Assembly (NCBI GenBank): GCA_028875875.1
Contig: JAGWUV010000020.1
Span: 1-64,000 of the forward strand
Direction: 5' to 3'
Length of the DNA: 64,000 nucleotides
Source of the DNA: Bacteroidota bacterium
GTDB taxonomy: Bacteria; Bacteroidota; Bacteroidia; Chitinophagales; Chitinophagaceae
Below the pieces are notes generated by a model. That model had not been told where the DNA came from, did no database searches, and saw only the letters and a list, made by a program, of their open reading frames with translations. Shown here in pieces: positions 1 to 64,000 of the stretch. The translations under genes were made by a program, and so were the position numbers. Positions within the stretch are counted from its first letter, which is position 1. Every line of letters begins with the position of its first letter.

Positions 1-3000
1 ATAGTAGCACCCGGATAACTTTCAAGGTACCTGATCTTCCAGGTATCATTGATGCCATCGTTGTTAGGCGAGAAGGCATTGGGAATAACAGGTGAACGTA
101 AAACTTTTATAAAGATATTATCCGAAACACTACAACCGCCAATGCCAGTCAATTTTAATGTATAAGTGATATCATCTACCGGCGAAGCAACAGGATTCAT
201 TGCAGTATCACTATTCAAATAAGTAGCCGGAGACCACATATATTGAAGATTAGTTCCATATACATATTGCGGGATTACCGGAACACTTCCACCTTCTAAA
301 ACAAATAACCCATTACCCAAAGTAAGCTTGGGATAGGGATATACGGTAACAGATTGAATGGCTGTATCGCTCACACATCCCTGACCGTTGTAAAAATACA
401 TATGTATAGCAAATGAACCGGAATCTGTAAACTGCTTCGAAGGATTTTGTTGCGATGAAGAAGTGCCGGCCAGATCCCATACCCATGATACAGGAGAGCT
501 GGTAATACCATTGCTCCTATCTATAAAAGTAATATTATCGTTTACACAAACTGTATCAGGCGTTGCTTGGAAAGCGGCATGTGGCTGTGGATATATAGTA
601 TTTAATACTTGTGTAAGAGAATCTACACAACCAGCGGATGTTGTAATTTTCAACTGTATATCATATGGCCCTACCGCACTGTATTTATGAATAGGATTTT
701 TAATTAACGCCGGGGTTGGATCTGACGGATCATTAAAATTCCAACTGTAACTAAACAGGTCTTGTGTTCCATCTGCAATAGTAGACTGATCTGTAAAAGT
801 TCCTCTCCCATCTGGCAAACAAATAGAGGGCATCGAAAAATGAACAACGGGGAGATAGTTAATTTTCAAATTCCTACTCGTATATGTACTTCTACAACCA
901 CTATCAGTTACTACACGTAAACTTGCAGCATATGTATTACCAACAGCATACTGTTTTGCAAAAGAAGAGGAAGTGGAATAGTTCGCAGTAGTTCCATCCC
1001 CAAAATCCCAAAACCGTTCTACGATATTACTGTAATTAGCAACCGAAGAATCGGTAAATAATAGATCATTCTTTTCACACAAAGGACTACTTACACCCCA
1101 TTTAGCAATCGGTGATGGCCATACAGTAATATCCTGCGTTGCAGAATCAGCACATCCAACGGGTGATGTGTACACATATTTAACAGGATATGTTCCGGCA
1201 GCAACAGATTGCGGTGTATACAGTCCTCCCGGAGAAACACCCGTTCCTGAGAAAGTAAATGTACCGGGAACAGCCCCTAATTCAGATGCCTGAGAGATCA
1301 ATCTTGCAGTCGTATCATTACATATGCCGGGGATAGTTGTAAAGTGTACTTTAGGGCTTTGATTGAGCGTAACCGTTTTTACCACTGAACTTACACAAAC
1401 AGATGAATTACCAGAATGTGCCACCATCTTTACCTGATAGGTTAGAGATGAAGGTGTTTGAAAATCAGGATATAAATGTGTATATAATTTATTAGTATAT
1501 GGATTCTGATCAATGCTATCCGCAGGATTGGCAAGGTCCCAAAAAATTTCATTTTTGGTGACAGTACCAAAATCAACTGTAGACATATCTTGAATGCGAA
1601 CCGAATCATTGCTGCACAATCTCGTATCATTCAATACAACAAAATCAGCATGAGGTATTGAACCATTTACCGTAAATGGTTTACTGAGTGTAGAATCACA
1701 TCCATTATTACTAGTAAGCTTCAAGCTTACCACATAATTACCCACAGCATTGTAATGAGCCGATCCGTTTTGAACAGTATTTATTACAGAAGTAGGCCCG
1801 GGTGTAATGGCTGAAGAACCCGCATTGAAATTCCACAAATAAGCGGCAATTGTATTGCCGTTCGCAATGGTAGATGTATCTGTAAACTGTGCAGAAGCAT
1901 CAGCAAGACAGACTTCAGGATTTATAAATCCTACATGTGGCAAGGGATTGATAGTTATGGATTGTATACTTGTATCGCTCTTACATCCTAAACTATTCAT
2001 CACTGCCATCTTTACTGAGTATGTACCATAAGATGCATATGTATGATCGAACGTTGTATTTAAACCCCCTGTTGGAGAAAGAATGGTACTATCTCCCAAA
2101 TCCCAATACCAATTCGTTAATGCTGAACCTGGTGTAATAGCCTGATTTACCGCTTTATCTGCGAAAGTAATTGCTCTGTGTTCGCAGTAATTATTGCCTG
2201 CGGAGGTTACAAAATTAGCTACCGGTAAAGGGTTTACTACTGTTGTTTGAAGAGCAGTATCACTTACACAACCTTTATCTGTTACCACCCATAACTTCAC
2301 ACTATCAGTATTTGCCGCTGCATAGCTGTGCTTTGTATTTTGCAAAGTATCTGTATAACCATCACCAAATTGCCAGTTCCATTTTACAACACTACTTCCC
2401 TTACCATCGCTACCATCAGAAAAAACTGTAGTATCACGTAAGCAAACCTGTTGACTAACAATAAAGCCGGCTTTAGGCTGGGGATAAATAGCAGCCAAGG
2501 TTTTGGTTGAATCATTAATACATCCAAACTGCGATACAACCCTAAGCTTAACATTAAAGGGACCAACAGACTGATAATAATGGGTAGGATTTTTTATTGA
2601 ATCAACTCCCCCATCTCCAAAATTCCAATTGTAAATAAATGATGACGCCGTTCCATCACTAATAGTTGTAGAATCGGAAAAAGAGGCAGCGCCAACAGGC
2701 AAACATACTGCCTGTGGCAAAACAAAATTGGTAACCGGGTTTGGATGTATGGTAATTGTTTTTGTGTAAGCATTACTCTTACATCCAGAATTGTTCTCTA
2801 CTACCAAACTAACAGTAATTTGTCCGGAAGAAGTATACTTTTTTGTTCTGGATGAGTTATTTGTTAAGGTATCTTGTGTTCCATCGCCATAATCCCAGTA
2901 CCATTTCACAATGCTTCCAACGGCAATACTGGATGAATCTGTAAATGTGATAACAGTATTTGCACATGTTGTATCACTCACGCCGAATTTGGGGATGCCA

Positions 3001-5066
3001 GCAGAAGCAATGCTAAAAGGAATAGTTGTATCACCAATACAACCATAATCAGTAATAGGCCGATACCTGATATTATAGGTTCCTCCATTTAAAAATTTAT
3101 GTAACGGATTTTTGAGTGTATCGGCTTTTGTTCCATCATTCCAGTACCACATTCCATTAACCACATTACTCAATCCAAGATTATTGGAGGAATCTTTAAA
3201 CTGCAAAGAATCTGAAATACAAATTGGATTATTCACTACTAAATAATTGGGAGCAGGAGTCGCATTGATCGTAACAGGGATATCATACTCAGCATTGGTA
3301 CTTCCGCAACCATCCGGTGTTGGGTTGGTTGCATATAACTTAATGGTATCGCTTCCCGGTGTTGAATAGCTATAAGTAACACTCCCAGCTCCATTTGCAG
3401 GACTATAATAAAACAAGTTTTGCCCGCCAATCACGGAAGCACTATCATAGGCCGGTGTTCCATATACCAGTTTTGTATTGGGCGTAAGCGCGGGATTACT
3501 GCCAAAATCCCAAGTTAAAGATGTTGGCTGATAGGATAAGGGAACGGAAAACTGGAAAGGCGTATTTACACAAGTAGCCGCGAAAGAAATTCTTGCAAAA
3601 GGATTTTGAAATACGGGTGCATACAAATCTTTTATATTGGTACCCGCATTATACCCATAACTTTCCGCATTGCCAAAGCCATAGGCAATTGCATTGAAAC
3701 CCGTATCAGAGTACAATGCATGAGATCCTTGAGAAACAGAAAAAATAGCATATGCATAATTATTATCCTGAGGATGCGGAAGAAAATAATTTGCCGCTGA
3801 TGCACCATCTAAAGTAAAGCTGTTAACACCTCCTTTCTTAATTACCACATTTATAAAATGTTGCGTGATCGCATAATGTGGGGTTGAGTTCAAGGTTATT
3901 TTATTGATGGTTTGTTCAACCGGGCTTAAATAAATCATTTCCGGATCTCCGGGGGAAGATGGATTCCCATCCATACCTTCAGTGGTACAATACTGAGCTA
4001 CATTAATGGGCTTGTCTGCCTCTATCAAATTAGGACCAGATATATTGCTGACCCCTATTCCATTACCCGGTATTGACAATACTTGATTATTCTTTACTTC
4101 ATAAAAAAAACTCCGCTGCAAATAAGAACTCGGAATCACTGCTCCATTGAGCTTTACCACAGTGGATGGATCCGTAACGCAAATGCGGTAATAGTTGCTG
4201 GGCTGAGAGCCTGTTGGGGCCGTTAAATATTTTAATCCCCAGGCACTGGCAGGCAGAGCCTGTGCAAAAAGATTATCAGCACTACCGGTTTGGTTATTAT
4301 TTATTGAAGTTCCTCCTATACTCATCTTACCCGATCCGCAAAAAACAGCGATCTTTTTACAACCTGTACCCGCATTGCTAATCGTACGTATTCGTGTTCC
4401 GGTTAAATCGGTTCCAGTTCTGCCATTCACGGTTCCCATTAAACTATATACCTGTCCTTTATTTAACGTCACCAGGTACGGTGTATCAACAGGAAGATTG
4501 TTTTTATTCGCAACGGAAGGCGTTATTTCTACTACTGTATTATCTTCTACCGCTACAATAAAGGCAAAAGAATTGGCATAGTTTGAATTGGAACTTTGGT
4601 TATAACTGATCACATAATATTCTTTCCCTAAAGTATTGGTGGGAAATAATAGTGAGGCTCCTGAAACCGCACTTGCATAAATATGGGCATACGCTACAAT
4701 ATCATTATCACTGTAAATATGAATTCCTCGGTTAAAATAGCCCGTATCAGAAATGCGGGCATCCTGCAACCCAGTTTTGGGTAAAGGTGAGGTTTCTGTT
4801 ACCTGGTTGGCTATAACCGAATACGTTTGAGAATAATTGAGAGCAGGAATTTCAACAGTAACATTTGCATTTTTGTCGGAGGTGAAATACAAAACCATAT
4901 TTTGCGATCCCCCGGATGTTGTATTTACAGTTCCGTTTGAGTTAGACATGCTTACATGGTAACCATAGCCTAACCAAAAATCTTTACCCTTATTTGAAAA
5001 GTTTTGTGCATACACAAAAGTCCAGCAAAAGAATATACTCAAAGCAGACGTTAGGTAATATCTCAT
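1..5066 (-). CDS. Giant secreted PKD-repeat protein with type IX secretion C-terminal domain (3' end off window)
   Basis: Reading the minus strand from ATG at 5066 gives an open frame of about 1,688 codons to the left edge. It starts with a signal peptide (MRYYLTSALSIFFCWTFVYA). Residues about 25-480 resemble the IgGFc-binding-type N-terminal region of large Bacteroidota surface proteins (KDFWLGYGYH). About eleven PKD-like repeats follow (residues about 515-1570), recognisable by cores such as WDYGDGT, WNFGDGG and WQFGDGY, each with a paired Cys in the next strand. The last visible residues, from about 1655 (IPNAFSPNNDGINDTWKI), are the start of the gliding-motility-associated C-terminal domain, so some 60 residues should lie outside the window. 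The domain predicts export by the type IX system and attachment to, or release from, the cell surface. The ligand is unknown; an adhesin or structural role is inference. Confidence 0.9.
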   Translation of the reverse strand, partial: MRYYLTSALSIFFCWTFVYAQNFSNKGKDFWLGYGYHVSMSNSNGTVNTTSGGSQNMVLYFTSDKNANVTVEIPALNYSQTYSVIANQVTETSPLPKTGLQDARISDTGYFNRGIHIYSDNDIVAYAHIYASAVSGASLLFPTNTLGKEYYVISYNQSSNSNYANSFAFIVAVEDNTVVEITPSVANKNNLPVDTPYLVTLNKGQVYSLMGTVNGRTGTDLTGTRIRTISNAGTGCKKIAVFCGSGKMSIGGTSINNNQTGSADNLFAQALPASAWGLKYLTAPTGSQPSNYYRICVTDPSTVVKLNGAVIPSSYLQRSFFYEVKNNQVLSIPGNGIGVSNISGPNLIEADKPINVAQYCTTEGMDGNPSSPGDPEMIYLSPVEQTINKITLNSTPHYAITQHFINVVIKKGGVNSFTLDGASAANYFLPHPQDNNYAYAIFSVSQGSHALYSDTGFNAIAYGFGNAESYGYNAGTNIKDLYAPVFQNPFARISFAATCVNTPFQFSVPLSYQPTSLTWDFGSNPALTPNTKLVYGTPAYDSASVIGGQNLFYYSPANGAGSVTYSYSTPGSDTIKLYATNPTPDGCGSTNAEYDIPVTINATPAPNYLVVNNPICISDSLQFKDSSNNLGLSNVVNGMWYWNDGTKADTLKNPLHKFLNGGTYNIRYRPITDYGCIGDTTIPFSIASAGIPKFGVSDTTCANTVITFTDSSSIAVGSIVKWYWDYGDGTQDTLTNNSSRTKKYTSSGQITVSLVVENNSGCKSNAYTKTITIHPNPVTNFVLPQAVCLPVGAASFSDSTTISDGTASSFIYNWNFGDGGVDSIKNPTHYYQSVGPFNVKLRVVSQFGCINDSTKTLAAIYPQPKAGFIVSQQVCLRDTTVFSDGSDGKGSSVVKWNWQFGDGYTDTLQNTKHSYAAANTDSVKLWVVTDKGCVSDTALQTTVVNPLPVANFVTSAGNNYCEHRAITFADKAVNQAITPGSALTNWYWDLGDSTILSPTGGLNTTFDHTYASYGTYSVKMAVMNSLGCKSDTSIQSITINPLPHVGFINPEVCLADASAQFTDTSTIANGNTIAAYLWNFNAGSSAITPGPTSVINTVQNGSAHYNAVGNYVVSLKLTSNNGCDSTLSKPFTVNGSIPHADFVVLNDTRLCSNDSVRIQDMSTVDFGTVTKNEIFWDLANPADSIDQNPYTNKLYTHLYPDFQTPSSLTYQVKMVAHSGNSSVCVSSVVKTVTLNQSPKVHFTTIPGICNDTTARLISQASELGAVPGTFTFSGTGVSPGGLYTPQSVAAGTYPVKYVYTSPVGCADSATQDITVWPSPIAKWGVSSPLCEKNDLLFTDSSVANYSNIVERFWDFGDGTTANYSTSSSFAKQYAVGNTYAASLRVVTDSGCRSTYTSRNLKINYLPVVHFSMPSICLPDGRGTFTDQSTIADGTQDLFSYSWNFNDPSDPTPALIKNPIHKYSAVGPYDIQLKITTSAGCVDSLTQVLNTIYPQPHAAFQATPDTVCVNDNITFIDRSNGITSSPVSWVWDLAGTSSSQQNPSKQFTDSGSFAIHMYFYNGQGCVSDTAIQSVTVYPYPKLTLGNGLFVLEGGSVPVIPQYVYGTNLQYMWSPATYLNSDTAMNPVASPVDDITYTLKLTGIGGCSVSDNIFIKVLRSPVIPNAFSPNNDGINDTWKIRYLESYPGAT

Positions 5067-5158
5067 CTTTGGGGAAAGGGGTTATTAAGCGTAAGACGCA
5101 ATTTAATGTAAACCGTTTAATTAGATGGAGATCAAATTACTTTAATCTACCTTAAACT

Positions 5159-5794
5159 TTACAGAGCCTGTAAAAACCCGTTTTGCTGCCTAAGTACATG
5201 AAATGTATTGGGCCCTTCATTAAAAAGAAGGTCGAGGATACTAAGGTTGGATTGAAACCCGATCCTGTCTTCAAAAACCTGGTTATATTTTACAAACTCG
5301 CCTTGCTGAAAATTTTTAGGAAGCCAGCGGTTGCGATAGTCTATAACCGATTCTTCAGTTCCGGCCAATTTTGTTACTCGAACATTCAAAGGAACTGTTT
5401 GCTTCAGCAATTTTTTTACCCATTCCACAATTTCAAGGTTCATGTCAAAAAGTAAGTCGAACCGCTTTTGATAAAATTGCTGCAGCCATCCTTCATAGAA
5501 TTCGAAGAAAGGCGCTTTACCATAACAGGAGAAAATGGTTCGCCAATGTTGCTCTTGCCAGCGATGATTGTTGTCTATTTGAATTTCCCTTATTTGCGCT
5601 TTTTGATTCCTTCCTTTTTGCAGGGGAACGGTTAATTGTATCAACCCGTTACTACCAGCCACCACACACCTGTTACGAAAACTCATCTTTTGCCAGCTTT
5701 CGCATGCATCTAATTCAATATTTGTTTCATTGAATAACAATGAATACCAATTAACACATCCAAAATATTGATTTTCAATTATTTTAAACTTCAT
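5159..5794 (-). CDS. WbqC-like family protein
   Basis: The product is about 211 residues from the chosen ATG at 5794 (MKFKIIENQYFG). The frame stays open to an ATG at 5839, but the extra 15 residues are unlike the family start. The motifs FGCVNWYSLLF near the N-terminus, FRNRCVV followed by LTVPL, and NHRWQEQHWRTIFSCYGKAP match WbqC-like proteins. The family is found near surface-polysaccharide genes in some bacteria and is proposed to act in sugar or amino-sugar biosynthesis, but its reaction is not settled. No polysaccharide genes are adjacent: the giant PKD gene lies downstream on the same strand, and a long AT-rich gap lies upstream. Family assignment is firm; function is open. Confidence 0.8.
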   Translation of the reverse strand: MKFKIIENQYFGCVNWYSLLFNETNIELDACESWQKMSFRNRCVVAGSNGLIQLTVPLQKGRNQKAQIREIQIDNNHRWQEQHWRTIFSCYGKAPFFEFYEGWLQQFYQKRFDLLFDMNLEIVEWVKKLLKQTVPLNVRVTKLAGTEESVIDYRNRWLPKNFQQGEFVKYNQVFEDRIGFQSNLSILDLLFNEGPNTFHVLRQQNGFLQAL

Positions 5795-6295
5795 TTTACA
5801 AGTATTTACAGATACTCTTAGAATCTTAATTTCAGTCAATTTTATTAGCTTATAGTAGCTTATAATAATTACATTTTTTATTAATCAAATTGTTGATAAT
5901 CAATCATTATTTTTATTTTTATAAAACTACTTTTTATAGTTTTATTTTTTTGCTGAAAATTATACTGATTTGCTATGAATATTAGTACAACTTAAACCCC
6001 ATTTTATGACTACACACTGCAATGTGTTTTGCTAACACAATGTACTTATCCTCATCCCATCTCTCCCATCCCGCTCACACATTTTATACACAAAACTTTA
6101 TAAGGAAAGGGTAAGATCATTCAATAAATGCCTTCTTTACAGAAGAGGGAAATCTTCCCCAATAGACATCTAACCGTTATTGATCCGTCAGTTTGCCGTC
6201 GGTTGTCCGTCCAAAATTATTTTTAAAAAGAGCGACAGGCTGTCAGTCTTATGTGTTTTACACCAGATTAAGAAAATATTTTGAGCCGAACCTCC
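5795..6295. other. AT-rich intergenic region without a recognised gene
   Basis: About 500 bases between two outward-facing genes. The left part (5840-5960) is extremely AT-rich and holds a 9-bp inverted repeat (5921-5929 with 5937-5945) followed by a T run on the plus strand, but no plus-strand gene precedes it. The right part is less AT-rich and contains only frames I could not support as coding. It presumably carries the promoters of the WbqC-like gene and the lipoprotein gene. Confidence 0.5.
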
Positions 6296-6303
6296 TTACT
6301 TTG
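6296..6303 (+). promoter_or_regulatory. Candidate -7 promoter element (TTACTTTG)
   Basis: TTACTTTG followed by C is a one-base variant of the Bacteroidota -7 consensus TAnnTTTG. The same octamer precedes recF in this window. It lies 16 bases before the TTG start chosen for the lipoprotein at 6320, which argues against the upstream ATG at 6281. No convincing -33 element was identified. Confidence 0.35.
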
Positions 6304-6319
6304 CAAACAAAAAAATCAC

Positions 6320-6769
6320 TTGAAAAAACTGTTCTTTTTACTGGCCCTTCCCCTGCTTTTAATGGCATGCAAAAAACCTCAAGGCTTCGATTACAGGGAC
6401 GTGAAGAATATTAAAGTAGAGAAACTGGGGTATGATAAATCCGCAATTTCGATGGACCTGGTTTACTTTAACCCGAACAATTTTGGCGTTGATCTTAAAA
6501 AAGTGGATTGTGATATTTACGTGAACCAAAACTACCTGGGCAGGTATGTATTGGATACACTGATACATATCGATAAAAAATCAGAATTTACACTTCCCTC
6601 AAGAATGAACGTGGATATGAAGAATGTATTTAAAAACGCCTTGGCGGCGATTTTCAATAACGAAATATTAATCACTGCCAAGGGCACTACCCGGGTGGGT
6701 AAAGGAGGTATTTTCGTAAACTACCCTTTCAATTACGAGGGTAGGCATAAGATTGATCTTTTCCAATAA
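6320..6769 (+). CDS. LEA14-like (LEA type 2) lipoprotein
   Basis: About 149 residues from a TTG start at 6320. That start gives a textbook lipoprotein signal (KKLFFLLALPLLLMAC, then KK), whereas the in-frame ATG at 6281 adds 13 residues before it and lies upstream of the promoter-like element. The mature part (SMDLVYFNPNNFGVDLKKVD and later GTTRVGKGGIFVNYPFNYEG) has the layout of LEA type 2 / WHy-fold proteins: a single beta-sandwich of about 120 residues. It is probably anchored to a membrane facing the periplasm. Its role is unknown. Its stop codon directly abuts the stop codon of the convergent HMA gene, with no intervening base. Confidence 0.75.
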   Translation: MKKLFFLLALPLLLMACKKPQGFDYRDVKNIKVEKLGYDKSAISMDLVYFNPNNFGVDLKKVDCDIYVNQNYLGRYVLDTLIHIDKKSEFTLPSRMNVDMKNVFKNALAAIFNNEILITAKGTTRVGKGGIFVNYPFNYEGRHKIDLFQ

Positions 6770-7186
6770 CTATTGCATGGGCGGAATATGACAAGGTTTG
6801 CCCTTCTGGGGACCACCACCATCTTCGGCTCTTTTACAAATAGGAGGAAGCGTTTTATACGCATCTGGCTCAGCTTTGGTTGTATCTGCATCAAACCCGG
6901 CATTATTGATCGCTGTTCTTATTTCATCTGCCGAAACCCTGTCAGGATGAAATAATATCCTGATCTCCCCAGCCAGTAAATTAAACCGATAATCTACCAT
7001 ACCATTCTGCATATTGGCCGCATTCTCGGTTTTCAGGTACATTAACAATTTCTCTTTACATTCCCAGCATTTCAGGTTAGCACTTTTAATGGTAATCCAT
7101 TGCTGCCTGGCAGCCATTACCTGTGCTTTACCGGCCGTAAAAGTTCCGGCCAGCAAAATGGATAACAATACGATCTGTTTCTTCAT
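6770..7186 (-). CDS. Secreted heavy-metal-associated (HMA) domain protein
   Basis: About 138 residues starting at the ATG at 7186 (MKKQIVLLSILLAGTFTAGKAQ, a cleavable signal peptide); an ATG three codons upstream is also open. The mature protein has a ferredoxin-like HMA fold with the metal-binding pair in LKCWECKEKLLMYL and the closing part of the fold in FHPDRVSADEIRTAINNAGF. The C-terminal tail carries two more cysteines (PPICKR, GKPCHIPP) and could also bind metal. A periplasmic copper or other soft-metal carrier is inferred. It starts ten bases after the stop of pyrE on the same strand, so it may be cotranscribed with pyrE, although no functional link is evident. Confidence 0.8.
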   Translation of the reverse strand: MKKQIVLLSILLAGTFTAGKAQVMAARQQWITIKSANLKCWECKEKLLMYLKTENAANMQNGMVDYRFNLLAGEIRILFHPDRVSADEIRTAINNAGFDADTTKAEPDAYKTLPPICKRAEDGGGPQKGKPCHIPPMQ

Positions 7187-7196
7187 ACAAAACATT

Positions 7197-7832
7197 TTAT
7201 AAACCGGTCCACGCCGCCGGATCTTTTCTCCACTGCATCAATATAGATTCAGTTTCCGGTGCAACGATGCCTTTCTCTACTGCCAAATTAATCAAAGCAC
7301 CGTAATTAGTGAGTGACCGATATGTTAATTGTGCAGTCTCAAAAGCCTTATCCGCCACATCAAAACCATAATTAAAAATCGATACCATCCCTATCACTTC
7401 AACACCTGCCGCCTTTAGTACATCTACTACCTGCAAACTGCTTTTACCGGTAGAGATCAGATCTTCAATCACTACCACTTTTTGTCCGGCTGTATAGGCA
7501 CCTTCAATCTGGTTACCCAAGCCATGTTCTTTCGGTTTCGGACGAACGTATACGTAAGGCAATTTCAGCTGGTCTGCCGCCATCGCTCCCCAGGCAATCC
7601 CTGCCGTTGCCACACCGGCCAGCATTTCCGCTTCGGGAAATTGTTCGAAGAGTACATTGCACATTTCGCTTTTGATGAAATCACGAACAAAAGGGAAAGA
7701 TAATACCTTACGATTGTCACAATAAATGGGGCTTTTCCAACCGCTTGCCCATGTAAAAGGCTTATCAGGACTTAATTTCACTGCCTGAACCTGGAGTAGT
7801 TTTTCGGCTACTGCTTTTTCATTTGAAGTCAT
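7197..7832 (-). CDS. pyrE: Orotate phosphoribosyltransferase
   Basis: A 211-residue cytoplasmic enzyme that makes orotidine 5'-monophosphate from orotate and PRPP, the fifth step of pyrimidine synthesis. The PRPP-binding loop VVVIEDLISTGKSS is at residues 119-132. The orotate-site regions FTWASGWKSPIYCDNRK (residues 26-42) and YVRPKPKEHGLGNQIEG are also present, and the length is typical. It is divergent from the Nudix gene, with 63 bases between their starts. pyrB and pyrR lie 1-2 kb further on the same strand but are separated by the Nudix/coaD pair, so the pyrimidine genes are close but not one simple operon. Confidence 0.95.
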   Translation of the reverse strand: MTSNEKAVAEKLLQVQAVKLSPDKPFTWASGWKSPIYCDNRKVLSFPFVRDFIKSEMCNVLFEQFPEAEMLAGVATAGIAWGAMAADQLKLPYVYVRPKPKEHGLGNQIEGAYTAGQKVVVIEDLISTGKSSLQVVDVLKAAGVEVIGMVSIFNYGFDVADKAFETAQLTYRSLTNYGALINLAVEKGIVAPETESILMQWRKDPAAWTGL

Positions 7833-7895
7833 GACGCTAAGATAGATTTTGATTTTTGATTGCAGATCGTAGATTGCAGATTATTATGAACATTT

Positions 7896-8306
7896 ATGGA
7901 AAAGAAGAAAATCATTGCTGCCGGAGGATTGGTTTGGAATGAAGATCATGAATTGCTGATGATCTTCAGAAGAGGGAAATGGGATTTGCCAAAAGGCAAG
8001 TTAGATGAAGATGAAAAGATTGAAGAATGTGCCCTACGTGAAGTGCAGGAAGAAACCGGCCTGCGGGACATACGCTTAGGAAGATTGATCGGTATTACCT
8101 ACCACGAATATTTTGATCAATGGTTGCAAGAAGAGGTGATCAAAGAATCTCACTGGTATGAAATGTTTGCACACGAACACGAACAATTGGTTCCGCAAAC
8201 GGAAGAAGATATTACCGAGATCGGCTGGAAGAAAAAAGAAGAAATAGAAATCTGCCTGCAAAACAGTTACCCCAGCATTATGGAGATTGTTCATAAAGCC
8301 GGATAA
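7896..8306 (+). CDS. Nudix hydrolase
   Basis: A 136-residue single-domain Nudix protein. The signature GX5EX7REUXEEXGU is complete at residues about 34-56 (GKLDEDEKIEECALREVQEE, then TGL), including the Mg2+-binding REVQEE helix. The N-terminal strand AAGGLVWNEDHELLMIFRRG and the WDLPKG loop are typical. Such enzymes hydrolyse nucleoside diphosphates linked to another moiety, such as (deoxy)nucleotides, NADH, Ap4A or capped RNA. The sequence alone does not give the substrate. The gene converges on coaD with one base between their stop codons. The ATG at 7896 is preceded by an in-frame-independent ATG at 7887, which is not used because it lacks homology. Confidence 0.88.
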   Translation: MEKKKIIAAGGLVWNEDHELLMIFRRGKWDLPKGKLDEDEKIEECALREVQEETGLRDIRLGRLIGITYHEYFDQWLQEEVIKESHWYEMFAHEHEQLVPQTEEDITEIGWKKKEEIEICLQNSYPSIMEIVHKAG

Positions 8307-8307
8307 T

Positions 8308-8775
8308 CTATTTATGAATTGATTTGATAACCGCTTCGGGTAAGAATGGCGAAGCATCGCCACCGTATTTTAAAATATCCCGTACTATAGTGGAGGCCAC
8401 TGAAGTATATTTCGGTTCGCCTGTTAAGAAGATGGTTTCAATATTTCTATCGAGTGTTCTGTTGGCATCTGCAATAGTTTTTTCGTATTCAAAATCACTC
8501 ACAAAGCGGATGCCTCTTAGAATAAACCGGGCACTGATCTCCCGGCAAAAATTCACGGTTAAACCATCGTACACAACGCTCTCTACTTTTTCTTCCTCTT
8601 TAAATATTTCTTTAAACCATTCCATTCTTTGCTCCGGAGAGAACATGGGGTTTTTGGAGGCATTCACACCAATCCCCACCACAATTTTATCAAATAAAGG
8701 CAATGCCCTTTGGATGATGTCCACGTGGCCTAAGGTTACGGGATCGAATGTTCCGGGAAATAAGCAGATACGCAT
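8308..8775 (-). CDS. coaD: Phosphopantetheine adenylyltransferase
   Basis: A 155-residue enzyme that transfers AMP from ATP to 4'-phosphopantetheine to give dephospho-CoA, the penultimate step of CoA synthesis. The nucleotidyltransferase T/HxGH motif is in FPGTFDPVTLGHVDIIQRA near the N-terminus. The second signature VASTIVRDI lies towards the C-terminus, and the phosphopantetheine-site segment ILRGIRFVSDFEYE is present. Length and motif spacing are those of bacterial CoaD. It lies 73 bases downstream of pyrB on the same strand and meets the Nudix gene tail to tail. Confidence 0.96.
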   Translation of the reverse strand: MRICLFPGTFDPVTLGHVDIIQRALPLFDKIVVGIGVNASKNPMFSPEQRMEWFKEIFKEEEKVESVVYDGLTVNFCREISARFILRGIRFVSDFEYEKTIADANRTLDRNIETIFLTGEPKYTSVASTIVRDILKYGGDASPFLPEAVIKSIHK

Positions 8776-8848
8776 AGCTTTATAGATTTACTGGTTGGGA
8801 TGTACGCTTTCTATCTTTACTATCAGAAAAAGTACTTCGTAAATATGA

Positions 8849-9775
8849 TTAGTTTTCCCTATTCGCAAGCAGATATAAAACAGCCATTCTAACGGCTACG
8901 CCATTTTCAACCTGGTTTAATATGATAGAGAACGGGCCATCCGCCACATCGCTGTCTAATTCAACGCCCCTGTTAATCGGGCCCGGGTGCATGATCACAA
9001 TATCCTTACCCAAACTTTCCAATAGCTGCCTACTGATACCATAAGCCTGATTATATTCACGCAGTGAAGAGAACAAAGGTTGATTTTGCCTTTCCAGTTG
9101 AATACGCAACACGTTGGCCACATCGCACCATTGCAAGGCTTTCTTCACATTGTACTCCACTTTTACATTCAGTGCTTCCGCAATGTATTTGGGAATTAAA
9201 GTGGGTGGACCAGCAACGGTAATATCGGCCCCCATTTTTGTAAGCAAATAAATATTACTCAGTGCTACACGGCTATGCATGATATCGCCAATGATAGCAA
9301 CCTTCAACCCTTTCAGTGAACCAAATTTTTCCGTCATGGAAAAGGCATCCAGTAATGCCTGTGTAGGATGCTCGTTGATTCCATCGCCGGCATTCACAAT
9401 AGCAGCAGGAATATGCTTGGCAAGGAAATGCGGCGCACCGCTGGCACTATGGCGCATTACTACCATATCCACTTTCATGCTCAGAATGTTGTTTACCGTA
9501 TCGAGCAAGGTTTCGCCTTTGGCAGCCGATGAACCACTCACCGTAAAGTTTACAGTATCGGCACTTAACCTTTTTTCCGCCAGTTCAAACGAGATACGTG
9601 TACGTGTTGAGTTTTCGTAGAAGAGGTTGACAATCGTTACATCTCTTAACGATGGAACTTTCTTAACGGGCCTTTGTAAAACGTCCTTAAACTGTGAAGC
9701 AGTGGAAAGAATTAATTGTATATCCTCCGGTGTGAGGTCTTTAATACCAAGAAGGTTTTTGGTAGAGAGTTTCAT
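8849..9775 (-). CDS. pyrB: Aspartate carbamoyltransferase catalytic subunit
   Basis: A 308-residue cytoplasmic enzyme that condenses carbamoyl phosphate with aspartate, the committed pyrimidine step. The carbamoyl-phosphate loop FYENSTRTRISFELAEKRL, the HPTQALLDAF motif and the C-terminal HPGPINRGVEL segment are all present and in order. The length fits a catalytic chain. No regulatory chain gene (pyrI) is adjacent; control may instead come from PyrR, encoded 57 bases upstream on the same strand. The pair is very probably cotranscribed. Confidence 0.97.
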   Translation of the reverse strand: MKLSTKNLLGIKDLTPEDIQLILSTASQFKDVLQRPVKKVPSLRDVTIVNLFYENSTRTRISFELAEKRLSADTVNFTVSGSSAAKGETLLDTVNNILSMKVDMVVMRHSASGAPHFLAKHIPAAIVNAGDGINEHPTQALLDAFSMTEKFGSLKGLKVAIIGDIMHSRVALSNIYLLTKMGADITVAGPPTLIPKYIAEALNVKVEYNVKKALQWCDVANVLRIQLERQNQPLFSSLREYNQAYGISRQLLESLGKDIVIMHPGPINRGVELDSDVADGPFSIILNQVENGVAVRMAVLYLLANREN

Positions 9776-9832
9776 TAAAATGCGAAGTTAAGGTTTCAAA
9801 AGAAATGCAACAATCTTCTTCTTGCACAATTT

Positions 9833-10387
9833 TCAAATCAGCTCCACTACTTCTCTTCCATCTCTTTCTTTCCAATACACTTTTACTTTTTGAGAAATGA
9901 AAGTATCAATTGATTTTCCTGTGTAATCGGATTGTATCGGGAATTCACGACTGAATCTTCTATCGATCAGTACACACAGTTCAACTTTAGCAGGCCTGCC
10001 GAAATCGAGTAATGCATCCAAGGCAGCACGGGTAGTTCTTCCTGTGTACAAGACATCATCTATCAAGATCACATTTTTATTTTCTATACTGAAAGGAATA
10101 TCCGTTTTATTAGCCACATGTAATTCTTTTCGCACATCATCCCTGTAAAAAGTAATATCCAGCTTACCATACTGAACATGATTACTGGTAAGAAGAGAAC
10201 GCAATTCTTTCACTAACCTATCGCTCACAAAAACCCCTCTCGGCTGCAAACCAATGATCACTGTGTCTTTCAACTCAAGATGATTCTCTAATATTTGCTG
10301 CGCCAGTCGTTTTACAATCAATGCTATTTGCTGTTCCGTTAATATCGTCTTCACGTACTGAATTTTAGATAAAAATACAGTTTTCAT
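9833..10387 (-). CDS. pyrR: PyrR-type regulator / uracil phosphoribosyltransferase
   Basis: A 184-residue phosphoribosyltransferase-fold protein. The PRPP loop is NVILIDDVLYTGRTTRAALD, and the downstream segment FGRPAKVELCVLIDRR followed by ELPIQ-like FPIQSDYTGK is characteristic of PyrR. In Gram-positive bacteria PyrR binds the pyr mRNA leader in response to UMP and also has weak UPRTase activity. RNA binding in Bacteroidota is not established here, and no PyrR-type anti-terminator was recognised before pyrB or before this gene. The N-terminus (MKTVFLSKIQYVKTILTEQQ) is a few residues longer than usual, so an internal start is possible. Next to pyrB, a pyrimidine role is secure. Confidence 0.88.
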   Translation of the reverse strand: MKTVFLSKIQYVKTILTEQQIALIVKRLAQQILENHLELKDTVIIGLQPRGVFVSDRLVKELRSLLTSNHVQYGKLDITFYRDDVRKELHVANKTDIPFSIENKNVILIDDVLYTGRTTRAALDALLDFGRPAKVELCVLIDRRFSREFPIQSDYTGKSIDTFISQKVKVYWKERDGREVVELI

Positions 10388-10428
10388 CTATTCGGTAAGA
10401 TTATCCCTTAACATAAAGCACTTACTCA

Positions 10429-10436
10429 TTACTTTG
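10429..10436 (+). promoter_or_regulatory. Candidate -7 promoter element (TTACTTTG) of recF
   Basis: The octamer TTACTTTG followed by CAG sits 7 bases before the recF ATG at 10444. It matches the Bacteroidota -7 consensus TAnnTTTG at seven of eight constrained or free positions. If used, the recF transcript would begin almost at the start codon. Confidence 0.4.
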
Positions 10437-10443
10437 CAGCCGC

Positions 10444-11532
10444 ATGCTACAGTTGCAGAAGTTAAGCTTAACACAGTTCAAAAATTACGATTGGCAGCAA
10501 TGGCTGTTCAATGAACGTATTGTTGCTATTTGCGGGCCCAACGGCAGCGGCAAAACCAACCTGCTGGATGCTTTGTATTATTTATGTTTTACCAAAAGCT
10601 ATTTTTCGCGGCAGGATGCTTTGCTGGTACAACGGGGCAAACAAGGTTTGCGCATTGAAGGAAATTTTTTGAAAGATGACAACAAGAATGATATTGTTTG
10701 TGTGATTAGAGAGAACAATAAAAAAGAATTTTCCCTGAACGGTGAAGAATACAAACGCTTTTCTGAGCATATTGGAAAATTCCCCTGCGTGATGATAGCG
10801 CCTGATGATGTTGAACTGATCACAGGGGCCAGTGAGGAAAGAAGAAAATTTATTGATACGATCTTATCTCAGTGCAATGCTATTTACTTACAGCAACTGA
10901 TCGATTATAATAAGATCATGCAGCAGCGAAACAGTTTGCTGAAAGCTGCCGCTGAACATCAACGTTTAGATGATGCCTTGCTGGATATACTGGATGAACA
11001 ATTGACCGGCTTAGGACAATCTATTTATGATCAACGATCGATCTTTCTGCAACAACTGATTCCATTAAGCATTGAAGCCTATCATTCCATTGCACAAAAA
11101 GAAGATGGACTTTCTATCAACTACGATAGTCAACTGCATAATCGTTCACTTAAAGAACTGTTGAAAGAAAACAGGCAACGCGACTTGTATTTGCAGAGAA
11201 CAAGCTGTGGCGTTCATAAAGATGATCTTGAAATACAAATGCACGGGCAGGCTTTTAAAAGCATCGCTTCTCAAGGCCAAAGAAAAAGTTTACTCTTTGC
11301 CATGAAGCTGGCAGAATTTGAACTATTAAAACAACAAAAGGGCTTCCCGCCTATTCTTTTATTAGATGATGTATTTGAAAAATTAGATGCAACCCGAATG
11401 CATCATTTACTGGAAAAAGTTTGCAAAAAAAAGGATGCACAGGTGTTTATTACAGATACGCACCGCGAAAGATTAGAAAAAGCGTTGACTGAACTGAAGG
11501 TGCATTTTCAATTGATCACTTTAGATAACTAA
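10444..11532 (+). CDS. recF: DNA replication and repair protein RecF
   Basis: A 362-residue SMC-like ATPase that helps load RecA at single-strand gaps together with RecO and RecR. Walker A is GPNGSGKT at residues 31-38. The ABC-type signature region lies around IASQGQRKSLLFAMKLAEFE, and Walker B is in PPILLLDDVFEKLDATRMHH near the C-terminus. Length is normal for the family. It is divergent from pyrR (56 bases between starts) and is followed after 28 bases by a DciA-like gene. That recF-DUF721 pairing is common in bacteria and supports the assignment of both. Confidence 0.96.
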   Translation: MLQLQKLSLTQFKNYDWQQWLFNERIVAICGPNGSGKTNLLDALYYLCFTKSYFSRQDALLVQRGKQGLRIEGNFLKDDNKNDIVCVIRENNKKEFSLNGEEYKRFSEHIGKFPCVMIAPDDVELITGASEERRKFIDTILSQCNAIYLQQLIDYNKIMQQRNSLLKAAAEHQRLDDALLDILDEQLTGLGQSIYDQRSIFLQQLIPLSIEAYHSIAQKEDGLSINYDSQLHNRSLKELLKENRQRDLYLQRTSCGVHKDDLEIQMHGQAFKSIASQGQRKSLLFAMKLAEFELLKQQKGFPPILLLDDVFEKLDATRMHHLLEKVCKKKDAQVFITDTHRERLEKALTELKVHFQLITLDN

Positions 11533-11548
11533 TTCCCAAATTGCATTT

Positions 11549-11556
11549 TATCTTTA
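11549..11556 (+). promoter_or_regulatory. Candidate -7 promoter element (TATCTTTA)
   Basis: TATCTTTA differs from the consensus TAnnTTTG only in the last base and lies 4 bases before the ATG at 11561. It could give a leaderless transcript for the DciA-like gene, in addition to read-through from recF. Weak because of the mismatch and absent -33 element. Confidence 0.3.
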
Positions 11557-11560
11557 CACC

Positions 11561-11842
11561 ATGGCACAGTTTCAATTGGGTGATGCAATCAAAGACTTTC
11601 TTAGCAAAAGCAAGCTACGCAACGGCATACGTGCTGTGCAGATAGAAGAAGTTTGGGAACAACTCATGGGCAAAACCATTTCCAAGTATACTGATAAAAT
11701 CCAGATCATCAATCAAACACTATTCATCACTACCAGCGTTGGCCCGTTGAAAAATGAACTACTCTATCAAAAGCCACAAATCATTCAACGCGTTAATGAA
11801 GCTTTCGGCGAAAACGTAATTACAGAAGTGGTAATACAATAA
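11561..11842 (+). CDS. DUF721 / DciA-like protein
   Basis: A 93-residue protein with the DUF721 pattern: an N-terminal basic helix (LGDAIKDFLSKSKLRNGIRA), a tryptophan in VEEVWE-type context (IEEVWEQLMGKTISKYTDKI), and a beta-strand core (TLFITTSVGPLKNELLYQKP). DUF721 includes DciA, the ancestral loader or operator of the replicative helicase DnaB in bacteria lacking DnaC. The short length here corresponds to little more than the KH-like core. Its position directly after recF fits a replication or repair role. The helicase-loading function is inferred from the family. Confidence 0.8.
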   Translation: MAQFQLGDAIKDFLSKSKLRNGIRAVQIEEVWEQLMGKTISKYTDKIQIINQTLFITTSVGPLKNELLYQKPQIIQRVNEAFGENVITEVVIQ

Positions 11843-11849
11843 ACCTTAC

Positions 11850-12311
11850 TTAAATACTAAAATGCTGTAGTAACGGTGTATTTATATGATTTGACCGAAC
11901 AGGCAGTTCTTTATCTGCCGTATTGTATTCAAACATAGACTCTTTCAATAGATCATCCATTGTAATCACTCCCATATAGCTGCTACCCTCAAAAGCGGGC
12001 AGGTAAAGAGTTTTAAAAACATCCATCAGTAACATGCATTTTTCAGCCTTATCATCTAATCCTACAAACGGCATATCATGCGTCATTATTTCGGCAACCT
12101 TTACTTCACATGAATGTTTGCCTTGCAAAATGATCTTTTGGGAGTAATCATGCTCACTCATAATACCCAAAAATGCTGTATCCTTCATTACAATCACGTA
12201 ATGAAGATTAACACTTCTCATTAACATCAATGCATCATATACCGTTGCATCAGGATGAATAATATTAAATGCCTGCGGTTTTGCAGCAAGAATTTGCCCA
12301 ACAGTTTTCAT
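11850..12311 (-). CDS. CBS-domain pair protein
   Basis: A 153-residue cytoplasmic protein made of two CBS motifs. The first spans about residues 10-65 (PDATVYDALMLMRSVNLHYV, GIMSEHDYSQKI) and the second about 75-130 (IMTHDMPFVGLDDKAEKCML, GVITMDDLL). Such Bateman modules bind adenosine nucleotides and act as energy sensors or as regulatory subunits. No catalytic domain is attached. The C-terminal tail of about 25 residues is unrelated to the fold. It converges on the DciA-like gene, with 7 bases between stops. The regulated partner is not evident from the neighbourhood. Confidence 0.88.
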   Translation of the reverse strand: MKTVGQILAAKPQAFNIIHPDATVYDALMLMRSVNLHYVIVMKDTAFLGIMSEHDYSQKIILQGKHSCEVKVAEIMTHDMPFVGLDDKAEKCMLLMDVFKTLYLPAFEGSSYMGVITMDDLLKESMFEYNTADKELPVRSNHINTPLLQHFSI

Positions 12312-12407
12312 AACAAACGATTTAAGGTGTGAGAAAATGCAAGAAACAAGATACCTTAAATATTAATTAAGAAAAATGACTATTATCAGTAATGGTCTTA
12401 TATTATT

Positions 12408-13448
12408 TTAATTCAATTCGGGGATCAATCCATGAATACAATATGTCCGAAAGAATATTGATGATGACAAAAAAGCAGCAGTAATCAACACACTTCCCAT
12501 TACAACAGGAAAATCAAGTTTAGCCAATGCATCTACAGTTATTTTGCCAATACCCCGCCAACCAAAAATATACTCTACAAAAAAAGCGCCGGCCAGCAAT
12601 TCTGCAAACCAACCTGTAATGGCCGTTACAACAGGGTTTAAAGCGTTACGCAATGCATGTTTAAGTATTACGGTTTTCTTACTTAATCCCTTGGCATAAG
12701 CAGTTCTTATGTAATCCTGGTGAAGCACATCCAACATAGCACTACGCGTAAGTTGTGCAATAATGGCAAGTGGCCTGATGCCCAATGTAATAGCAGGTAA
12801 CAGTAAATTTTCCAGATGTAGCTGCTTGCCCTCGAATGCATCTACATCAAATAAACTGCCGGTCATGTGCAAACCGGTATAATTACTCAAAACAAAACCC
12901 AAAATGTAAGCAATTAAAATTCCCATGAAGAAGGAAGGAGCTGAAATACCCAGAACACTTGCCAGTATAGAGCTTGTATCAATCCATGTGTTTTGTTTTA
13001 CCGCAGCTACCACACCAAGTAAAATACCTAAAAAGGTTGCAATGCTCATAGCCGCCAAAGCAAGAATAATCGTACCTGGTAGGGCTTCCATTAATACCTC
13101 GGTAACATCTTTTTTTGTTTGATAAGACCTCCTTAAATAAGGAACTTTTAAACAAAACTTCGTGGTGCCTCCAATAAAAATACCCTTTAATTTTTTTTGC
13201 TCAATTTCTTCAGAAGAATGAATTGCAATTGGGGAAATATCATTCACATACAAAACAAACTGTTTCCATTTCGGCTGGTCCAATGCCAGTTCCTTTTTGA
13301 TGTTTTGTATGGTGGCACTATCCCCGCTTTGCCCCAATACCAAACGTGCAGGATCACCTAAACCCTGAAACAAAAAGAAAACGACCACCACTACACCCGC
13401 TAAAACGAGTAAGCCATACAATAACTTACGGGTGATGAAGGCGATCAT
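12408..13448 (-). CDS. Peptide/nickel-type ABC transporter permease, C-terminus apparently frameshifted
   Basis: A 346-residue inner-membrane permease of the DppB/OppB family. An N-terminal helix (FITRKLLYGLLVLAGVVVVV) is followed by a periplasmic loop and a BPD_transp_1 domain with the EAA loop (YIRTAYAKGLSKKTVILKHA). The family normally ends in a sequence like DILYSWIDPRIELK. In the annotated frame the protein ends FFRTYCIHGLIPELN, but one extra T in the six-T run (plus-strand A run 12469-12474) would restore FFVIINILSDILYSWIDPRI and move the stop to 12403-12405. This is either a real frameshift or a homopolymer error. No ATPase, partner permease or substrate-binding gene is adjacent, so it is an orphan locus here. 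Confidence 0.88.
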   Translation of the reverse strand: MIAFITRKLLYGLLVLAGVVVVVFFLFQGLGDPARLVLGQSGDSATIQNIKKELALDQPKWKQFVLYVNDISPIAIHSSEEIEQKKLKGIFIGGTTKFCLKVPYLRRSYQTKKDVTEVLMEALPGTIILALAAMSIATFLGILLGVVAAVKQNTWIDTSSILASVLGISAPSFFMGILIAYILGFVLSNYTGLHMTGSLFDVDAFEGKQLHLENLLLPAITLGIRPLAIIAQLTRSAMLDVLHQDYIRTAYAKGLSKKTVILKHALRNALNPVVTAITGWFAELLAGAFFVEYIFGWRGIGKITVDALAKLDFPVVMGSVLITAAFLSSSIFFRTYCIHGLIPELN

Positions 13449-13456
13449 AATTTTTA

Positions 13457-14560
13457 TTACTGTAAATAGTTGAAAACTTTTTTTGCATCCACGTAACTAA
13501 TCTTATCCTTTACCACAGCACCACGCATCATAAGATAAGTAGGGTTTACCCTTGCGGCTGTTTTAATTACCGTGCCATCACATTTCAAAATAACCGCTTT
13601 AGGAAAAATAGATACCGCTTTATCAGCATCAGCTGTAACAATAGCTACAGGTATTTTCTTTTGCTGTGCCACTTTGCAGATCTTCTCAAAATTATCTTTC
13701 CATTCTGCAGTATGCTCCATGTCTTTTGCAAAAAGTAAAACATAATCCTGTTGCTGGTTCAGAATACCTTGCGTTGTATCCGAACCGTTAATAGATTGTA
13801 AAGAGAAATCTACAATCTTCGCTTCTAAACCATTGCCCTTCTTTACCAATGTTTCCTTACGTTCTACGAAAATGTAAGTAGAATCCAAATTATCAGGCAA
13901 ATTCTTCTCTGTAAATTCAACACGCTTTCCATCTTTCTCATACACAAAAGTGTAAGCATATTCATCAGGCGTTGCATTAGCAGGTTTCTTCATTTGCTCC
14001 AGCAGATCATTTCCTTTTTTATAAGGCAAACAATCCATAAAAGGCAAGTGTTTCAGCACATAAAATTGCATATACAATGTACCAGCTACACCAACCATCA
14101 AGGTAAGTACAGCTGCAGAAGACGGCAGCCAAGGCTTCATTTTATTTGTGTTGAAAAAAAGAAGCAGTATCAGTAATGTAAGTGCAACGTCTTTAGTAAA
14201 AGTTTGAATGGGCGTTAGCGGAACACAATCGCCAAAACAGCCGCATGTTTTTATTTTACCGCTGAATAACACATAAGAGGTTAGAAAAGTAAAGAATAAA
14301 ATAAGCAGTAATAATAACCAGTTAAACAGTTTCAGTCGCCAGCCCACCAGCAAGGCCACTCCGGCCAATACTTCAAAAGTATTCATGGCTACGGATAAAA
14401 AAAGAGAAGCACCGTCCAATGCATTCCAACCCCAGGCTTCAAAAAACTCCTGCATCTTATAACTCAGTCCCAGCGGGTCATTCGCCTTGATTAATCCCGA
14501 AAAAATAAATAACAATCCAACCAGCCAGCGAGCTACGGTTACAAAAGTTTTCATTGACAA
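13457..14560 (-). CDS. BT_3928-like DoxX-family membrane protein
   Basis: A 367-residue inner-membrane protein. Residues about 1-125 form a four-helix DoxX/MauE-type domain (ARWLVGLLFIFSGLIKANDP, then EVLAGVALLVGWRL) with a CGCFGDC cysteine cluster after the third helix. A further helix lies near residues 150-170, and the C-terminal half (about 240-365) looks like a thioredoxin-fold domain without an obvious CxxC (DYVLLFAKDMEHTAEWKDNF, VAIVTADADK). This architecture is the BT_3928 family of Bacteroidota. A role in quinone- or thiol-linked redox is suggested by DoxX/MauE relatives but is not shown. Eight bases separate it from the permease gene. Start: the ATG at 14560; the ATG at 14554 is equally possible. 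Confidence 0.8.
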   Translation of the reverse strand: MSMKTFVTVARWLVGLLFIFSGLIKANDPLGLSYKMQEFFEAWGWNALDGASLFLSVAMNTFEVLAGVALLVGWRLKLFNWLLLLLILFFTFLTSYVLFSGKIKTCGCFGDCVPLTPIQTFTKDVALTLLILLLFFNTNKMKPWLPSSAAVLTLMVGVAGTLYMQFYVLKHLPFMDCLPYKKGNDLLEQMKKPANATPDEYAYTFVYEKDGKRVEFTEKNLPDNLDSTYIFVERKETLVKKGNGLEAKIVDFSLQSINGSDTTQGILNQQQDYVLLFAKDMEHTAEWKDNFEKICKVAQQKKIPVAIVTADADKAVSIFPKAVILKCDGTVIKTAARVNPTYLMMRGAVVKDKISYVDAKKVFNYLQ

Positions 14561-14590
14561 TGTTTTATTGAAACTAAAATACAGGCATCC

Positions 14591-15133
14591 CTAATGTTTA
14601 CCTTCATTCATCAGTATCAACGCAAACACAGCGTAGTTGATGATATCCACATAATTCGCATCGATGCCTTCACTTATAAGCGTTTTACCATCATTCAATA
14701 ATATTTGTTTGATACGCATCAGCTTCATCAATATTAAATCAGCAAAGCTTTCCTGGCTCATTTCACGCCAGGCTTCCCCGTAATCATGATTTTTATCTTG
14801 CATGGTATGCTTGGCAAAAGCAATCTGCTTATCATACCACTCATTCACCTGGTCAACAGATAACTCCTCCACTTGCGGGTTACCAAGCTCTAATTGAATT
14901 AACCCGATCACAGCATAGTTGATAATGCCTTTAAACTCCGATGCAATATCATCACCCACCCGCTGTACTTTCTTATCCTGTATAGTTCTTATGCGAAGTG
15001 CTTTAATAAAAATCTGATCAACCACAGAAATCGTTCTCAGTACACGCCATGCCGTGCCATAATCTTTCGTTTTCTTAATAAAAATATCCTTACACTGTTG
15101 TACCGCCTCGTCGTACTGAAAGTTCGTATTCAT
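14591..15133 (-). CDS. DUF1599 protein (two tandem nucleotide-modification-associated domains)
   Basis: About 180 residues from the ATG at 15133. The frame extends to 15178, but those 15 codons overlap the interspersed repeat at 15152-15190, so the internal ATG is preferred. The protein holds two copies of the DUF1599 helical unit: KDIFIKKTKDYGTAWRVLR ... GIINYAVIGLIQLE, and IAFAKHTMQDKNHDYGEAWR ... VDIINYAVFALILMN. The fold belongs to the all-alpha NTP-pyrophosphatase-like (MazG-related) helical proteins, and the YG.AWR plus acidic residues may form the metal site. Function is unproven. It lies 30 bases upstream of the DoxX gene on the same strand, so cotranscription is likely. Confidence 0.8.
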   Translation of the reverse strand: MNTNFQYDEAVQQCKDIFIKKTKDYGTAWRVLRTISVVDQIFIKALRIRTIQDKKVQRVGDDIASEFKGIINYAVIGLIQLELGNPQVEELSVDQVNEWYDKQIAFAKHTMQDKNHDYGEAWREMSQESFADLILMKLMRIKQILLNDGKTLISEGIDANYVDIINYAVFALILMNEGKH

Positions 15134-15151
15134 TATTACTTCTGTTTTAAT

Positions 15152-15190
15152 ACCGGCTGCACCGCTCCGATCAGGCATCGTTGCGTCGCA
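15152..15190 (-). repeat. Interspersed intergenic repeat, copy E (partial)
   Basis: On the plus strand it begins ACCGGCTGCACC at 15152 and reaches GTTGCGTCGCA at 15180-15190. That layout, with 28 bases between the two blocks, is shared with the copies at 45607 and 56037. The 9 bases after the core diverge from the others. It precedes the start of the DUF1599 gene in the same relative orientation as most copies. Confidence 0.55.
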
Positions 15191-15240
15191 ATCCTTTCAT
15201 CGTTCTTTTCTTTATTCAACCATTACTTCAACCGTAACAG

Positions 15241-15248
15241 TATCTTTG
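15241..15248 (+). promoter_or_regulatory. Candidate -7 promoter element (TATCTTTG) of folP
   Basis: An exact match to TAnnTTTG, 29 bases before the folP ATG. It fits a single-gene transcript ending at the terminator at 16114-16144. Confidence 0.45.
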
Positions 15249-15277
15249 ATCTTCTGCAAGATAATTGAAAGCAACTC

Positions 15278-16111
15278 ATGTTTACACTCAACTGTAAAGG
15301 AAAATTATTAATCATTGATAAGCCCATTGTAATGGGTATCATCAACAGTACGCCCGATTCTTTTTACCAGCATAGCCGCAAATCCACAATTGATGAGGTT
15401 TTACAAAAGGCTGAACAAATGATCAACGAAGGTGCTGCGATACTTGATCTAGGCGGACAAAGTACCCGGCCCGGCAGTGAACAGGTGGGTGCCGAGGCAG
15501 AAATGCAGCGGGTAGTTCCTGCCATTGCAGCGATACACCAGCGTTTCCCCGAAACGATCATTTCTGTTGATACTTACTATGCTGCTGTAGCCCGTGAAGC
15601 AGTAGAGGCAGGCGCTTCAATAGTGAATGATATCAGCGGTGGTGTATCAGACACAGCCATGTTGCCTACTGTAGCCGCGTTGCGGGTACCTTTTGTTTGC
15701 ATGCACATGAAAGGCACGCCGCAGAACATGCAACAGAACCCTACTTACGAAAACGTAACACAGGAAGTACTTGATTTTTTTATCCAACAAACAGAACAAT
15801 GCAGGTTAGCCGGCATTCATGATATAATTATAGATCCCGGTTTAGGATTTGGTAAAACTATCCGGCATAATTTTCAGTTACTGCATGATCTCGGTATATT
15901 TAAAATACTGGAAAAGCCTTTACTGTTAGGTGTTTCAAGAAAATCAACCATCTACAAAACACTGGGCATCACACCTGAAGAAGCATTGAATGGCACCACT
16001 GTTTTACACACTCTTGGTTTACTCAATGGTGCACACATTTTACGAGTGCACGATGTAAAAGAAGCTGTAGAAGCTATACAACTTTTTAACGCTTATCAAC
16101 AATGTAATTAA
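15278..16111 (+). CDS. folP: Dihydropteroate synthase
   Basis: A 277-residue TIM-barrel enzyme that joins p-aminobenzoate to dihydropterin pyrophosphate in folate synthesis and is the sulfonamide target. Diagnostic segments are MGIINSTPDSFYQHSRK (N-terminal phosphate/PABA loop), GGQSTRPGSEQV, SVDTYYAAVAREA, VNDISGG, CMHMKGTPQNMQ, and IIDPGLGFGKT. The loop normally reading TPDSFSDGG is TPDSFYQHSR here, a common Bacteroidota variant. The gene is monocistronic, with its own promoter-like element and a strong terminator. It is divergent from the DUF1599 gene. Confidence 0.97.
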   Translation: MFTLNCKGKLLIIDKPIVMGIINSTPDSFYQHSRKSTIDEVLQKAEQMINEGAAILDLGGQSTRPGSEQVGAEAEMQRVVPAIAAIHQRFPETIISVDTYYAAVAREAVEAGASIVNDISGGVSDTAMLPTVAALRVPFVCMHMKGTPQNMQQNPTYENVTQEVLDFFIQQTEQCRLAGIHDIIIDPGLGFGKTIRHNFQLLHDLGIFKILEKPLLLGVSRKSTIYKTLGITPEEALNGTTVLHTLGLLNGAHILRVHDVKEAVEAIQLFNAYQQCN

Positions 16112-16113
16112 AA

Positions 16114-16144
16114 AAGAACGGCTCCGCTTCGCGGAGCCGTTCTT
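16114..16144. terminator. Bidirectional intrinsic terminator between folP and FKBP gene
   Basis: A perfect 14-bp stem (16114-16127 with 16131-16144) closed by a 3-base loop. It lies 2 bases after the folP stop and 25 bases from the stop of the convergent FKBP gene. The stem starts with A's and ends with T's, so both strands carry a short U tract. Confidence 0.88.
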
Positions 16145-16168
16145 AATAAAATATTGATCAGCTAAATC

Positions 16169-17104
16169 TTACTTAGTCTTTGATGGCGCTGCCTGTGGCT
16201 GCTGTTGAGGTGCACCAGGCATTTGAGGTTGTGCAGGTTGAGGAGCAGGAGTTGTAACATCTGCTACTTCAATATCAAAGAAAAGGTTAGTGTACGGGGG
16301 AATTACAGGAGCACTACCCTGCTGTCCGTAAGCCAGCATAGCAGGGATAAATAATGAGCCTTTACCGCCCTTACCAAAGAACTTCAGCGCTTCATCCCAT
16401 CCCGGAATCACACTGTGAGCACCAACTACAAAAGTGAAAGCCTGTTTTTTAGGATCCCCCATATTTGAGTCGAAAACTTTGCCATCCTTAAAATAGCCTT
16501 TGTAATAAATGGTAACCTGTTTTCCTGAATCAGCTTTATCACCTGTTCCTGCATTATCTACTTTTACCAATACACCATTCTTACTCTTTTCGGTTTTAAG
16601 GTTTTTATCGGCAACATATTTTTCCAGATCTTTTACCTCACGACCTTTTTCCAGTTCAAACTCTTTTTGAACATCGGCATTTGCATCAGCATCGCTGGTA
16701 AATAGTTTCAGGATTTCAACTTTTCCTTTAATAGAGCTTCTTTTAGCAAACATTGGGTTACCATCAGGAATCATACCCATCTTCTTCAAAGTGTCAATAC
16801 TCAAAGTAAAATCAATCTTATCACCTTCTTTACATTGCGTTAATACCTCTGTGAAGTTGTATTTTCCAAAGTTGTTGGTATCGATTTTTACAAAGGCAGG
16901 CACATGACCAAATGTAGTGTTGAGGATCGTATCCTTATCGCCCATTCTGTATTCGATATTAAATTTCATTACCTGGCCCTGCTGTACTTTAACAGTTCCG
17001 TTGCCATGTGTAATTTTATAAGGCATACCGGTTTTCGTTTTTTGATACTGATTACAGCTTGCGAATAATACTGCCAGGGCAAGCACCTTAGATGTGATTT
17101 TCAT
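16169..17104 (-). CDS. FKBP-type peptidyl-prolyl cis-trans isomerase lipoprotein, two tandem domains
   Basis: A 311-residue envelope protein. The N-terminus MKITSKVLALAVLFASC is a lipoprotein signal with the lipobox FASC. Residues about 25-135 form a degenerate FKBP-like domain (GTVKVQQGQVMKFNIEYRMG, KEGDKIDFTL). Residues about 175-285 form a full FKBP domain with VTIYYKGYFKDGKVFDSN, VIPGWDEALKFFGKGGKGSL, FIPAMLAYG and NLFFDIEVADV. The last 25 residues are Pro/Gln-rich. It probably assists folding of exported proteins, as FkpA does; the N-terminal domain may serve dimerisation or chaperone function. It is 7 bases downstream of the DHH phosphoesterase gene. Confidence 0.92.
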   Translation of the reverse strand: MKITSKVLALAVLFASCNQYQKTKTGMPYKITHGNGTVKVQQGQVMKFNIEYRMGDKDTILNTTFGHVPAFVKIDTNNFGKYNFTEVLTQCKEGDKIDFTLSIDTLKKMGMIPDGNPMFAKRSSIKGKVEILKLFTSDADANADVQKEFELEKGREVKDLEKYVADKNLKTEKSKNGVLVKVDNAGTGDKADSGKQVTIYYKGYFKDGKVFDSNMGDPKKQAFTFVVGAHSVIPGWDEALKFFGKGGKGSLFIPAMLAYGQQGSAPVIPPYTNLFFDIEVADVTTPAPQPAQPQMPGAPQQQPQAAPSKTK

Positions 17105-17111
17105 TTGTTGA

Positions 17112-18119
17112 TTATTGTAATTGTTGTTGATATTGTTTTATTACTTCATAAAATCTTTTCAGGGTTTCATTCAGGCTATCGCTGCTTCTGCCGCCAGCTG
17201 CATTCATGTGTCCACCACCTTCAAAATGCAATCTAGCAAATGTATTCACATCAAAGCCACCTTTACTTCTAAAGCTCCATTTTCTTTCCTCATCCCTATC
17301 AATCACAATAGCGGCCAGTTTTATCCCTTGTATCGTTAACAGGTAATTTACCAATCCTTCTGTATCACCGGTTCTGATATCATATTTTAAAAGATCGGAT
17401 TTAGGAATGTACATCACGGCGGTATTCAGCTCATAGATCACATCCATCCTGTTCAATAATGCATTGCCTATGAAGCGCAGCCTGTTCTCTAGGAAATTAT
17501 CATAAATATTTTCATGTATGATAGAATGCTCTAAACCCAACTCTTTTAAATGAGCCACCATCCTGTGAACAGAAGCTTTGGTGGAAGGGAAACGGAAAGA
17601 TCCTGTATCTGTCATAACACCTGTATACAAACAAGTAGCTATGTCTTTGTTGAGCTTATCAGAATGCCCCGATTCAACTATAAAATCATAAACCATTTCG
17701 CAGGTGGAACTTTTACCTGTATTGCTGATGCCATATTGAAAAGCAGATTCCTGCGGCTGTTCGTGATGATCAATCAAAACCTTGGTGCAATTTGCTGCTT
17801 CCAACCAGGATTCCATATTTTTTGTTCTATGCAAAATGTTGAAATCGAGACAAAATATTAATTCCGCTTCTTCAATGAGCTTTTTACCCTTCTCTTTGTT
17901 TAAATCAAAATCGAGCACAGATTTTGTTCCGGGCATCCAATCGAGAAATCCGGCCCAATTGGTTGGCGAGATCACTGTAGCCTCATGCCCAAACTGAATT
18001 AAGAAATGGTACAACCCTAAAGAAGAGCCCATTGCATCTCCATCTGGTTTTTGATGTGTTGTAATAACAACTTTCCTTGGTTGTGAAATAAGCGGGTAAA
18101 ATTCCTGAATTGGTTTCAT
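17112..18119 (-). CDS. DHH/DHHA1 phosphoesterase, NrnA-like nanoRNase or pAp phosphatase
   Basis: About 335 residues from the ATG at 18119 (MKPIQEFYPLISQP). An upstream ATG at 18194 would add 25 hydrophobic residues not expected in this cytosolic family. Motif I is VITTHQKPDGDAMGSSLGLY, motif II around FCLDFN, motif III LIDHHEQP and motif IV MTDTGSFRF. The C-terminal DHHA1 substrate-binding domain has GGGHMNAAGGR. This set defines Mn2+-dependent phosphoesterases that degrade 2-5 nt RNA, and in some members pAp or cyclic dinucleotide products. pAp removal would link it to sulfur metabolism, but with APS reduction (no PAPS) in this organism that link is weak. Confidence 0.9.
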   Translation of the reverse strand: MKPIQEFYPLISQPRKVVITTHQKPDGDAMGSSLGLYHFLIQFGHEATVISPTNWAGFLDWMPGTKSVLDFDLNKEKGKKLIEEAELIFCLDFNILHRTKNMESWLEAANCTKVLIDHHEQPQESAFQYGISNTGKSSTCEMVYDFIVESGHSDKLNKDIATCLYTGVMTDTGSFRFPSTKASVHRMVAHLKELGLEHSIIHENIYDNFLENRLRFIGNALLNRMDVIYELNTAVMYIPKSDLLKYDIRTGDTEGLVNYLLTIQGIKLAAIVIDRDEERKWSFRSKGGFDVNTFARLHFEGGGHMNAAGGRSSDSLNETLKRFYEVIKQYQQQLQ

Positions 18120-18222
18120 ACAAGGCGGCAAAAATAGAGGAATTAGCATTGCTAAAACATTACTCTTGATAATTAACAAGCCATAAATACTCAAGGATTA
18201 AACAATTCCACCTTAATTGCCC

Positions 18223-18230
18223 TACATTTG
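18223..18230 (+). promoter_or_regulatory. Candidate -7 promoter element (TACATTTG) of ndk
   Basis: An exact TAnnTTTG match followed by CGG, 17 bases before the ndk ATG. It lies in the divergent region between ndk and the DHH gene. Confidence 0.45.
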
Positions 18231-18247
18231 CGGCGAAATTTTTAAAT

Positions 18248-18664
18248 ATGAGTAACAGAACTTTTACGATGATCAAGCCTGATGCTACTGCAAAAGGTTA
18301 TACAGGCGCTATCTTAGATCAAATTATCAATGCCGGATTTAGTATCAAAGCAATGAAGTGGACCAAGCTTACACCGGCACAAGCAGGTGAATTTTATGCT
18401 ATCCATAAAGAAAGGCCATTCTATGGCGAACTAGTTGAGTTTATGAGCAGCGGACCGATCGTAGCTGCCATTCTTGAAAAAGAAAATGCAGTGGCTGATT
18501 TTAGAAAACTGATTGGCGCAACAAATCCTGCCCAGGCAGAAGAAGGCACGATTAGGAAAAAATATGCAGCTTCTGTTGGTGAGAATGCAGTTCATGGAAG
18601 CGATAGTGATGAAAACGCAGTTATTGAAGGAGATTTCTTCTTTTCAAAACTGGAAAGATTCTAA
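18248..18664 (+). CDS. ndk: Nucleoside diphosphate kinase
   Basis: A 138-residue enzyme that moves the gamma-phosphate of ATP to other (d)NDPs through a phospho-histidine. The active site NAVHGSDS places the catalytic His at residue 116. The N-terminal [10 protein letters not shown] strand and the C-terminal [11 protein letters not shown] are typical. Length equals the bacterial norm. A near-consensus promoter lies upstream and a hairpin terminator downstream, so it is probably transcribed alone. Confidence 0.97.
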
Positions 18665-18742
18665 AAAAATTAAACTATCCTTTTATTGGCATGATTTTTT
18701 CGTGCAATAGGAAGGTTTTTTTAAGGGTTTAGGGTTGAAAAA

Positions 18743-18768
18743 AAGGGCACTGGTTCTCCAATGCCCTT
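18743..18768. terminator. Bidirectional terminator between ndk and DUF6089 gene
   Basis: The stem AAGGGCA.TGG pairs with CCA.TGCCCTT (one C-A mismatch) around the 4-base loop TTCT. An A run precedes it and a T-rich tract follows, so it can serve both convergent genes. Confidence 0.75.
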
Positions 18769-18792
18769 CTTTCTTTATATATGACCCGTTAA

Positions 18793-19671
18793 TTAATAAT
18801 ATCTTCTTGGCCTTCTATATCCCTCGTAAGGTCCGCCACCAATTCCTAAATTATCTAAACGGAAGGCTACAGATACCTGGAAGGTATAATAAGAATCCTT
18901 ACTTCCCGGGTTACCACGTGCCCTTCCATAATTGTAATCGGCTGTAGGGCTAGCTCTGTACGATAATGATGCAGCCTGCGCAGCTGTTGCAGCAGGCAAA
19001 TATTGATAAAACAAGTTGGGATCAACATATTGAGACCTGCTTACATCGTCTAAATGATCGGTAAAAAGAATCCTATAACAAAACTCAAAACCAACAGATA
19101 CCGTTTCGGAAACTTCGTATCGTAATCCAAGGCCTAAAGGAATATTTACACATAATCTTTTATAAGGTGCTTCAAATCCGTATTTCGCTCTTACAGAATC
19201 CGGAAGTGTTTGCCCTTCGGTTCCTATATCATGCAAATGCACTTTATTGCCATTAGCATCTATCGTTGTGGGATTAAAATGAAAAAGACCCAATCCTCCA
19301 AACGCATAAGGAACTATATTATAAACATCCCTGTCTAAAAAATCATATTCCCCCATTGCAGCCAGCTCCCATACAAAGCTTTTGAAATTAAGAGCCCTAG
19401 CCTGAAAATCGGGCCTTGAAGATTTGGCATCATCACCCTTCACACCTAATAATGAAAGATTAAGCCTTGCCCTGAATTGTTGCGTAAGATCATAAGTTCC
19501 ACCCAGGTTTAAACTAACAGAGGATTCTTTAAATAGAGGCGATCCGCTGATCAGGTCGCCTAAGTAAGCACTCGGCCCTAATCCAACTGTGGCCCTTATA
19601 TTCTGTGCCGTTACAGCTGATCCAATAAAAATTAAAAAAGCTATGTTGAGTGATATTTTTTTCAATCTCAT
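18793..19671 (-). CDS. DUF6089 outer-membrane beta-barrel protein
   Basis: A 292-residue protein with a signal peptide (ISLNIAFLIFIGSAVTAQ) and alternating hydrophobic strands through the whole length. Among them are ATVGLGPSAYLGDL at the N-terminus, VPYAFGGLGLFHFNP in the middle, and YEVSETVSVGFEFCYRILFT and YYTFQVSVAFRLDNLG near the end. The pattern and the DHLDDVSRSQYVDP loop match the Bacteroidota DUF6089 family of small outer-membrane barrels. Function is unknown. The C-terminus is rich in Gly, Tyr and Arg. It is divergent from the sulfate-assimilation operon. Confidence 0.82.
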   Translation of the reverse strand: MRLKKISLNIAFLIFIGSAVTAQNIRATVGLGPSAYLGDLISGSPLFKESSVSLNLGGTYDLTQQFRARLNLSLLGVKGDDAKSSRPDFQARALNFKSFVWELAAMGEYDFLDRDVYNIVPYAFGGLGLFHFNPTTIDANGNKVHLHDIGTEGQTLPDSVRAKYGFEAPYKRLCVNIPLGLGLRYEVSETVSVGFEFCYRILFTDHLDDVSRSQYVDPNLFYQYLPAATAAQAASLSYRASPTADYNYGRARGNPGSKDSYYTFQVSVAFRLDNLGIGGGPYEGYRRPRRYY

Positions 19672-19757
19672 ATAAATATACTTAAGGTAAAAATAGTTTT
19701 TTTTTCCAAAAATCCTTATCCAACTTGAAATACGCCAAAGTATTGATAAAAACTTAA

Positions 19758-19782
19758 GATATGTTTCTGATTAAAACATATC
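19758..19782. promoter_or_regulatory. Inverted repeat in the divergent DUF6089-cysH region, possible operator
   Basis: GATATGTTT (19758-19766) and AAACATATC (19774-19782) form a perfect 9-bp inverted repeat with a 7-base spacer. Downstream, near 19848-19864, the word TTTGACA occurs twice on the plus strand about 11 bases apart. Either could bind a regulator of the sulfur operon or of the DUF6089 gene. No T tract follows, so it is unlikely to be a terminator. Confidence 0.35.
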
Positions 19783-19884
19783 AACACCAGCTACAATGCA
19801 ACAGGAATAAAAGTTCGCAATCGTTTGCTTTGCTTATCTAGCATAGGTTTGACAAAGTTTTGACACAATAATTCAAAAAAAATA

Positions 19885-19914
19885 TTTGTCTATCAGATGA
19901 ATGGACTATATTTG
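19885..19914 (+). promoter_or_regulatory. Promoter of the sulfate-assimilation operon
   Basis: The -7 element TATATTTG (19907-19914) is an exact TAnnTTTG match. An upstream TTTG (19885-19888) lies 18 bases before it, the position of the Bacteroidota -33 element. Transcription would start near 19920, giving an untranslated leader of about 55 bases before the Cys-rich mini-ORF. Confidence 0.6.
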
Positions 19915-19976
19915 TCCCATCATTTTAGTAGACTTTTATTTTAAGACCAATGCATAACCAGAACCAGATAAAGCAA

Positions 19977-19997
19977 ATGTGTACCTGTTGTTGTTAA
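19977..19997 (+). CDS. Putative cysteine-rich leader peptide MCTCCC
   Basis: Six codons read MCTCCC and end in TAA; four of the five residues after Met are cysteine, all TGT. It lies between the promoter at 19885-19914 and cysH, and it ends 22 bases before the first cysH ATG. The last three Cys codons lie in the 5' arm of the hairpin at 19987-20015. Leader peptides with runs of the end-product amino acid are the hallmark of ribosome-mediated attenuation, and poly-Cys upstream ORFs controlling sulfur genes have been described in mycobacteria. A ribosome stalling here when Cys-tRNA is scarce would open the hairpin and free the cysH start region. The sequence is seen directly; the mechanism is inference. 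Confidence 0.6.
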   Translation: MCTCCC

Positions 19998-20015
19998 TTC
20001 CCTAACAATTTCAAC
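19987..20015 (+). promoter_or_regulatory. Hairpin overlapping the Cys codons, candidate translational attenuator
   Basis: TTGTTA (19991-19996) pairs perfectly with TAACAA (20003-20008) around the loop ATTCCC. GTTG (19987-19990) can further pair with CAAC (20012-20015) across a 3-base bulge. The 5' arm covers the last three Cys codons of the leader peptide, and the 3' arm ends 4 bases before the ATG at 20020. There is no following U tract, so translational rather than transcriptional control is more likely. Confidence 0.45.
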
Positions 20016-20019
20016 CGTA

Positions 20020-20769
20020 ATGATCTCTTTTAAAACAACACAAGCTTTATCAACAATGGAACTTACGCCAACCGACACAATAGCAGCACTTAAAAAAACA
20101 GTTGAATCCCTTTCTCCTGAAGCCTCCCTCCGATTTTTCCAGGAACAATTCCCAGATGAAGTCACTTTTTCTTCTAGTTTTAGTTTCGAAGACCAGGCTA
20201 TCACCCACATGATTGCCGAAAATGCCAAGGACATCAAACTATTCACGCTTGATACGGGCAGATTATTTGCAGAAACCTATTCGGTTTGGAGCAGTACTTT
20301 ACAACGGTATAACTTACCTATCAAAGCTTACTATCCTGACTTGTCTTTATTAGAGCCATTTGTTGAACAAAACGGCCCTAACGCATTTTATGATTCGGTT
20401 GAGAACAGGAAAAGCTGCTGTTACATAAGAAAAGTTGAACCTCTACAAAGAGCATTAAAAGGAAATAAAATCTGGATCACCGGATTAAGAGCCGAACATT
20501 CTCCGGCCCGGCAGGACCTGGAACAACTGGAGTGGGACGAAGTGAACCAGATCATCAAATATCATCCTCTTTTACATTGGAACACCGATGAAGTAAAAAG
20601 CTTTATCAATAAAGAAAGCATTCCGTACAACCCTTTACACGATAAAGGATTCATCAGCATTGGCTGTGCACCTTGCACAAGAGCTATCAAAGTCGGAGAA
20701 GACTTTAGGGCTGGAAGATGGTGGTGGGAAGACAACAGTAAAAAAGAGTGTGGTTTGCACGCAAAATAA
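20020..20769 (+). CDS. cysH: Adenylylsulfate (APS/PAPS) reductase
   Basis: Up to 249 residues; the ATG at 20056 (MELTPTDTIAAL) is an equally plausible start. The enzyme reduces adenylyl sulfate to sulfite with thioredoxin or glutathione electrons. It has the PP-loop-like segment FSSSFSFEDQAITHM, the pair SCCYIRK (Cys-Cys) and the pair GCAPCTR (CxxC). Together these bind a [4Fe-4S] cluster, the mark of APS-type enzymes. The C-terminal ECGLH carries the catalytic cysteine. Because of the cluster, and because no APS kinase gene is in the cluster, APS is the likely substrate. It is the first structural gene of the sulfur operon, preceded by the Cys leader. Confidence 0.95.
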   Translation: MISFKTTQALSTMELTPTDTIAALKKTVESLSPEASLRFFQEQFPDEVTFSSSFSFEDQAITHMIAENAKDIKLFTLDTGRLFAETYSVWSSTLQRYNLPIKAYYPDLSLLEPFVEQNGPNAFYDSVENRKSCCYIRKVEPLQRALKGNKIWITGLRAEHSPARQDLEQLEWDEVNQIIKYHPLLHWNTDEVKSFINKESIPYNPLHDKGFISIGCAPCTRAIKVGEDFRAGRWWWEDNSKKECGLHAK

Positions 20770-20831
20770 AATTCATTCACAAAATGATCACTCACTTAAG
20801 AACTTTGCAGAGTGATTTTAAAATAAAAAAG

Positions 20832-21740
20832 ATGAAACAATACAGATTAGATCATTTAGACCAGTTGGAGTCGGAAGCCATTCATATTATGCGTGAAGTA
20901 GCTGGTCAGTTTGAACGCCCTGCCCTTTTATTCAGTGGTGGCAAGGATTCCATTGTGCTGGTTCATTTAGCGTTGAAAGCATTTCGCCCCGGAAAATTTC
21001 CTTTCCCTTTGGTGCATATTGATACTGGTCACAATTTTCAGGAGGCATTAGACTTCAGGGATCAGCTGGCAGAAAAATTAGGTGAGAAACTAGTTGTGAG
21101 AAGTGTGGAAGATACTATTAAAGCACAAAATTTAACCGAACCCAAAGGAAAGTTTGCCAGCAGAAATGCTTTGCAGACATATACATTATTAGATACCATT
21201 AACGAATTTAAGTTTGATGCCTGCATTGGCGGCGCAAGAAGGGATGAAGAAAAAGCCAGGGCTAAAGAAAGGATCTTTTCTGTAAGAGATGAATTTGGTC
21301 AATGGGATCCTAAACGTCAACGCCCTGAATTATGGAATACCTATAACGGTAAAATTCAGAAAGGCGAAAATGTAAGGGTGTTCCCGATCAGCAATTGGAC
21401 CGAGTTAGATGTGTGGAATTATATCCGCAGGGAGAAGATCGAACTGCCTTCCATTTATTTCGCCCATGAAAGAGAAGTGTTAGAACATGAAGGACAACTG
21501 GTTGCAGTTTCAAACTTCATACAAATTGAACCAACAGATAATATCTCCGTTAAAAAAGTAAGATACAGAACCGTTGGTGATATGACATGTACAGCCGCTG
21601 TTGAATCTTCTGCTTCAAACATTGATGATATCATCAATGAAATTATTGCTACCAAAACAAGTGAGCGTGGTGAAACAAGAATTGATGATAAAGTATCAGA
21701 GGCTGCGATGGAAGACAGGAAAAAGAACGGATACTTTTAA
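20832..21740 (+). CDS. cysD: Sulfate adenylyltransferase small subunit
   Basis: About 302 residues from the ATG at 20832 (MKQYRLDHLDQLESEAIHIM). The frame is open from 20748, but that part overlaps cysH and is not homologous. This PP-loop subunit adenylates sulfate with ATP to form APS. The loop is LLFSGGKDSIVLVHLA, followed by HIDTGHNFQEALDFRD, GGARRDEEKARAKER and FPISNWTELDVW. The length is normal. It works as a heterodimer with CysN, encoded 71 bases downstream. A TTAAGAACTTTGC sequence 20-30 bases upstream could act as an extra internal promoter, but this is uncertain. Confidence 0.96.
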   Translation: MKQYRLDHLDQLESEAIHIMREVAGQFERPALLFSGGKDSIVLVHLALKAFRPGKFPFPLVHIDTGHNFQEALDFRDQLAEKLGEKLVVRSVEDTIKAQNLTEPKGKFASRNALQTYTLLDTINEFKFDACIGGARRDEEKARAKERIFSVRDEFGQWDPKRQRPELWNTYNGKIQKGENVRVFPISNWTELDVWNYIRREKIELPSIYFAHEREVLEHEGQLVAVSNFIQIEPTDNISVKKVRYRTVGDMTCTAAVESSASNIDDIINEIIATKTSERGETRIDDKVSEAAMEDRKKNGYF

Positions 21741-21811
21741 CTATAAAGGTGCGGATGAAAGAATGATGAAACATCATTCAGATTTCTTAACAACTCATAA
21801 CAAAATAACTC

Positions 21812-23053
21812 ATGGATATTTTAAGGTTTATTACTGCAGGTAGTGTTGATGATGGGAAAAGTACATTAATCGGAAGATTATTGTATGATAGTAAATCGAT
21901 TATGATCGATCAACTGGAAGCAATAGAAAAACAAAGCAAGAACAGGGAAGAAGGCGAGATTGACCTGGCTTTATTAACAGATGGTTTACGTGCCGAACGT
22001 GAGCAGGGAATTACCATTGATGTTGCTTACAAATATTTTTCAACCCCAAAAAGAAAGTTCATCATTGCCGATGCCCCGGGGCATATCCAATATACCCGTA
22101 ATATGGTTACAGGCGCATCGAATGCTGATTTGATAATTATTTTAATAGATGCCCGCCACGGTGTAGTAGAACAAACCCGCAGACACTCTATCATCGCTTC
22201 TTTGCTAAAGATTCCTCATGTTGTAGTAGCCATTAATAAGATGGATATGGTTAACTACTCCCAGGATGTATTCAATAATATTGTGATTGATTATTCAACA
22301 GTTGCAAAATCATTAGGTCTGCCGCAGGTAACCTACATTCCAATGAGTGCACTGAATGGAGACAATATTGTTGACAAAAGCGATAAACTGAGTTGGTTTG
22401 ATGGAGAAACTTTATTGAACTTCCTTGAAAATGTAGAAGTACAAAATGATGTTAATCTTACTAATGCAAGGTTTCCTGTTCAATATGTCATTCGTCCTCA
22501 AACAGAAGAACTACATGATTACAGGGGATATGCAGGAAAAATCATAAGTGGTATTTATCGTAAAGGAGATACCGTTACCATTCTTCCAGCAGGATTACAA
22601 AGTAAAATCGCAAGTATTGAATTAGGTGGAAAGGAAGTGAAAGAAGCATTTGCTCCACAAAGTGTGATCTTGCAACTGGAAGATGATATTGATATTAGTA
22701 GAGGCGATATCATTGTCCCAGGCAATCACCTGCCAAAAGTTGAACAAGAATTAGATGTATTACTCTGCTGGATGGATAGTAAACCTTTAACTGAAGGTAG
22801 TCGTTATTTAGTACAGCTAAATAGTAAAACCGTAAAAGGAATTGTGAAAGAGATAGAATATAAATTGGATGTAAATTCTCTTGAAAAACAATTTGCTCCT
22901 GAAAAGGTAAGCTTAAATGATGTAGTAAAAGCTAAAATAAGAACAGCTTCTCCACTGCCATTCGACTCTTATGGCGATTTACGTGTAAATGGAGGTGCCA
23001 TTTTAATAGATGAAACCAGTAATGTAACGGTAGGTGCATGTATGATTCAGTAA
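21812..23053 (+). CDS. cysN: Sulfate adenylyltransferase large subunit (GTPase)
   Basis: A 413-residue elongation-factor-like GTPase whose GTP hydrolysis drives APS formation by CysD. The G1 motif is GSVDDGKST, G3 is DAPGH followed by IQYTRNM, and G4 is NKMDM. Switch I surrounds the RAEREQGITIDVAYKYF segment. Domains II and III (residues about 215-410) are EF-Tu-like barrels. The protein ends soon after domain III, so there is no fused APS kinase (CysC), consistent with direct APS reduction by CysH. Confidence 0.96.
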   Translation: MDILRFITAGSVDDGKSTLIGRLLYDSKSIMIDQLEAIEKQSKNREEGEIDLALLTDGLRAEREQGITIDVAYKYFSTPKRKFIIADAPGHIQYTRNMVTGASNADLIIILIDARHGVVEQTRRHSIIASLLKIPHVVVAINKMDMVNYSQDVFNNIVIDYSTVAKSLGLPQVTYIPMSALNGDNIVDKSDKLSWFDGETLLNFLENVEVQNDVNLTNARFPVQYVIRPQTEELHDYRGYAGKIISGIYRKGDTVTILPAGLQSKIASIELGGKEVKEAFAPQSVILQLEDDIDISRGDIIVPGNHLPKVEQELDVLLCWMDSKPLTEGSRYLVQLNSKTVKGIVKEIEYKLDVNSLEKQFAPEKVSLNDVVKAKIRTASPLPFDSYGDLRVNGGAILIDETSNVTVGACMIQ

Positions 23054-23082
23054 GCAAGATTCTTAACCTTTAAGTATGTGAT

Positions 23083-23916
23083 ATGGACCAGCAATCTTTC
23101 ATAAAACATCTCTTTATTCATAATTCTAAATCCTTTTCTGCTTTCCCTGATAAAGAATCTGCAGAAAACTTTATAGACTTATTATTCGATTTCCTATTTC
23201 TGCCCAAGAGTGTAAAACACAAACAGGTTGCAGATCTTGAAAAAGAATTCGAATCTTTAAAAAACCATTTTTCAAGCCTGGTTTTTGATGTTGTATTCGA
23301 TCAGCAAAAAGCCCAGGAAGCCTGTACTATTTTTTTTGATCGTTTACCTCTCATTTATAATTCGCTTTTGAAAGATGCCGAAGCTGTTCTGCAATTTGAT
23401 CCGGCAGCAAAAAGTGTTGAAGAAGTACTAGTAGCCTATCCCGGCTTTTATGCTACAGCAATTTATCGTTTATCACACCAATTACTTAAACAGGATATCA
23501 AAATATTACCAAGATTATTTACTGAATACGCACATAGTAAAACTGGAATAGACATACATCCCGGTGCAGAGATCGGAGAATCGTTTTTTATTGATCATGG
23601 TACAGGTATTGTAATCGGAGAAACTACAACTATTGGCAATAATGTAAAAATATACCAGGGTGTAACCTTAGGTGCTTTAAATGTATCAAAAGATAAAGCT
23701 CAAACCAAGCGCCACCCAACGATTGAAGACAATGTGATCATTTACTCGGGTGCAACTATTCTTGGTGGAGATACTGTAATTGGTCATGATAGTGTGATCG
23801 GAGGGAATGTATGGCTTACCTACAGTGTACCCTCTTTTTCTGTTGTATACCACAAAAGTGAAATAAGGGTAAAGGATAACAACCCATTGCCAGAAGCTTT
23901 GAATTTTGTGATTTAA
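23083..23916 (+). CDS. cysE: Serine O-acetyltransferase
   Basis: A 277-residue enzyme that acetylates serine to O-acetylserine, the carbon acceptor for sulfide. The N-terminal helical domain (residues about 1-140) is longer than in short EpsC-type enzymes. The left-handed beta-helix has hexapeptide repeats with IDIHPGAEIGESFFIDHGTG, IVIGETTTIGNNVKIYQGVT, KRHPTIEDNVIIYSGATILG and the catalytic His in DHGTG. CysE is usually feedback-inhibited by cysteine through its C-terminal region. It stands 29 bases after cysN and just before cysK. Confidence 0.92.
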   Translation: MDQQSFIKHLFIHNSKSFSAFPDKESAENFIDLLFDFLFLPKSVKHKQVADLEKEFESLKNHFSSLVFDVVFDQQKAQEACTIFFDRLPLIYNSLLKDAEAVLQFDPAAKSVEEVLVAYPGFYATAIYRLSHQLLKQDIKILPRLFTEYAHSKTGIDIHPGAEIGESFFIDHGTGIVIGETTTIGNNVKIYQGVTLGALNVSKDKAQTKRHPTIEDNVIIYSGATILGGDTVIGHDSVIGGNVWLTYSVPSFSVVYHKSEIRVKDNNPLPEALNFVI

Positions 23917-23930
23917 AAAGGTGCACAAAG

Positions 23931-23958
23931 AACAAAGCGTACAAGAGTGCGACGCAAC
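23931..23958 (+). repeat. Interspersed intergenic repeat, copy A
   Basis: Holds the core GTACAAGAGTGCGACGCAAC at 23939-23958, preceded by AACAAAGC. The bases ACGCAAC at its end pair with GTTGCGT just downstream (a 7-bp stem with a 4-base loop). It lies in the 91-base gap between cysE and cysK, inside the presumed operon. Confidence 0.7.
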
Positions 23959-24007
23959 AGAAGTTGCGTTTATGAACTACAGTTGAAAACATTAAACATA
24001 TAATCAA

Positions 24008-24919
24008 ATGAAAGCAAGCAACATTCTAGCTACTATTGGTAATACACCGCATGTAAAGATCAACCGCTTATTTGGTAATGACCATGAAGTATGGATCAAA
24101 TTGGAAAGAACCAATCCCGGCTCAAGCATTAAAGACCGTATTGCATTGGCTATGATTGAAGATGCCGAACAAAAAGGTTTACTGAATAAAGACAGTGTAA
24201 TTGTAGAACCTACATCGGGTAATACCGGCATTGGACTAGCTTTGGTTGCGGCTGTTAAAGGCTATAAGATTATTTTGGTGATGCCTGAAAGCATGAGCAT
24301 TGAAAGAAGAAGATTGATGGCCTTATACGGTGCTGAGTTTGTTTTAACACCAAGAGAAAAAGGAATGAAAGGTGCTTTGGAAAAGGCACAGGAAATTGTG
24401 AGTACAACACCTAATGCCTGGATGCCGCAACAATTTGATAATCCCGCCAACACAGACATACACAGGAAAACAACTGCACAAGAAATTATCAACGATTTCC
24501 CAGAAGGAATTGACTATGTAATTACAGGAGTTGGAACCGGTGGACATATAACCGGTGTTGCTGAAGTATTAAAACAAAAGTTTCCTTCTATAAAAGTATT
24601 TGCCGTGGAGCCTGAGGCGTCTCCTATTTTAAGTGGCGGCAATCCTGGCCCTCATCCATTGCAAGGTTTGGGCGCTAACTTTATCCCTTCTATCCTGAAT
24701 ACAAAAATTCTTGATGGCATTATTACTGTTGGAAAGGATGAAGCCTTTTCTCATGCACAAAGAATGGCGAAAGAAGAAGGGATACTGGTAGGTATCTCAA
24801 CCGGAGCATCGTTGGCTGCAGTAAGCAAGAAATTATCTGAAATACCTAAAGGCGCAAAAGTGCTGACTTTCAACTACGACACAGGTGAAAGATATTTATC
24901 TATCGAAGGATTGTTTTAA
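24008..24919 (+). CDS. cysK: Cysteine synthase (O-acetylserine sulfhydrylase)
   Basis: A 303-residue PLP enzyme that replaces the acetyl group of O-acetylserine with sulfide. The PLP lysine is K42 in NPGSSIKDR. The substrate loop is [20 protein letters not shown], and the phosphate-binding loop is [16 protein letters not shown]. The beta8A-beta9A region matches CysK more than the thiosulfate-using CysM, but the two cannot be separated with certainty by eye. The protein ends the cysteine-forming half of the cluster; the genes after it encode sulfite reduction and siroheme synthesis. Confidence 0.94.
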
Positions 24920-24948
24920 TTAAACGATCAGTTTTTAAAGAACACCAC

Positions 24949-25800
24949 ATGAGTGAAGCAACCAAAGGCAAGGTGATATTAGTGGGTGCCGGACCTGGCG
25001 ATCCAGATTTGATTACTATTAAAGCTGTAAACTATCTTCAACAAGCCGAAATAGTTTTAACAGACCGGTTGGTAAGCACAGAGATTCTCAATAGGTATGT
25101 ATCTGCACATGCTATAATCATTGAAGTGGGGAAACAATGCAGAAGAGGAATCTCCACACCGCAACCTACCATTAACGAATTATTGGTTTACTATGCTTTA
25201 CAAGGCAAGTTGGTAGTACGTTTAAAGGGTGGAGATGTTGCTTTTTTTTCCAATGTATTAGATGAACTTGAAACGTTGGTAAAGCACAACATTGCATATG
25301 AAATTGTGCCCGGCATTACAGCTGCTTCAGGAGCATCAGCATATGCAGGTATTCCACTCACAGCAAGAGATCATGCCACTGCCGTTCGCTTTCTCACCTA
25401 TCATAAATCAACCATCATCCCCAATGGTCATTGGAAAGAACTAGCATCTACGGATGATACGCTTATCTTTTATATGTCTTCTGAAACCCTGGACTTATTG
25501 GTTGATAAACTTGTAGAGCATAATGCAGCCGGCGATAAGGAGTTGGCCGTGATTGAACAAGCTACAACACCTTACCAGCAAGTATATTCATGCCGATTGC
25601 ATGATTATGTAAAGCAGCTAAAAGGAAAAAAATTTTTATCACCATCATTAGTTATTGTAGGGAAAGTAGTGGGTTTACAAAAAGAATTTGCATGGTTCAA
25701 TAGCAACAATGCAAATGGAGCCTTTTATTTTAAACCATTAACAGGTGTAGTAGGAAATCTGGATAATTATTCAAATAACAAGTATGCTGACAGAGCCTAA
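24949..25800 (+). CDS. cobA: Uroporphyrinogen-III C-methyltransferase
   Basis: A 283-residue SAM-dependent enzyme that makes precorrin-2, the precursor of the siroheme used by sulfite reductase. The N-terminal VILVGAGPGDPDLITIKA and the SAM-site VPGITAASGASAYAGIPLT are diagnostic. The usual RLKGGDPFVFGRG motif is altered to VRLKGGDVAFFSN, which is unusual but keeps GGD. About 25 residues at the C-terminus extend beyond the common SUMT length. It overlaps the cysJ start by 17 bases, indicating translational coupling. Together with the siroheme-synthase fusion gene, it completes siroheme synthesis. Confidence 0.93.
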   Translation: MSEATKGKVILVGAGPGDPDLITIKAVNYLQQAEIVLTDRLVSTEILNRYVSAHAIIIEVGKQCRRGISTPQPTINELLVYYALQGKLVVRLKGGDVAFFSNVLDELETLVKHNIAYEIVPGITAASGASAYAGIPLTARDHATAVRFLTYHKSTIIPNGHWKELASTDDTLIFYMSSETLDLLVDKLVEHNAAGDKELAVIEQATTPYQQVYSCRLHDYVKQLKGKKFLSPSLVIVGKVVGLQKEFAWFNSNNANGAFYFKPLTGVVGNLDNYSNNKYADRA

Positions 25801-27475
25801 ATTAAAAGCAATACAAGATCTGGTACACAGTTCTACCAGAGAAGAACTGATCTGGATCAACGGTTACCTGAGCGCTCTATTAACTGATGCGAAAGCTGAG
25901 CAAGCAAAGAGTTCTGTAAACAAGATCACCATTGTTTATGGAACTGAAACAGGTAACTCAAAAAAAGTTGCTACCGACTTTGCTGCTAAAGCAAAACAGC
26001 AAAACATACAAGTTAAACTAAGCAGTTTAGAGCAATACAGATTAAATGATCTTCCAAAAGAAGAATATTTATTTGTTGTGATCAGTACACAGGGAGAAGG
26101 CGAACCTCCAACAGGTGCTAAGAAGTTTTATGATCATATACACCATAACGGCTTTAAAGTAGAAAAGTTAAGATATAGTGTTTTAGCTTTAGGAGACACC
26201 TCTTATCCCCTGTTTTGTAAGGCCGGCGAAGATATTGATACACAATTGGCAAAACTTGGCGGTCAACGTATAACCCCTTTACAGAAATGCGATGTTGATT
26301 TTGAAACGGCTGCAACAGAATGGCTGAACCAGGTTTTACATCTATTGAAAAATGGAACTTCCGTTCACCCGTTGGGGACCAAAGCCAATACAGTTGCTAT
26401 TTCTACAAAGGCAAAAGAGAAAAAAATATGGAAAGGGAATATTCTTTCCAAAGTCAACCTGCATGCAGAAGGTTTAGAAAGAACAACCTATCATATTGAA
26501 CTTGGCGCTGATGAGGTGGAGTATGAATCTGGTGATACTATCGGAATCGTACCTCCTAACCCACTTCACATTGTAGAAGAAATCATTGCACTAACAGGTA
26601 TTGATCCTAACAAACAAATTATTTATAAGAAAGAAGAGTTTTCAGTTAAAGATCTGCTACACAAAAAGCTTAGCATACAATACCTCCATGAAAGAGTAGT
26701 AAAAAAATATGCAGACATAGTAGAACAAGAGATACCGGAGACTAAAATGGATTTGTTGCAGTTACTAAAAATTTATCCTGTTAAAAACGAATTGCAATTT
26801 GAAGATGTTTTACAAGTATTAAATCCACAAGCCCCAAGATTATATAATATAGCTTCTTCACCACAAGTGCACAGTGGAGAGGTACACATTACTGTTGCCA
26901 AAGATGATTTTGAAGTGAATGGTAATAAACTTACAGGCGTGGCCTCCAATTATTTTTCATTATTACAAGAGAATGATTCGGTTGAATTCTTTGTACAAAA
27001 GAACAAACGATTCCGCTTACCGGCTCCAGATAAAAAAGTAATTATGATTGGCCCTGGTACAGGTATTGCTCCATTCCGCTCCTTCTTATTTGAAAGAGAT
27101 GCAACAGGAGCTACAGGTGAGAACTGGCTATTCTTTGGAGAGAAAAAATTCACTACCGATTTCTTATACCAAACTGAAGTGCAGAATTGGTTTCAAACAG
27201 GTGTATTGCAAAAAGCTACTGTAGCTTTTGAAGAAGAACAGGGAGCTTCAAAAAAAGTACATGATAAAATAAAAGAAAAAAGTACAGAATTATTCCAATG
27301 GATACAAAGCGGAGCATATGTTTATGTATGTGGCGAAAAAGATCCTATGAGTGTTTTGGTAGAAGATGCTTTATTAGAAGTAATTATGCAGGAAGGGAAA
27401 CTATCTGATGAAGAAACTCTGGCTTATTTTACTAAACTGAAAGATGAAGGCCGCTATATTAAAGATGTTTACTAA
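25784..27475 (+). CDS. cysJ: Sulfite reductase flavoprotein subunit
   Basis: A 563-residue diflavin reductase that passes electrons from NADPH through FAD and FMN to the sulfite reductase haemoprotein. The flavodoxin domain (residues about 45-185) begins TIVYGTETGNSKKVATDFAA. The FAD domain holds RLYNIASSPQ and GVASNYFS. The NADP domain holds MIGPGTGIAPFRSFLFER, YVCGEKDPMSVLVEDALL and the C-terminal aromatic KDVY. An N-terminal extension of about 45 residues precedes the flavodoxin. It overlaps cobA and precedes cysI. Confidence 0.94.
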   Translation: MLTEPKLKAIQDLVHSSTREELIWINGYLSALLTDAKAEQAKSSVNKITIVYGTETGNSKKVATDFAAKAKQQNIQVKLSSLEQYRLNDLPKEEYLFVVISTQGEGEPPTGAKKFYDHIHHNGFKVEKLRYSVLALGDTSYPLFCKAGEDIDTQLAKLGGQRITPLQKCDVDFETAATEWLNQVLHLLKNGTSVHPLGTKANTVAISTKAKEKKIWKGNILSKVNLHAEGLERTTYHIELGADEVEYESGDTIGIVPPNPLHIVEEIIALTGIDPNKQIIYKKEEFSVKDLLHKKLSIQYLHERVVKKYADIVEQEIPETKMDLLQLLKIYPVKNELQFEDVLQVLNPQAPRLYNIASSPQVHSGEVHITVAKDDFEVNGNKLTGVASNYFSLLQENDSVEFFVQKNKRFRLPAPDKKVIMIGPGTGIAPFRSFLFERDATGATGENWLFFGEKKFTTDFLYQTEVQNWFQTGVLQKATVAFEEEQGASKKVHDKIKEKSTELFQWIQSGAYVYVCGEKDPMSVLVEDALLEVIMQEGKLSDEETLAYFTKLKDEGRYIKDVY

Positions 27476-27547
27476 TGAAGTGCATCGAATGATAAGTAAG
27501 AAGTGAATATTGAATTTTATTTTTTGAATTTTGAATTAACCAGGATC

Positions 27548-29224
27548 ATGTCTGAACAAAATAATTTATCTGCAATAGAAAAAATAAAAATGAAAAGCGA
27601 TGGTTTACGCGGTACCATTGCAGAAAGTTTACAGGATGAACTTACAGGGGCTATACGTGAGGATGACCAGGCCTTGTTGAAATTTCATGGTATGTATCAG
27701 CAGGATGACCGCGACCTTCGTGAATCAAGGGCTGAAAGTAAGTTAGACCGCTTATATTCTTTCATGATCCGTTTACGCTTACCGGGGGGCTTTTTAAATC
27801 CTGACCAGTGGATAGCCGTTCATAATGTTGCAGGTGAAAACACTACAGGCGTTATTAAAATAACTACTCGTCAAACTATTCAGTTACATGGATTGCTAAA
27901 AGCCAATATTAAACCTACGATCCAGGCTTTTAATAAGGTAAAACTTGACTCCATTGCAACTTGCGGAGATATTAACCGTAATGTACTCTGCAGTTCACAT
28001 CCAAAACAATCACCGATACACGCTGAAATATTTGCCTATGCAGATGAGATCAGCAGTTTACTGATGCCAAAAACAAAAGCCTATTACGAAATATGGCTAG
28101 ATGAAGAAAAGATTGTAGATAAAAAAGACGAAGAAGATCCGTTGTACCAGGATAGGTACCTGCCACGTAAATTCAAAATTGGTATTGTTATTCCTCCCAA
28201 TAATGATATAGATGTTTTTGCAAATGATCTTGGTTTAATTGCAATCATAGAAAACAATAAATTACTTGGTTTCAATGTTGCTGTGGGTGGCGGTTTATCT
28301 ACCACTCACGGTAATCCTCAAACTTATGCAAGACTAGCTACTGTTTTAGGATTTGTTAGTACGGAAGAATCAAAAGAAAAATTATTTAAGACCATTTATG
28401 AAATAGCTACTATACAAAGGGATTACGGTAACAGAAGTGATAGAAAATTAGCTAGAATAAAATATACCATTGACAGGGTTGGTGTAGAATGGTTTAAAGA
28501 AGAAATTGCCAGGAGAACAGGTTTTGCTTTAGAGCCAGCCCGCTCATATAGTTTTACTGAAAGAACAGATTATTTTGGATGGCAACAAAACAATGAAGGT
28601 CTATGGTATTATACAGTTTTCTCAGAAAACGGAAGAGTATTGGATGATGAGAATGCTGCAACAAAAACAGCCTTATTGGAAATTGCCAAAACAGGTAAAG
28701 CTAACTTCCGTTTCACATGCAATCAAAATGTAATTGTGAGTGATGTAAAAGAAGAAGATAAAGCAACTGTGCACCAAATACTACAAGAGTTTAATGTTAT
28801 TCAATTTACTGAAAAAAGTTCTTTGATCAGGAAGAACTCAATGGCCTGTGTTGCCCTACCAACTTGTCCGCTTGCGTTTGCAGAAGCACAACGTTACTTG
28901 CCAACACTTATTTCTAGAATAGAACCATTACTGGAAAAACATAAATTAACTGAAGAAGAAATAATTATAAGAATGACCGGTTGCCCGAATGGATGCGGAC
29001 GTTCTCATGTTTCAGAAATAGGTTTTGTAGGAACTTCTCTTGGTAGGTATAATTTACATTTAGGTGGTGATCATTGCGGAGAGAGATTAAATACCATCTA
29101 TAAAGAAAACCTGGATGAAAATGGTATACTGCTGGAGTTGGATCAACTGTTCGGCAATTTTGTTAAAGACAGAAATAAAGGAGAATCCATAGGCGATTAT
29201 GCTGTAAGAAAAAAACTAGTATAA
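27548..29224 (+). CDS. cysI: Sulfite reductase haemoprotein subunit
   Basis: About 558 residues from the ATG at 27548 (MSEQNNLSAIEKIKMKSDGL). The upstream ATG at 27503 adds a non-homologous 15-residue stretch. It catalyses six-electron reduction of sulfite to sulfide. Two ferredoxin-like half-domains each have a siroheme-binding arginine region (TTRQTIQLHG). The [4Fe-4S]/siroheme cysteines are in CVALPTCPLAF (CX5C) and GCPNGCGRS (CX3C). Pairing with CysJ indicates the NADPH-type enzyme rather than a nitrite reductase. A weak 6-bp hairpin (29213-29218 with 29225-29230) spans its stop codon; no U tract follows. Confidence 0.95.
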   Translation: MSEQNNLSAIEKIKMKSDGLRGTIAESLQDELTGAIREDDQALLKFHGMYQQDDRDLRESRAESKLDRLYSFMIRLRLPGGFLNPDQWIAVHNVAGENTTGVIKITTRQTIQLHGLLKANIKPTIQAFNKVKLDSIATCGDINRNVLCSSHPKQSPIHAEIFAYADEISSLLMPKTKAYYEIWLDEEKIVDKKDEEDPLYQDRYLPRKFKIGIVIPPNNDIDVFANDLGLIAIIENNKLLGFNVAVGGGLSTTHGNPQTYARLATVLGFVSTEESKEKLFKTIYEIATIQRDYGNRSDRKLARIKYTIDRVGVEWFKEEIARRTGFALEPARSYSFTERTDYFGWQQNNEGLWYYTVFSENGRVLDDENAATKTALLEIAKTGKANFRFTCNQNVIVSDVKEEDKATVHQILQEFNVIQFTEKSSLIRKNSMACVALPTCPLAFAEAQRYLPTLISRIEPLLEKHKLTEEEIIIRMTGCPNGCGRSHVSEIGFVGTSLGRYNLHLGGDHCGERLNTIYKENLDENGILLELDQLFGNFVKDRNKGESIGDYAVRKKLV

Positions 29225-29449
29225 TAGTTTCAGATTTAGTGTAATCTTTACAAGAATGAACTAAGAAAGTAAATTAATACATATAGCTTTTATTATACCG
29301 GATTTATTTGATGGCTCAACTATATCTTTTTACAGATATTTAATTAAGAAAAAAACTCTAATAACAGCTCCTGAAATTTATCTTCAAAAATCAACTCATT
29401 CAATCTGTTTAAGGAACAAACAAAAGTGTAAAGTGTTTAATTAATCTAT

Positions 29450-29457
29450 TAAATTTG
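29450..29457 (+). promoter_or_regulatory. Candidate -7 promoter element (TAAATTTG) of the fusion gene
   Basis: An exact TAnnTTTG match 13 bases before the TTG start at 29471. The 246-base gap after cysI otherwise shows no coding frame, so the fusion gene may have its own transcript besides read-through from the sulfur operon. Confidence 0.45.
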
Positions 29458-29470
29458 TAGGATAATATTT

Positions 29471-30982
29471 TTGAGCTTGGAACAATCAAATACGCTATTC
29501 CCGGTTTTTTTAAAACTAGAACAATTACGTTTATTAATTGTGGGCGGCGGTGTTGTTGCAGCAGAAAAATTAAATGCAGTTTTAGCCAATTCACCACAAA
29601 CAAAAATTAAGTTAGTCGCTATAGATATTAATGAAGAAGTTAGATCTATAGCTCTTCAATATCCTAATATTGATCTTCATAAAAAAATCTTCGAACCGGC
29701 TGATCTGGATAATTCAGATATTGTCATCGCAGCTGTGAACAATATTGATACAGCTACCGAGATACAGAATGCTGCAAAAGCAAAAGGCATACTAATTAAC
29801 GCAGCAGATAAACCAGACCTTTGCGATTTTTATTTAGGCTCTATCGTTAAAAAAGGGAATCTGAAAATTGCAATTTCAACCAATGGCAAATCTCCTACTA
29901 TTGCTAAAAGACTGAAGCAGGTATTGACTGATATGTTACCGAATGAAATGAATGACCTGCTGAATAATATGCAAACCATACGCAACGAATTGAATGGAGA
30001 TTTTTCAGAAAAAGTTAAACAACTTAATGATCTCACGAAAGTACTTGTTGCAAAACAAACCTCTTTAAATGAGATTTCTTTAAAGCCTCCTAAAGAAAAG
30101 AAATGGCAAAAAATTGTTAAGTGGTGTCTGTTTGCTTTTCTATTCATGATTGTTGGACACTCCTTATTTTCAATTATTCCTGTAGGTCCCTTTAATGAAA
30201 TCATTCATTCTATTCCGCAATATATAGATGTAAAAACCTTTAGCATCATGTTGCTAACAGGATTTATTGCACAAATGGTTGATGGATCATTGGGAATGGG
30301 TTATGGAACGATTTCTACCACATTTCTTCTAGCCAATGGAGTTAACCCAGCCATCGTAAGTAGCCGTGTACACTCTGCACGTGTTTTTTCAAGTGGTGTT
30401 TCAGGATATAGTCATCATCGTTTTGGTAACATTAATAAAAAACTATTTAAAACATTAGTAGTTCCTGGAATTATTGGAGCTGTTTTAGGAGCAACACTTG
30501 CATTCGTGGGTCAGAGATACGCAAATTATGTACGTTTACCGTTAGCAATATATACGCTTTATCTGGGCTATTACATTGTACGCAAAGCATTTTCTGTAAA
30601 TAAACCACAAAGCAAGGTTAAGAACGCCGGCTGGTTGGCCAGTATTGGAGGATTTATGGATGCCTTTGCGGGTGGCGGCTGGGGAGCCTTAGTAACAAGT
30701 ACACTTATTTCTAAAAGAAAAAGTCCGCGTTATGTAATAGGATCTGTTTGCCTTGCTGAATTTTTTGTTGTGTTTTCCAGTGCGGTAACATTTTTTATTT
30801 TATTAAAACACATTCCCATAGCCGATGTTGCCGGGCTAATATTAGGTGGCCTGATCGCTGCACCGATTGCCGCAAGACTGGTTGGAAAACTACCTCTTAA
30901 AACAATGTATCTGGCGGTTGGAGGAATGGTAATTTTAACAAGCATTATCACTTTCTGGAAAGTGCTGTCTCAACTTTTATAA
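29471..30982 (+). CDS. Fusion: CysG-type precorrin-2 dehydrogenase/ferrochelatase + TSUP (TauE/SafE) transporter
   Basis: A 503-residue protein starting with TTG. Residues about 8-155 match the Met8/CysG Rossmann domain: RLLIVGGGVVAAEKL (25-33 loop), AAVNNIDTATE, and INAADKPDLCDFYLGSIVKK with the catalytic-type Asp at D113, then NGKSPTIAKRLKQ. This part should oxidise precorrin-2 and insert iron to make siroheme. After a helical linker, residues about 215-500 form a TSUP membrane domain of about eight helices (LLTGFIAQMVDGSLGMGYGT, AGGGWGALVTSTLISK). TSUP proteins move sulfite, sulfate or other sulfur anions. The gene follows cysI and ends the sulfur region, so the transporter may take up sulfate, since no other sulfate permease is present. 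The fusion is seen; direction and substrate are inference. Confidence 0.9.
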   Translation: MSLEQSNTLFPVFLKLEQLRLLIVGGGVVAAEKLNAVLANSPQTKIKLVAIDINEEVRSIALQYPNIDLHKKIFEPADLDNSDIVIAAVNNIDTATEIQNAAKAKGILINAADKPDLCDFYLGSIVKKGNLKIAISTNGKSPTIAKRLKQVLTDMLPNEMNDLLNNMQTIRNELNGDFSEKVKQLNDLTKVLVAKQTSLNEISLKPPKEKKWQKIVKWCLFAFLFMIVGHSLFSIIPVGPFNEIIHSIPQYIDVKTFSIMLLTGFIAQMVDGSLGMGYGTISTTFLLANGVNPAIVSSRVHSARVFSSGVSGYSHHRFGNINKKLFKTLVVPGIIGAVLGATLAFVGQRYANYVRLPLAIYTLYLGYYIVRKAFSVNKPQSKVKNAGWLASIGGFMDAFAGGGWGALVTSTLISKRKSPRYVIGSVCLAEFFVVFSSAVTFFILLKHIPIADVAGLILGGLIAAPIAARLVGKLPLKTMYLAVGGMVILTSIITFWKVLSQLL

Positions 30983-30993
30983 GTACAGCACTT
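30960..30993 (+). terminator. Hairpin at the end of the sulfur region, possible terminator
   Basis: AAGTGCTGT (30960-30968) pairs with ACAGCACTT (30985-30993). ACTT (30973-30976) pairs with AAGT (30981-30984) inside, giving a 13-bp bulged stem that spans the stop codon. Only a weak T-rich tail follows, so termination efficiency is uncertain. Confidence 0.45.
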
Positions 30994-31449
30994 AATTTCA
31001 AGACTTCCCGCTTAACTTTTAAAGATTTACTTGCTTTACATTTTTATTGAATAACATATTCGCTACTTTTCTTCTTGAACGAAACATCGCTTTACTTATC
31101 ATAAGTACCCGCTTAGGAACGATTGTAATCACTACTCAAGATCATTGCTTATATGCAAGTGCAAAAATTACTATAGCAATAGCTACAATGCGGCATATTT
31201 TGAAATTATTTATAAAAGTATAACTACAAATAGCTCTAAAGTTTAATAATATCTTTATTTGTTTTTACTTTTTAGTCATTTTAGTCTTTAAAAGAAAATC
31301 AATCTTGATTTACTAAATATTTCCTGGCTAACCATCCACTGATTATGACGCTTTTAGGAAACTATGCTTATTTTTTAAATTTTTTTGCAGAAATAATGAA
31401 GTGAAAATGTTTCAATTTTTAATCATTTTGTAATAGTAACCCTCATAAG
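30994..31449. other. Intergenic region before the H-NOX operon, with a 15-base palindrome
   Basis: About 455 bases without a supported gene, strongly AT-rich towards the right. The sequence TACTTAT-C-ATAAGTA at 31093-31107 is a perfect palindrome around one central base and is a candidate operator. It does not match the FNR/DNR-type site TTGAT-N4-ATCAA used by known NO regulators. I could not place a convincing TAnnTTTG element next to the start at 31450. Confidence 0.4.
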
Positions 31450-32082
31450 ATGAAAGTTTTATTAGCAGATGATCATAAAATGGTTCGGCAAGGATTGATA
31501 AAAATCTTAACCGAAGCCTATCCATACGCAGAAATTACAGAAGTTGATAATGCCACAGATTTATTTATTAAAGCAGTAAATGAAGAGTGGAGTATTATTA
31601 TTTCCGATATCACAATGCCTGGCAATCCAATAGATTCACTAAAAAGAATCCGGGAAGTAGCACCTGAAAACCATATTCTAATGCTTAGCATGCACTCTCC
31701 AGAACATTACGCTCTCCGTGCTATAAAAGCCGGAGCATCAGGCTATCTAACCAAAGATTCAGCATCAGAGGAATTAGTAATTGCCATTAATCAGATAATG
31801 AAGGGGAAAAAATATATTACTCCAGAGGTAGCAGATATTTTAGCAACGTCATTAGAAATAAATTCTTCAGCAAAACCTCTACATGTATTACTCTCAAATA
31901 AAGAACTCACGGTATTTCAGGCATTGGTAAAAGGAACCTCTGTTTCTCAAATCGCAGAACATTTAAAACTTAGTGTTAATACAATAAGTACTTATCGTTC
32001 AAGAATTTTAGACAAACTAGGCTTACACTCAAATGCTGATTTGGTGAAATACGCTATTAAAAATAACCTAATTGATGAATAA
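31450..32082 (+). CDS. NarL/FixJ-family response regulator
   Basis: A 210-residue cytoplasmic regulator. The receiver domain (residues 1-120) has the acidic pair DD at 7-8 and the phospho-acceptor D53 in IIISDITMPG. The conserved Ser/Thr (MLSMHS) and Lys (YLTKDS) are present. The C-terminal LuxR-type helix-turn-helix (about 148-205) reads LSNKELTVFQALVKGTSVSQ, then HLKLSVNTISTYRSRILDKL. It is followed after 27 bases by the H-NOX gene and then a kinase, so it is probably one of the kinase's phosphorylation targets. It is the first gene of the operon after a long regulatory-looking gap. Confidence 0.92.
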   Translation: MKVLLADDHKMVRQGLIKILTEAYPYAEITEVDNATDLFIKAVNEEWSIIISDITMPGNPIDSLKRIREVAPENHILMLSMHSPEHYALRAIKAGASGYLTKDSASEELVIAINQIMKGKKYITPEVADILATSLEINSSAKPLHVLLSNKELTVFQALVKGTSVSQIAEHLKLSVNTISTYRSRILDKLGLHSNADLVKYAIKNNLIDE

Positions 32083-32109
32083 AATTTACATCATATTAAA
32101 TTTTAAGTT

Positions 32110-32652
32110 ATGTATGGTCTTGTAAATAAAGCAATTGAAGATCTTGTAATTGAAAACTTTGGAAGAGAGAAGTGGGAGGCAGTCAAAAAAAAGAGTGGTG
32201 TAAAAGTTGACTTTTTTGTGAGTAATGAGCCTTATGAAGACAATATTACGTATCAACTTGCCTTAGCTGTTGCGGATGAAACAGATATCCACATAGACAA
32301 AGTAATGAATATCTTTGGCGAATACTGGGTACTAAAAACCGGTAAGGAAAAGTATGGTGGCTTGATGCAAGCCGGTGGAAATAATCTCAAAGAATTCATT
32401 ATAAATCTTCCTAATTTTCATAACAGGATATTATTAATTTATCCTAAATTACAACCACCAGAGTTTAAAGTAGACTGCATTGAAAATAATAGCCTGCACC
32501 TACATTATATCTCTCAAAGAGAAGGATTACAGGAATTTGTACGTGGTTTGATCAATGGTTTAGGAAAGATGTACAAAACTGAAGTTACCATAGAAATGAT
32601 ACAAAGCCGCAGTACTGGTGCTGATCATGAAATTTTTAAAATAAGCTGGTAA
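32110..32652 (+). CDS. Stand-alone H-NOX haem nitric-oxide/oxygen-binding sensor
   Basis: A 180-residue haem-binding sensor protein. The fold is recognised by MYGLVNKAIEDLVIENFGRE at the N-terminus and the proximal haem ligand H104 in NLPNFHNRILLIYPKLQPPE. The propionate-binding YxSxR motif is at Y133-S135-R137 (LHYISQREGL). Stand-alone H-NOX proteins in facultative aerobes bind NO at picomolar-nanomolar levels and control a partner kinase or cyclic-di-GMP enzyme. No distal tyrosine that would favour O2 binding was recognised, so NO sensing is the better guess. It starts 27 bases after the NarL-type regulator and ends 4 bases before the kinase. Confidence 0.94.
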   Translation: MYGLVNKAIEDLVIENFGREKWEAVKKKSGVKVDFFVSNEPYEDNITYQLALAVADETDIHIDKVMNIFGEYWVLKTGKEKYGGLMQAGGNNLKEFIINLPNFHNRILLIYPKLQPPEFKVDCIENNSLHLHYISQREGLQEFVRGLINGLGKMYKTEVTIEMIQSRSTGADHEIFKISW

Positions 32653-32656
32653 CAGA

Positions 32657-34264
32657 ATGAATTTCAGCCAATTGATACTATCAAAAGAACAACTAAATAC
32701 ACTATTCCCTTTTTTTATTACTATAAATAAAGAAGGGATTATAGAAACAATTGGGAATTCACAAAAAAAATTATTTGGCGATATTACTAAACAATTTTTC
32801 CATGAAGTTTTCACTCTTGTAAGACCACAAATTACTTCGTTTGATTTCACAAACTTACTTTCATGCACAGAACAATTTATTTTATTAGAAAGTAAACAGG
32901 GAATTACATTAAACGGACAGTTCATTTATTTAAAAACAGATGAGATAATTCTTTTTATTGGTTCTCCCTGGTTTTCATCAATAGAAAAAGTTTTAGAAAA
33001 TAACCTTACCCTAAATGATTACGCTCTACATAATCCGATAATCGACTTATTACAATTGGTAAAAACCCACGAGATTGTTACAATAGACTTAAAAAACACA
33101 CTCCAAAATTTACAGGAACAAAAGAAAATATTAGAAAGACTTTCTCTAATTGTTCAGGAAACTAATGATGGAGTAATTATGATGAATAATAAAGGAGAAA
33201 TAGAGTGGGTAAACGCAGCATTTGAAAAGAATAGTGAATATATACTGACTGAAGTAAAAGGTAAAAGATTAGACTACATATTAGAAGGACAAGAAACAGA
33301 TCCTAACACAAGCCAATATCTAAAAGATCGAATACTAAATGCAGAAATGTTTGATTGCGAGATTTTGAATTACACCAAGACCGGAAATAAAGTGTGGTTC
33401 AGGTTAAAAGGTCAACCCATTTTCGATCATGAAGGGAAAGTAACTCAAATTTTTGCACTTCAGGAGAATATTTCACTAAGAAAAAAATCAGAAAGCCTGA
33501 TTGCAAAAGCAGAAACAGAGATACGTAATAATTTAACGAAAGCTACTGAGCTCAATGTACTGAAAGATAAATTCATACGCGTAATTTCTCATGAACTAAG
33601 AACACCATTGGCTGCTATTCAAAGTTCGGTAGAGCTAATAGAAAAAAAACTCAGGAAAACAAACCAGGAAAATTATCCTACGATTGAAAGGCATTTTACA
33701 ATTGTGTACACCGAGATCGAAAGGCTTGCGATGATGATGAAAAATCTTCTTTTCCTCAGCTACGAAAAAGAAATAAAGCTAAATATAGTTAAGACGGATA
33801 TTGAGAAATACATAAACGAGCTGATTCAAAATTCTTTCTTTCAGTTTAATTTAACCAAAAGGTTTGAGGTAGTTTCAAAAGGGAAAAAGCAACTAGTTGA
33901 GATAGATCAAAAATTATTCTGGCATGTAATTGCCAATTTGCTTTCTAATGCAATTAAATATTCAGATCCGGATAAAAAGATTATTATTCAAATACAATTT
34001 ACAAACAAAGAGGTTCTGATTAGTGTTAAAGATTTCGGGATGGGAATTCCTGAATCTGAACAGCAATATCTTTTTAATACGTTTTACAGAGCTACTAATA
34101 TTGAGAATATTGATGGAAATGGACTAGGCTTAGTTATCATAAAAAATATGATAGACATTCATAATGGCAGCATCAATTTTAATAGCCGCGTAAACCAGGG
34201 CACAGAATTCACCATATCACTACCGGTTTACTACAAAAAAAATAAAGTTCAAAAGCATCATTGA
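32657..34264 (+). CDS. H-NOX-associated histidine kinase (H-NOBA-like, PAS, HisKA, HATPase)
   Basis: A 535-residue soluble kinase with no membrane helices. Residues about 15-135 resemble the H-NOX-associated (HNOBA) domain (LFPFFITINKEGIIETIG, FIGSPWFSSIEKVLE, LTLNDYALHNPIIDLLQL). A coiled coil (about 137-165) and a PAS domain (about 160-275) follow. The HisKA domain has the phospho-accepting H312 in VISHELRTPLAAIQSS. The ATPase domain has N box VIANLLSNAIKYS, G1 DFGMGIPE and G2 GNGLGLVIIK. The adjacent H-NOX very probably docks on the H-NOBA domain to modulate kinase activity. Targets are likely the regulators on both sides of the pair. Confidence 0.88.
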   Translation: MNFSQLILSKEQLNTLFPFFITINKEGIIETIGNSQKKLFGDITKQFFHEVFTLVRPQITSFDFTNLLSCTEQFILLESKQGITLNGQFIYLKTDEIILFIGSPWFSSIEKVLENNLTLNDYALHNPIIDLLQLVKTHEIVTIDLKNTLQNLQEQKKILERLSLIVQETNDGVIMMNNKGEIEWVNAAFEKNSEYILTEVKGKRLDYILEGQETDPNTSQYLKDRILNAEMFDCEILNYTKTGNKVWFRLKGQPIFDHEGKVTQIFALQENISLRKKSESLIAKAETEIRNNLTKATELNVLKDKFIRVISHELRTPLAAIQSSVELIEKKLRKTNQENYPTIERHFTIVYTEIERLAMMMKNLLFLSYEKEIKLNIVKTDIEKYINELIQNSFFQFNLTKRFEVVSKGKKQLVEIDQKLFWHVIANLLSNAIKYSDPDKKIIIQIQFTNKEVLISVKDFGMGIPESEQQYLFNTFYRATNIENIDGNGLGLVIIKNMIDIHNGSINFNSRVNQGTEFTISLPVYYKKNKVQKHH

Positions 34265-34281
34265 TAACCCCCTAACCCCTT

Positions 34282-35064
34282 ATGAGTACTAAATTAAATT
34301 CTGTTTTATTAATTGAAGATTACAAACCCCTTCGGTTATCGCTTACAGAGCACTTATCCGAATATTACCATGTGTCTTCGGCATCCAACGGAATTGAAGC
34401 ACTGGAAATGATAAAGAAGCATACCTATGATATTATTTTACTTGATCTTATGCTTCCTTTTCCGTTGGATGGCTTTTCGATTTTAAAGATTCTAAAAGCT
34501 GATGAACGCTTATCATATATTCCTGTGATCATTATCTCGGCTCTTGATAACGAACAAAAAATTGTTCAGGGACTTGAAATGGGCGCAAATGATTATCTCG
34601 TAAAACCCTTTAACGAGAAACAGCTTATTCTAAAAATTAATAACCTGCTTTTAATAAAGGACAGCATACTAAAAAAACTTGAATCAGAAATTATTTTAAA
34701 AACAGGGAAACAGGAAGATAATTCAAAAGGAACATTTGAATCCGATTTTAGAAAAAAGTTTGATGCTTTATTAGAAGCTGAAGGAAACAATAATAACTTA
34801 AGCATAAAAATGCTAGCTCAGGAAATGTCAATGAGTGTGGCAACACTGGAAAGATGGGTAAAAAAGATTTATAAGACTAGTCCCAAAAAACATATGCTCG
34901 AAATAAAATTAATGAAAGCCGAAATAATGCTCCGCCATAAAATGGGTAGTGTTAACGAAATAGCATATTTATTAGGTTTTAACTCTGTTTCATATTTCTG
35001 TACATGCTTTAAGCAAAAATTTAGTAAAACACCGTATAGTGTTATGAAAGAAAGCCACAAATAA
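34282..35064 (+). CDS. Response regulator with AraC-type DNA-binding domain
   Basis: A 260-residue regulator. The receiver (residues about 5-125) has E12-D13, the phospho-acceptor D55 in IILLDLMLPF, and YLVKPFNEKQL. A linker of about 35 residues follows. The C-terminal AraC/XylS domain (about 155-257) carries both helix-turn-helices (IKMLAQEMSMSVATLERWVK; VNEIAYLLGFNSVSYFCTCF). AraC regulators activate transcription, and this protein is probably phosphorylated by the H-NOBA kinase 17 bases upstream. A terminator after it closes the operon. Its regulon is unknown; the overlapping pair at 35364 with repeats in front is a nearby candidate. Confidence 0.92.
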   Translation: MSTKLNSVLLIEDYKPLRLSLTEHLSEYYHVSSASNGIEALEMIKKHTYDIILLDLMLPFPLDGFSILKILKADERLSYIPVIIISALDNEQKIVQGLEMGANDYLVKPFNEKQLILKINNLLLIKDSILKKLESEIILKTGKQEDNSKGTFESDFRKKFDALLEAEGNNNNLSIKMLAQEMSMSVATLERWVKKIYKTSPKKHMLEIKLMKAEIMLRHKMGSVNEIAYLLGFNSVSYFCTCFKQKFSKTPYSVMKESHK

Positions 35065-35094
35065 TTTTCACAATATTTTACTACCCAAGCCACA

Positions 35095-35134
35095 AAGCAA
35101 CGAATACTATCAAAATTTCGTTGCTTATTTTTTT
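35095..35134 (+). terminator. Intrinsic terminator of the H-NOX operon
   Basis: A perfect 10-bp stem (35095-35104 with 35117-35126) with a 12-base loop, followed by a run of seven T (35128-35134). It begins 30 bases after the stop codon of the AraC-type regulator. This is a canonical rho-independent terminator. Confidence 0.85.
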
Positions 35135-35290
35135 AAACTAAGCATTACAATACACACTTCTCTAATGCAAGTTCCCTAAAATGCTTTACAGCATTGAATT
35201 ATTTTAAAAATTATAATTTATAAGTAATGCTGAATATCCATAATTACTTGACTATACAGAGCAATTCCATTCTACTTTATCTGCGTTATT

Positions 35291-35359
35291 TAGTAGTATC
35301 TAAAAGTTAAATAAGCTCCGTTTTTAGATACAATTCCTATGAGTAGCTATCTAAAAATT
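35291..35359 (+). promoter_or_regulatory. Three TATCTAAAA repeats before the overlapping small genes, candidate operator
   Basis: GTATCTAAAA (35296-35305) is repeated inverted at 35322-35331 and again in direct orientation near 35346-35356. The flanks are also alike: AGTAG precedes, and TTA follows, the two direct copies. The first two copies form a 10-bp inverted repeat with a 16-base spacer. The last copy ends only a few bases before the ATG at 35364. Position and symmetry suggest a regulator-binding cluster, but the binding protein is not known. Confidence 0.4.
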
Positions 35360-35363
35360 ATTT

Positions 35364-35498
35364 ATGGAACAGTTATTTTTCTTCGTATTTATTATTGTGT
35401 TCGGTGTTGTGCTAAACTTATTTATTCCTAGCAAAAGCACCCTCTCAGAAAAAAGAAAAACAAGTATTAAAAATTATAATTCAGACTATATCTCATGA
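35364..35498 (+). CDS. Small single-pass membrane protein (44 residues)
   Basis: The peptide starts MEQLFFFVFIIVFGVVLNLF, which is one clear transmembrane helix, and continues with a basic, Ser/Lys-rich tail ending NYNSDYIS. Its stop codon overlaps the ATG of the next gene (ATGA at 35495-35498), a sign of translational coupling. Triple TATCTAAAA repeats precede it. I do not recognise a family. The Met-Glu-Gln start and the helix followed by a polar tail recall the 55-residue peptide at 38625, but they share no clear sequence beyond that. Confidence 0.55.
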   Translation: MEQLFFFVFIIVFGVVLNLFIPSKSTLSEKRKTSIKNYNSDYIS

Positions 35499-35788
35499 AA
35501 GTCCAAAAAAAATTAACTACGATAAAAAATTGCCTATCCATGTTAAGTTGTTTCTTTTTTGGGCATACCATTCAGCGCGGTATAATAGAAGATAATACAA
35601 TCGTAACTAGATACTACTGCACAAAATGCGGCTCCAGAATGGGGCATGGTTTGAAAAAGGATGACCTTTATGCATCAATACAGGATAAAGAAAATTGGAA
35701 AACAAGCATACAAAATCTGGTAGAGGATTATAAAAATTTTATTGATAAAGATTTTTACAAAGATCCTTTTAATGACATCGCTCTCTAA
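35495..35788 (+). CDS. Small zinc-ribbon-like protein (97 residues)
   Basis: No family is certain. The putative metal ligands are C19 and H24 (LSCFFFGH) and C42 and C45 (YYCTKCGSRMG). This C-x4-H ... C-x2-C layout is seen in short zinc-ribbon proteins such as DUF1660-like ones. The C-terminal half (DKENWKTSIQNLVEDYKNFI) is predicted to be helical and acidic. It is coupled to the preceding membrane peptide by an ATGA overlap, so the two may act together. The gene follows the H-NOX operon terminator and may be one of that system's outputs, which is speculative. Confidence 0.65.
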   Translation: MKVQKKLTTIKNCLSMLSCFFFGHTIQRGIIEDNTIVTRYYCTKCGSRMGHGLKKDDLYASIQDKENWKTSIQNLVEDYKNFIDKDFYKDPFNDIAL

Positions 35789-35914
35789 ATAATAAGCCGG
35801 CTAAAAATCAATAGCCTAGATCAACCTTAGCTCCTACCCTACGAAAGCAGGATTTGTCACTAACCTCTATTAACACAAGTAAAAAGTGTTTAATAATAAT
35901 AAAATGCCTGCGTC

Positions 35915-37963
35915 ATGATAGGATTTAAAAATATTTCAATTTACATTCTACTAATTTTATTTTTTCTTTCTTCCTGCAAAAAAAAAGTGGGCAACAGCCT
36001 TTTTTCTGAAACAGCTTCAACTCACATTACCGAAAACCTAGGTCATGCATTTACTAGTAATAACGTTTTATGGGCTATAAATCCGCTGGCTCCTAATCAA
36101 TCCGCTTTAATTACGTATCACCCACATTCACGAACAGGTTATGAAGCTATTCTAATTGACTATGGTCCATGTAATAATAACACACCTGTGAATGCTTTTA
36201 AGATCATATCTGCAAATCTTAATACAGGGTCTTATTCTACTATAAAAATTATTGATAACAATACAAAAACTGAAGTAACTACATCTTTAGGAAGGATAAC
36301 AAGATATATCTGGGGAAAAAATCTTAAGCTCTACTTAGCTACAGAAGGTAGCTATAATGGCGGTGGGCACCTGATAGAATATGATCCAAACAATCAAATA
36401 GCAATTGATTTAGGGAAACCATTTTTTTATAATAATAAATACCTAGACATTTACTCCTTAAATGTGGGGGCTGATAATGCACTGTACGGTGGCTCATTCG
36501 GAGGAAGCGGCGATGTTGCTATATTCAAATACGACTATGCCGGAAATTTTACACTTAGTAATAACACCTTAGATCAAACGTCAAGATATGTTTCTTACAT
36601 AAGTGCAGATGATAATTATATTTATGCCTCATGTGGAGAAAATAATTGGAACTTATATGCAATAGAAAAAAAATCTGGTAAATCTTATTTGCTTACATCA
36701 ATTACTGGCAGTATCAGCAGGATTGAACTATTTTCATTTACCGATGGTGTATACGCTAAGTGGCAATCTAATTTTTATCAATTAAGTAATCTACAAGTAA
36801 ATGCATTATTAAAGGATGCAAGCCCTACCAGTAATTTAGTACAATACACTCCATATACTCTTAATGAATCAAACTCACTGAAAGTATCTTGGGACGGTAC
36901 AACCCAAAAGTTATCCTTTATACTCAATGGAGTAAACTCTTTTGTTTCAATTCCTACAATTTCTAACGACATTTATCCAATTGGAACAATACTATTAAAT
37001 AACCAAACACTTTATGCCACATCATTACAGCATGGTTTAATAAGTACTTATACAAATGCCACGAAATGGCAATCCATGGGAAATGTTGGATTTGATATTT
37101 ATGATGCATGCCTCACTAATTCTGGAAATCATATTTACATAGGTGGTTATCCCAAGGGTAATGTTTGGATGTATGATTTCACCAAACCATGGGATTATGT
37201 ACCATTACAATCGAATGTCACATTAGGGAATTATAATCCAGCACTACTATCAATGGTACAAAACGGGGATGCGAATAACGTAAATGGTCCGATGTATGTT
37301 TCTAAACTTCTTTTCTTTAAAACAAATATCTTAGTTTGTGCAGGAGATAATGATAGAATAACAAGTAGCTCTGGCAGGGCGCTTTCAGTTAGCACTATTA
37401 AAAACGGAATCACTCAAAACTTTTTTGATAATAGCTGGAATAATTATGTGTATTCGGATATGTGTGCAGATACTATTAATGATAACGCTATTATCGCTGC
37501 AGCAGGTACTAACCAGAGCATGTTATACATTTTTAGTCCCACTAACAGCAGAATTCTATCTGCAATACCTTTTCCGAATTACACACCCGGTAAAATCACC
37601 TTTCTAAATAACCATATTATTGCCGGATGTTTCGATGATGTTATTTATCTGTTTGATCTTAGCACAAAAAAAATTGTCTGGCAGCAATCATTAGGTAATG
37701 GGCAAAGAATTTATGCAATAGCAAGCAAAGGAAATGATGTTTTTATTATACATATGTACTTACAGGCCACACATTTTAAACTACTCAAATACTCTTTTAA
37801 TCAATCTACCTCCGGATTCAAAAGCACGGTTTCTACAATAGCTGAATTAAGCGATCAAGATAACTGCGAAGCCACAAAACCGCAGTCACTGATTATTCAA
37901 AATAATGGCTTAGATAGCTGTATTTATGTAACAGGTTTAAAAAGTTTGTATAGGATCAAATAA
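35915..37963 (+). CDS. Large lipoprotein of unknown function, probable beta-propeller
   Basis: A 682-residue protein with a lipoprotein signal (ILLILFFLSSCKKK, lipobox LSSC). I do not recognise a named domain. The rest is dominated by beta-strands with recurring motifs of the type LYGGSFGGSGDVAIFKYD, NYIYASCGENNWNLYAIEKK, HIYIGGYPKGNVWMYDF and IIAGCFDDVIYLFDLSTKKI. These resemble blades of a PQQ/WD40-like propeller. It is likely anchored in the outer membrane facing the periplasm or surface. It is AT-rich like its neighbours and lies between two clusters of regulatory genes. A TonB/SusD partner is absent, so no transport role can be claimed. Confidence 0.72.
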   Translation: MIGFKNISIYILLILFFLSSCKKKVGNSLFSETASTHITENLGHAFTSNNVLWAINPLAPNQSALITYHPHSRTGYEAILIDYGPCNNNTPVNAFKIISANLNTGSYSTIKIIDNNTKTEVTTSLGRITRYIWGKNLKLYLATEGSYNGGGHLIEYDPNNQIAIDLGKPFFYNNKYLDIYSLNVGADNALYGGSFGGSGDVAIFKYDYAGNFTLSNNTLDQTSRYVSYISADDNYIYASCGENNWNLYAIEKKSGKSYLLTSITGSISRIELFSFTDGVYAKWQSNFYQLSNLQVNALLKDASPTSNLVQYTPYTLNESNSLKVSWDGTTQKLSFILNGVNSFVSIPTISNDIYPIGTILLNNQTLYATSLQHGLISTYTNATKWQSMGNVGFDIYDACLTNSGNHIYIGGYPKGNVWMYDFTKPWDYVPLQSNVTLGNYNPALLSMVQNGDANNVNGPMYVSKLLFFKTNILVCAGDNDRITSSSGRALSVSTIKNGITQNFFDNSWNNYVYSDMCADTINDNAIIAAAGTNQSMLYIFSPTNSRILSAIPFPNYTPGKITFLNNHIIAGCFDDVIYLFDLSTKKIVWQQSLGNGQRIYAIASKGNDVFIIHMYLQATHFKLLKYSFNQSTSGFKSTVSTIAELSDQDNCEATKPQSLIIQNNGLDSCIYVTGLKSLYRIK

Positions 37964-37981
37964 ATTTATTTAAGAAATATT

Positions 37982-38251
37982 CTACGTCCTAGGGATAAAC
38001 ACATGGAATACTTTCTTCCTTCTGCCAGTTTTCAAATGCAGAGGCATATAATCTTTATAACTACTTCGGATATCCCTATAAAAAATCCATTTCTTATACA
38101 TATAAAAATATCTGGGATCGTTATTAGGCATACTTCTTCCCGGATATGCTGAACAAGAAGTAAACAGTAATAGCCACACTAATAAAATAAGCTTATTAAA
38201 ATTTGCGCACCAATAAACTATAGTGAAAATAAGGGGACAGTGAATTTTCAT
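37982..38251 (-). CDS. Small putative lipoprotein (up to 89 residues)
   Basis: The frame from ATG at 38251 contains a hydrophobic stretch ending in a lipobox-like FTSC (LLVWLLLFTSC, then SAYPG), so a shorter start would give a typical lipoprotein of about 60-70 residues. The mature part is short, basic and rich in Tyr and Arg (DPRYFYMYKKWIFYRD, KTGRRKKVFHVFIPRT). It converges on the large lipoprotein with 18 bases between stops. Function unknown; coding status is supported by the signal and tail composition but not by homology I can name. Confidence 0.5.
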   Translation of the reverse strand: MKIHCPLIFTIVYWCANFNKLILLVWLLLFTSCSAYPGRSMPNNDPRYFYMYKKWIFYRDIRSSYKDYMPLHLKTGRRKKVFHVFIPRT

Positions 38252-38624
38252 TTGAAAAAGAATTAACTAGAAATGGATTTTTTAAGCTCATATATTAAAT
38301 GTATAAAAAGAGAATTAATCAAGGTTAAAGAGTTTAGAAAGTTATAGAAGGGTACATAATAAAAGAGCGGAACCAGGAATAGTTCCGCTGTGTCCTATGT
38401 TAAAATCCAAATCGCTGTAAATGTTGAATATAAGTCACTAATGAACTTACAAAACAAAATACCTACTAATTCACGACTTTTTCTTCAAGTGCTTAAGCAG
38501 TTTTTTTTAATTATTCATCATTCTGCTTTTAAGCTATTATCTCATTAATTTCTATTAATAGATTTGTTTGAACAAATTTTTATAGTTGCTTTAAAAAGCA
38601 AACAGATAAGAAATTGATTAGCTT
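38252..38624. other. Intergenic region with a minus-strand terminator-like hairpin
   Basis: No supported gene in about 370 bases. AGCGGAAC (38366-38373) pairs with GTTCCGCT (38382-38389) around an 8-base loop. On the minus strand the hairpin is followed by CTTTTATTAT, so it could end transcripts coming from the kinase gene at 38824-40716, 435 bases away, or from an unseen small transcript in between. Confidence 0.4.
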
Positions 38625-38792
38625 ATGGAACAAAAACTTATAAAATCCAGATCAATTCTAATAATCGATCTTACAGCATTTATGCTTTCTATAACAATCT
38701 TGATTGTTTTATCAATTAAAACTTATTATGGCAAGGGAGATTCTCATATTTTTAATAAGCCAGGTATTTCGAATACAAATTTTAAAAAATAA
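38625..38792 (+). CDS. Small single-pass membrane protein (55 residues)
   Basis: The peptide has a short basic N-terminus (MEQKLIKSRS), one transmembrane helix (ILIIDLTAFMLSITILIVLS) and a polar tail (IKTYYGKGDSHIFNKPGISN). The layout indicates an N-in inner-membrane peptide. It converges on the minus-strand kinase gene with 31 bases between stops. No family recognised. Because it is short and AT-rich, coding status is moderately supported only. Confidence 0.45.
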   Translation: MEQKLIKSRSILIIDLTAFMLSITILIVLSIKTYYGKGDSHIFNKPGISNTNFKK

Positions 38793-38823
38793 GAAGCGAG
38801 CTTAACATTAACAGAAATAACTA

Positions 38824-40716
38824 TTAGCCTACCTCAAGATCGAATGCCATAATTGTACCCTTGTTTTCAAAGGATCTGAAGCATAAATCTTTATTATGCT
38901 TTTCTAAAAAATACTTCACAATTACCAATCCTAGTCCTGACCCAGATATATTGGCAACATTATCTCCCCTATTAAATGAATTAAACAATTTAGGCTTACT
39001 ACTTTCCGGAATTCCTATACCCCAATCTTGAACAAAAAGTGTACAGCCATTCTTCCTAAAACGAATAGTTGTTACAGGAGGCCTTTGACTTAACGAATAT
39101 TTAAATGCATTATTGAAAAGATTCATCAAAATGTGATGCAACATAAACTTATCGCATTGAACCATTTGCTGCTGGCCTTTAATGAATAGCAACATACTCC
39201 TCTTATCTTGCCACGGATCAAAATTTTCTTTGATCAATTGCCTTACAAAAAGCGGGAGGTCTATTAACTCAGGATTATACTCAATTTTCCCTTTTTCAAT
39301 TTTACTTAAAAGTAATAACTCATCCATCAGGTTTGTCATCTTCGATACTTCATTGGTAATCTTATTTATATATGTATCAAAATTTTCAGGATTCATCAAT
39401 TCCTTTTTATGCAACTTTTTGAGTATTTCAGCGCTCGACTGTATTACAGTTAATGGAGTTCTCATTTCATGAGAAGCCATATTTACGAAATTAGATTTAA
39501 GATCATTGAGTTCTTTCTCTCTTGAAATAATGTTTAGCATTTCTCTTTCTGCAATTATTTGTTCAGTAACATCATACAAAAAGAATATAATCCTTGCTTC
39601 TTCAAATTCAAAACTATAGTACCTACTTGCAGAGTATTGAATAAAATGCTCGATACCTCCTCTATCAATTATTGTTAAAAGAGTTCCTTTTTCAAGTGGC
39701 AAATCATGTAACACATTAATTGCATCTTTTTGAAAAGCAAACACAACATCATTCGAAAAAAAATCATCCATCCCCTTCCCTATCGATTCTTTAGCGGAAA
39801 CCCCAACCAACTTCTCCCATAATGGGTTAGCATATTTAATAACCAAATTATCATTTATAACAAATGCTATTTGCTTGATCCCATCAATAACCTTTCGGTA
39901 AGTTTCTTCACTTTTTCTAAGTTGATTTTCTTTTTCTTTTACACTCGTAATATTTATACCATAACCTACTACAAACTCTATTTCATCCTGTTCATTGGTA
40001 TACGGATAAAACCTTCTCAAATTGTATATAGTTTCACCATCAGGTGTAATTTGAGTATCCGCAAATTCTATTGTTTCTTTAGCACGAACAGCTTGTTCAA
40101 AAATCGATCTACGATAAACAGCTTGTTCTATCGGCTTTCCCCTGTAAGCACAATAATCAAAATCATCTCTACCAATTAGCCATTTCCTTATCTCATCATT
40201 CTTAACTCCAGTTTTATTAACAAATAGATATTTATGTTGCTTATCAAATATGGCAATATCAGCCGGGATATTATTCAGTACCTTTTCATAAAATCTTTTT
40301 TGCGATTCCTGAGCAGCCTCAAGCTTTTTAATATCAGAAACATCTTTGTACACCCATAAATGGCCATCTTGCTCTTTATCAAAAACCACTGGAATATAAT
40401 CTCTTACCAGGCATCGTCCATCTTTCATTAACAATTCTTCGTTGTTAACAATTATTCGCATTTCAAGAATTTCAAGAATTCTATGTACAAAATTTTCAGA
40501 TTCTTTAAATAATGTAGCTGCAAACTCTGCTGATTTTGCGCAATCATATCCAATCAATTGCTCAGGAAGTGCGTTGATTTGAAAGAGCTTACAAAAGCTT
40601 GAGTTTACAAAACGAACTTTTCTATCAGCTGTCTCCATTAAAATAGCAAATGAAATGTTTTGTAAAACAAACTGAAGTCCCTCTAACGATGACTGCATAT
40701 TTTCTGAGTAGCTCAT
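38824..40716 (-). CDS. Soluble multi-PAS histidine kinase
   Basis: A 630-residue cytoplasmic kinase with no membrane helices. Three PAS-like domains lie at residues about 12-130, 140-262 and 270-395; the first has FVNSSFCKLFQINALPEQLI, and the third has YANPLWEKLVGVSAKE. The HisKA phospho-acceptor is H416 in NMASHEMRTPLTVIQSS. The ATPase domain carries ILMNLFNNAFKYS, DWGIGIPE and GSGLGLVIVK. The signal is unknown; the PAS domains have no readily visible haem or flavin motif. It is divergent from another multi-PAS kinase, with 189 bases and two palindromes between them. It has no response regulator of its own and may use the one at 43409. Confidence 0.92.
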   Translation of the reverse strand: MSYSENMQSSLEGLQFVLQNISFAILMETADRKVRFVNSSFCKLFQINALPEQLIGYDCAKSAEFAATLFKESENFVHRILEILEMRIIVNNEELLMKDGRCLVRDYIPVVFDKEQDGHLWVYKDVSDIKKLEAAQESQKRFYEKVLNNIPADIAIFDKQHKYLFVNKTGVKNDEIRKWLIGRDDFDYCAYRGKPIEQAVYRRSIFEQAVRAKETIEFADTQITPDGETIYNLRRFYPYTNEQDEIEFVVGYGINITSVKEKENQLRKSEETYRKVIDGIKQIAFVINDNLVIKYANPLWEKLVGVSAKESIGKGMDDFFSNDVVFAFQKDAINVLHDLPLEKGTLLTIIDRGGIEHFIQYSASRYYSFEFEEARIIFFLYDVTEQIIAEREMLNIISREKELNDLKSNFVNMASHEMRTPLTVIQSSAEILKKLHKKELMNPENFDTYINKITNEVSKMTNLMDELLLLSKIEKGKIEYNPELIDLPLFVRQLIKENFDPWQDKRSMLLFIKGQQQMVQCDKFMLHHILMNLFNNAFKYSLSQRPPVTTIRFRKNGCTLFVQDWGIGIPESSKPKLFNSFNRGDNVANISGSGLGLVIVKYFLEKHNKDLCFRSFENKGTIMAFDLEVG

Positions 40717-40727
40717 TGGGTTAATAG

Positions 40728-40809
40728 TTACGTAATATTTGGAATAATGTATTTAAAAAATAATATTAGTTCATTTATTAGAAGACAAAAACAGTTTTTT
40801 ACGTAAAAA
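40728..40809. promoter_or_regulatory. Twin TTACGTAA palindromes between divergent kinase genes
   Basis: TTACGTAA occurs at 40728-40735 and again, extended to the perfect 14-base palindrome TTTTTACGTAAAAA, at 40796-40809. Their centres are about 71 bases apart, in the 189-base gap between the two kinase genes. This is a plausible pair of dimer-binding sites controlling one or both genes. Confidence 0.4.
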
Positions 40810-40905
40810 GTTAGAGATTTTAATCGTTTATCAATAATTGATTAAAAATTGAAACTGTTATGATTGCAGAAAAATTAATTTTCATGCTGATACTTTAAAA
40901 GTAAA

Positions 40906-43416
40906 ATGAAACACCTTATAAGTGAAGAATTAATACAACTTTCTAAACTTAAAAACTTTGGACTAGTTCTTATACAGTTAAATACACAGATAATAGCTCT
41001 TACAGAAAACTGCGAAGAACGACTCCACTTATCGGAACATTTATTACTTGATACAATTTTAGCGGAAGAATCTGCTAATACCTTAAAAAAATTTATAAAT
41101 AGCAAGCCTGGCACTATTCAAGGCCAATCAATAGCAGCTACAACACGCAGCGGAAACATTATTTATATTACCTGTATTTCTTGCAGTACTGAACAAGCTC
41201 TTATATTATTAAAAATAGACTTCAGCAAAAAAGAAACTGACTCTTTTTTCTACCTTGAATCTTTACTAAGTAACCTAGGTATAATTTTTTATGCAATAGA
41301 TACTGATTTTGCATTACTTACCAAGAACTTTTCATTCGATCAACTATTCAAAAATTATTTCAAAATAGTTCCAAACATTGGAGATAACCTTTTTGAGTTC
41401 ATCAAAGACAATGAAGCCGTTGCAGAAACCTTCCTTCAATATACCAATAAATGCTTAGCCGGAGAGTATGCTGTAGAATCAGTAAACTTTAAAAGCTTGT
41501 CATTCTCATTCTCTATGTCACCAATAAAATACGATAACGAGATCCGAGGAGTCGCTGTTTTGGTGATGGACAAAAGCAAAGAAGAGAAATTATTAGAAAA
41601 ACTTTTTCGAACTAATACAAATATGGTAAGTATTATTAACTCAACAGACGAGTTAATTTATGCACTTGATAGAGAATATAAGTTCCTGGTGTTTAATGAT
41701 GCCTACAAGGAACTTTACACAAGCATATTTAAAACAGAACCAAAGATTGGCGAAACAACTGCACATGCACAGAGTGATTCCCCCATTTCCGTTGCATTAA
41801 AAAAATGGTATCAACTGGCAATGGAAGGTGAATCAATGCACTTTGAAACAGATATATACAACACTTTTGCAGATGTAAAGCTTAACCCGATAAAAAACAC
41901 TAAAGGCGATATTTTGGGTATCTCCATTTATTCAAGAGATATCTCTAGTATTAAGGAATCTGAAAGAAAACTTGCAGAAAGCGAAAAGCAATATAAGTAT
42001 GTGCTGGATAGTGTTAACGATATAATCTTTCAAACAGACAATGCAGGCAACTGGATATTCCTTAATAGATCATGGCTTAAGGTTATGGAATATTCCGTTG
42101 AAGAAACTATTGGTAAGCCCTTTTTTAATTACCTGCATCCGGATGATGTTCAAAAGAATTATGAGCTTTTTCTTCCCCTAATTGAAGGTAAGAAAAACTA
42201 TTGTAACCATGAAATAAGGTATGTAACAAAAAGCGGAAGAATAAAGTGGATCAGGGTTTACGCAACCCTTACTCATGATGATTTTGGGCAAGCTACCGGA
42301 ACCGCCGGAACACTGCAGGATATCACTAAAGAAAAAGAAACACTGGAACTATACCAATTGGTATCAAACAATATTGCTGATATTATCTGCTTGCACAGCC
42401 TTGATTCAATCTACGAATACGTATCCCCTTCTATTGTGTATACTTTGGGCTATGAACCCTACGAACTTATCGGAAAAAGCCCATTCGAATTTGTTCATTC
42501 CGATGATCGCAAAGATCTTATGTTTAATCTTGAGAGGGAAAATGAAGAATTACTGATCTATCGTTTCAAAAATAAAAAAGGCTATTTTCATTGGCTTGAA
42601 ACTTCCCGAAAAACTATCAACGACAGTACCGGAAAACCGGTATCCATACTCACATCTTCAAGAATTATAGATACCCGCATTGAAGCCGAACAAAAAATGC
42701 ACCAGGCCTTAGAAAAGGAAAAAAAATTAAATACCTTAAAATCAAGGTTTGTGAGCATGGCTTCGCATGAATTTAAAAATCCGCTAGCTGCTATAAAATC
42801 AAGTACAGAACTACTGAACAGGTATTTGAGTAAAGCCACAATTGCAAACGCCGAGCAATTCAATAAACATCTGCATACTATTAATGAAGAAATAGACAGG
42901 ATGACATTCCTTATCAACGATATACTGCTACTGGAAAAAGTTGAATCCAGTGCTTTCGTTATTAACAAACAAGAGACTGATATTGTAACTGCAATACAAA
43001 AAATAGCTGACAGGCAAAATGGAATGCAATCCGATGGACGCAGAATTAACGTATCTATTATAAATGCACCAAGAAATGTTATGATAGACGAAGCCAAAGT
43101 GATACATGTATTAGACAACCTGATTTCAAACGCCTTTAAATATTCAGTAGGCCGACTCTCTCCTGAGCTTTCTATTCAATTTGATGCTACCAAAGTAAAA
43201 ATTGAAATCAGAGATCATGGCATTGGTATACCTAATGATGAACACGACAAGCTATTTAATTCCTTCTTTCGGGCCAGGAATGTAAACAATATAGAAGGAA
43301 CCGGTCTTGGTCTTGTCATTGCAAAAAACTTTATTGATTTTCATGGTGGAAATATTTACTTTTCCAGTGAAGAAAACAGAGGAACATCATTCGCAATAAC
43401 ACTTCCCTATGCATAA
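40906..43416 (+). CDS. Large soluble multi-PAS histidine kinase
   Basis: An 836-residue kinase without membrane helices. Residues about 1-225 hold weak PAS-like folds. Clearer PAS/PAC units lie at about 235-350, 360-475 (FLNRSWLKVMEYSVEETIGK, IKWIRVYATLTHDD) and 480-592 (YVSPSIVYTLGYEPYELIGK). The HisKA His is H621 in SMASHEFKNPLAAIKSS; Lys-Asn in place of the usual Arg-Thr after the His is a common variant. The ATPase domain has HVLDNLISNAFKYS, DHGIGIPNDE and GTGLGLVIAK. It overlaps the following receiver gene by 8 bases, so the two are coupled and almost certainly signal together. Confidence 0.92.
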   Translation: MKHLISEELIQLSKLKNFGLVLIQLNTQIIALTENCEERLHLSEHLLLDTILAEESANTLKKFINSKPGTIQGQSIAATTRSGNIIYITCISCSTEQALILLKIDFSKKETDSFFYLESLLSNLGIIFYAIDTDFALLTKNFSFDQLFKNYFKIVPNIGDNLFEFIKDNEAVAETFLQYTNKCLAGEYAVESVNFKSLSFSFSMSPIKYDNEIRGVAVLVMDKSKEEKLLEKLFRTNTNMVSIINSTDELIYALDREYKFLVFNDAYKELYTSIFKTEPKIGETTAHAQSDSPISVALKKWYQLAMEGESMHFETDIYNTFADVKLNPIKNTKGDILGISIYSRDISSIKESERKLAESEKQYKYVLDSVNDIIFQTDNAGNWIFLNRSWLKVMEYSVEETIGKPFFNYLHPDDVQKNYELFLPLIEGKKNYCNHEIRYVTKSGRIKWIRVYATLTHDDFGQATGTAGTLQDITKEKETLELYQLVSNNIADIICLHSLDSIYEYVSPSIVYTLGYEPYELIGKSPFEFVHSDDRKDLMFNLERENEELLIYRFKNKKGYFHWLETSRKTINDSTGKPVSILTSSRIIDTRIEAEQKMHQALEKEKKLNTLKSRFVSMASHEFKNPLAAIKSSTELLNRYLSKATIANAEQFNKHLHTINEEIDRMTFLINDILLLEKVESSAFVINKQETDIVTAIQKIADRQNGMQSDGRRINVSIINAPRNVMIDEAKVIHVLDNLISNAFKYSVGRLSPELSIQFDATKVKIEIRDHGIGIPNDEHDKLFNSFFRARNVNNIEGTGLGLVIAKNFIDFHGGNIYFSSEENRGTSFAITLPYA

Positions 43417-43771
43417 TCCTAAAATCTTAATCGTTGAAGACGAAATAAACATTCGAATGAACATGCGTGAAATGCTTTTACTAGAAGATTATCACGTTGA
43501 AGTAGCTGCTGATGGAGATGAAGGTGTTAATGCTGCTATGCAAACTTCATTCGATCTCATTATATCAGATATCGTAATGAATAAAATGAATGGTTTCGAC
43601 ATGTGCAAGATTCTTCGCTCACATGCCGCTTATGCAGAAACACCTGTTATATTCATTACTGCAAAATCTGAAAATGAACTAAGCAATGTGGATGGCCTTG
43701 GAAAAATACTATATCTATCCAAACCCTTCACTTACGACTCTTTGCTGGCCAAGGTTTCAGAAGCATTATAA
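43409..43771 (+). CDS. Single-domain response regulator
   Basis: A 120-residue receiver without an output domain. The acidic pocket is E10-D11, the phospho-acceptor is D54 in LIISDIVMNK, and FITAK and LSKPF supply the conserved Thr and Lys. The start overlaps the end of the large kinase by 8 bases. Single-domain receivers act by protein contact or as phosphate relays; here it may connect the two divergent kinases. A terminator follows 23 bases later. Confidence 0.93.
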   Translation: MHNPKILIVEDEINIRMNMREMLLLEDYHVEVAADGDEGVNAAMQTSFDLIISDIVMNKMNGFDMCKILRSHAAYAETPVIFITAKSENELSNVDGLGKILYLSKPFTYDSLLAKVSEAL

Positions 43772-43794
43772 TTATTGCATCATATAAAACAAAA

Positions 43795-43820
43795 AGCCCC
43801 GGCAAGAAAATACCGGGGCT
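43795..43820. terminator. Bidirectional terminator after the kinase/receiver operon
   Basis: AGCCCCGG (43795-43802) and CCGGGGCT (43813-43820) form a perfect 8-bp GC-rich stem with a 10-base loop, with A's before and T's after. It separates the convergent receiver and phosphoglucomutase genes. Confidence 0.85.
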
Positions 43821-43844
43821 GGCTTATTTTATTTCAATATTTAG

Positions 43845-45575
43845 TTATTTCAATTGCATATCACTAATAATGCCTTTTATCCTACCCTCCAGTTCTGCAA
43901 ATTTTGCATCAAATTCTGCTTTATCATGAAGCTCAGTTTTAACGCTGAAATAGAATTTGATCTTAGGTTCGGTACCTGAAGGTCTTGCTGAAATTTTGCT
44001 GCCATCCTCTGTTATAAACTGTAGCACATTACTCTTGGGCAGTTCAATTTTCCAGCTTTCACCGGTTTGTAAATTCTTCCCTGTTTGCAATTCATAATCC
44101 AGTAATTCAACCACTTTGCTACCATTAATAGTTACAGGTGGGTTGCTACGATATCCTTCCATCATATCAGCAATTTCCTTCTGCCCGTTCATTCCTTTTT
44201 TTGTTATGCTGATGAGGTTCTCGTAATAAAAACCATACTGGATGTACAGATCGATCAACTTATCAAACAAGGTTCTTCCTTTTGCTTTTTCATAAGCGGC
44301 CATTTCGCACAATAAAGCAACTGCACTTACTGAATCTTTGTCACGCACTTTATCACCTATCATCAGTCCAAAACTTTCTTCGCCACCGATCACATAATTT
44401 TCTTTTCCCTCTTTTTCTTTGATCAGAGAAGCGATCCACTTAAAGCCGGTTAATACAGAATAATAGTGAACATTGTTCTTTTCACTCAGCACTCTTGCCA
44501 TTTCTGTAGAAACAATAGTTGAAACGGCAATATCATTAGGTTGTGCGATACCCTTGGTTTTTCTGGCTTCAATTAAATAAGCAAAAGCAAGTATCAGCGT
44601 TTGATTACCATTCATTAATACCCATTCACCCTTATGATTTTTTACACCCACACCCACCCTGTCTGCATCAGGATCAGTACCTAATAAAATATCTGCATCC
44701 ATTGCTTTGGCTTTATTCAAACCAATGCTCATGGTTTCACTTTCTTCAGGATTAGGATAAGCTACCGTAGGAAAATTTCCATCAGGTGTAGCCTGTTCTT
44801 CCACAACGGTAACATTAGTAAAACCGAATGCCTGCAACACTTTTGGAACCAACATAATACCACTACCGTGAATAGGTGTGTATACGATCTTAAGATCATG
44901 TTGCTGTTTGATTACTTCAGGATATACGCTCAATCCTTTCACCATTTCAGTATACAAGTCATCCATTTCTTTACCGATAATCGTGATCAGCGATTCGCCA
45001 CCACTCCACTTCACTTCATCCACTGAAGCAATCGCTTCTACTTCTTTAATCACGTTCTTATCATGTGGTGGCACCAACTGTGCACCATCATCCCAATAAG
45101 CTTTATAGCCATTATATTCTTTCGGGTTATGCGATGCAGTACACACCACACCTGCTTTACAGCCCAATGTTCTAATGGCAAAACTTAATTCAGGTGTTGG
45201 CCTTAAAGCATCAAACAAAAACACTTTTATACCATTGGCTGCAAAAACGTTGGCAGTAGTTTCGGCAAAAAAGCGACTGTTATTGCGGCTATCATGCGCA
45301 ATAGCAACCTTTACTTCCTGGCCGGGGAAATTTTTCTTCAAATAATTAGCAAAGCCTTGTGTAGCCATGCCTACAGTGTATTTATTCATGCGGTTAGTAC
45401 CTACACCCATAATACCACGCAAACCACCGGTACCAAATTCAAGATTACGGTAAAAGCTATCAGCCAATTCATCCGATTGTGCATCTATCAACTGCTGAAC
45501 GGCTGTCTTTGTTGCATCATCATAATTTCCGGAGAGCCAAACTTTGGCACGCTCTAAAATCGCTGCGTCTGTCAT
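43845..45575 (-). CDS. Phosphoglucomutase / phosphomannomutase
   Basis: A 576-residue alpha-D-phosphohexomutase. The phosphoserine loop is VCTASHNPKEYNGYKAYW, the Mg2+ loop is GTDPDADRVGVG, the sugar-binding loop is GGEESFGLMIG, and the phosphate-binding loop is SARPSGTEPKIKFYF. Size and the long N-terminal region match the PGM/PMM group of about 570-580 residues, which interconverts glucose-1- and -6-phosphate. Preference for glucose over mannose is not resolved by eye. It is preceded by a copy of the interspersed repeat and is transcribed alone, ending at the bidirectional terminator. Confidence 0.94.
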   Translation of the reverse strand: MTDAAILERAKVWLSGNYDDATKTAVQQLIDAQSDELADSFYRNLEFGTGGLRGIMGVGTNRMNKYTVGMATQGFANYLKKNFPGQEVKVAIAHDSRNNSRFFAETTANVFAANGIKVFLFDALRPTPELSFAIRTLGCKAGVVCTASHNPKEYNGYKAYWDDGAQLVPPHDKNVIKEVEAIASVDEVKWSGGESLITIIGKEMDDLYTEMVKGLSVYPEVIKQQHDLKIVYTPIHGSGIMLVPKVLQAFGFTNVTVVEEQATPDGNFPTVAYPNPEESETMSIGLNKAKAMDADILLGTDPDADRVGVGVKNHKGEWVLMNGNQTLILAFAYLIEARKTKGIAQPNDIAVSTIVSTEMARVLSEKNNVHYYSVLTGFKWIASLIKEKEGKENYVIGGEESFGLMIGDKVRDKDSVSAVALLCEMAAYEKAKGRTLFDKLIDLYIQYGFYYENLISITKKGMNGQKEIADMMEGYRSNPPVTINGSKVVELLDYELQTGKNLQTGESWKIELPKSNVLQFITEDGSKISARPSGTEPKIKFYFSVKTELHDKAEFDAKFAELEGRIKGIISDMQLK

Positions 45576-45606
45576 ATTTTTCAGATTTGGGTTTTATTTT
45601 TTTGAT

Positions 45607-45655
45607 ACCGGCTACAGTAACACGTTTCTGCACCGGTTGCGTCGCACTCTTGTAC
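45607..45655 (-). repeat. Interspersed intergenic repeat, copy B
   Basis: On the plus strand it runs from ACCGGCTACAG (45607) to the exact reverse complement of GTACAAGAGTGCGACGCAAC (45636-45655). It lies 31 bases upstream of the phosphoglucomutase start, in the same orientation relative to the gene as copies D, E and F. Confidence 0.7.
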
Positions 45656-45750
45656 TGCAAAACGCTATTGGGCAACAATTTTAAGCATATTTACGCATTT
45701 TATCCAATTCAATTTTACATCAACCGAAGAAGTAACGTATGTTTGAAAAG

Positions 45751-46689
45751 ATGAAACTATTTTCATGCATTTTGATAGGTTGTATCATCAGTATGGCAAC
45801 TGTCGCACAAGATAGTTCCAGGCTTATTTCGCTCCCACAAAAAGAATACCGCAGAAGAGTAAAAATACTGGTAACCTCCAACCTAGCATTATCAGCCGGA
45901 TCAATGGAGGCCTTGTACAATACATGGTATAAAGATTATCCATCTTCCTCATTCCATTTCTTCAATGACAATGCTGAGTGGCTGAACATGGATAAATATG
46001 GACACATGTGGACAGCCTATCAAATCAGCCGTTTAGCCGCTTCTTCCTGGAAATGGACCGGACTTTCTCATAAACACAGTACCTGGATCGGCGGCATAAG
46101 TGGCGTAGCCTACCAAACCATCATTGAAACTTTTGATGGCTTTTCATCGGCTTGGGGATGGAGCTGGGGCGATTTTACGGCTAATGTTTTAGGCAGTAGC
46201 TTATATGTATCGCAGGAATTGGGGTGGCAACAACAAAAAGTGCAGATAAAGTTTTCATTTCACCGAAACGATTATAGCAACTATGGGTTAAACAACCGTG
46301 CCGATAGTTTATTCGGGCATTCTTTTCTTACCCGCATGCTGAAAGATTATAATGCTCAAACTTATTGGCTAAGTGGTAATCTTCGATCCTTAATTCCTTC
46401 CTTGTCTTTCCCCCGGTGGCTTAATATTGCTATCGGGCAAGGTGCAGCCGGAATGTTCGGCGGAAGCGAGAACCTAACAAAAGATGCTGCCGGGAACATT
46501 ACCTTCAACAGAACAGATATTCCGCGTTACAGGAGATGGTTTTTGGCACCGGATATAGACCTGGCAAAGGTCCCAACCAAAAATAAAATATTAAAGAAAT
46601 TATTCTTTGCCCTCAATAGCTTCAAATTTCCTACCCCGGCACTTGAATTATCGCAGGGAAAATTACAATGGCAATGGATCGTTTTTTAA
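45751..46689 (+). CDS. DUF2279 family protein
   Basis: About 312 residues from the ATG at 45751 (MKLFSCILIGCIISMATVAQ, a signal peptide); an ATG four codons upstream is also open. Recognised by the DUF2279 region with LNMDKYGHMWTAYQISRLAA, GGISGVAYQTIIETFDGFSS and WGWSWGDFTANVLGSSLYVS. The conserved Asp/His/Glu residues and repeated small hydrophobic segments suggest an integral or outer-membrane-associated protein. The later part (IAIGQGAAGMFGG, RRWFLAPDIDLAKVP) is typical of the Bacteroidota subgroup. Function is unknown. It is divergent from the phosphoglucomutase gene. Confidence 0.82.
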   Translation: MKLFSCILIGCIISMATVAQDSSRLISLPQKEYRRRVKILVTSNLALSAGSMEALYNTWYKDYPSSSFHFFNDNAEWLNMDKYGHMWTAYQISRLAASSWKWTGLSHKHSTWIGGISGVAYQTIIETFDGFSSAWGWSWGDFTANVLGSSLYVSQELGWQQQKVQIKFSFHRNDYSNYGLNNRADSLFGHSFLTRMLKDYNAQTYWLSGNLRSLIPSLSFPRWLNIAIGQGAAGMFGGSENLTKDAAGNITFNRTDIPRYRRWFLAPDIDLAKVPTKNKILKKLFFALNSFKFPTPALELSQGKLQWQWIVF

Positions 46690-46733
46690 CTATGAACGTC
46701 TCTAATTCATCTCCGCTCTTTCATAATTCCTCA

Positions 46734-47234
46734 TTACACAACATACGCCCCTCGCACCTCTCCATTTTCAACTTCAACGCAAATATGATCCTGAAGTGTA
46801 GTAGCAATAGAAAGGCCCACATAATCCGATTTCACCGGGTAAAGTTTATGCATTCTTTCCACCAATACCAGAGTTTGCACTCTTTTAGGATGGTAATCAA
46901 GCAAAGGTTTTAAAGCGTACAAAAGTGTTTTACCGCTATTGGTAACATCATCAACAATGATCACATTCTTGCCTGTAAAATCAACATCCTTACTCAATAC
47001 AATATCTGCGGGCAAGTCCTTATTCATTTCCATGGAGATAAGTTCTACTGGTAATGACAAGTGCTTTTTTACCAGCGCTGTTATTTTTTCGGCAATCACC
47101 ATCCCGTGATGTAAAACGCCAATAATAACCAATGGGGATTCATCTTCGGCCAGATGCTCCGCAATTTCCAGGGCCAGCCTGCTCAATTTATGTTGTGCAG
47201 CATCTGCTGTAAGTATATAGTTCCTGTTAGGCAT
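46734..47234 (-). CDS. PyrR-like phosphoribosyltransferase
   Basis: A 166-residue PRTase-fold protein with the PRPP loop NVIIVDDVTNSGKTLLYALK and the base-site flanks VIIGVLHHGMVIAEKITA and ELISMEMNKDLPADIVLS. It is shorter than the PyrR at 9833 and lacks its characteristic C-terminal segment, so it is more likely a salvage enzyme (hypoxanthine, xanthine or uracil) or a paralogue with a lost regulatory role. The ORF is complete, and a TTACTTTG element lies upstream on the minus strand near 47250-47260. It is divergent from the Fe-S protein gene. Confidence 0.82.
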   Translation of the reverse strand: MPNRNYILTADAAQHKLSRLALEIAEHLAEDESPLVIIGVLHHGMVIAEKITALVKKHLSLPVELISMEMNKDLPADIVLSKDVDFTGKNVIIVDDVTNSGKTLLYALKPLLDYHPKRVQTLVLVERMHKLYPVKSDYVGLSIATTLQDHICVEVENGEVRGAYVV

Positions 47235-47331
47235 AATATTGTTTGTAGATCAAAGTAAATATAAACGAGTCAACAAATCAACTAAACATCCAAGCAAGTT
47301 ATCTATTATCTTAGCAGTATAACAAAAGTGT

Positions 47332-48615
47332 ATGCAATATATACCGCAACTATTGTTTGTCGCTTTGTGCTTTGCTGCCATTTACTTCTTTGCAAAAAAA
47401 GCAGGTGAAATCAAGAGAAATATTTTACTGGGAAGAGAAGAGGATTTATCCGGCAATTCCTCACAGCGCTGGAAAAATGTGCTGCTACTAGCTTTAGGCC
47501 AAAAGAAAATGTTTAAGAATCCGTTGGTAGCTTTTATGCACTTCATTATATATGCAGGTTTTATCATCATTAATATTGAGGTACTGGAAATTGTACTGGA
47601 TGGCATTTGGGGCACACACAGGCTATTTGCCGCACCTTTAGGAAATGTGTATAGCTGGCTCATCAATGCTTTTGAATTTTTGGCGGTAAGTGTAATTATT
47701 GTGTGTGTTGTCTTCCTTATTAGAAGGAATGTTATACGCATCAAACGTTTTACCAGCAAGGATTTGAATGGATGGCCCAAAAGTGATGCGAATTATATCC
47801 TGATCACAGAGATCATATTAATGAGCTTATTCTTAACCATGAATGCCTGTGATACTTCTCAAACATTTTTCTTCTCTTCTTTCTTTAAACCAGCATTCAA
47901 TGGTGTTAGTGAACATGGGTTAGAATTAACCGAAAGAACCTGTTGGTGGTTACATATCATTGGCATCTTTGCATTTTTAAATTATTTGCCTTACTCAAAA
48001 CACCTGCATATCATTCTTGCATTTCCCAACGCTTACTATGCCCGATTGCAACCCCAGGGGCAAATGAATAATATGCAGGAGATACAAAAAGAGGTTTTAT
48101 ATGCCATGCAGCCGGAATTAGCGCCTACTAACGCTGAAGCACAAGTGCCTCCTAAAAAATTTGGGGCAAAAGATGTGTTTGATCTTAGTTGGAAAAATCT
48201 GTTAGATGCTTATAGTTGCACAGAATGTGGAAGATGTACAGCCTCCTGCCCTGCTAATATTACAGGTAAAGTTTTAAGCCCACGTGCTATTATGATGAAA
48301 ACAAGAGACCGGTTGGAAGAAGTGGGTAAAATTATCAATACAAACGGGAGTTTTACAGACGATCAAAAAACACTCCTGAGAGATCATATTACCGAAGAAG
48401 AATTAAGGGCTTGTACCACTTGCAACGCATGTGTTGAAGCCTGCCCCGTGAGCATTTCTCCGCTAGACATTATTCTACAAATGCGTCGTTACCTGATAAT
48501 GGAGGAAAGCAATGCACCACAGGAGTGGAATAGTACTTTCAGTAATATTGAAAACAATTTTGCACCATGGAAATTCGCCCCTGACGACCGCGATCTTTGG
48601 GCAAAAGAAATCTAA
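47332..48615 (+). CDS. HdrC/GlpC-like membrane-bound Fe-S protein
   Basis: A 427-residue protein. The N-terminal half has about five transmembrane helices (LLFVALCFAAIYFFAKKAGE, VAFMHFIIYAGFIIINIEVL, WWLHIIGIFAFLNYLPYSKH), with paired His that could bind haem. The C-terminal half has two [4Fe-4S] motifs: CTECGRCTASCP and CTTCNACVEACP. The architecture matches the DsrM/NarI-like plus HdrC-type ferredoxin fusion found in Bacteroidota. It probably transfers electrons between a quinone pool and the soluble CCG-domain protein encoded 0.9 kb downstream. Acceptor and donor are not known. Confidence 0.88.
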   Translation: MQYIPQLLFVALCFAAIYFFAKKAGEIKRNILLGREEDLSGNSSQRWKNVLLLALGQKKMFKNPLVAFMHFIIYAGFIIINIEVLEIVLDGIWGTHRLFAAPLGNVYSWLINAFEFLAVSVIIVCVVFLIRRNVIRIKRFTSKDLNGWPKSDANYILITEIILMSLFLTMNACDTSQTFFFSSFFKPAFNGVSEHGLELTERTCWWLHIIGIFAFLNYLPYSKHLHIILAFPNAYYARLQPQGQMNNMQEIQKEVLYAMQPELAPTNAEAQVPPKKFGAKDVFDLSWKNLLDAYSCTECGRCTASCPANITGKVLSPRAIMMKTRDRLEEVGKIINTNGSFTDDQKTLLRDHITEEELRACTTCNACVEACPVSISPLDIILQMRRYLIMEESNAPQEWNSTFSNIENNFAPWKFAPDDRDLWAKEI

Positions 48616-48681
48616 TCAATATAACCACTATTCTCCATTGCTCATAACTTATCACTCATCACTTATTATTACCTATTCGCA

Positions 48682-49311
48682 TCATAGAAACTTACCCCAC
48701 ATCATCCTGTAAAATTGAACAGCAGCAGCGATAAAAAATATGATTCCCATAAAAATGTCTAAAGCTTTACTACTCGCATTCAATTTGTTCACTACCCAGT
48801 TACCACCATACATGTACAAAGCCAATCCGGTTATGGTTCCTGTACCACAACCGGCAGTGAAAACATTGAATTCCGCAAAGCTTGAATGCAATACATGAAG
48901 ATTGATAAGATAAGTGCTCCAAATAAACCAAAATGGTATCTGCGCAGGATTCAGTGCACTCATGGTAATGCCCAACCAGAAACGACCAATTTTATTATCA
49001 AGCAACGGTGATTTCTTTTTGCCTTTATGCTTAATAGCAATGACAAAACTGGCAATTCCAAAGCCTAAAAAAAACAAAACCGTGAGCCAGCCCAAAAGCA
49101 TAAAAAAGAAATGGTGTTGCATAATACCATCTACACCATACAACACAAAACGTAGGTATACTATTTCAATAATCGCAACACCAAAAGCATATTTCCAGGC
49201 ATTTTTAAATCCTTCGTTCACTGCAATATGTGTTGATGTTATGCTCATGGTACCTAGTGGTAATTGGCCTAAAAAACTTACCAGCCAGCCCAAACAAAAA
49301 ATACTAATCAT
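48682..49311 (-). CDS. LysE-family transporter
   Basis: About 209 residues from the ATG at 49311; the upstream ATG at 49332 adds seven. Six helices are visible, beginning with FCLGWLVSFLGQLPLGTMSI, the LysE/RhtB N-terminal signature (GPxPLGxxxI-like). The middle has the cytosolic loop KHKGKKKSP, and the second half carries ALNPAQIPFWFIWSTYL, matching the family NP motif. The family exports amino acids or related small molecules. The gene lies antisense between the two Fe-S protein genes and converges on the first. Substrate unknown. Confidence 0.82.
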   Translation of the reverse strand: MISIFCLGWLVSFLGQLPLGTMSITSTHIAVNEGFKNAWKYAFGVAIIEIVYLRFVLYGVDGIMQHHFFFMLLGWLTVLFFLGFGIASFVIAIKHKGKKKSPLLDNKIGRFWLGITMSALNPAQIPFWFIWSTYLINLHVLHSSFAEFNVFTAGCGTGTITGLALYMYGGNWVVNKLNASSKALDIFMGIIFFIAAAVQFYRMMWGKFL

Positions 49312-49519
49312 AGCGTATCTATAATCTTGCAATAATAACGCAAATGAAAGAATGATAGAATGAGTGAAGGATATGGTATGAAAATCAAAGCTAATTGTAG
49401 AACAAAGAAGGCTTCATTAAGTAGTTGCGATACAACAAATGTTACCATGAAAAACAGATGCCTCTAAACTCACTATTTTGAAATACATTTTATGTTACAT
49501 TCGTATAAATCTTTCTGCT

Positions 49520-50299
49520 ATGAAAGTAAACACGATGGCCGAATGGATGGCTAACGGAGAAGCTCCTGAGATCTTATTCTGGGTAGGTTGCGCCGGAAGC
49601 TTTGATGCAAGAGCTCAGAAGATTACAAAAGCATTTGCCACCATCTTAAATGCAGTTGGAATAAAATACGCCATTTTAGGTAAGGAAGAAGCCTGTACAG
49701 GTGATCCTGCAAGAAGGGCTGGCAACGAATTTCTTTTCCAAATGATGGCATACAATAACATTCAAATCCTGAATGGATATGGCATCAAAAAAATAGTAAC
49801 AACCTGTCCGCATTGTTTTAACACACTGAAAAATGAATATCCTGAATTGGGTGGCCATTATGAAGTGATACATCATACTACCTTACTGCAACAGTTGATT
49901 GATGAAGGGAAAATCAAGCTGAAAGAAGGTGGCACTTTTAAAGGCAAGAAGATATCGTATCATGATAGTTGCTACCTGGGCAGGGCTAATCAGATTTATG
50001 AAGCACCAAGAAAAGTATTGGAAGCACTGGATGCAGAACTCATTGAGATGAAACGTTGCCGTAGCAATGGGCTTTGTTGTGGAGCCGGTGGTGCTCAAAT
50101 GTTTAAAGAAGATGAACCAGGCAATAAAAGAATCAATATTGAACGTACGGAAGAAGCTTTATCTACCGGAGCCAGTGTAATTGCAAGTGCTTGCCCGTTC
50201 TGTAATACCATGATGAGCGACGGGGTTAAAAACAAAGAAAAAGAAAACCAAGTGCAGGTATTGGATATAGCCGAACTTATTGCCGCATCCTTAGCATAG
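49520..50299 (+). CDS. HdrB-like CCG-domain Fe-S protein
   Basis: About 259 residues from the ATG at 49520 (MKVNTMAEWMANGEAPEILF); the frame extends to 49478, but that prefix is not family-like. Two cysteine-rich CCG modules are seen: CPHCFNTLKNEYP with the upstream EACTGDPARR, and CRSNGLCCGAGGAQMF with ACPFCNTMMSDG. HDSCYLGRANQIYEAPR is also diagnostic. Related subunits (HdrB, GlpC, LldE) bind a non-cubane Fe-S cluster or disulfide. Together with the membrane protein at 47332 it likely forms an electron-transfer complex, although an antisense LysE gene separates the two. Confidence 0.9.
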   Translation: MKVNTMAEWMANGEAPEILFWVGCAGSFDARAQKITKAFATILNAVGIKYAILGKEEACTGDPARRAGNEFLFQMMAYNNIQILNGYGIKKIVTTCPHCFNTLKNEYPELGGHYEVIHHTTLLQQLIDEGKIKLKEGGTFKGKKISYHDSCYLGRANQIYEAPRKVLEALDAELIEMKRCRSNGLCCGAGGAQMFKEDEPGNKRINIERTEEALSTGASVIASACPFCNTMMSDGVKNKEKENQVQVLDIAELIAASLA

Positions 50300-50303
50300 T
50301 AAT

Positions 50304-50522
50304 ATGAAAACAAAGATTAACAGAAAACGTTTTTTTCTTGCCTCACTGGTATTGATACCGGTTATTTTACTGGCTGATATCATATTTGATGCTGTTAAAC
50401 GAACCCTCGACTGGAATGAAGTATTTTCAACGGAAAATCTTTTCTGGAAAATATCGGCAGCTTTTGTGCTAGCTTATTTTTACAGCACCATGGGCCCCCT
50501 CGGCAAGAATGAAAAAGAATAG
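50304..50522 (+). CDS. Small two-helix membrane protein (72 residues)
   Basis: Two predicted transmembrane segments: FFLASLVLIPVILLADIIFD and FWKISAAFVLAYFYSTMGPL, with a basic N-terminus (MKTKINRKR) and a charged tail. It starts 4 bases after the stop of the HdrB-like gene, so it is in the same transcript and may belong to the complex. No family recognised. Composition and spacing make it very likely real. Confidence 0.75.
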   Translation: MKTKINRKRFFLASLVLIPVILLADIIFDAVKRTLDWNEVFSTENLFWKISAAFVLAYFYSTMGPLGKNEKE

Positions 50523-50538
50523 AATAAACACATTGTAA

Positions 50539-50546
50539 TACTTTTG
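50539..50546 (+). promoter_or_regulatory. Candidate -7 promoter element (TACTTTTG)
   Basis: An exact TAnnTTTG match 4 bases before the ATG at 50551. Transcription would start at or near the start codon, implying a leaderless mRNA. Confidence 0.45.
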
Positions 50547-50550
50547 CAGT

Positions 50551-51069
50551 ATGAACCTGAATTACCAATCATTGATACCTGAAGATTTACATCCCGCGTC
50601 TAAAGCATGGGTGTACCAGTGCAACCGTTTATTAGGTGTTGCAGAAGCGCTGCTACTGGAAGAGAAATTAAATGAGTTTGTGGCCAATTGGGAAAGCCAT
50701 GGCAGTGCTGTAAAAGGTTACGCTAACCTGCTGTTTGGTCAGTTTGTGGTATTTATTGCTGATGATTCGAATGATAGGATATGCGGCCGTGCCATTGATG
50801 CTGTGGCCCGCTTTGTACAGGAATTGAATGAAACTTTCTCAGTGAACTTTTTAGATAGGCAGTCGCTGGCATTTATTGTAAAAGATAAGGTACAAGTCCT
50901 TCCGCTTCAACAACTGAATTATGCTGTTGAAAATGGTTTTATACAAGCTGATACTTTATATTTCAATAATCTTGTTACCACCAAAGAACAATTTCTTAAC
51001 GAGTGGTTAGTACCAGTGAAGAAGAGTTGGCTAGCCCGCCGTTTACCTTCTTTAGCAACTACGGCTTAA
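50551..51069 (+). CDS. Conserved hypothetical protein of Bacteroidota (172 residues)
   Basis: A soluble, acidic protein without signal peptide or membrane helix. The pattern YQCNRLLGVAEALLLEEKLN, NWESHGSAVKGYANLLFGQF, DRQSLAFIVKDKVQVLPLQQ and the C-terminal FLNEWLVPVKKSWLARRL recalls a lineage-specific family sometimes labelled 'ABC transporter ATPase' in error; no Walker motif is present here. Its function is unknown. Its stop overlaps the stop of the convergent receptor gene by 4 bases. Confidence 0.72.
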   Translation: MNLNYQSLIPEDLHPASKAWVYQCNRLLGVAEALLLEEKLNEFVANWESHGSAVKGYANLLFGQFVVFIADDSNDRICGRAIDAVARFVQELNETFSVNFLDRQSLAFIVKDKVQVLPLQQLNYAVENGFIQADTLYFNNLVTTKEQFLNEWLVPVKKSWLARRLPSLATTA

Positions 51070-53549
51070 GAATTTTTGCTGTTTACCTTATTTAAAGCGT
51101 CTTGCTTTTGTTTCTCATCCAGGGAAGCTTTATACCTTGTTTTATTAAACTGATAACTGATAGTTAACCTGAAGTTCTGAGTATTACTGGAGCTATAGCT
51201 TTCTATAATAAAGTTGGTAGATTGCGTATAACCGTTGTATCTCAGTAAGCCAAACGGATCAATGGCTGTTATACCAACGATCAGTTGCTTTTTCATAAAC
51301 TTGCGTTGAAGCCCTAAGGTCATATTCACATTGCTATGCGATCTACCCTGCGGATTGGCAAAACTGCTGTACCGATTAGCTAATTCAATATTGGTTAGCT
51401 TATCTGGCATAAAACTACAGTTCAGCCCTGTATAAAAACTACCGCCATCTGTATAACGGTATAGCTGTTTTTCAATATCACTGTACTGGTTGTAATTATA
51501 TCCGGAGCTCAGGTTAATTCGCAACTTACTACTCACAGTGTAACCACTCCAGAAACTGAAATGATATTCATTCTGGTCTGAAATATTCTGCCAGGTGGTT
51601 TGTGTTTTACCTGTACTTATCAAGGTGCGGATGGAATTAAATACATCTTTCACTTTGTTATATCCAAAAGCAGAGTTGATGTTTAGCTTAAGGGTATTAT
51701 AACTTATGTTCACATCGTAATTATCTGTTAGCGACGGAACAATAAACGGGTTTCCAAAACGAACATTATAAGGATCACTATAATCTATACTGGGATTAAG
51801 TTGTGTAATACCGGGCCTGCGTATCGTTTCACGGAAAGTAAAAGAACCATTCAACTCCCGGGTGAATTCTTTTCGTAATGTAACGCTGGGCAATAATCTC
51901 CAGTACCCATTGTTTACATCATTGGCATTGCCTTTTATGAACTGGAAATCGGTTCCCGTGTATTCAGCCTGAGCACTTGTTATCAGCTTCAGCCGGTATG
52001 GTAATGTAAAAATGAAACCACCCCGTACAGTGAAAATATGCTGATGAAAATAAAAATCGTTACTCAATAAATCATTCAACACAAAGGAACTGTCGGAATG
52101 CCTGAGGTAACTTGTGTTTAAGATGTTGTGATATCCATTGGTTGAATAAGAAGCACCTGTTGTTAAAATGATAGTTCCGGTATCGTTCAATGGTTTGTTA
52201 TAATTCACCCTTGTATAAAAAGAGTTCGTATATCCATCTGTAAACTGGTTTTGTGTCGAATCTATACCTGTAGGAAGAAAATTATATTGCAGGAATTGCT
52301 GGTAAAAATCTCTCAGGTTATCATTCTTCCCCGCATTAAAACCGCTCATCACCTGCAACTTCTCAATAGGATTAACTCCTTTCCATTGCCAGGAAGCATT
52401 GATACCATGGCTATAACCATTACCATTCGTAGCATTACTTCTTGTACTGGCTTTGTACATCGTTTTAGTGCTATCAAGATTTGTATATAAAGTATGGCTA
52501 TTGTTATCAAAATAACTCAGGTTACCCTGGTATACAAAGCTCAGTGTGCTTCTTTTACTAAAGTCATAATCAGTTTGCAGGCGAAAGTTAGGACGTTGAT
52601 AATGGCTTTTATAAGATGCATCTGTATAAAAATAATTAACAGAATCAGTATAGAAATTTTCCCTTCTTGAAAAAGAATTACCAATCGTTTTTGAAATACC
52701 ATAACCAGCATTGGCATTGACATTCAATTTGGCTGTCCGGTAACTAAAACTTCCTGTTGCGGATTCCTCGCCTTTTGTACCGGCACTTACTGAAAATCTT
52801 TCATACACACCTATCCTTCCTTTACGTGTAATGATATTGATTACGCCGCCATCGTAAGTGGCATATTCCGGTGGAGGGTTAAGCATCACCTCAATCTTTT
52901 CTACTACATTGGCAGGCAAACTTTCCAATAAATCTGTAAGCTGCTGCCCGTTAAGATTCGTAGGTTTATCATCCAATAATATCAACGGTTCTTTCCCTCT
53001 TAACAGCACTTTCCCATCAGGGTTGGTATTTACCATCGGGACATTTTTGAGCATCTCTGCTGTACTTGATCCATTACTTAAAGGACTTTCCGATACATTA
53101 TAAACAATTTTTCCATCCTTGTTTTCAATCAACGGTTTTTCTGCATACACTACAACCTCATTCAGATTATTAGTAGCAGATTTCAACCTTAATTCACCTA
53201 CATTGAATTCATTTTTTTCATCCCTTACAACAATGCTGTCGAGCACATAATTCGAATATCCAGTTACGCTAATAACCAGTCTGTAAACGTTATTAGGAAG
53301 CTTATCAAAGCCAAAAAATCCATTCTTATCCGAAACATTTGTAAACTTAAAAACAGAATCTATTATTGAAGATATGATAACCGTTGCGCCAACAATAGGT
53401 TTTCCGGATACATCTTCCAGCACATTTCCTGAAATAGTTCCCTTGCCGGAGATTTGTTGATTACTATTCAGCGCCTGTGCATACACATTCATTGATAGAA
53501 ATAACAAAACGAAAAAGCTGTAAAAATATCTTCTCATCAGCCGTTGCAT
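51066..53549 (-). CDS. TonB-dependent-receptor-like outer-membrane beta-barrel protein
   Basis: An 827-residue outer-membrane protein. It has a signal peptide (FYSFFVLLFLSMNVYAQ). Residues about 33-118 form a carboxypeptidase-regulatory-like domain (GTISGNVLEDVSGKPIVGAT), and a plug domain lies at about 130-240 (NSGSSTAEMLKNVPMVNTNP-like NGSSTAEMLKNVPMV, LLDDKPTNLNGQQLTDLLES, YDGGVINIITRK). The barrel (about 300-827) resembles the OMP_b-brl_3 group. No SusD partner is encoded nearby, so a general or signalling role rather than glycan uptake is suggested; the ligand is unknown. The ATG at 53537 (MRRYF) is an alternative start. Confidence 0.9.
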   Translation of the reverse strand: MQRLMRRYFYSFFVLLFLSMNVYAQALNSNQQISGKGTISGNVLEDVSGKPIVGATVIISSIIDSVFKFTNVSDKNGFFGFDKLPNNVYRLVISVTGYSNYVLDSIVVRDEKNEFNVGELRLKSATNNLNEVVVYAEKPLIENKDGKIVYNVSESPLSNGSSTAEMLKNVPMVNTNPDGKVLLRGKEPLILLDDKPTNLNGQQLTDLLESLPANVVEKIEVMLNPPPEYATYDGGVINIITRKGRIGVYERFSVSAGTKGEESATGSFSYRTAKLNVNANAGYGISKTIGNSFSRRENFYTDSVNYFYTDASYKSHYQRPNFRLQTDYDFSKRSTLSFVYQGNLSYFDNNSHTLYTNLDSTKTMYKASTRSNATNGNGYSHGINASWQWKGVNPIEKLQVMSGFNAGKNDNLRDFYQQFLQYNFLPTGIDSTQNQFTDGYTNSFYTRVNYNKPLNDTGTIILTTGASYSTNGYHNILNTSYLRHSDSSFVLNDLLSNDFYFHQHIFTVRGGFIFTLPYRLKLITSAQAEYTGTDFQFIKGNANDVNNGYWRLLPSVTLRKEFTRELNGSFTFRETIRRPGITQLNPSIDYSDPYNVRFGNPFIVPSLTDNYDVNISYNTLKLNINSAFGYNKVKDVFNSIRTLISTGKTQTTWQNISDQNEYHFSFWSGYTVSSKLRINLSSGYNYNQYSDIEKQLYRYTDGGSFYTGLNCSFMPDKLTNIELANRYSSFANPQGRSHSNVNMTLGLQRKFMKKQLIVGITAIDPFGLLRYNGYTQSTNFIIESYSSSNTQNFRLTISYQFNKTRYKASLDEKQKQDALNKVNSKNS

Positions 53550-53639
53550 GCTTAAAAATAAATGATTTTTGCATCGCTCTTCCGGTATTGAACAAAGGAT
53601 TAGGATGAGTGGTTAAATCGATTAATAATAACAGAAGAA

Positions 53640-54008
53640 ATGAAACAAACTACGATCACTGTGTACGGCATACCTAACTGTAACACGGTAAAGAAAGCAA
53701 TAGACTGGCTAAACGAACAAGCATTGGCTTTTCAGTTTCACAATTACAAAAAAGAAGGCATTACAAAAACCAAACTGAAGGAATGGAGCAAAATAGTGGG
53801 ATGGGAAACCTTATTGAATAAAAAAGGTACCACCTGGAGAGGGCTGGATGCGGAAAAGCAAGCTGGCATTGGTTCAGAGAAAACCGCCATAGACCTTATG
53901 GCAGAACAATGCAGTATCATAAAACGGCCAGTAATTGAAATCAACGGGCAATTAGCGCTTGTTGGATTTAATGAAGAAGAATATAAAACGAAGCTGATTA
54001 AAAAATGA
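53640..54008 (+). CDS. ArsC/Spx-family protein
   Basis: A 122-residue thioredoxin-fold protein. It begins with the family pattern VYGIPNCNTVKKAIDWLNEQ, which has one cysteine in PNCNT and lacks the CxxC of Spx. FHNYKKEGITKTKLKEWSKI and WETLLNKKGTTWRGLD follow, then the conserved KRPVIEINGQLALVGF. The pattern is closest to the YffB/ArsC-like group, whose members reduce glutathionylated or arsenate substrates or, like Spx, act on RNA polymerase. The specific role is unresolved. It is divergent from the receptor gene. Confidence 0.85.
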   Translation: MKQTTITVYGIPNCNTVKKAIDWLNEQALAFQFHNYKKEGITKTKLKEWSKIVGWETLLNKKGTTWRGLDAEKQAGIGSEKTAIDLMAEQCSIIKRPVIEINGQLALVGFNEEEYKTKLIKK

Positions 54009-54090
54009 TTTAAAAAGCTGACGGAAATCATTCGTTGCGATAATCGTCAATCTTATTATTGTGGTGTTAAATTTTTAAAACCTGCCATTT

Positions 54091-54312
54091 ATGAGTAACG
54101 ATAGAATCCTCGAAGCCATTGGTCAGAACATCAAGAAGTTAAGAGCTGAGAAAAAGATTTCTCAATTGCAATTAGCCGGACGTTGCCATTTTGATAAAGG
54201 AAGAATGTCAAGAATCGAATCCGGACGTAATAATCTTACAGTTGAAACACTTTCTAAAATCAGTGATGCACTGGAAGTGAATATTACGGAACTGTTGCAG
54301 AATCAAAACTAA
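54091..54312 (+). CDS. Small XRE-family transcriptional regulator
   Basis: A 73-residue protein that is little more than a Cro/CI helix-turn-helix. The motif is IKKLRAEKKISQLQLAGRCH, then FDKGRMSRIESGRNNLTVET and LSKISDALEVNITELL. It may act as a dimer on an unknown operator. There is no partner toxin or HipB/HigB-type gene beside it. It ends at the strong bidirectional terminator at 54314-54365. Confidence 0.9.
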   Translation: MSNDRILEAIGQNIKKLRAEKKISQLQLAGRCHFDKGRMSRIESGRNNLTVETLSKISDALEVNITELLQNQN

Positions 54313-54313
54313 T

Positions 54314-54365
54314 AAAACTAAAATTGCAGGGGCTTTATTTTAAAAGCTCCTGCAATTTTAGTTTT
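54314..54365. terminator. Long bidirectional terminator ending the trp-his array and the XRE gene
   Basis: A 17-bp perfect stem (54314-54330 with 54349-54365) is extended inward by a G-U pair and a further 5 bp (54332-54336 with 54343-54347), leaving a 6-base loop. A-rich and T-rich arms make it work on both strands. It overlaps the last codons of the TlpA-like gene (stop at 54335-54337). Confidence 0.88.
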
Positions 54366-55408
54366 AAATCGCCTCCGCGAAGGTTTTTGGCAATGATCCT
54401 TCCTTCAGGATCCAATAAAAAGTTCTGGGGTATACTTTCAATTCCGTACAGTCTAGCCACTTCATTATTCCAGTATTTCAGGTCACTTACCTGTGTCCAT
54501 GTCAAACCATCATCTGCAATAGCACGCAACCAATTTTCCCTGCTTTGATCCAGAGAAACACTTAACACAGTAAAATTTTTATTTTTATACTCTTCATACG
54601 CCGATACAACATTAGGGTTTTCCATTCTGCAAGGCCTGCACCAGCTTGCCCAAAAATCCAGCAACACATATTTCCCTTTAAAAGAGGATAGAGCAACCGG
54701 TTTATTGGCCGTATCATTCTGTACAAAATCTATTGCCTGTGTACCGATCATTCCTATCTTGGATTTATCAATCATTTGTTTCAGCAACTTTGCATACATG
54801 GTTTGCTTTGCATCTTCATTCAATAAATTATAATCAGCTTCTACTTCAAGCGGATTTTGGAACAAAGGATTAACAGCAAACAACACAAACGCACTTACCG
54901 GAGAGGATGGTTTGTTTTTAATAAAATCTCCCACCAGTTTAACGGTTTCATTCCTTGTCATTTCAAACTCTGCAACAAGAGAATCTCTTTTAGGCCCCTC
55001 AGGCGCTGCATTAATCTTTTTTACCACTGCTCCTAATTTTTCTTTCAGCGGGTTAAAAGAGGTATTGTAATAAGCAAAATCTGCCTGTGTTACAGAACCC
55101 TTAACCGTAGCCGATTTCAGGTGCAATGCATCTCCTGTTACTGTAACCTGGTCGTTGGCTATAAAGAGTTCTACAGGATCTTTATGACCTTTGAAAGAAA
55201 GTTGGCTATAATCCGCATGATCACGTTGACCTTTCAACGTAAAAGCCCCTTTTCTCGAAATAGCTTTTGTTATCATCTTGCCATCTGCACCAACAAGCGT
55301 TACTTCGGTACTATCTTTCAGTCCTTTGATATTGCCTTTAATCACAAAGCCTTCCTGGGCTATAGCGGCTATTGGCAAAAACGATAATAAAGTGAGTAAT
55401 TTTTTCAT
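54335..55408 (-). CDS. TlpA-like thioredoxin with N-terminal DUF4369-type domain
   Basis: A 357-residue periplasmic protein with a signal peptide (LLTLLSFLPIAAIAQ). Residues about 20-120 form a DUF4369-like beta domain (FVIKGNIKGLKDSTEVTLVG). The C-terminal thioredoxin domain (about 235-355) has the redox pair C257/C260 in FWASWCRPCRMENP and the cis-Pro in GIESIPQNFLLDPEGR. Such Bacteroidota proteins reduce or maintain exported thiols; this one may have a specific partner. It starts 3 bases after hisIE, so it is transcribed as the tail of the array although unrelated to histidine. Confidence 0.9.
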   Translation of the reverse strand: MKKLLTLLSFLPIAAIAQEGFVIKGNIKGLKDSTEVTLVGADGKMITKAISRKGAFTLKGQRDHADYSQLSFKGHKDPVELFIANDQVTVTGDALHLKSATVKGSVTQADFAYYNTSFNPLKEKLGAVVKKINAAPEGPKRDSLVAEFEMTRNETVKLVGDFIKNKPSSPVSAFVLFAVNPLFQNPLEVEADYNLLNEDAKQTMYAKLLKQMIDKSKIGMIGTQAIDFVQNDTANKPVALSSFKGKYVLLDFWASWCRPCRMENPNVVSAYEEYKNKNFTVLSVSLDQSRENWLRAIADDGLTWTQVSDLKYWNNEVARLYGIESIPQNFLLDPEGRIIAKNLRGGDLKLKLQELLK

Positions 55409-55411
55409 AGT

Positions 55412-56008
55412 TTATTTAGAATGTCTTTTTTGTAAAACTTCAATTACATCCTGCAGCTTATAACCTTTGGCATTCAGCAGGATGAGGTAGTGAAACATAA
55501 GGTCTGCCGCTTCGTTTAAAAACAATTCTTCATTATTGTCTTTCGCCTCTATCACAATCTCAACGGCTTCTTCTCCCACTTTCTGGGCGATCTTATTAAT
55601 GCCTTTGGTAAACAACTTCGCTACATACGATTCATCAGGTGAAGCCTTTCTGCGTAACTGGATAATGTCTTCCAGGTAAAACAAAAAATCGTTCGCATGA
55701 TTCTTTTCGCTCCAGCAAGTATCAGCGCCTGTATGGCAAACAGGCCCAACAGGATTGGCTTTTACCAGTAACGTGTCATTATCGCAATCCGATGCAATGG
55801 ATTTCAGCAATAAAAAATTACCACTCTCCTCACCTTTCGTCCACAGACGCTTTTTACTACGACTGTAAAAAGTTACTTTCCCGGTTTCCTGCGTCACCTT
55901 CAATGCCTCTTCATTCATAAAACCCAGCATTAACACCTTGCTGGTAGTATAATCCTGGATTACCGCAGGCACCAGTTGATCAGGATATTTATCAAAATCT
56001 ACTTTCAT
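55412..56008 (-). CDS. hisIE: Bifunctional phosphoribosyl-AMP cyclohydrolase / phosphoribosyl-ATP pyrophosphatase
   Basis: A 198-residue fusion that performs steps 2 and 3 of histidine synthesis. The HisI half (about 1-110) has the Mg/Zn site SDCDNDTLLVKANPVG with CHTGADTCW. The HisE half (about 115-198) has the MazG-like helix VGEEAVEIVIEAKDNN with AADLMFHYLILL. The ATG at 56008 follows hisF after a 96-base gap that contains repeat copy F. It is the last his gene of the array. Confidence 0.96.
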   Translation of the reverse strand: MKVDFDKYPDQLVPAVIQDYTTSKVLMLGFMNEEALKVTQETGKVTFYSRSKKRLWTKGEESGNFLLLKSIASDCDNDTLLVKANPVGPVCHTGADTCWSEKNHANDFLFYLEDIIQLRRKASPDESYVAKLFTKGINKIAQKVGEEAVEIVIEAKDNNEELFLNEAADLMFHYLILLNAKGYKLQDVIEVLQKRHSK

Positions 56009-56036
56009 AACTTTTGCTCATTAAAACTTTTATGTT

Positions 56037-56083
56037 ACCGGCTGCACCAGTTTACTCTTCTTCGTTGTGTCACTCACTTGTAC
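56037..56083 (-). repeat. Interspersed intergenic repeat, copy F (diverged)
   Basis: On the plus strand it begins ACCGGCTGCACC (56037) and continues to GTTGTGTCACTCACTTGTAC (56064-56083), a diverged version of the core. The 27-base spacing between the two blocks matches copies B and E. It sits between hisF and hisIE, inside the operon. Confidence 0.6.
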
Positions 56084-56104
56084 GTTTTGTTCGCTATGCA
56101 GCAA

Positions 56105-56863
56105 CTATAAACGAACAGCTAAATGATGCTCCTGCAAATATCTCTTTAAATCCGGAATGGCAACCTCTTTAAAGTGAAAGATACTCGCCGCCAGCGCAGC
56201 ATCGGCACAACCTTCTGTTAAAACATCTACAAAGTGCTCCATAGTACCGCCGCCGCCACTGGCAATCACCGGCACAGGCAACGTGGTGGCCAAGGTACGG
56301 GTAATATCTAATGCAAATCCCTTCTTGGTACCATCGTGATTCATGGAGGTTAACAATATCTCGCCGGCCCCCAGCTCTACCGCCTGCTTTGCCCAATCGA
56401 TACAACGGGTATCCGTTTTTGTTCTGCCCCCATTCAAATACACATACCATTCTCCATCCTCTTCTTTTCGGGTATCAATAGCCAGCACCACGCACTGGCT
56501 ACCAAAATCTTTTTCTAATTCCCGGATCAGTTCCGGCCTTTTGAATGCTGCTGTATTTACGGAAATTTTATCGGCACCGTTTTGTAATAACACGCTAACA
56601 TCATCCACAGAAGAAATTCCACCTCCGACAGTAAAGGGAATATTGATATGATGGGCTATTTTATTCACCAGTTCACTCAGCGTTTTCCTTTTTTCAACCG
56701 TAGCCGTGATATCCAGGAACACCAATTCATCTGCACCTTGCTGTGCATACAATGCCCCCAGCTCTACAGGATCTCCAGCATCACGCAGATCCACAAAGTT
56801 GGTGCCTTTTACAGTGCGCCCATCTTTGATATCTAAACAGGGAATGATTCTTTTCGTTAACAT
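56105..56863 (-). CDS. hisF: Imidazole glycerol phosphate synthase cyclase subunit
   Basis: A 252-residue TIM barrel that closes the imidazole ring using ammonia channelled from HisH. It starts [19 protein letters not shown], with the catalytic Asp in CLDIKDG and the second Asp in [21 protein letters not shown] and [12 protein letters not shown] supply phosphate sites. Length is normal. It lies 43 bases after hisA on the same strand. Confidence 0.97.
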
Positions 56864-56906
56864 GTTTTATAATTTCTTACACGTATTTGATGGATGGCTT
56901 CATTAG

Positions 56907-57623
56907 TTACATCAATGATTTTAAATCTGCTAGTTGAATTCTTCCTTCATAAATAGCTTTTCCTACAATAGCACCTTTACATCCTGCTGCTTGTAATTGA
57001 TGCAGGTCATCCATAGACGCAACACCACCACTTGCAATGAAAAAGAGAGAAGGAAATTGTTGAATGATATTCTTGTACAACTCCACCGATGGGCCTTCCA
57101 GCTTACCATCTTTGCTTACATCAGTACAAAATAATTGCGTTATACCGTGCTCCACATACTTCGCAATAAAATCGTAGATCCCAACATCTGTTGTTTCGAG
57201 CCAACCACCCACGGCTATCTTTTCTTCTTTCACATCTGCGCCTAATAAAAATCTGTTGGCACCGTATTTTTTCAGCCACTGTACAAACAAGCTTTCATCT
57301 TTTACGGCTAGGCTTCCAATGGTAGCCAATGCTGCTCCGGAGTTGAAAACAATATTTACATCTTCTTCCGTTTTAATGCCACCACCAAAATCAATCACCA
57401 GCTCTGTTTTTGCTGCAATTGTTTCTAACACCTTCCAGTTCTTTACGGCACCAGCTTTAGCGCCATCCAAATCGACAAGATGTAATCGCTGTAATCCGGC
57501 ATCCTCAAATTCTTTGGCCACTTCCAAAGGATGCTCATTGTAAATTTTTTTTTGTGTATAATCGCCCTGCGTAAGACGAACACATTTTCCATCAATAATA
57601 TCTATCGCGGGGATGATCTGCAT
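56907..57623 (-). CDS. hisA: 1-(5-phosphoribosyl)-5-[(5-phosphoribosylamino)methylideneamino]imidazole-4-carboxamide isomerase
   Basis: A 238-residue TIM barrel isomerase, step 4 of the histidine pathway. The motif IPAIDIIDGKCVRLTQGDY holds the first catalytic Asp, and the second is in LLGADVKEEK. Phosphate loops are IDFGGGIKTEEDV and IASGGVASMDDL. The start codon overlaps the stop of the preceding GNAT gene by one base (TGATG), so the two are translationally coupled. Confidence 0.97.
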   Translation of the reverse strand: MQIIPAIDIIDGKCVRLTQGDYTQKKIYNEHPLEVAKEFEDAGLQRLHLVDLDGAKAGAVKNWKVLETIAAKTELVIDFGGGIKTEEDVNIVFNSGAALATIGSLAVKDESLFVQWLKKYGANRFLLGADVKEEKIAVGGWLETTDVGIYDFIAKYVEHGITQLFCTDVSKDGKLEGPSVELYKNIIQQFPSLFFIASGGVASMDDLHQLQAAGCKGAIVGKAIYEGRIQLADLKSLM

Positions 57624-58027
57624 CAGTTCAATTGTTTTTCCATTTTAATAAATTCTAATCCAAATTGCCGCCAAGTTTCACCTACCTCTTTCATGTGAAA
57701 TTTATGATACAAACCTACCGCAGTTATCCGTGCATTACACCAAACCGAACTACATTTTTTGTCTCTTGCCAGTTGCATCACGTATTCCAGCAAAGCAGAT
57801 GCATACCCTTTTTGCTGATGGCCCACTTTAGTGGCCAGTTTACGAAACTGTAATGCCCCGTTTTTAAAAAATACTGAAACCACCGCCACAGGTTTGTTTT
57901 CAACATAATAACCAAAATGCAGACCTAGTGCATCGTCTTCTAGTTTAACCGAATCAAAAGGATGATCCGGATACATTACCTCATGCCTGATTTGCCAGAT
58001 AGTGGTTAAAGGTGCTTCTCGGATCAT
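57623..58027 (-). CDS. GNAT-family N-acetyltransferase inside the his genes
   Basis: A 134-residue acetyltransferase. The acetyl-CoA site is recognised in FRKLATKVGHQQKGYASALL (Q/R-x-x-G-x-G/A-like QQKGYAS), followed by KKCSSVWCNARITAVGLYHK. It sits between hisH and hisA with 3 bases and a 1-base overlap, so it is part of the operon. Substrate unknown. It is not a known histidine enzyme, and the position may only reflect operon growth. Confidence 0.85.
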   Translation of the reverse strand: MIREAPLTTIWQIRHEVMYPDHPFDSVKLEDDALGLHFGYYVENKPVAVVSVFFKNGALQFRKLATKVGHQQKGYASALLEYVMQLARDKKCSSVWCNARITAVGLYHKFHMKEVGETWRQFGLEFIKMEKQLN

Positions 58028-58030
58028 AGG

Positions 58031-58624
58031 TTATAAAGACAGAAAATTTCGAAGTATCTGTTCTCCCACGGCTGCACTCTTTTCCGGGTGAAACTGTACG
58101 CCGTAAAAATTATTCTTATGCAAAGCCGAACTATAAGGTTGTACATATTCCGTGGTAGCGATGGTATGCTCACCCAATGCAGCGTAGTAACCATGTACAA
58201 AATAGCAATAACTATTCTCTGGCACATTTTTAAAGAGGCCAGTTTTCAAATCACCAATTGTATTCCAGCCTATTTGCGGTACTTTGATAGCACTATCTTT
58301 TGCCGGGTTAAACTTTTGTACATGCTCATTAAAAATACCCAAACAAGTGGTATCATTTTCTTCACTATAGGCACACATCAGTTGCATACCCAAACAAATA
58401 CCCAGCACCGGTTGCTTGAGTTCAACAATCAATTGATCTAAGCCTCTTTCTTTCAGGTAACGCATGGCACTGCTGGCTTCTCCCACACCGGGAAAGATCA
58501 CTTTATCAGCGGCCTGTATCTGTGCAAAGTTATCTGTTACCGTTGCAGTTGCTCCTATTCTTTCCAAAGCATATAATACACTTTGAATATTGCCGGCATT
58601 GTATTTTATAATGGCTAAACTCAT
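58031..58624 (-). CDS. hisH: Imidazole glycerol phosphate synthase glutamine amidotransferase subunit
   Basis: A 197-residue class-I glutaminase that supplies ammonia to HisF. The catalytic Cys is C77 in VLGICLGMQLM, and the His-Glu pair is H179/E181 in QFHPEKS. The N-terminal IIKYNAGNIQSVLYALERIG is typical. Its start overlaps the stop of trpA by one base (TAATG), physically linking the tryptophan and histidine genes. Confidence 0.97.
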   Translation of the reverse strand: MSLAIIKYNAGNIQSVLYALERIGATATVTDNFAQIQAADKVIFPGVGEASSAMRYLKERGLDQLIVELKQPVLGICLGMQLMCAYSEENDTTCLGIFNEHVQKFNPAKDSAIKVPQIGWNTIGDLKTGLFKNVPENSYCYFVHGYYAALGEHTIATTEYVQPYSSALHKNNFYGVQFHPEKSAAVGEQILRNFLSL

Positions 58625-59394
58625 TACGATAGTATCTTTTCTAAAAACGTTTTTGTTGTCTGCACTACATCGCTAGATGGTTCAATGGCTTGTATAAAAG
58701 CACTACCAATGATGGCTCCATTGGCATGGCGACAAGCCGCTTCAAACGTTGATTTATCTTTTATTCCAAAACCTACCAATACCGGGTTTTTCAATTGCAT
58801 TGATTGTAATCGTTGCAGGTATTTTTCAACAGCTGTAAAATCTTTGTCTTTACCAGTGGTAGATGATGATGATACAGCATATAAAAAACCGGTACTCAAT
58901 TCATCCAATTGTTTGATCCTTTCTTCAGATGTTTCAGGAGTTACAAGGAAGATGAAATCCAACCCAAATTTTTTAATGATGCTTCCATATTCAGTTTCAA
59001 ATTCATATTGTGGAAGATCAGGCAAGATCAAACCATCCACGCCTACTGCTGCTGCATCTGCACAAAACTTTTCAAAACCGTATTGCAACACTGGATTCAT
59101 ATAACCCATTAAAATAACCGGTATATGAATAGAAGGTCTTAACGATTGTAATTGCTGAAATAATACTTCAATGGTCATGCCGTTATGTAACGCTTTGCCG
59201 CTACTTTCCTGTATCACGGGACCATCGGCCAAAGGATCGCTGTAAGGCATTCCCAATTCAATAATATCGGCACCATTGGCCTGTAAGGACTGCATTACCT
59301 GTAATGTACTGCTCAGCTCAGGAAAACCTGCCGTACAATACACATTCAAAACCCTTTCTTTCTTTTGTTGAAATAATTTTTCTAATCTGCTCAT
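58624..59394 (-). CDS. trpA: Tryptophan synthase alpha subunit
   Basis: A 256-residue TIM barrel that splits indole-glycerol phosphate to indole. The catalytic Glu and Asp lie in IIELGMPYSDPLADGPVIQ. GFGIKDKSTFE and AIIGSAFIQAI form the phosphate site. The start overlaps the stop of the GNAT gene by 4 bases (ATGA). It is separated from trpB by that GNAT, whereas most genomes place trpB and trpA next to each other. Confidence 0.97.
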   Translation of the reverse strand: MSRLEKLFQQKKERVLNVYCTAGFPELSSTLQVMQSLQANGADIIELGMPYSDPLADGPVIQESSGKALHNGMTIEVLFQQLQSLRPSIHIPVILMGYMNPVLQYGFEKFCADAAAVGVDGLILPDLPQYEFETEYGSIIKKFGLDFIFLVTPETSEERIKQLDELSTGFLYAVSSSSTTGKDKDFTAVEKYLQRLQSMQLKNPVLVGFGIKDKSTFEAACRHANGAIIGSAFIQAIEPSSDVVQTTKTFLEKILS

Positions 59395-59846
59395 TTACTG
59401 CAATCTTTAAACATAAAATACTTGGTATCATCCCGCTCGGTTAATGTGAAGCCCAAACTTTTATAGAGTTTTTGTGCCTGCACATTCAGCTTCAGCACCT
59501 CCAATTCTACTCTTTTCTTTTCTTCTGTGGCCCGGGTGATATAATGACTAATAATTCTTGAGCCAATTTTTTTATTTTGAAAAAGTGGCAAGATATACAA
59601 GCTGCTGATAAAAATACTATCGTTATTTTCCTTTACTTCCACAGTTCCGGCATCCACTCCATTTACCATGATGATCTGCGTTTCATTTACATGATAATTC
59701 GCTGCATGAAATTGTCGTTGAAAATCTTCGTCCCAGCCCCAGATCGTTTCTATATAAGCTTTTAGTACTGTTTTTTTTACGTTATAAAAAAACTCCGAAT
59801 CATGTTCTGTCGCCCTTCTCAGCGCAAACGGTTCAATTCCATTCAT
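59391..59846 (-). CDS. GNAT-family N-acetyltransferase between trpB and trpA
   Basis: A 151-residue acetyltransferase. The coenzyme-A region is YILPLFQNKKIGSRIISHYI, and the C-terminal LNVQAQKLYKSLGFTLTERD is typical of the family. The N-terminal ALRRATEHDSEFFYNVKKTV matches RimI-type GNATs. It overlaps trpA by 4 bases and follows trpB after a gap holding repeat copy C. Substrate unknown. Confidence 0.86.
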   Translation of the reverse strand: MNGIEPFALRRATEHDSEFFYNVKKTVLKAYIETIWGWDEDFQRQFHAANYHVNETQIIMVNGVDAGTVEVKENNDSIFISSLYILPLFQNKKIGSRIISHYITRATEEKKRVELEVLKLNVQAQKLYKSLGFTLTERDDTKYFMFKDCSK

Positions 59847-59872
59847 ATAAATTGTTCATTTGTATTCTGAAA

Positions 59873-59892
59873 GTACAAGAGTGCGACGCAAC
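59873..59892 (+). repeat. Interspersed intergenic repeat, copy C
   Basis: An exact copy of the core GTACAAGAGTGCGACGCAAC, here on the plus strand, opposite to the flanking genes. The following GCAAC..GTTGC can form a 5-bp hairpin. It lies in the 90-base gap between trpB and the GNAT gene. Confidence 0.7.
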
Positions 59893-59936
59893 AGCCGTTG
59901 CTATGAAAAACGATTGCCGGCTACACTTGTATTTTC

Positions 59937-61160
59937 TTATCCTCTTCTTTCTAATTCATTCATGTAAGTAGCCAGATCTTTATCACCTCTTCCACTTAAA
60001 CACAGCACTACCACATCTGATTCCTTAAACTGTATTTGCTTCAGAGCTGACAAGGCATGGGCACTTTCTAATGCGGGAATAATGCCTTCGAGCTTGCTTA
60101 ATTCGAATGCTGCGTCTAATGCTTCTTCGTCTGTGGCGCTGAGGAACAAACCGCGGCCACTTTCGAACAAATGAGCATGCAGAGGACCAATACCGGGATA
60201 ATCCAATCCCGCTGAAATGCTGTGTGGCTCAACCACCTGGCCATCTTCCGTTTGCATTACCAGGCTTTTGCTGCCGTGCAACACACCCGGTTTACCAAGC
60301 TGTGTGGTAGCAGCACTTAACCCACTGCTTATGCCATGACCAGCTGCTTCCACAGCCACCAATTGCACTTCTTTTTCTTCCAGGAAATGATAGAATGCAC
60401 CCGCCGCATTACTGCCACCACCAACACAGGCGATCACATGCGTTGGCAATTCGCTACCTGTCTTTTCTTTTAACTGCCAGCGTGTTTCTTCACTGATCAC
60501 ACTTTGAAAGCGGGCTACCATATCTGGGTAAGGATGCGGCCCCACCACGCTTCCGATAATATAATGCGTATCAAGCGGATCGTTGATCCATGCCCTGATC
60601 GCCTCATTGGTTGCATCTTTTAATGTTTTGCTGCCGCTGGTAGCGGGAACAACTTTTGCACCCAGCATTTTCATACGGGCCACATTCGGCGCCTGCCTTT
60701 CAATATCTTTTTCTCCCATGTACACCACACATTCAATTCCTTTTAAAGCACATACCGTAGCCGTTGCCACGCCATGCTGCCCTGCCCCTGTTTCTGCTAT
60801 AATTCTTTTCTTGCCTAAACGTTGTGCCAGCAATACCTGGCCAATGGCATTATTTATCTTGTGTGCACCGGTATGGTTCAGGTCTTCACGCTTTAAATAG
60901 ATCTGTGTGTTGAAGGTTTTACTTAAACGTTCTGCTAAAAACAAAGGTGTTGGCCTACCCACATAGTCTTTTAACAACTGCTGAAACTCTTTCTGAAAAG
61001 AAGCTTCATACATGATGTTTAAATAATTCAAGCGAAGTTCTTCTACGTTGCGGTGCAGCATTTCGGGAATATATGCTCCGCCAAATTTTCCATAATATCC
61101 CTGCTCGTTGGGCGATGTAAATGCCATCTCTTTCATTTCTTTTGTAATCATCATATTCAA
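59937..61160 (-). CDS. trpB: Tryptophan synthase beta subunit
   Basis: A 407-residue PLP enzyme that condenses indole with serine. The PLP lysine is K101 in [18 protein letters not shown]. The Glu/serine-site segment is [20 protein letters not shown], the phosphate loop is [12 protein letters not shown], and the C-terminal [12 protein letters not shown] is typical. It belongs to the classical TrpB1 group. Several in-frame ATG codons at the start leave the N-terminus uncertain by up to 12 residues. Confidence 0.97.
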
Positions 61161-61175
61161 CTTTACTCAGCTGCT

Positions 61176-61195
61176 GTTGCGTCGCACACTTGTGC
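61176..61195 (-). repeat. Interspersed intergenic repeat, copy D
   Basis: The reverse complement reads GCACAAGTGTGCGACGCAAC, the core with two changes. It lies 16 bases upstream of the trpB start, inside the 55-base gap after the 561-residue protein gene. Confidence 0.6.
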
Positions 61196-61215
61196 TGCAA
61201 CAAACATTGCATCTT

Positions 61216-62901
61216 TTAAATAACCGGTTTAAAAATCACCATACCATTGTTATCATCAACACCAATCACTGTTCCATCATTGCCATACCCAACGGTATAG
61301 TTACCGAACTTATACACAGTGTCGTTACCATTGTATAAGATAAAGGTATTGCCTACCCTGTCTGTATTGCCTTCGTAATTGTACGATAAATTGGTGTTGC
61401 CCACCATATTTACTTTTCCATCGTAGGTGTAAGATAACGGGGTATTACCAATAACATCTAACCATCCCTTACTGTTGTAAGACAAGCTTATATTTCCTAT
61501 CTGGGTTGCTTTATTTTCTAGTGCAACACTGATCACCACACCATTATTGCGTATATCTAATTTATTGATCTTACCATCCTGGCCGATCATCAGTGTAAAA
61601 TCAGCAGTTGTAAATACTATACTGAATTTCCCCGATTGGGTAACATAAAAACTGTAAGGTGTTACCGAACTAACCATTCCTTTATTGTTTGAACTTGCTG
61701 GCACAGAGTCCCCTGCATTAGGGGTGGTGTAAGATGACATGTTATCTTGCCTGTTCTTTTGTTGTTCCGGTAACTGCCCAGCTGAAGTTACTGCCATTGG
61801 TTCTATAACCACCGGTGTGCCTTTCTTTGATTGTATTTCAGTATTACCTGGAAGAGTAACTGCTTTTAGATTTGATTTTACAGGAGGCGTAGTGTATGCA
61901 TCAAGTGGATCGTTATACAATTGACCCGCAATAACGGTATCAGGGTTTGTGATAGAAGATGTACGCATCTTATCTACCGCCCCATTTATATTCATATCTG
62001 GTGTTGAATAACCGGCCAATGGATCATCAACTTTCTTTGCTATCGCTTTCTGAACAATAACTTCTTTCTTTTCCTCGGGTTGTGCGGGTATATCATTTCT
62101 TTTCCCCGGCTGTATTGTTGTTAGACTATTGAAATTTTTTGCAGGCATAATAGGTACGATCAGAACCCCATCTTTATTATCCGGCAATAAAGTTCCATAT
62201 ATGTTGCGGCCCTTTAATTCAGTATGAACAATGATGCCCGGCTTTTTGGGCTCATTCTTCAAATAAATAGAACTGTCAATGATATTCACAGTCGGCTTCA
62301 TTTTCGGCGGGTCTCTATTCACAATCTGAGCTGTAATGATATCTGGCACTTTTGTTTTTTCTTGCTTTATAACGGGTGTTTCCTGCTGTTTTTCAGGAGC
62401 AATGACAATACCTTTCTTCTTCTCTGCTTCCACCAAACCATAAATTTGCTTTGACTTTAAATCAGTGTGTATGGTTGGTGAGATTTTACCGCTTTCTGGC
62501 GTAGGATAATATACAGAACTATCGATCGTAATCTTTGGCTCTCCGTGTTTAGAGGTATCGAAAATAAATTTAGACGCAGGAGTTTGCGTATCGGCTATGC
62601 TTACTTTTTCTGCTGGTTTTATCACTATCGCTTTTTTTCCTTTGGGCACTATTATACCTTTTACTTCCCTGGCACGTAAGGTAGTACTAACCGATGGCTT
62701 AACGGAAGAAGGCTTTCTTAATAGGCTATCCGTTGCCAGGCTATCTACTGTTACTTTAGGAGTTTGTTCTTTGCTTTTTAGAATGTAGTTGGAGTAATTC
62801 TTATAAAAACTTGCTTTTTCATTAACGCCTGATGTATCCGTCTGCGCCTTAGCAAGCGAAGCAGTGATCATCAGTATCATATAAAAAAGCAATTGCTTCA
62901 T
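61216..62901 (-). CDS. Secreted repeat protein of unknown function inside the trp genes
   Basis: A 561-residue protein with a signal peptide (QLLFYMILMITASLAKAQ). It has no recognised domain but is strongly repetitive. Three related segments at about 66-97, 122-171 and 205-250 contain versions of S-x-x-(T/H)TxL(R/K)-x-(R/K)-x-(I/V)-x-G and end in IVIAP/VLIVP. Short motifs DPLAGYSTP, DPLDAYTTP and MSSYTTP recur at 293-395. Residues 468-547 are five tandem 16-residue units of the form [IVF]GN-T-x-x-[LV]-x-Y-x-x-x-G/N (IGNTPLSYTYDGKVNM). It lies 8 bases after trpF and 55 before trpB. It may be an outer-envelope protein; why it sits among tryptophan genes is unknown. Confidence 0.78.
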   Translation of the reverse strand: MKQLLFYMILMITASLAKAQTDTSGVNEKASFYKNYSNYILKSKEQTPKVTVDSLATDSLLRKPSSVKPSVSTTLRAREVKGIIVPKGKKAIVIKPAEKVSIADTQTPASKFIFDTSKHGEPKITIDSSVYYPTPESGKISPTIHTDLKSKQIYGLVEAEKKKGIVIAPEKQQETPVIKQEKTKVPDIITAQIVNRDPPKMKPTVNIIDSSIYLKNEPKKPGIIVHTELKGRNIYGTLLPDNKDGVLIVPIMPAKNFNSLTTIQPGKRNDIPAQPEEKKEVIVQKAIAKKVDDPLAGYSTPDMNINGAVDKMRTSSITNPDTVIAGQLYNDPLDAYTTPPVKSNLKAVTLPGNTEIQSKKGTPVVIEPMAVTSAGQLPEQQKNRQDNMSSYTTPNAGDSVPASSNNKGMVSSVTPYSFYVTQSGKFSIVFTTADFTLMIGQDGKINKLDIRNNGVVISVALENKATQIGNISLSYNSKGWLDVIGNTPLSYTYDGKVNMVGNTNLSYNYEGNTDRVGNTFILYNGNDTVYKFGNYTVGYGNDGTVIGVDDNNGMVIFKPVI

Positions 62902-62909
62902 CCGTTTTG

Positions 62910-63548
62910 TTATAATGTTTTTACCTCCGATACAAATTGCCGAACCTTGTTCATATCTTTTATACCAGGAGATATTTCAAACTTACTATTGATATCAATG
63001 GAAAAAAGATCTTTGGCTACCACATCATGTTTAAATTCGGCTAATCTCCCCGCATCTTCCGGCTGAATGCCGCCACTAAGAAAAAAAGGCTTGCGAATGT
63101 TTAACCCTTTCAGCATTTCCCAATTAAATTTCTTGCCTGTTCCTCCATACCCAGCACCCTCCGTATCAAATAAGAACATATCCACTACATCCTGGTAATC
63201 TTTGATCTTCCAAAGTATGTTATCAGATTCGCTGATGCGAAATGCTTTTACAACCGTAACATAATTAGCGATCTTCTCACACTCTCTCGGTGTTTCATCG
63301 CCGTGTAATTGCACCAGGTACAATCCGCAATCATCTACAATACGTAATAACTCATCAGAATTGGCATTTACAAAAACCCCCACTTTATTGATCTGCCCCC
63401 TGACTTTTCTTATTTCAGATGCCGGCACATGTTTGAATACAAAACGTGGACTTTTAGGATAAAAAATAAATCCGCAAAATTCAACGCCCATTGTATCCAA
63501 AGCCTTCACCTGGTCCAGATCGGTCATGCCGCAGACTTTTATTCTCAT
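62910..63548 (-). CDS. trpF: Phosphoribosylanthranilate isomerase
   Basis: A 212-residue TIM barrel that isomerises PRA to CdRP. The active-site Cys is in IKVCGMTDLDQVKALD, and IFYPKSPRFV, QLHGDETP and FLSGGIQPEDAG complete the pattern, with the catalytic-type Asp in FLFDTEG. Its start overlaps the stop of trpC by 4 bases (ATGA). Confidence 0.96.
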   Translation of the reverse strand: MRIKVCGMTDLDQVKALDTMGVEFCGFIFYPKSPRFVFKHVPASEIRKVRGQINKVGVFVNANSDELLRIVDDCGLYLVQLHGDETPRECEKIANYVTVVKAFRISESDNILWKIKDYQDVVDMFLFDTEGAGYGGTGKKFNWEMLKGLNIRKPFFLSGGIQPEDAGRLAEFKHDVVAKDLFSIDINSKFEISPGIKDMNKVRQFVSEVKTL

Positions 63549-64000
63549 ACCGGTTTTGTTTTGAGTTGATGTACAAAATCGGCAAACGCAATCGCGGGGT
63601 TAGGCTGCTTCATAAAATTTTCACCAATTAAAAAGCCCCTGAAACCTGCATTGCGTAAAGTTACGATGGTATCTACATTGCTGATGCCACTTTCTGCGAC
63701 CGCAATTTTATCTGTTGGTATTTTGTTAATGAGGTTGAGCGATGTTTGAATACTCACGTCAAATGTTTTCAGGTTACGGTTATTCACCCCTACACAATCC
63801 ACTTCATCACAAACGTGTTGTAGCTCCTCTTCATTATGTATCTCCAATAAAACTTCCAGGCCTAACCCCTTAGCAACTGTTGCGAGTTGCTTCACTTCTT
63901 TAGGAGATAAGCAGGCTGCGATCAATAAAATCACATCTGCACCAATGGATTTAGCTTCTATCACCTGGTATTCATCAATCATAAAATCTTTCCGCAAAAT
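63545..64000 (-). CDS. trpC: Indole-3-glycerol-phosphate synthase (5' end off window)
   Basis: The last 152 residues of a TIM barrel that forms indole-glycerol phosphate. The visible part begins at the catalytic-Lys segment ILRKDFMIDEYQ and continues with LLEIHNEEEL, VGVNNRNLKTFDV, VAESGISNVDTIV and FLIGENFM. The TTG at 63995-63997 is an internal Leu codon, not a start, because ILRKDF is a mid-protein motif in this family. About 100 residues of the N-terminus, and any upstream trp genes, lie beyond the right edge. Confidence 0.95.
   Translation of the reverse strand: MLRKDFMIDEYQVIEAKSIGADVILLIAACLSPKEVKQLATVAKGLGLEVLLEIHNEEELQHVCDEVDCVGVNNRNLKTFDVSIQTSLNLINKIPTDKIAVAESGISNVDTIVTLRNAGFRGFLIGENFMKQPNPAIAFADFVHQLKTKPV

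Follow-up and report, generated by a model that had tools for sequence, protein, structure and literature searches.

What controls a set of sulfate-assimilation genes that is preceded, in a Bacteroidota bacterium of the family Chitinophagaceae, by a short reading frame ending in a run of cysteine codons? The question was raised by a 64,000-nucleotide stretch of DNA (hereafter the window), in which cysH (20056-20769, + strand; PF01507, 1.1e-43; NF002537, 9.3e-80), encoding a phosphoadenylyl/adenylyl-sulfate reductase, is the proposed regulated gene. The cysH start was set at 20056 and not at the in-frame ATG 20020 because the relatives begin with ME... there, and no Shine-Dalgarno sequence was seen on reading the sequence upstream of it; translation initiation in Bacteroidota proceeds largely without Shine-Dalgarno pairing. 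Behind cysH, genes of the same direction (20751-30982, + strand) form a putative operon and, with names interpreted from their Pfam domains, follow in the order CysD-like, CysN-like, serine acetyltransferase-like, CysK-like, TP_methylase (SUMT-like), CysJ-like, sulfite reductase-like and siroheme-synthase/TauE fusion. The fusion is a single ORF (29471-30982) that combines a siroheme-synthase NAD-binding domain with a TauE/SafE exporter domain.

The original prediction had placed a six-codon ORF with four Cys codons ahead of cysH. Read directly, positions 19977-19997 (+ strand) are indeed ATG TGT ACC TGT TGT TGT TAA, that is, MCTCCC and a stop, with Cys codons at 19980-19982 and 19986-19994. 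The sequence is as described, but the leader ORF is longer: the frame is already open at ATG 19950, so that MCTCCC closes an ORF of 15 codons (19950-19997, + strand), MHNQNQIKQMCTCCC, of a kind conserved in relatives. As is general for ribosome-stalling leaders, the ORF is short and carries clustered codons for the amino acid that the downstream genes make. No Rfam covariance model matched anywhere in the window at gathering score. An antisense ORF of 101 codons (19941-20246) overlaps the leader and was taken as spurious.

A near-consensus promoter had also been proposed in front of the leader, and promoter-like boxes were found there, TTTG (19885-19888) and TATATTTG (19907-19914, + strand), separated by an 18-nt spacer; from the consensus, we take them to be a Bacteroidota-type promoter (19885-19914). 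The predicted -7 box ends 35 nt before ATG 19950, and for 42 of 58 cysH leaders a TAnnTTYG match was found no more than 80 nt upstream (6.6 in shuffled sequences). A pattern search revealed an operator-like palindrome, GTCTA-N9-TGGAC (19888-19906), which spans the promoter spacer, and a second, imperfect operator-like site, GTCCCATCATTTTAGTAGAC (19914-19933), was recognized by eye, although it does not match the strict pattern GTCYW-N9-TRGAC. This pattern was present in 35 of 157 cysH upstream regions, a set that, like the 90 cysS regions, includes some duplicate species (shuffled 0.2), and in none of the 90 cysS upstream regions. Judging from these patterns, a DNA-binding regulator acting on the cysH palindrome (GTCYA-N9-TRGAC) is likely to provide a second layer of control. 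At the relative locus L003, the palindrome falls within the first cysH codons (1459-1477).

Leaders of this kind recurred in relatives. ATG mini-ORFs with clustered Cys and no more than 40 codons were counted against 100 dinucleotide-shuffled rounds, after removal of loci sharing a 40-mer (which reduced the cysH set from 157 to 132). They stood upstream of the gene at 55 of the 132 non-redundant cysH loci (mean of the shuffles 0.92, maximum 5) and at 29 of the 88 cysS loci (mean of the shuffles 0.49, maximum 3), which confirmed the conservation upstream of cysH that had been named as a check. The remaining 77 cysH and 59 cysS loci had no leader under this criterion. These counts are lower bounds, as L231, L238 and L251 also show Cys-rich mini-ORFs by eye, and a looser filter gave leaders at 67 of 157 cysH and 31 of 90 cysS loci. 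The 157-locus set leaves out 13 distant loci without leader (L018-L030, of which L019 has only 4 nt upstream) as well as two named loci whose upstream sequence is shorter than 200 nt, L074 and the leader-bearing L058. The best ten cysH relatives on named contigs were 66-73% identical and came mostly from Chitinophagaceae or Bacteroidota MAGs, plus one Sediminibacterium strain. Among 80 named loci, a Cys-rich mini-ORF lay in the 500 nt preceding cysH in 22, including those of Taibaiella chishuiensis, Puia dinghuensis, Sediminibacterium goheungense and a Hydrotalea MAG; the other 58, in which cysH is not necessarily the first gene, had none within that distance, among them all those of Spirosoma, Larkinella, Epilithonimonas and Capnocytophaga.

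The recurrence was specific for cysteine. In a table of all 20 amino acids (157 cysH and 90 cysS loci), Cys mini-ORFs numbered 66 and 29, and no other residue stood far above its shuffled level; before cysH, the second residue by ratio was Thr (8 versus 3.1 shuffled; 157 loci), and Leu mini-ORFs were frequent yet at their shuffled level (21 versus 22.4; 157 loci). The final Cys adjoins the stop codon in 47 of 60 cysH and 24 of 29 cysS leaders, with TGT and TGC mixed. The leader ORF, its recurrence and its Cys specificity rest on sequence and statistics. The Cys clusters of the peptide could also belong to a functional mini-protein with a metal or redox role, but outside Cys the peptides have little common sequence by eye and vary in length, and the Cys run is positioned at the stop codon, which makes such a product very improbable.

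Alternatively, an internal promoter that uses the TTG repeats as its -33 box might make the codons a by-product of a DNA signal. Such a signal would fit the cysS gaps, 14 of 29 of which contain a TAnnTTYG box (shuffled 1.4), with TTG 16-23 nt before it in 9 of the 14, and cysS homologues without a leader carry TAnnTTYG within 160 nt in 51 of 60 cases (shuffled 8.1). It does not fit cysH, where the box was found in only 4 of 58 gaps (shuffled 3.5) and where all 67 runs of at least three TGY codons on the forward strand of the 157 upstream regions have an in-frame ATG, and 48 have a stop within two codons, compared to one and one, respectively, of the six runs on the reverse strand. We therefore regard this explanation as scarcely credible. 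In the cysS gaps of L203, L206, L207, L208, L211, L215 and L229, a promoter-like TAnnTTTG follows the poly-Cys codons, whose TTG repeats lie 16-23 nt before it; in L203, this box sits within a T-rich tract behind a terminator-like hairpin.

Within the window's own genome (3.5 Mb), three Cys codons followed by a stop (TAA or TGA) occur at 64 places, every one of which was examined, and two of them, those before cysH and cysS, form an ATG mini-ORF shortly before a gene that could be recognised. Of the 64, 58 were flagged because an ORF of 80 codons or more, on one strand or the other, encloses them; the window's leader is one of these, on account of the antisense ORF mentioned above. Among the six unflagged places, the only ATG mini-ORF was MQFIQLSVFCCCC (L198:1474-1515), 75 nt before the cysteinyl-tRNA synthetase gene cysS (TIGR00435, 4.5e-124). 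At four further places (L349, L393, L416 and L423), an ATG mini-ORF lies within a long ORF, and nothing longer follows it than frames of 64-79 codons, which lay outside the family searches. In the window's family, cysS leaders were found in 20 of the first 30 loci, where they are 11-17 codons long (21 in one case) and stop 45-86 nt short of the gene, and in 9 of the next 60; outside the family, none of 26 cysS loci, drawn from 143 genomes with a cysS match there, had a leader. TAnnTTYG occurred within 80 nt before 24 of 29 cysS leader starts (shuffled 1.9), and the promoter-like box ended 4-7 nt before the start in 21 of 23 that were measured, so the cysS leader ORFs may be nearly leaderless. 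Since many relatives keep it, the arrangement before cysH, with its counterpart before cysS, is probably a sensor of cysteine shortage that uses stalled ribosomes, and that the window's leader is a Cys-sensing attenuator of some kind is very likely in our judgement.

How such a leader could act on cysH was addressed by folding. The original prediction had assigned the last three Cys codons to the 5' arm of a hairpin whose 3' arm reaches the cysH start. A hairpin with its 3' arm just before the start was predicted, but its 5' arm corresponds to leader codons 6-11 and includes only the first Cys codon. In this start-occluding stem, GATAAAGC (19967-19974, + strand) pairs with GCTTTATC (20044-20051; mean probability 1.00) and TGTGT (19978-19982) with ACACA (20038-20042; 0.97), so that the 5' arm spans 19967-19982 and the 3' arm 20038-20051, stopping 4 nt short of the cysH ATG. 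CCA (19958-19960, + strand) is predicted to pair with TGG (20057-20059) at the start codon itself (mean pair probability 0.81), and the last Cys codons are predicted to form an inner hairpin (19990-20009, + strand; GTTGTTA/TAACAAT; 0.93) with 20003-20009 behind the leader stop. The 135-nt fold surpassed its shuffles in stability only moderately (z = -1.89), with 7 of 200 shuffled sequences folding equally well. Folded alone, 19978-20075, the stretch from MCTCCC, was no more stable than shuffles (z = 0.44; 129 of 200 as good); the fold needs the upstream leader codons.

The effect of a ribosome was modelled by forbidding pairing within its footprint and calculating the cost of opening 32 nt, from -20, around the cysH start. 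Opening was predicted to cost 13.2 kcal/mol without a ribosome. With a footprint of -15 to +11, the cost was 3.2, 3.0, 5.7, 8.7 and 8.8 kcal/mol for a ribosome with its A-site at 19980, 19986, 19989, 19992 and the stop, respectively, and with a footprint of -12 to +12 it was 3.2, 5.7, 8.7, 8.9 and 12.6 kcal/mol for the same five A-sites. When the gap was shuffled, the mean free cost was 5.2 and the mean gain 0.92, and the observed gain of 10.2 was reached by 1 of 200 shuffles. In this model of the window, the start would likewise be opened (3.2-4.2 kcal/mol) by a ribosome at several earlier positions (codons 19962-19977), ahead of the Cys codons, which means that specificity would rest on where the ribosome waits; the model tells where a waiting ribosome would help, not that one waits there.

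These results are consistent with the following mechanism, in which the stem and its release by the ribosome are predicted, and leader translation, stalling and the response to cysteine are what we infer. The mRNA made from the promoter at 19885-19914 would have as its first ORF the leader (19950-19997), which ends Cys-Thr-Cys-Cys-Cys. With ample Cys-tRNA, the ribosome would complete the leader and depart, leaving codons 6-11 to pair with the 14 bases that immediately precede the cysH start and thereby keep it closed. When Cys-tRNA is scarce, the ribosome would stall at the first Cys codons and cover the 5' arm, which would leave the cysH start free and allow the sulfate-assimilation genes to be translated. 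A second poly-Cys leader lies before cysS in this genome. The proposal that Cys-shortage stalling frees the cysH start thus agrees with the conservation of the leader, with its confinement to Cys genes within the own genome and with the structure model, and we consider it quite probable that the window carries a ribosome-stalling cysteine attenuator that works on translation, by occlusion of the cysH start, in the manner of the poly-Cys leaders of mycobacteria.

Conservation of the stem in relatives, as opposed to that of the Cys codons, was borne out in part. Across 38 divergent cysH leaders, the window's excluded, the last 48 nt matched their own start region better than those of the others (P = 0.0008), and the test restricted to the last 24 nt was not significant (P = 0.11). 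For 60 cysH leaders, with loci left out where no start could be placed, comparison of the last 27 nt with the start region gave P = 0.0005, a statistic that, unlike the 38-leader test, ignores relatedness. A leader-to-start stem made of differing sequences was kept in L297, L327, L002, L066, L058 and L031, as in the pairs TGCAATTGTT/AACAATTGCA (L297) and CGTGTTG/CAACACG (L002 and L066). Clear release of the start was confined to some of the leaders: over 56 cysH leaders, the mean accessibility gain was 1.89 versus 0.93 in shuffled gaps (Wilcoxon p value = 0.007), but a gain beyond shuffles at P ≤ 0.1 was seen in only 16 of them, with many gaining nothing, and the free opening cost was no higher than in shuffles (8.41 versus 8.57). 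This analysis skipped 4 of 89 leaders (L006, for which a wrong distal ORF had been taken, L016, L300 and L304). As modelled, start occlusion is clear in the window and in some relatives, not in all cysH leaders. For the cysS leaders as a set, neither the accessibility-gain nor the leader-start pairing test showed occlusion, and their start regions were less structured than shuffles (5.01 versus 6.17); the cysS leader of the own genome was an exception, with a gain of 4.8 versus 0.6 in 20 shuffles.

Alternatively, the same Cys-sensing leader could act through premature transcription termination before the gene, intrinsic or Rho-dependent, in place of start occlusion. Of 29 cysS leaders, 21 had an anti-Cys word no more than 16 nt past the stop (gap-shuffled 3.4, maximum 7), and 7 had terminator-like sites with short stems (shuffled 1.2, maximum 3). 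At cysH, the anti-Cys word was present in 10 of 58 leaders (shuffled 4.1, maximum 9), but terminator-like sites in none of the 58, the window's included (shuffled 1.4, maximum 5), and by this simple custom scan the cysH leaders, unlike a classical transcription attenuator, have no intrinsic terminator between leader and gene. The Rhodobacterales cysS motif uORFC-8-2 is interpreted by its authors as a terminator attenuator (PMC8632094), and Rho has been suggested for actinobacterial cys leaders (PMC1262725). The stem of the window, on the other hand, accounts directly for start occlusion, and we consider termination an unlikely output there.

Poly-Cys leaders were also found before other genes. 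At some loci without a cysH leader, a poly-Cys mini-ORF of the same strand was found further away, 3.8-8.7 kb upstream, in front of a different gene: an O-acetylhomoserine sulfhydrylase in L075 (TIGR01326; the same protein by N-terminus in L087), a TP_methylase in L098 (the same protein by N-terminus in L093 and L099) and, in L107, a 481-codon frame whose product was unassigned. The pattern of five Cys codons and a stop occurred in 128 of 395 genomes of the phylum, with many matches inside genes. Poly-Cys pattern searches yielded 56 loci with 20 mini-ORFs, 11 within long ORFs and 9 outside; 8 of these 9 have a downstream gene (cysS, 2; cysH, 1; PhyH, 4; TP_methylase, 1). In another family of the class (L152, L154, L157 and L159), leaders with 6-9 Cys precede a 268-aa protein that is PhyH by Pfam in L152 and has an identical N-terminus in the other three; in L157, a similar palindrome, GTCTA-N9-TAGAG, was seen by eye between promoter box and leader. 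In Mucilaginibacter (L086, L106, L110, L111, L112 and L130; minus strand), poly-Cys mini-ORFs in the vicinity of cysH precede a gene for a TonB-dependent receptor (about 983 aa), at a distance of 67-72 nt in five of the six loci; the receptor was assigned by Pfam on L106 only, and the SusC/RagA model scored below its cut-off.

A literature search outside subscription papers and supplements found no cysteine leader described for Bacteroidota, in agreement with the original prediction, which had known of none. In mycobacteria, stalling reportedly blocks a structure that sequesters the downstream ribosome-binding site (Canestrari et al. 2020, Mol Microbiol 114:93). Three papers on that system (PMC9031893, PMC9094748, PMC13236596) describe short leaderless ORFs with contiguous Cys codons ahead of cysteine genes, several per genome, and attenuation that depends on cysteine supply. 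The Bacteroidota leaders resemble these in their contiguous Cys codons ahead of cysteine genes and in the presence of more than one such ORF per genome, and would share the dependence on cysteine supply. They differ in phylum, in that the window's leader is not leaderless by its predicted promoter (those of cysS may be), and in that the window's stem covers the start region itself, with no Shine-Dalgarno sequence seen before cysH. Cys leader peptides with Cys runs near the stop have also been described for cys operons of Mycobacterium and P. acnes and for cbs of B. longum, with no conserved terminator hairpin and with Rho proposed by the authors (PMC1262725); the cysH leaders share the Cys runs near the stop and the lack of a terminator, and the window differs in its predicted leader-to-start stem. 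The uORFC-8-2 motif (PMC8632094) has two conserved tandem Cys codons in a stem and a terminator with a U-run; like the leaders found here, it is a tandem-Cys uORF before cysS with Cys codons within a stem, and it is set apart by our longer Cys runs and weak or missing terminator. Within Bacteroidota, leader-peptide attenuation, of the transcriptional kind, has been proposed before amino-acid operons of Flavobacterium psychrophilum, a similar arrangement for which the section on attenuation names no cysteine gene (PMC9723704), and leader-like sORFs are described in B. thetaiotaomicron (PMC7366714).

The principle is already known from mycobacteria, and the Bacteroidota leaders would be a variation of it. 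On balance, we lean towards a cysteine stalling regulon in Bacteroidota in which repeatedly arisen poly-Cys leaders would sense the charge of Cys-tRNA and act differently from gene to gene (by occlusion of the start at cysH, by some other mode at cysS), with a repressor-type operator as an added layer at cysH; it would comprise the cysH operon, cysS, the SUMT-like methylase, the O-acetylhomoserine sulfhydrylase, the TonB-dependent receptor and the PhyH dioxygenase. If true, control of cysteine genes by stalled ribosomes recurs in Bacteroidota with the start region, not a Shine-Dalgarno site, as the closed element, and the cysS leader would couple the synthetase to how well its own tRNA is charged. 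Genes without an established connection to cysteine, such as those for the PhyH dioxygenase and the TonB-dependent receptor, would likewise be marked by these leaders.
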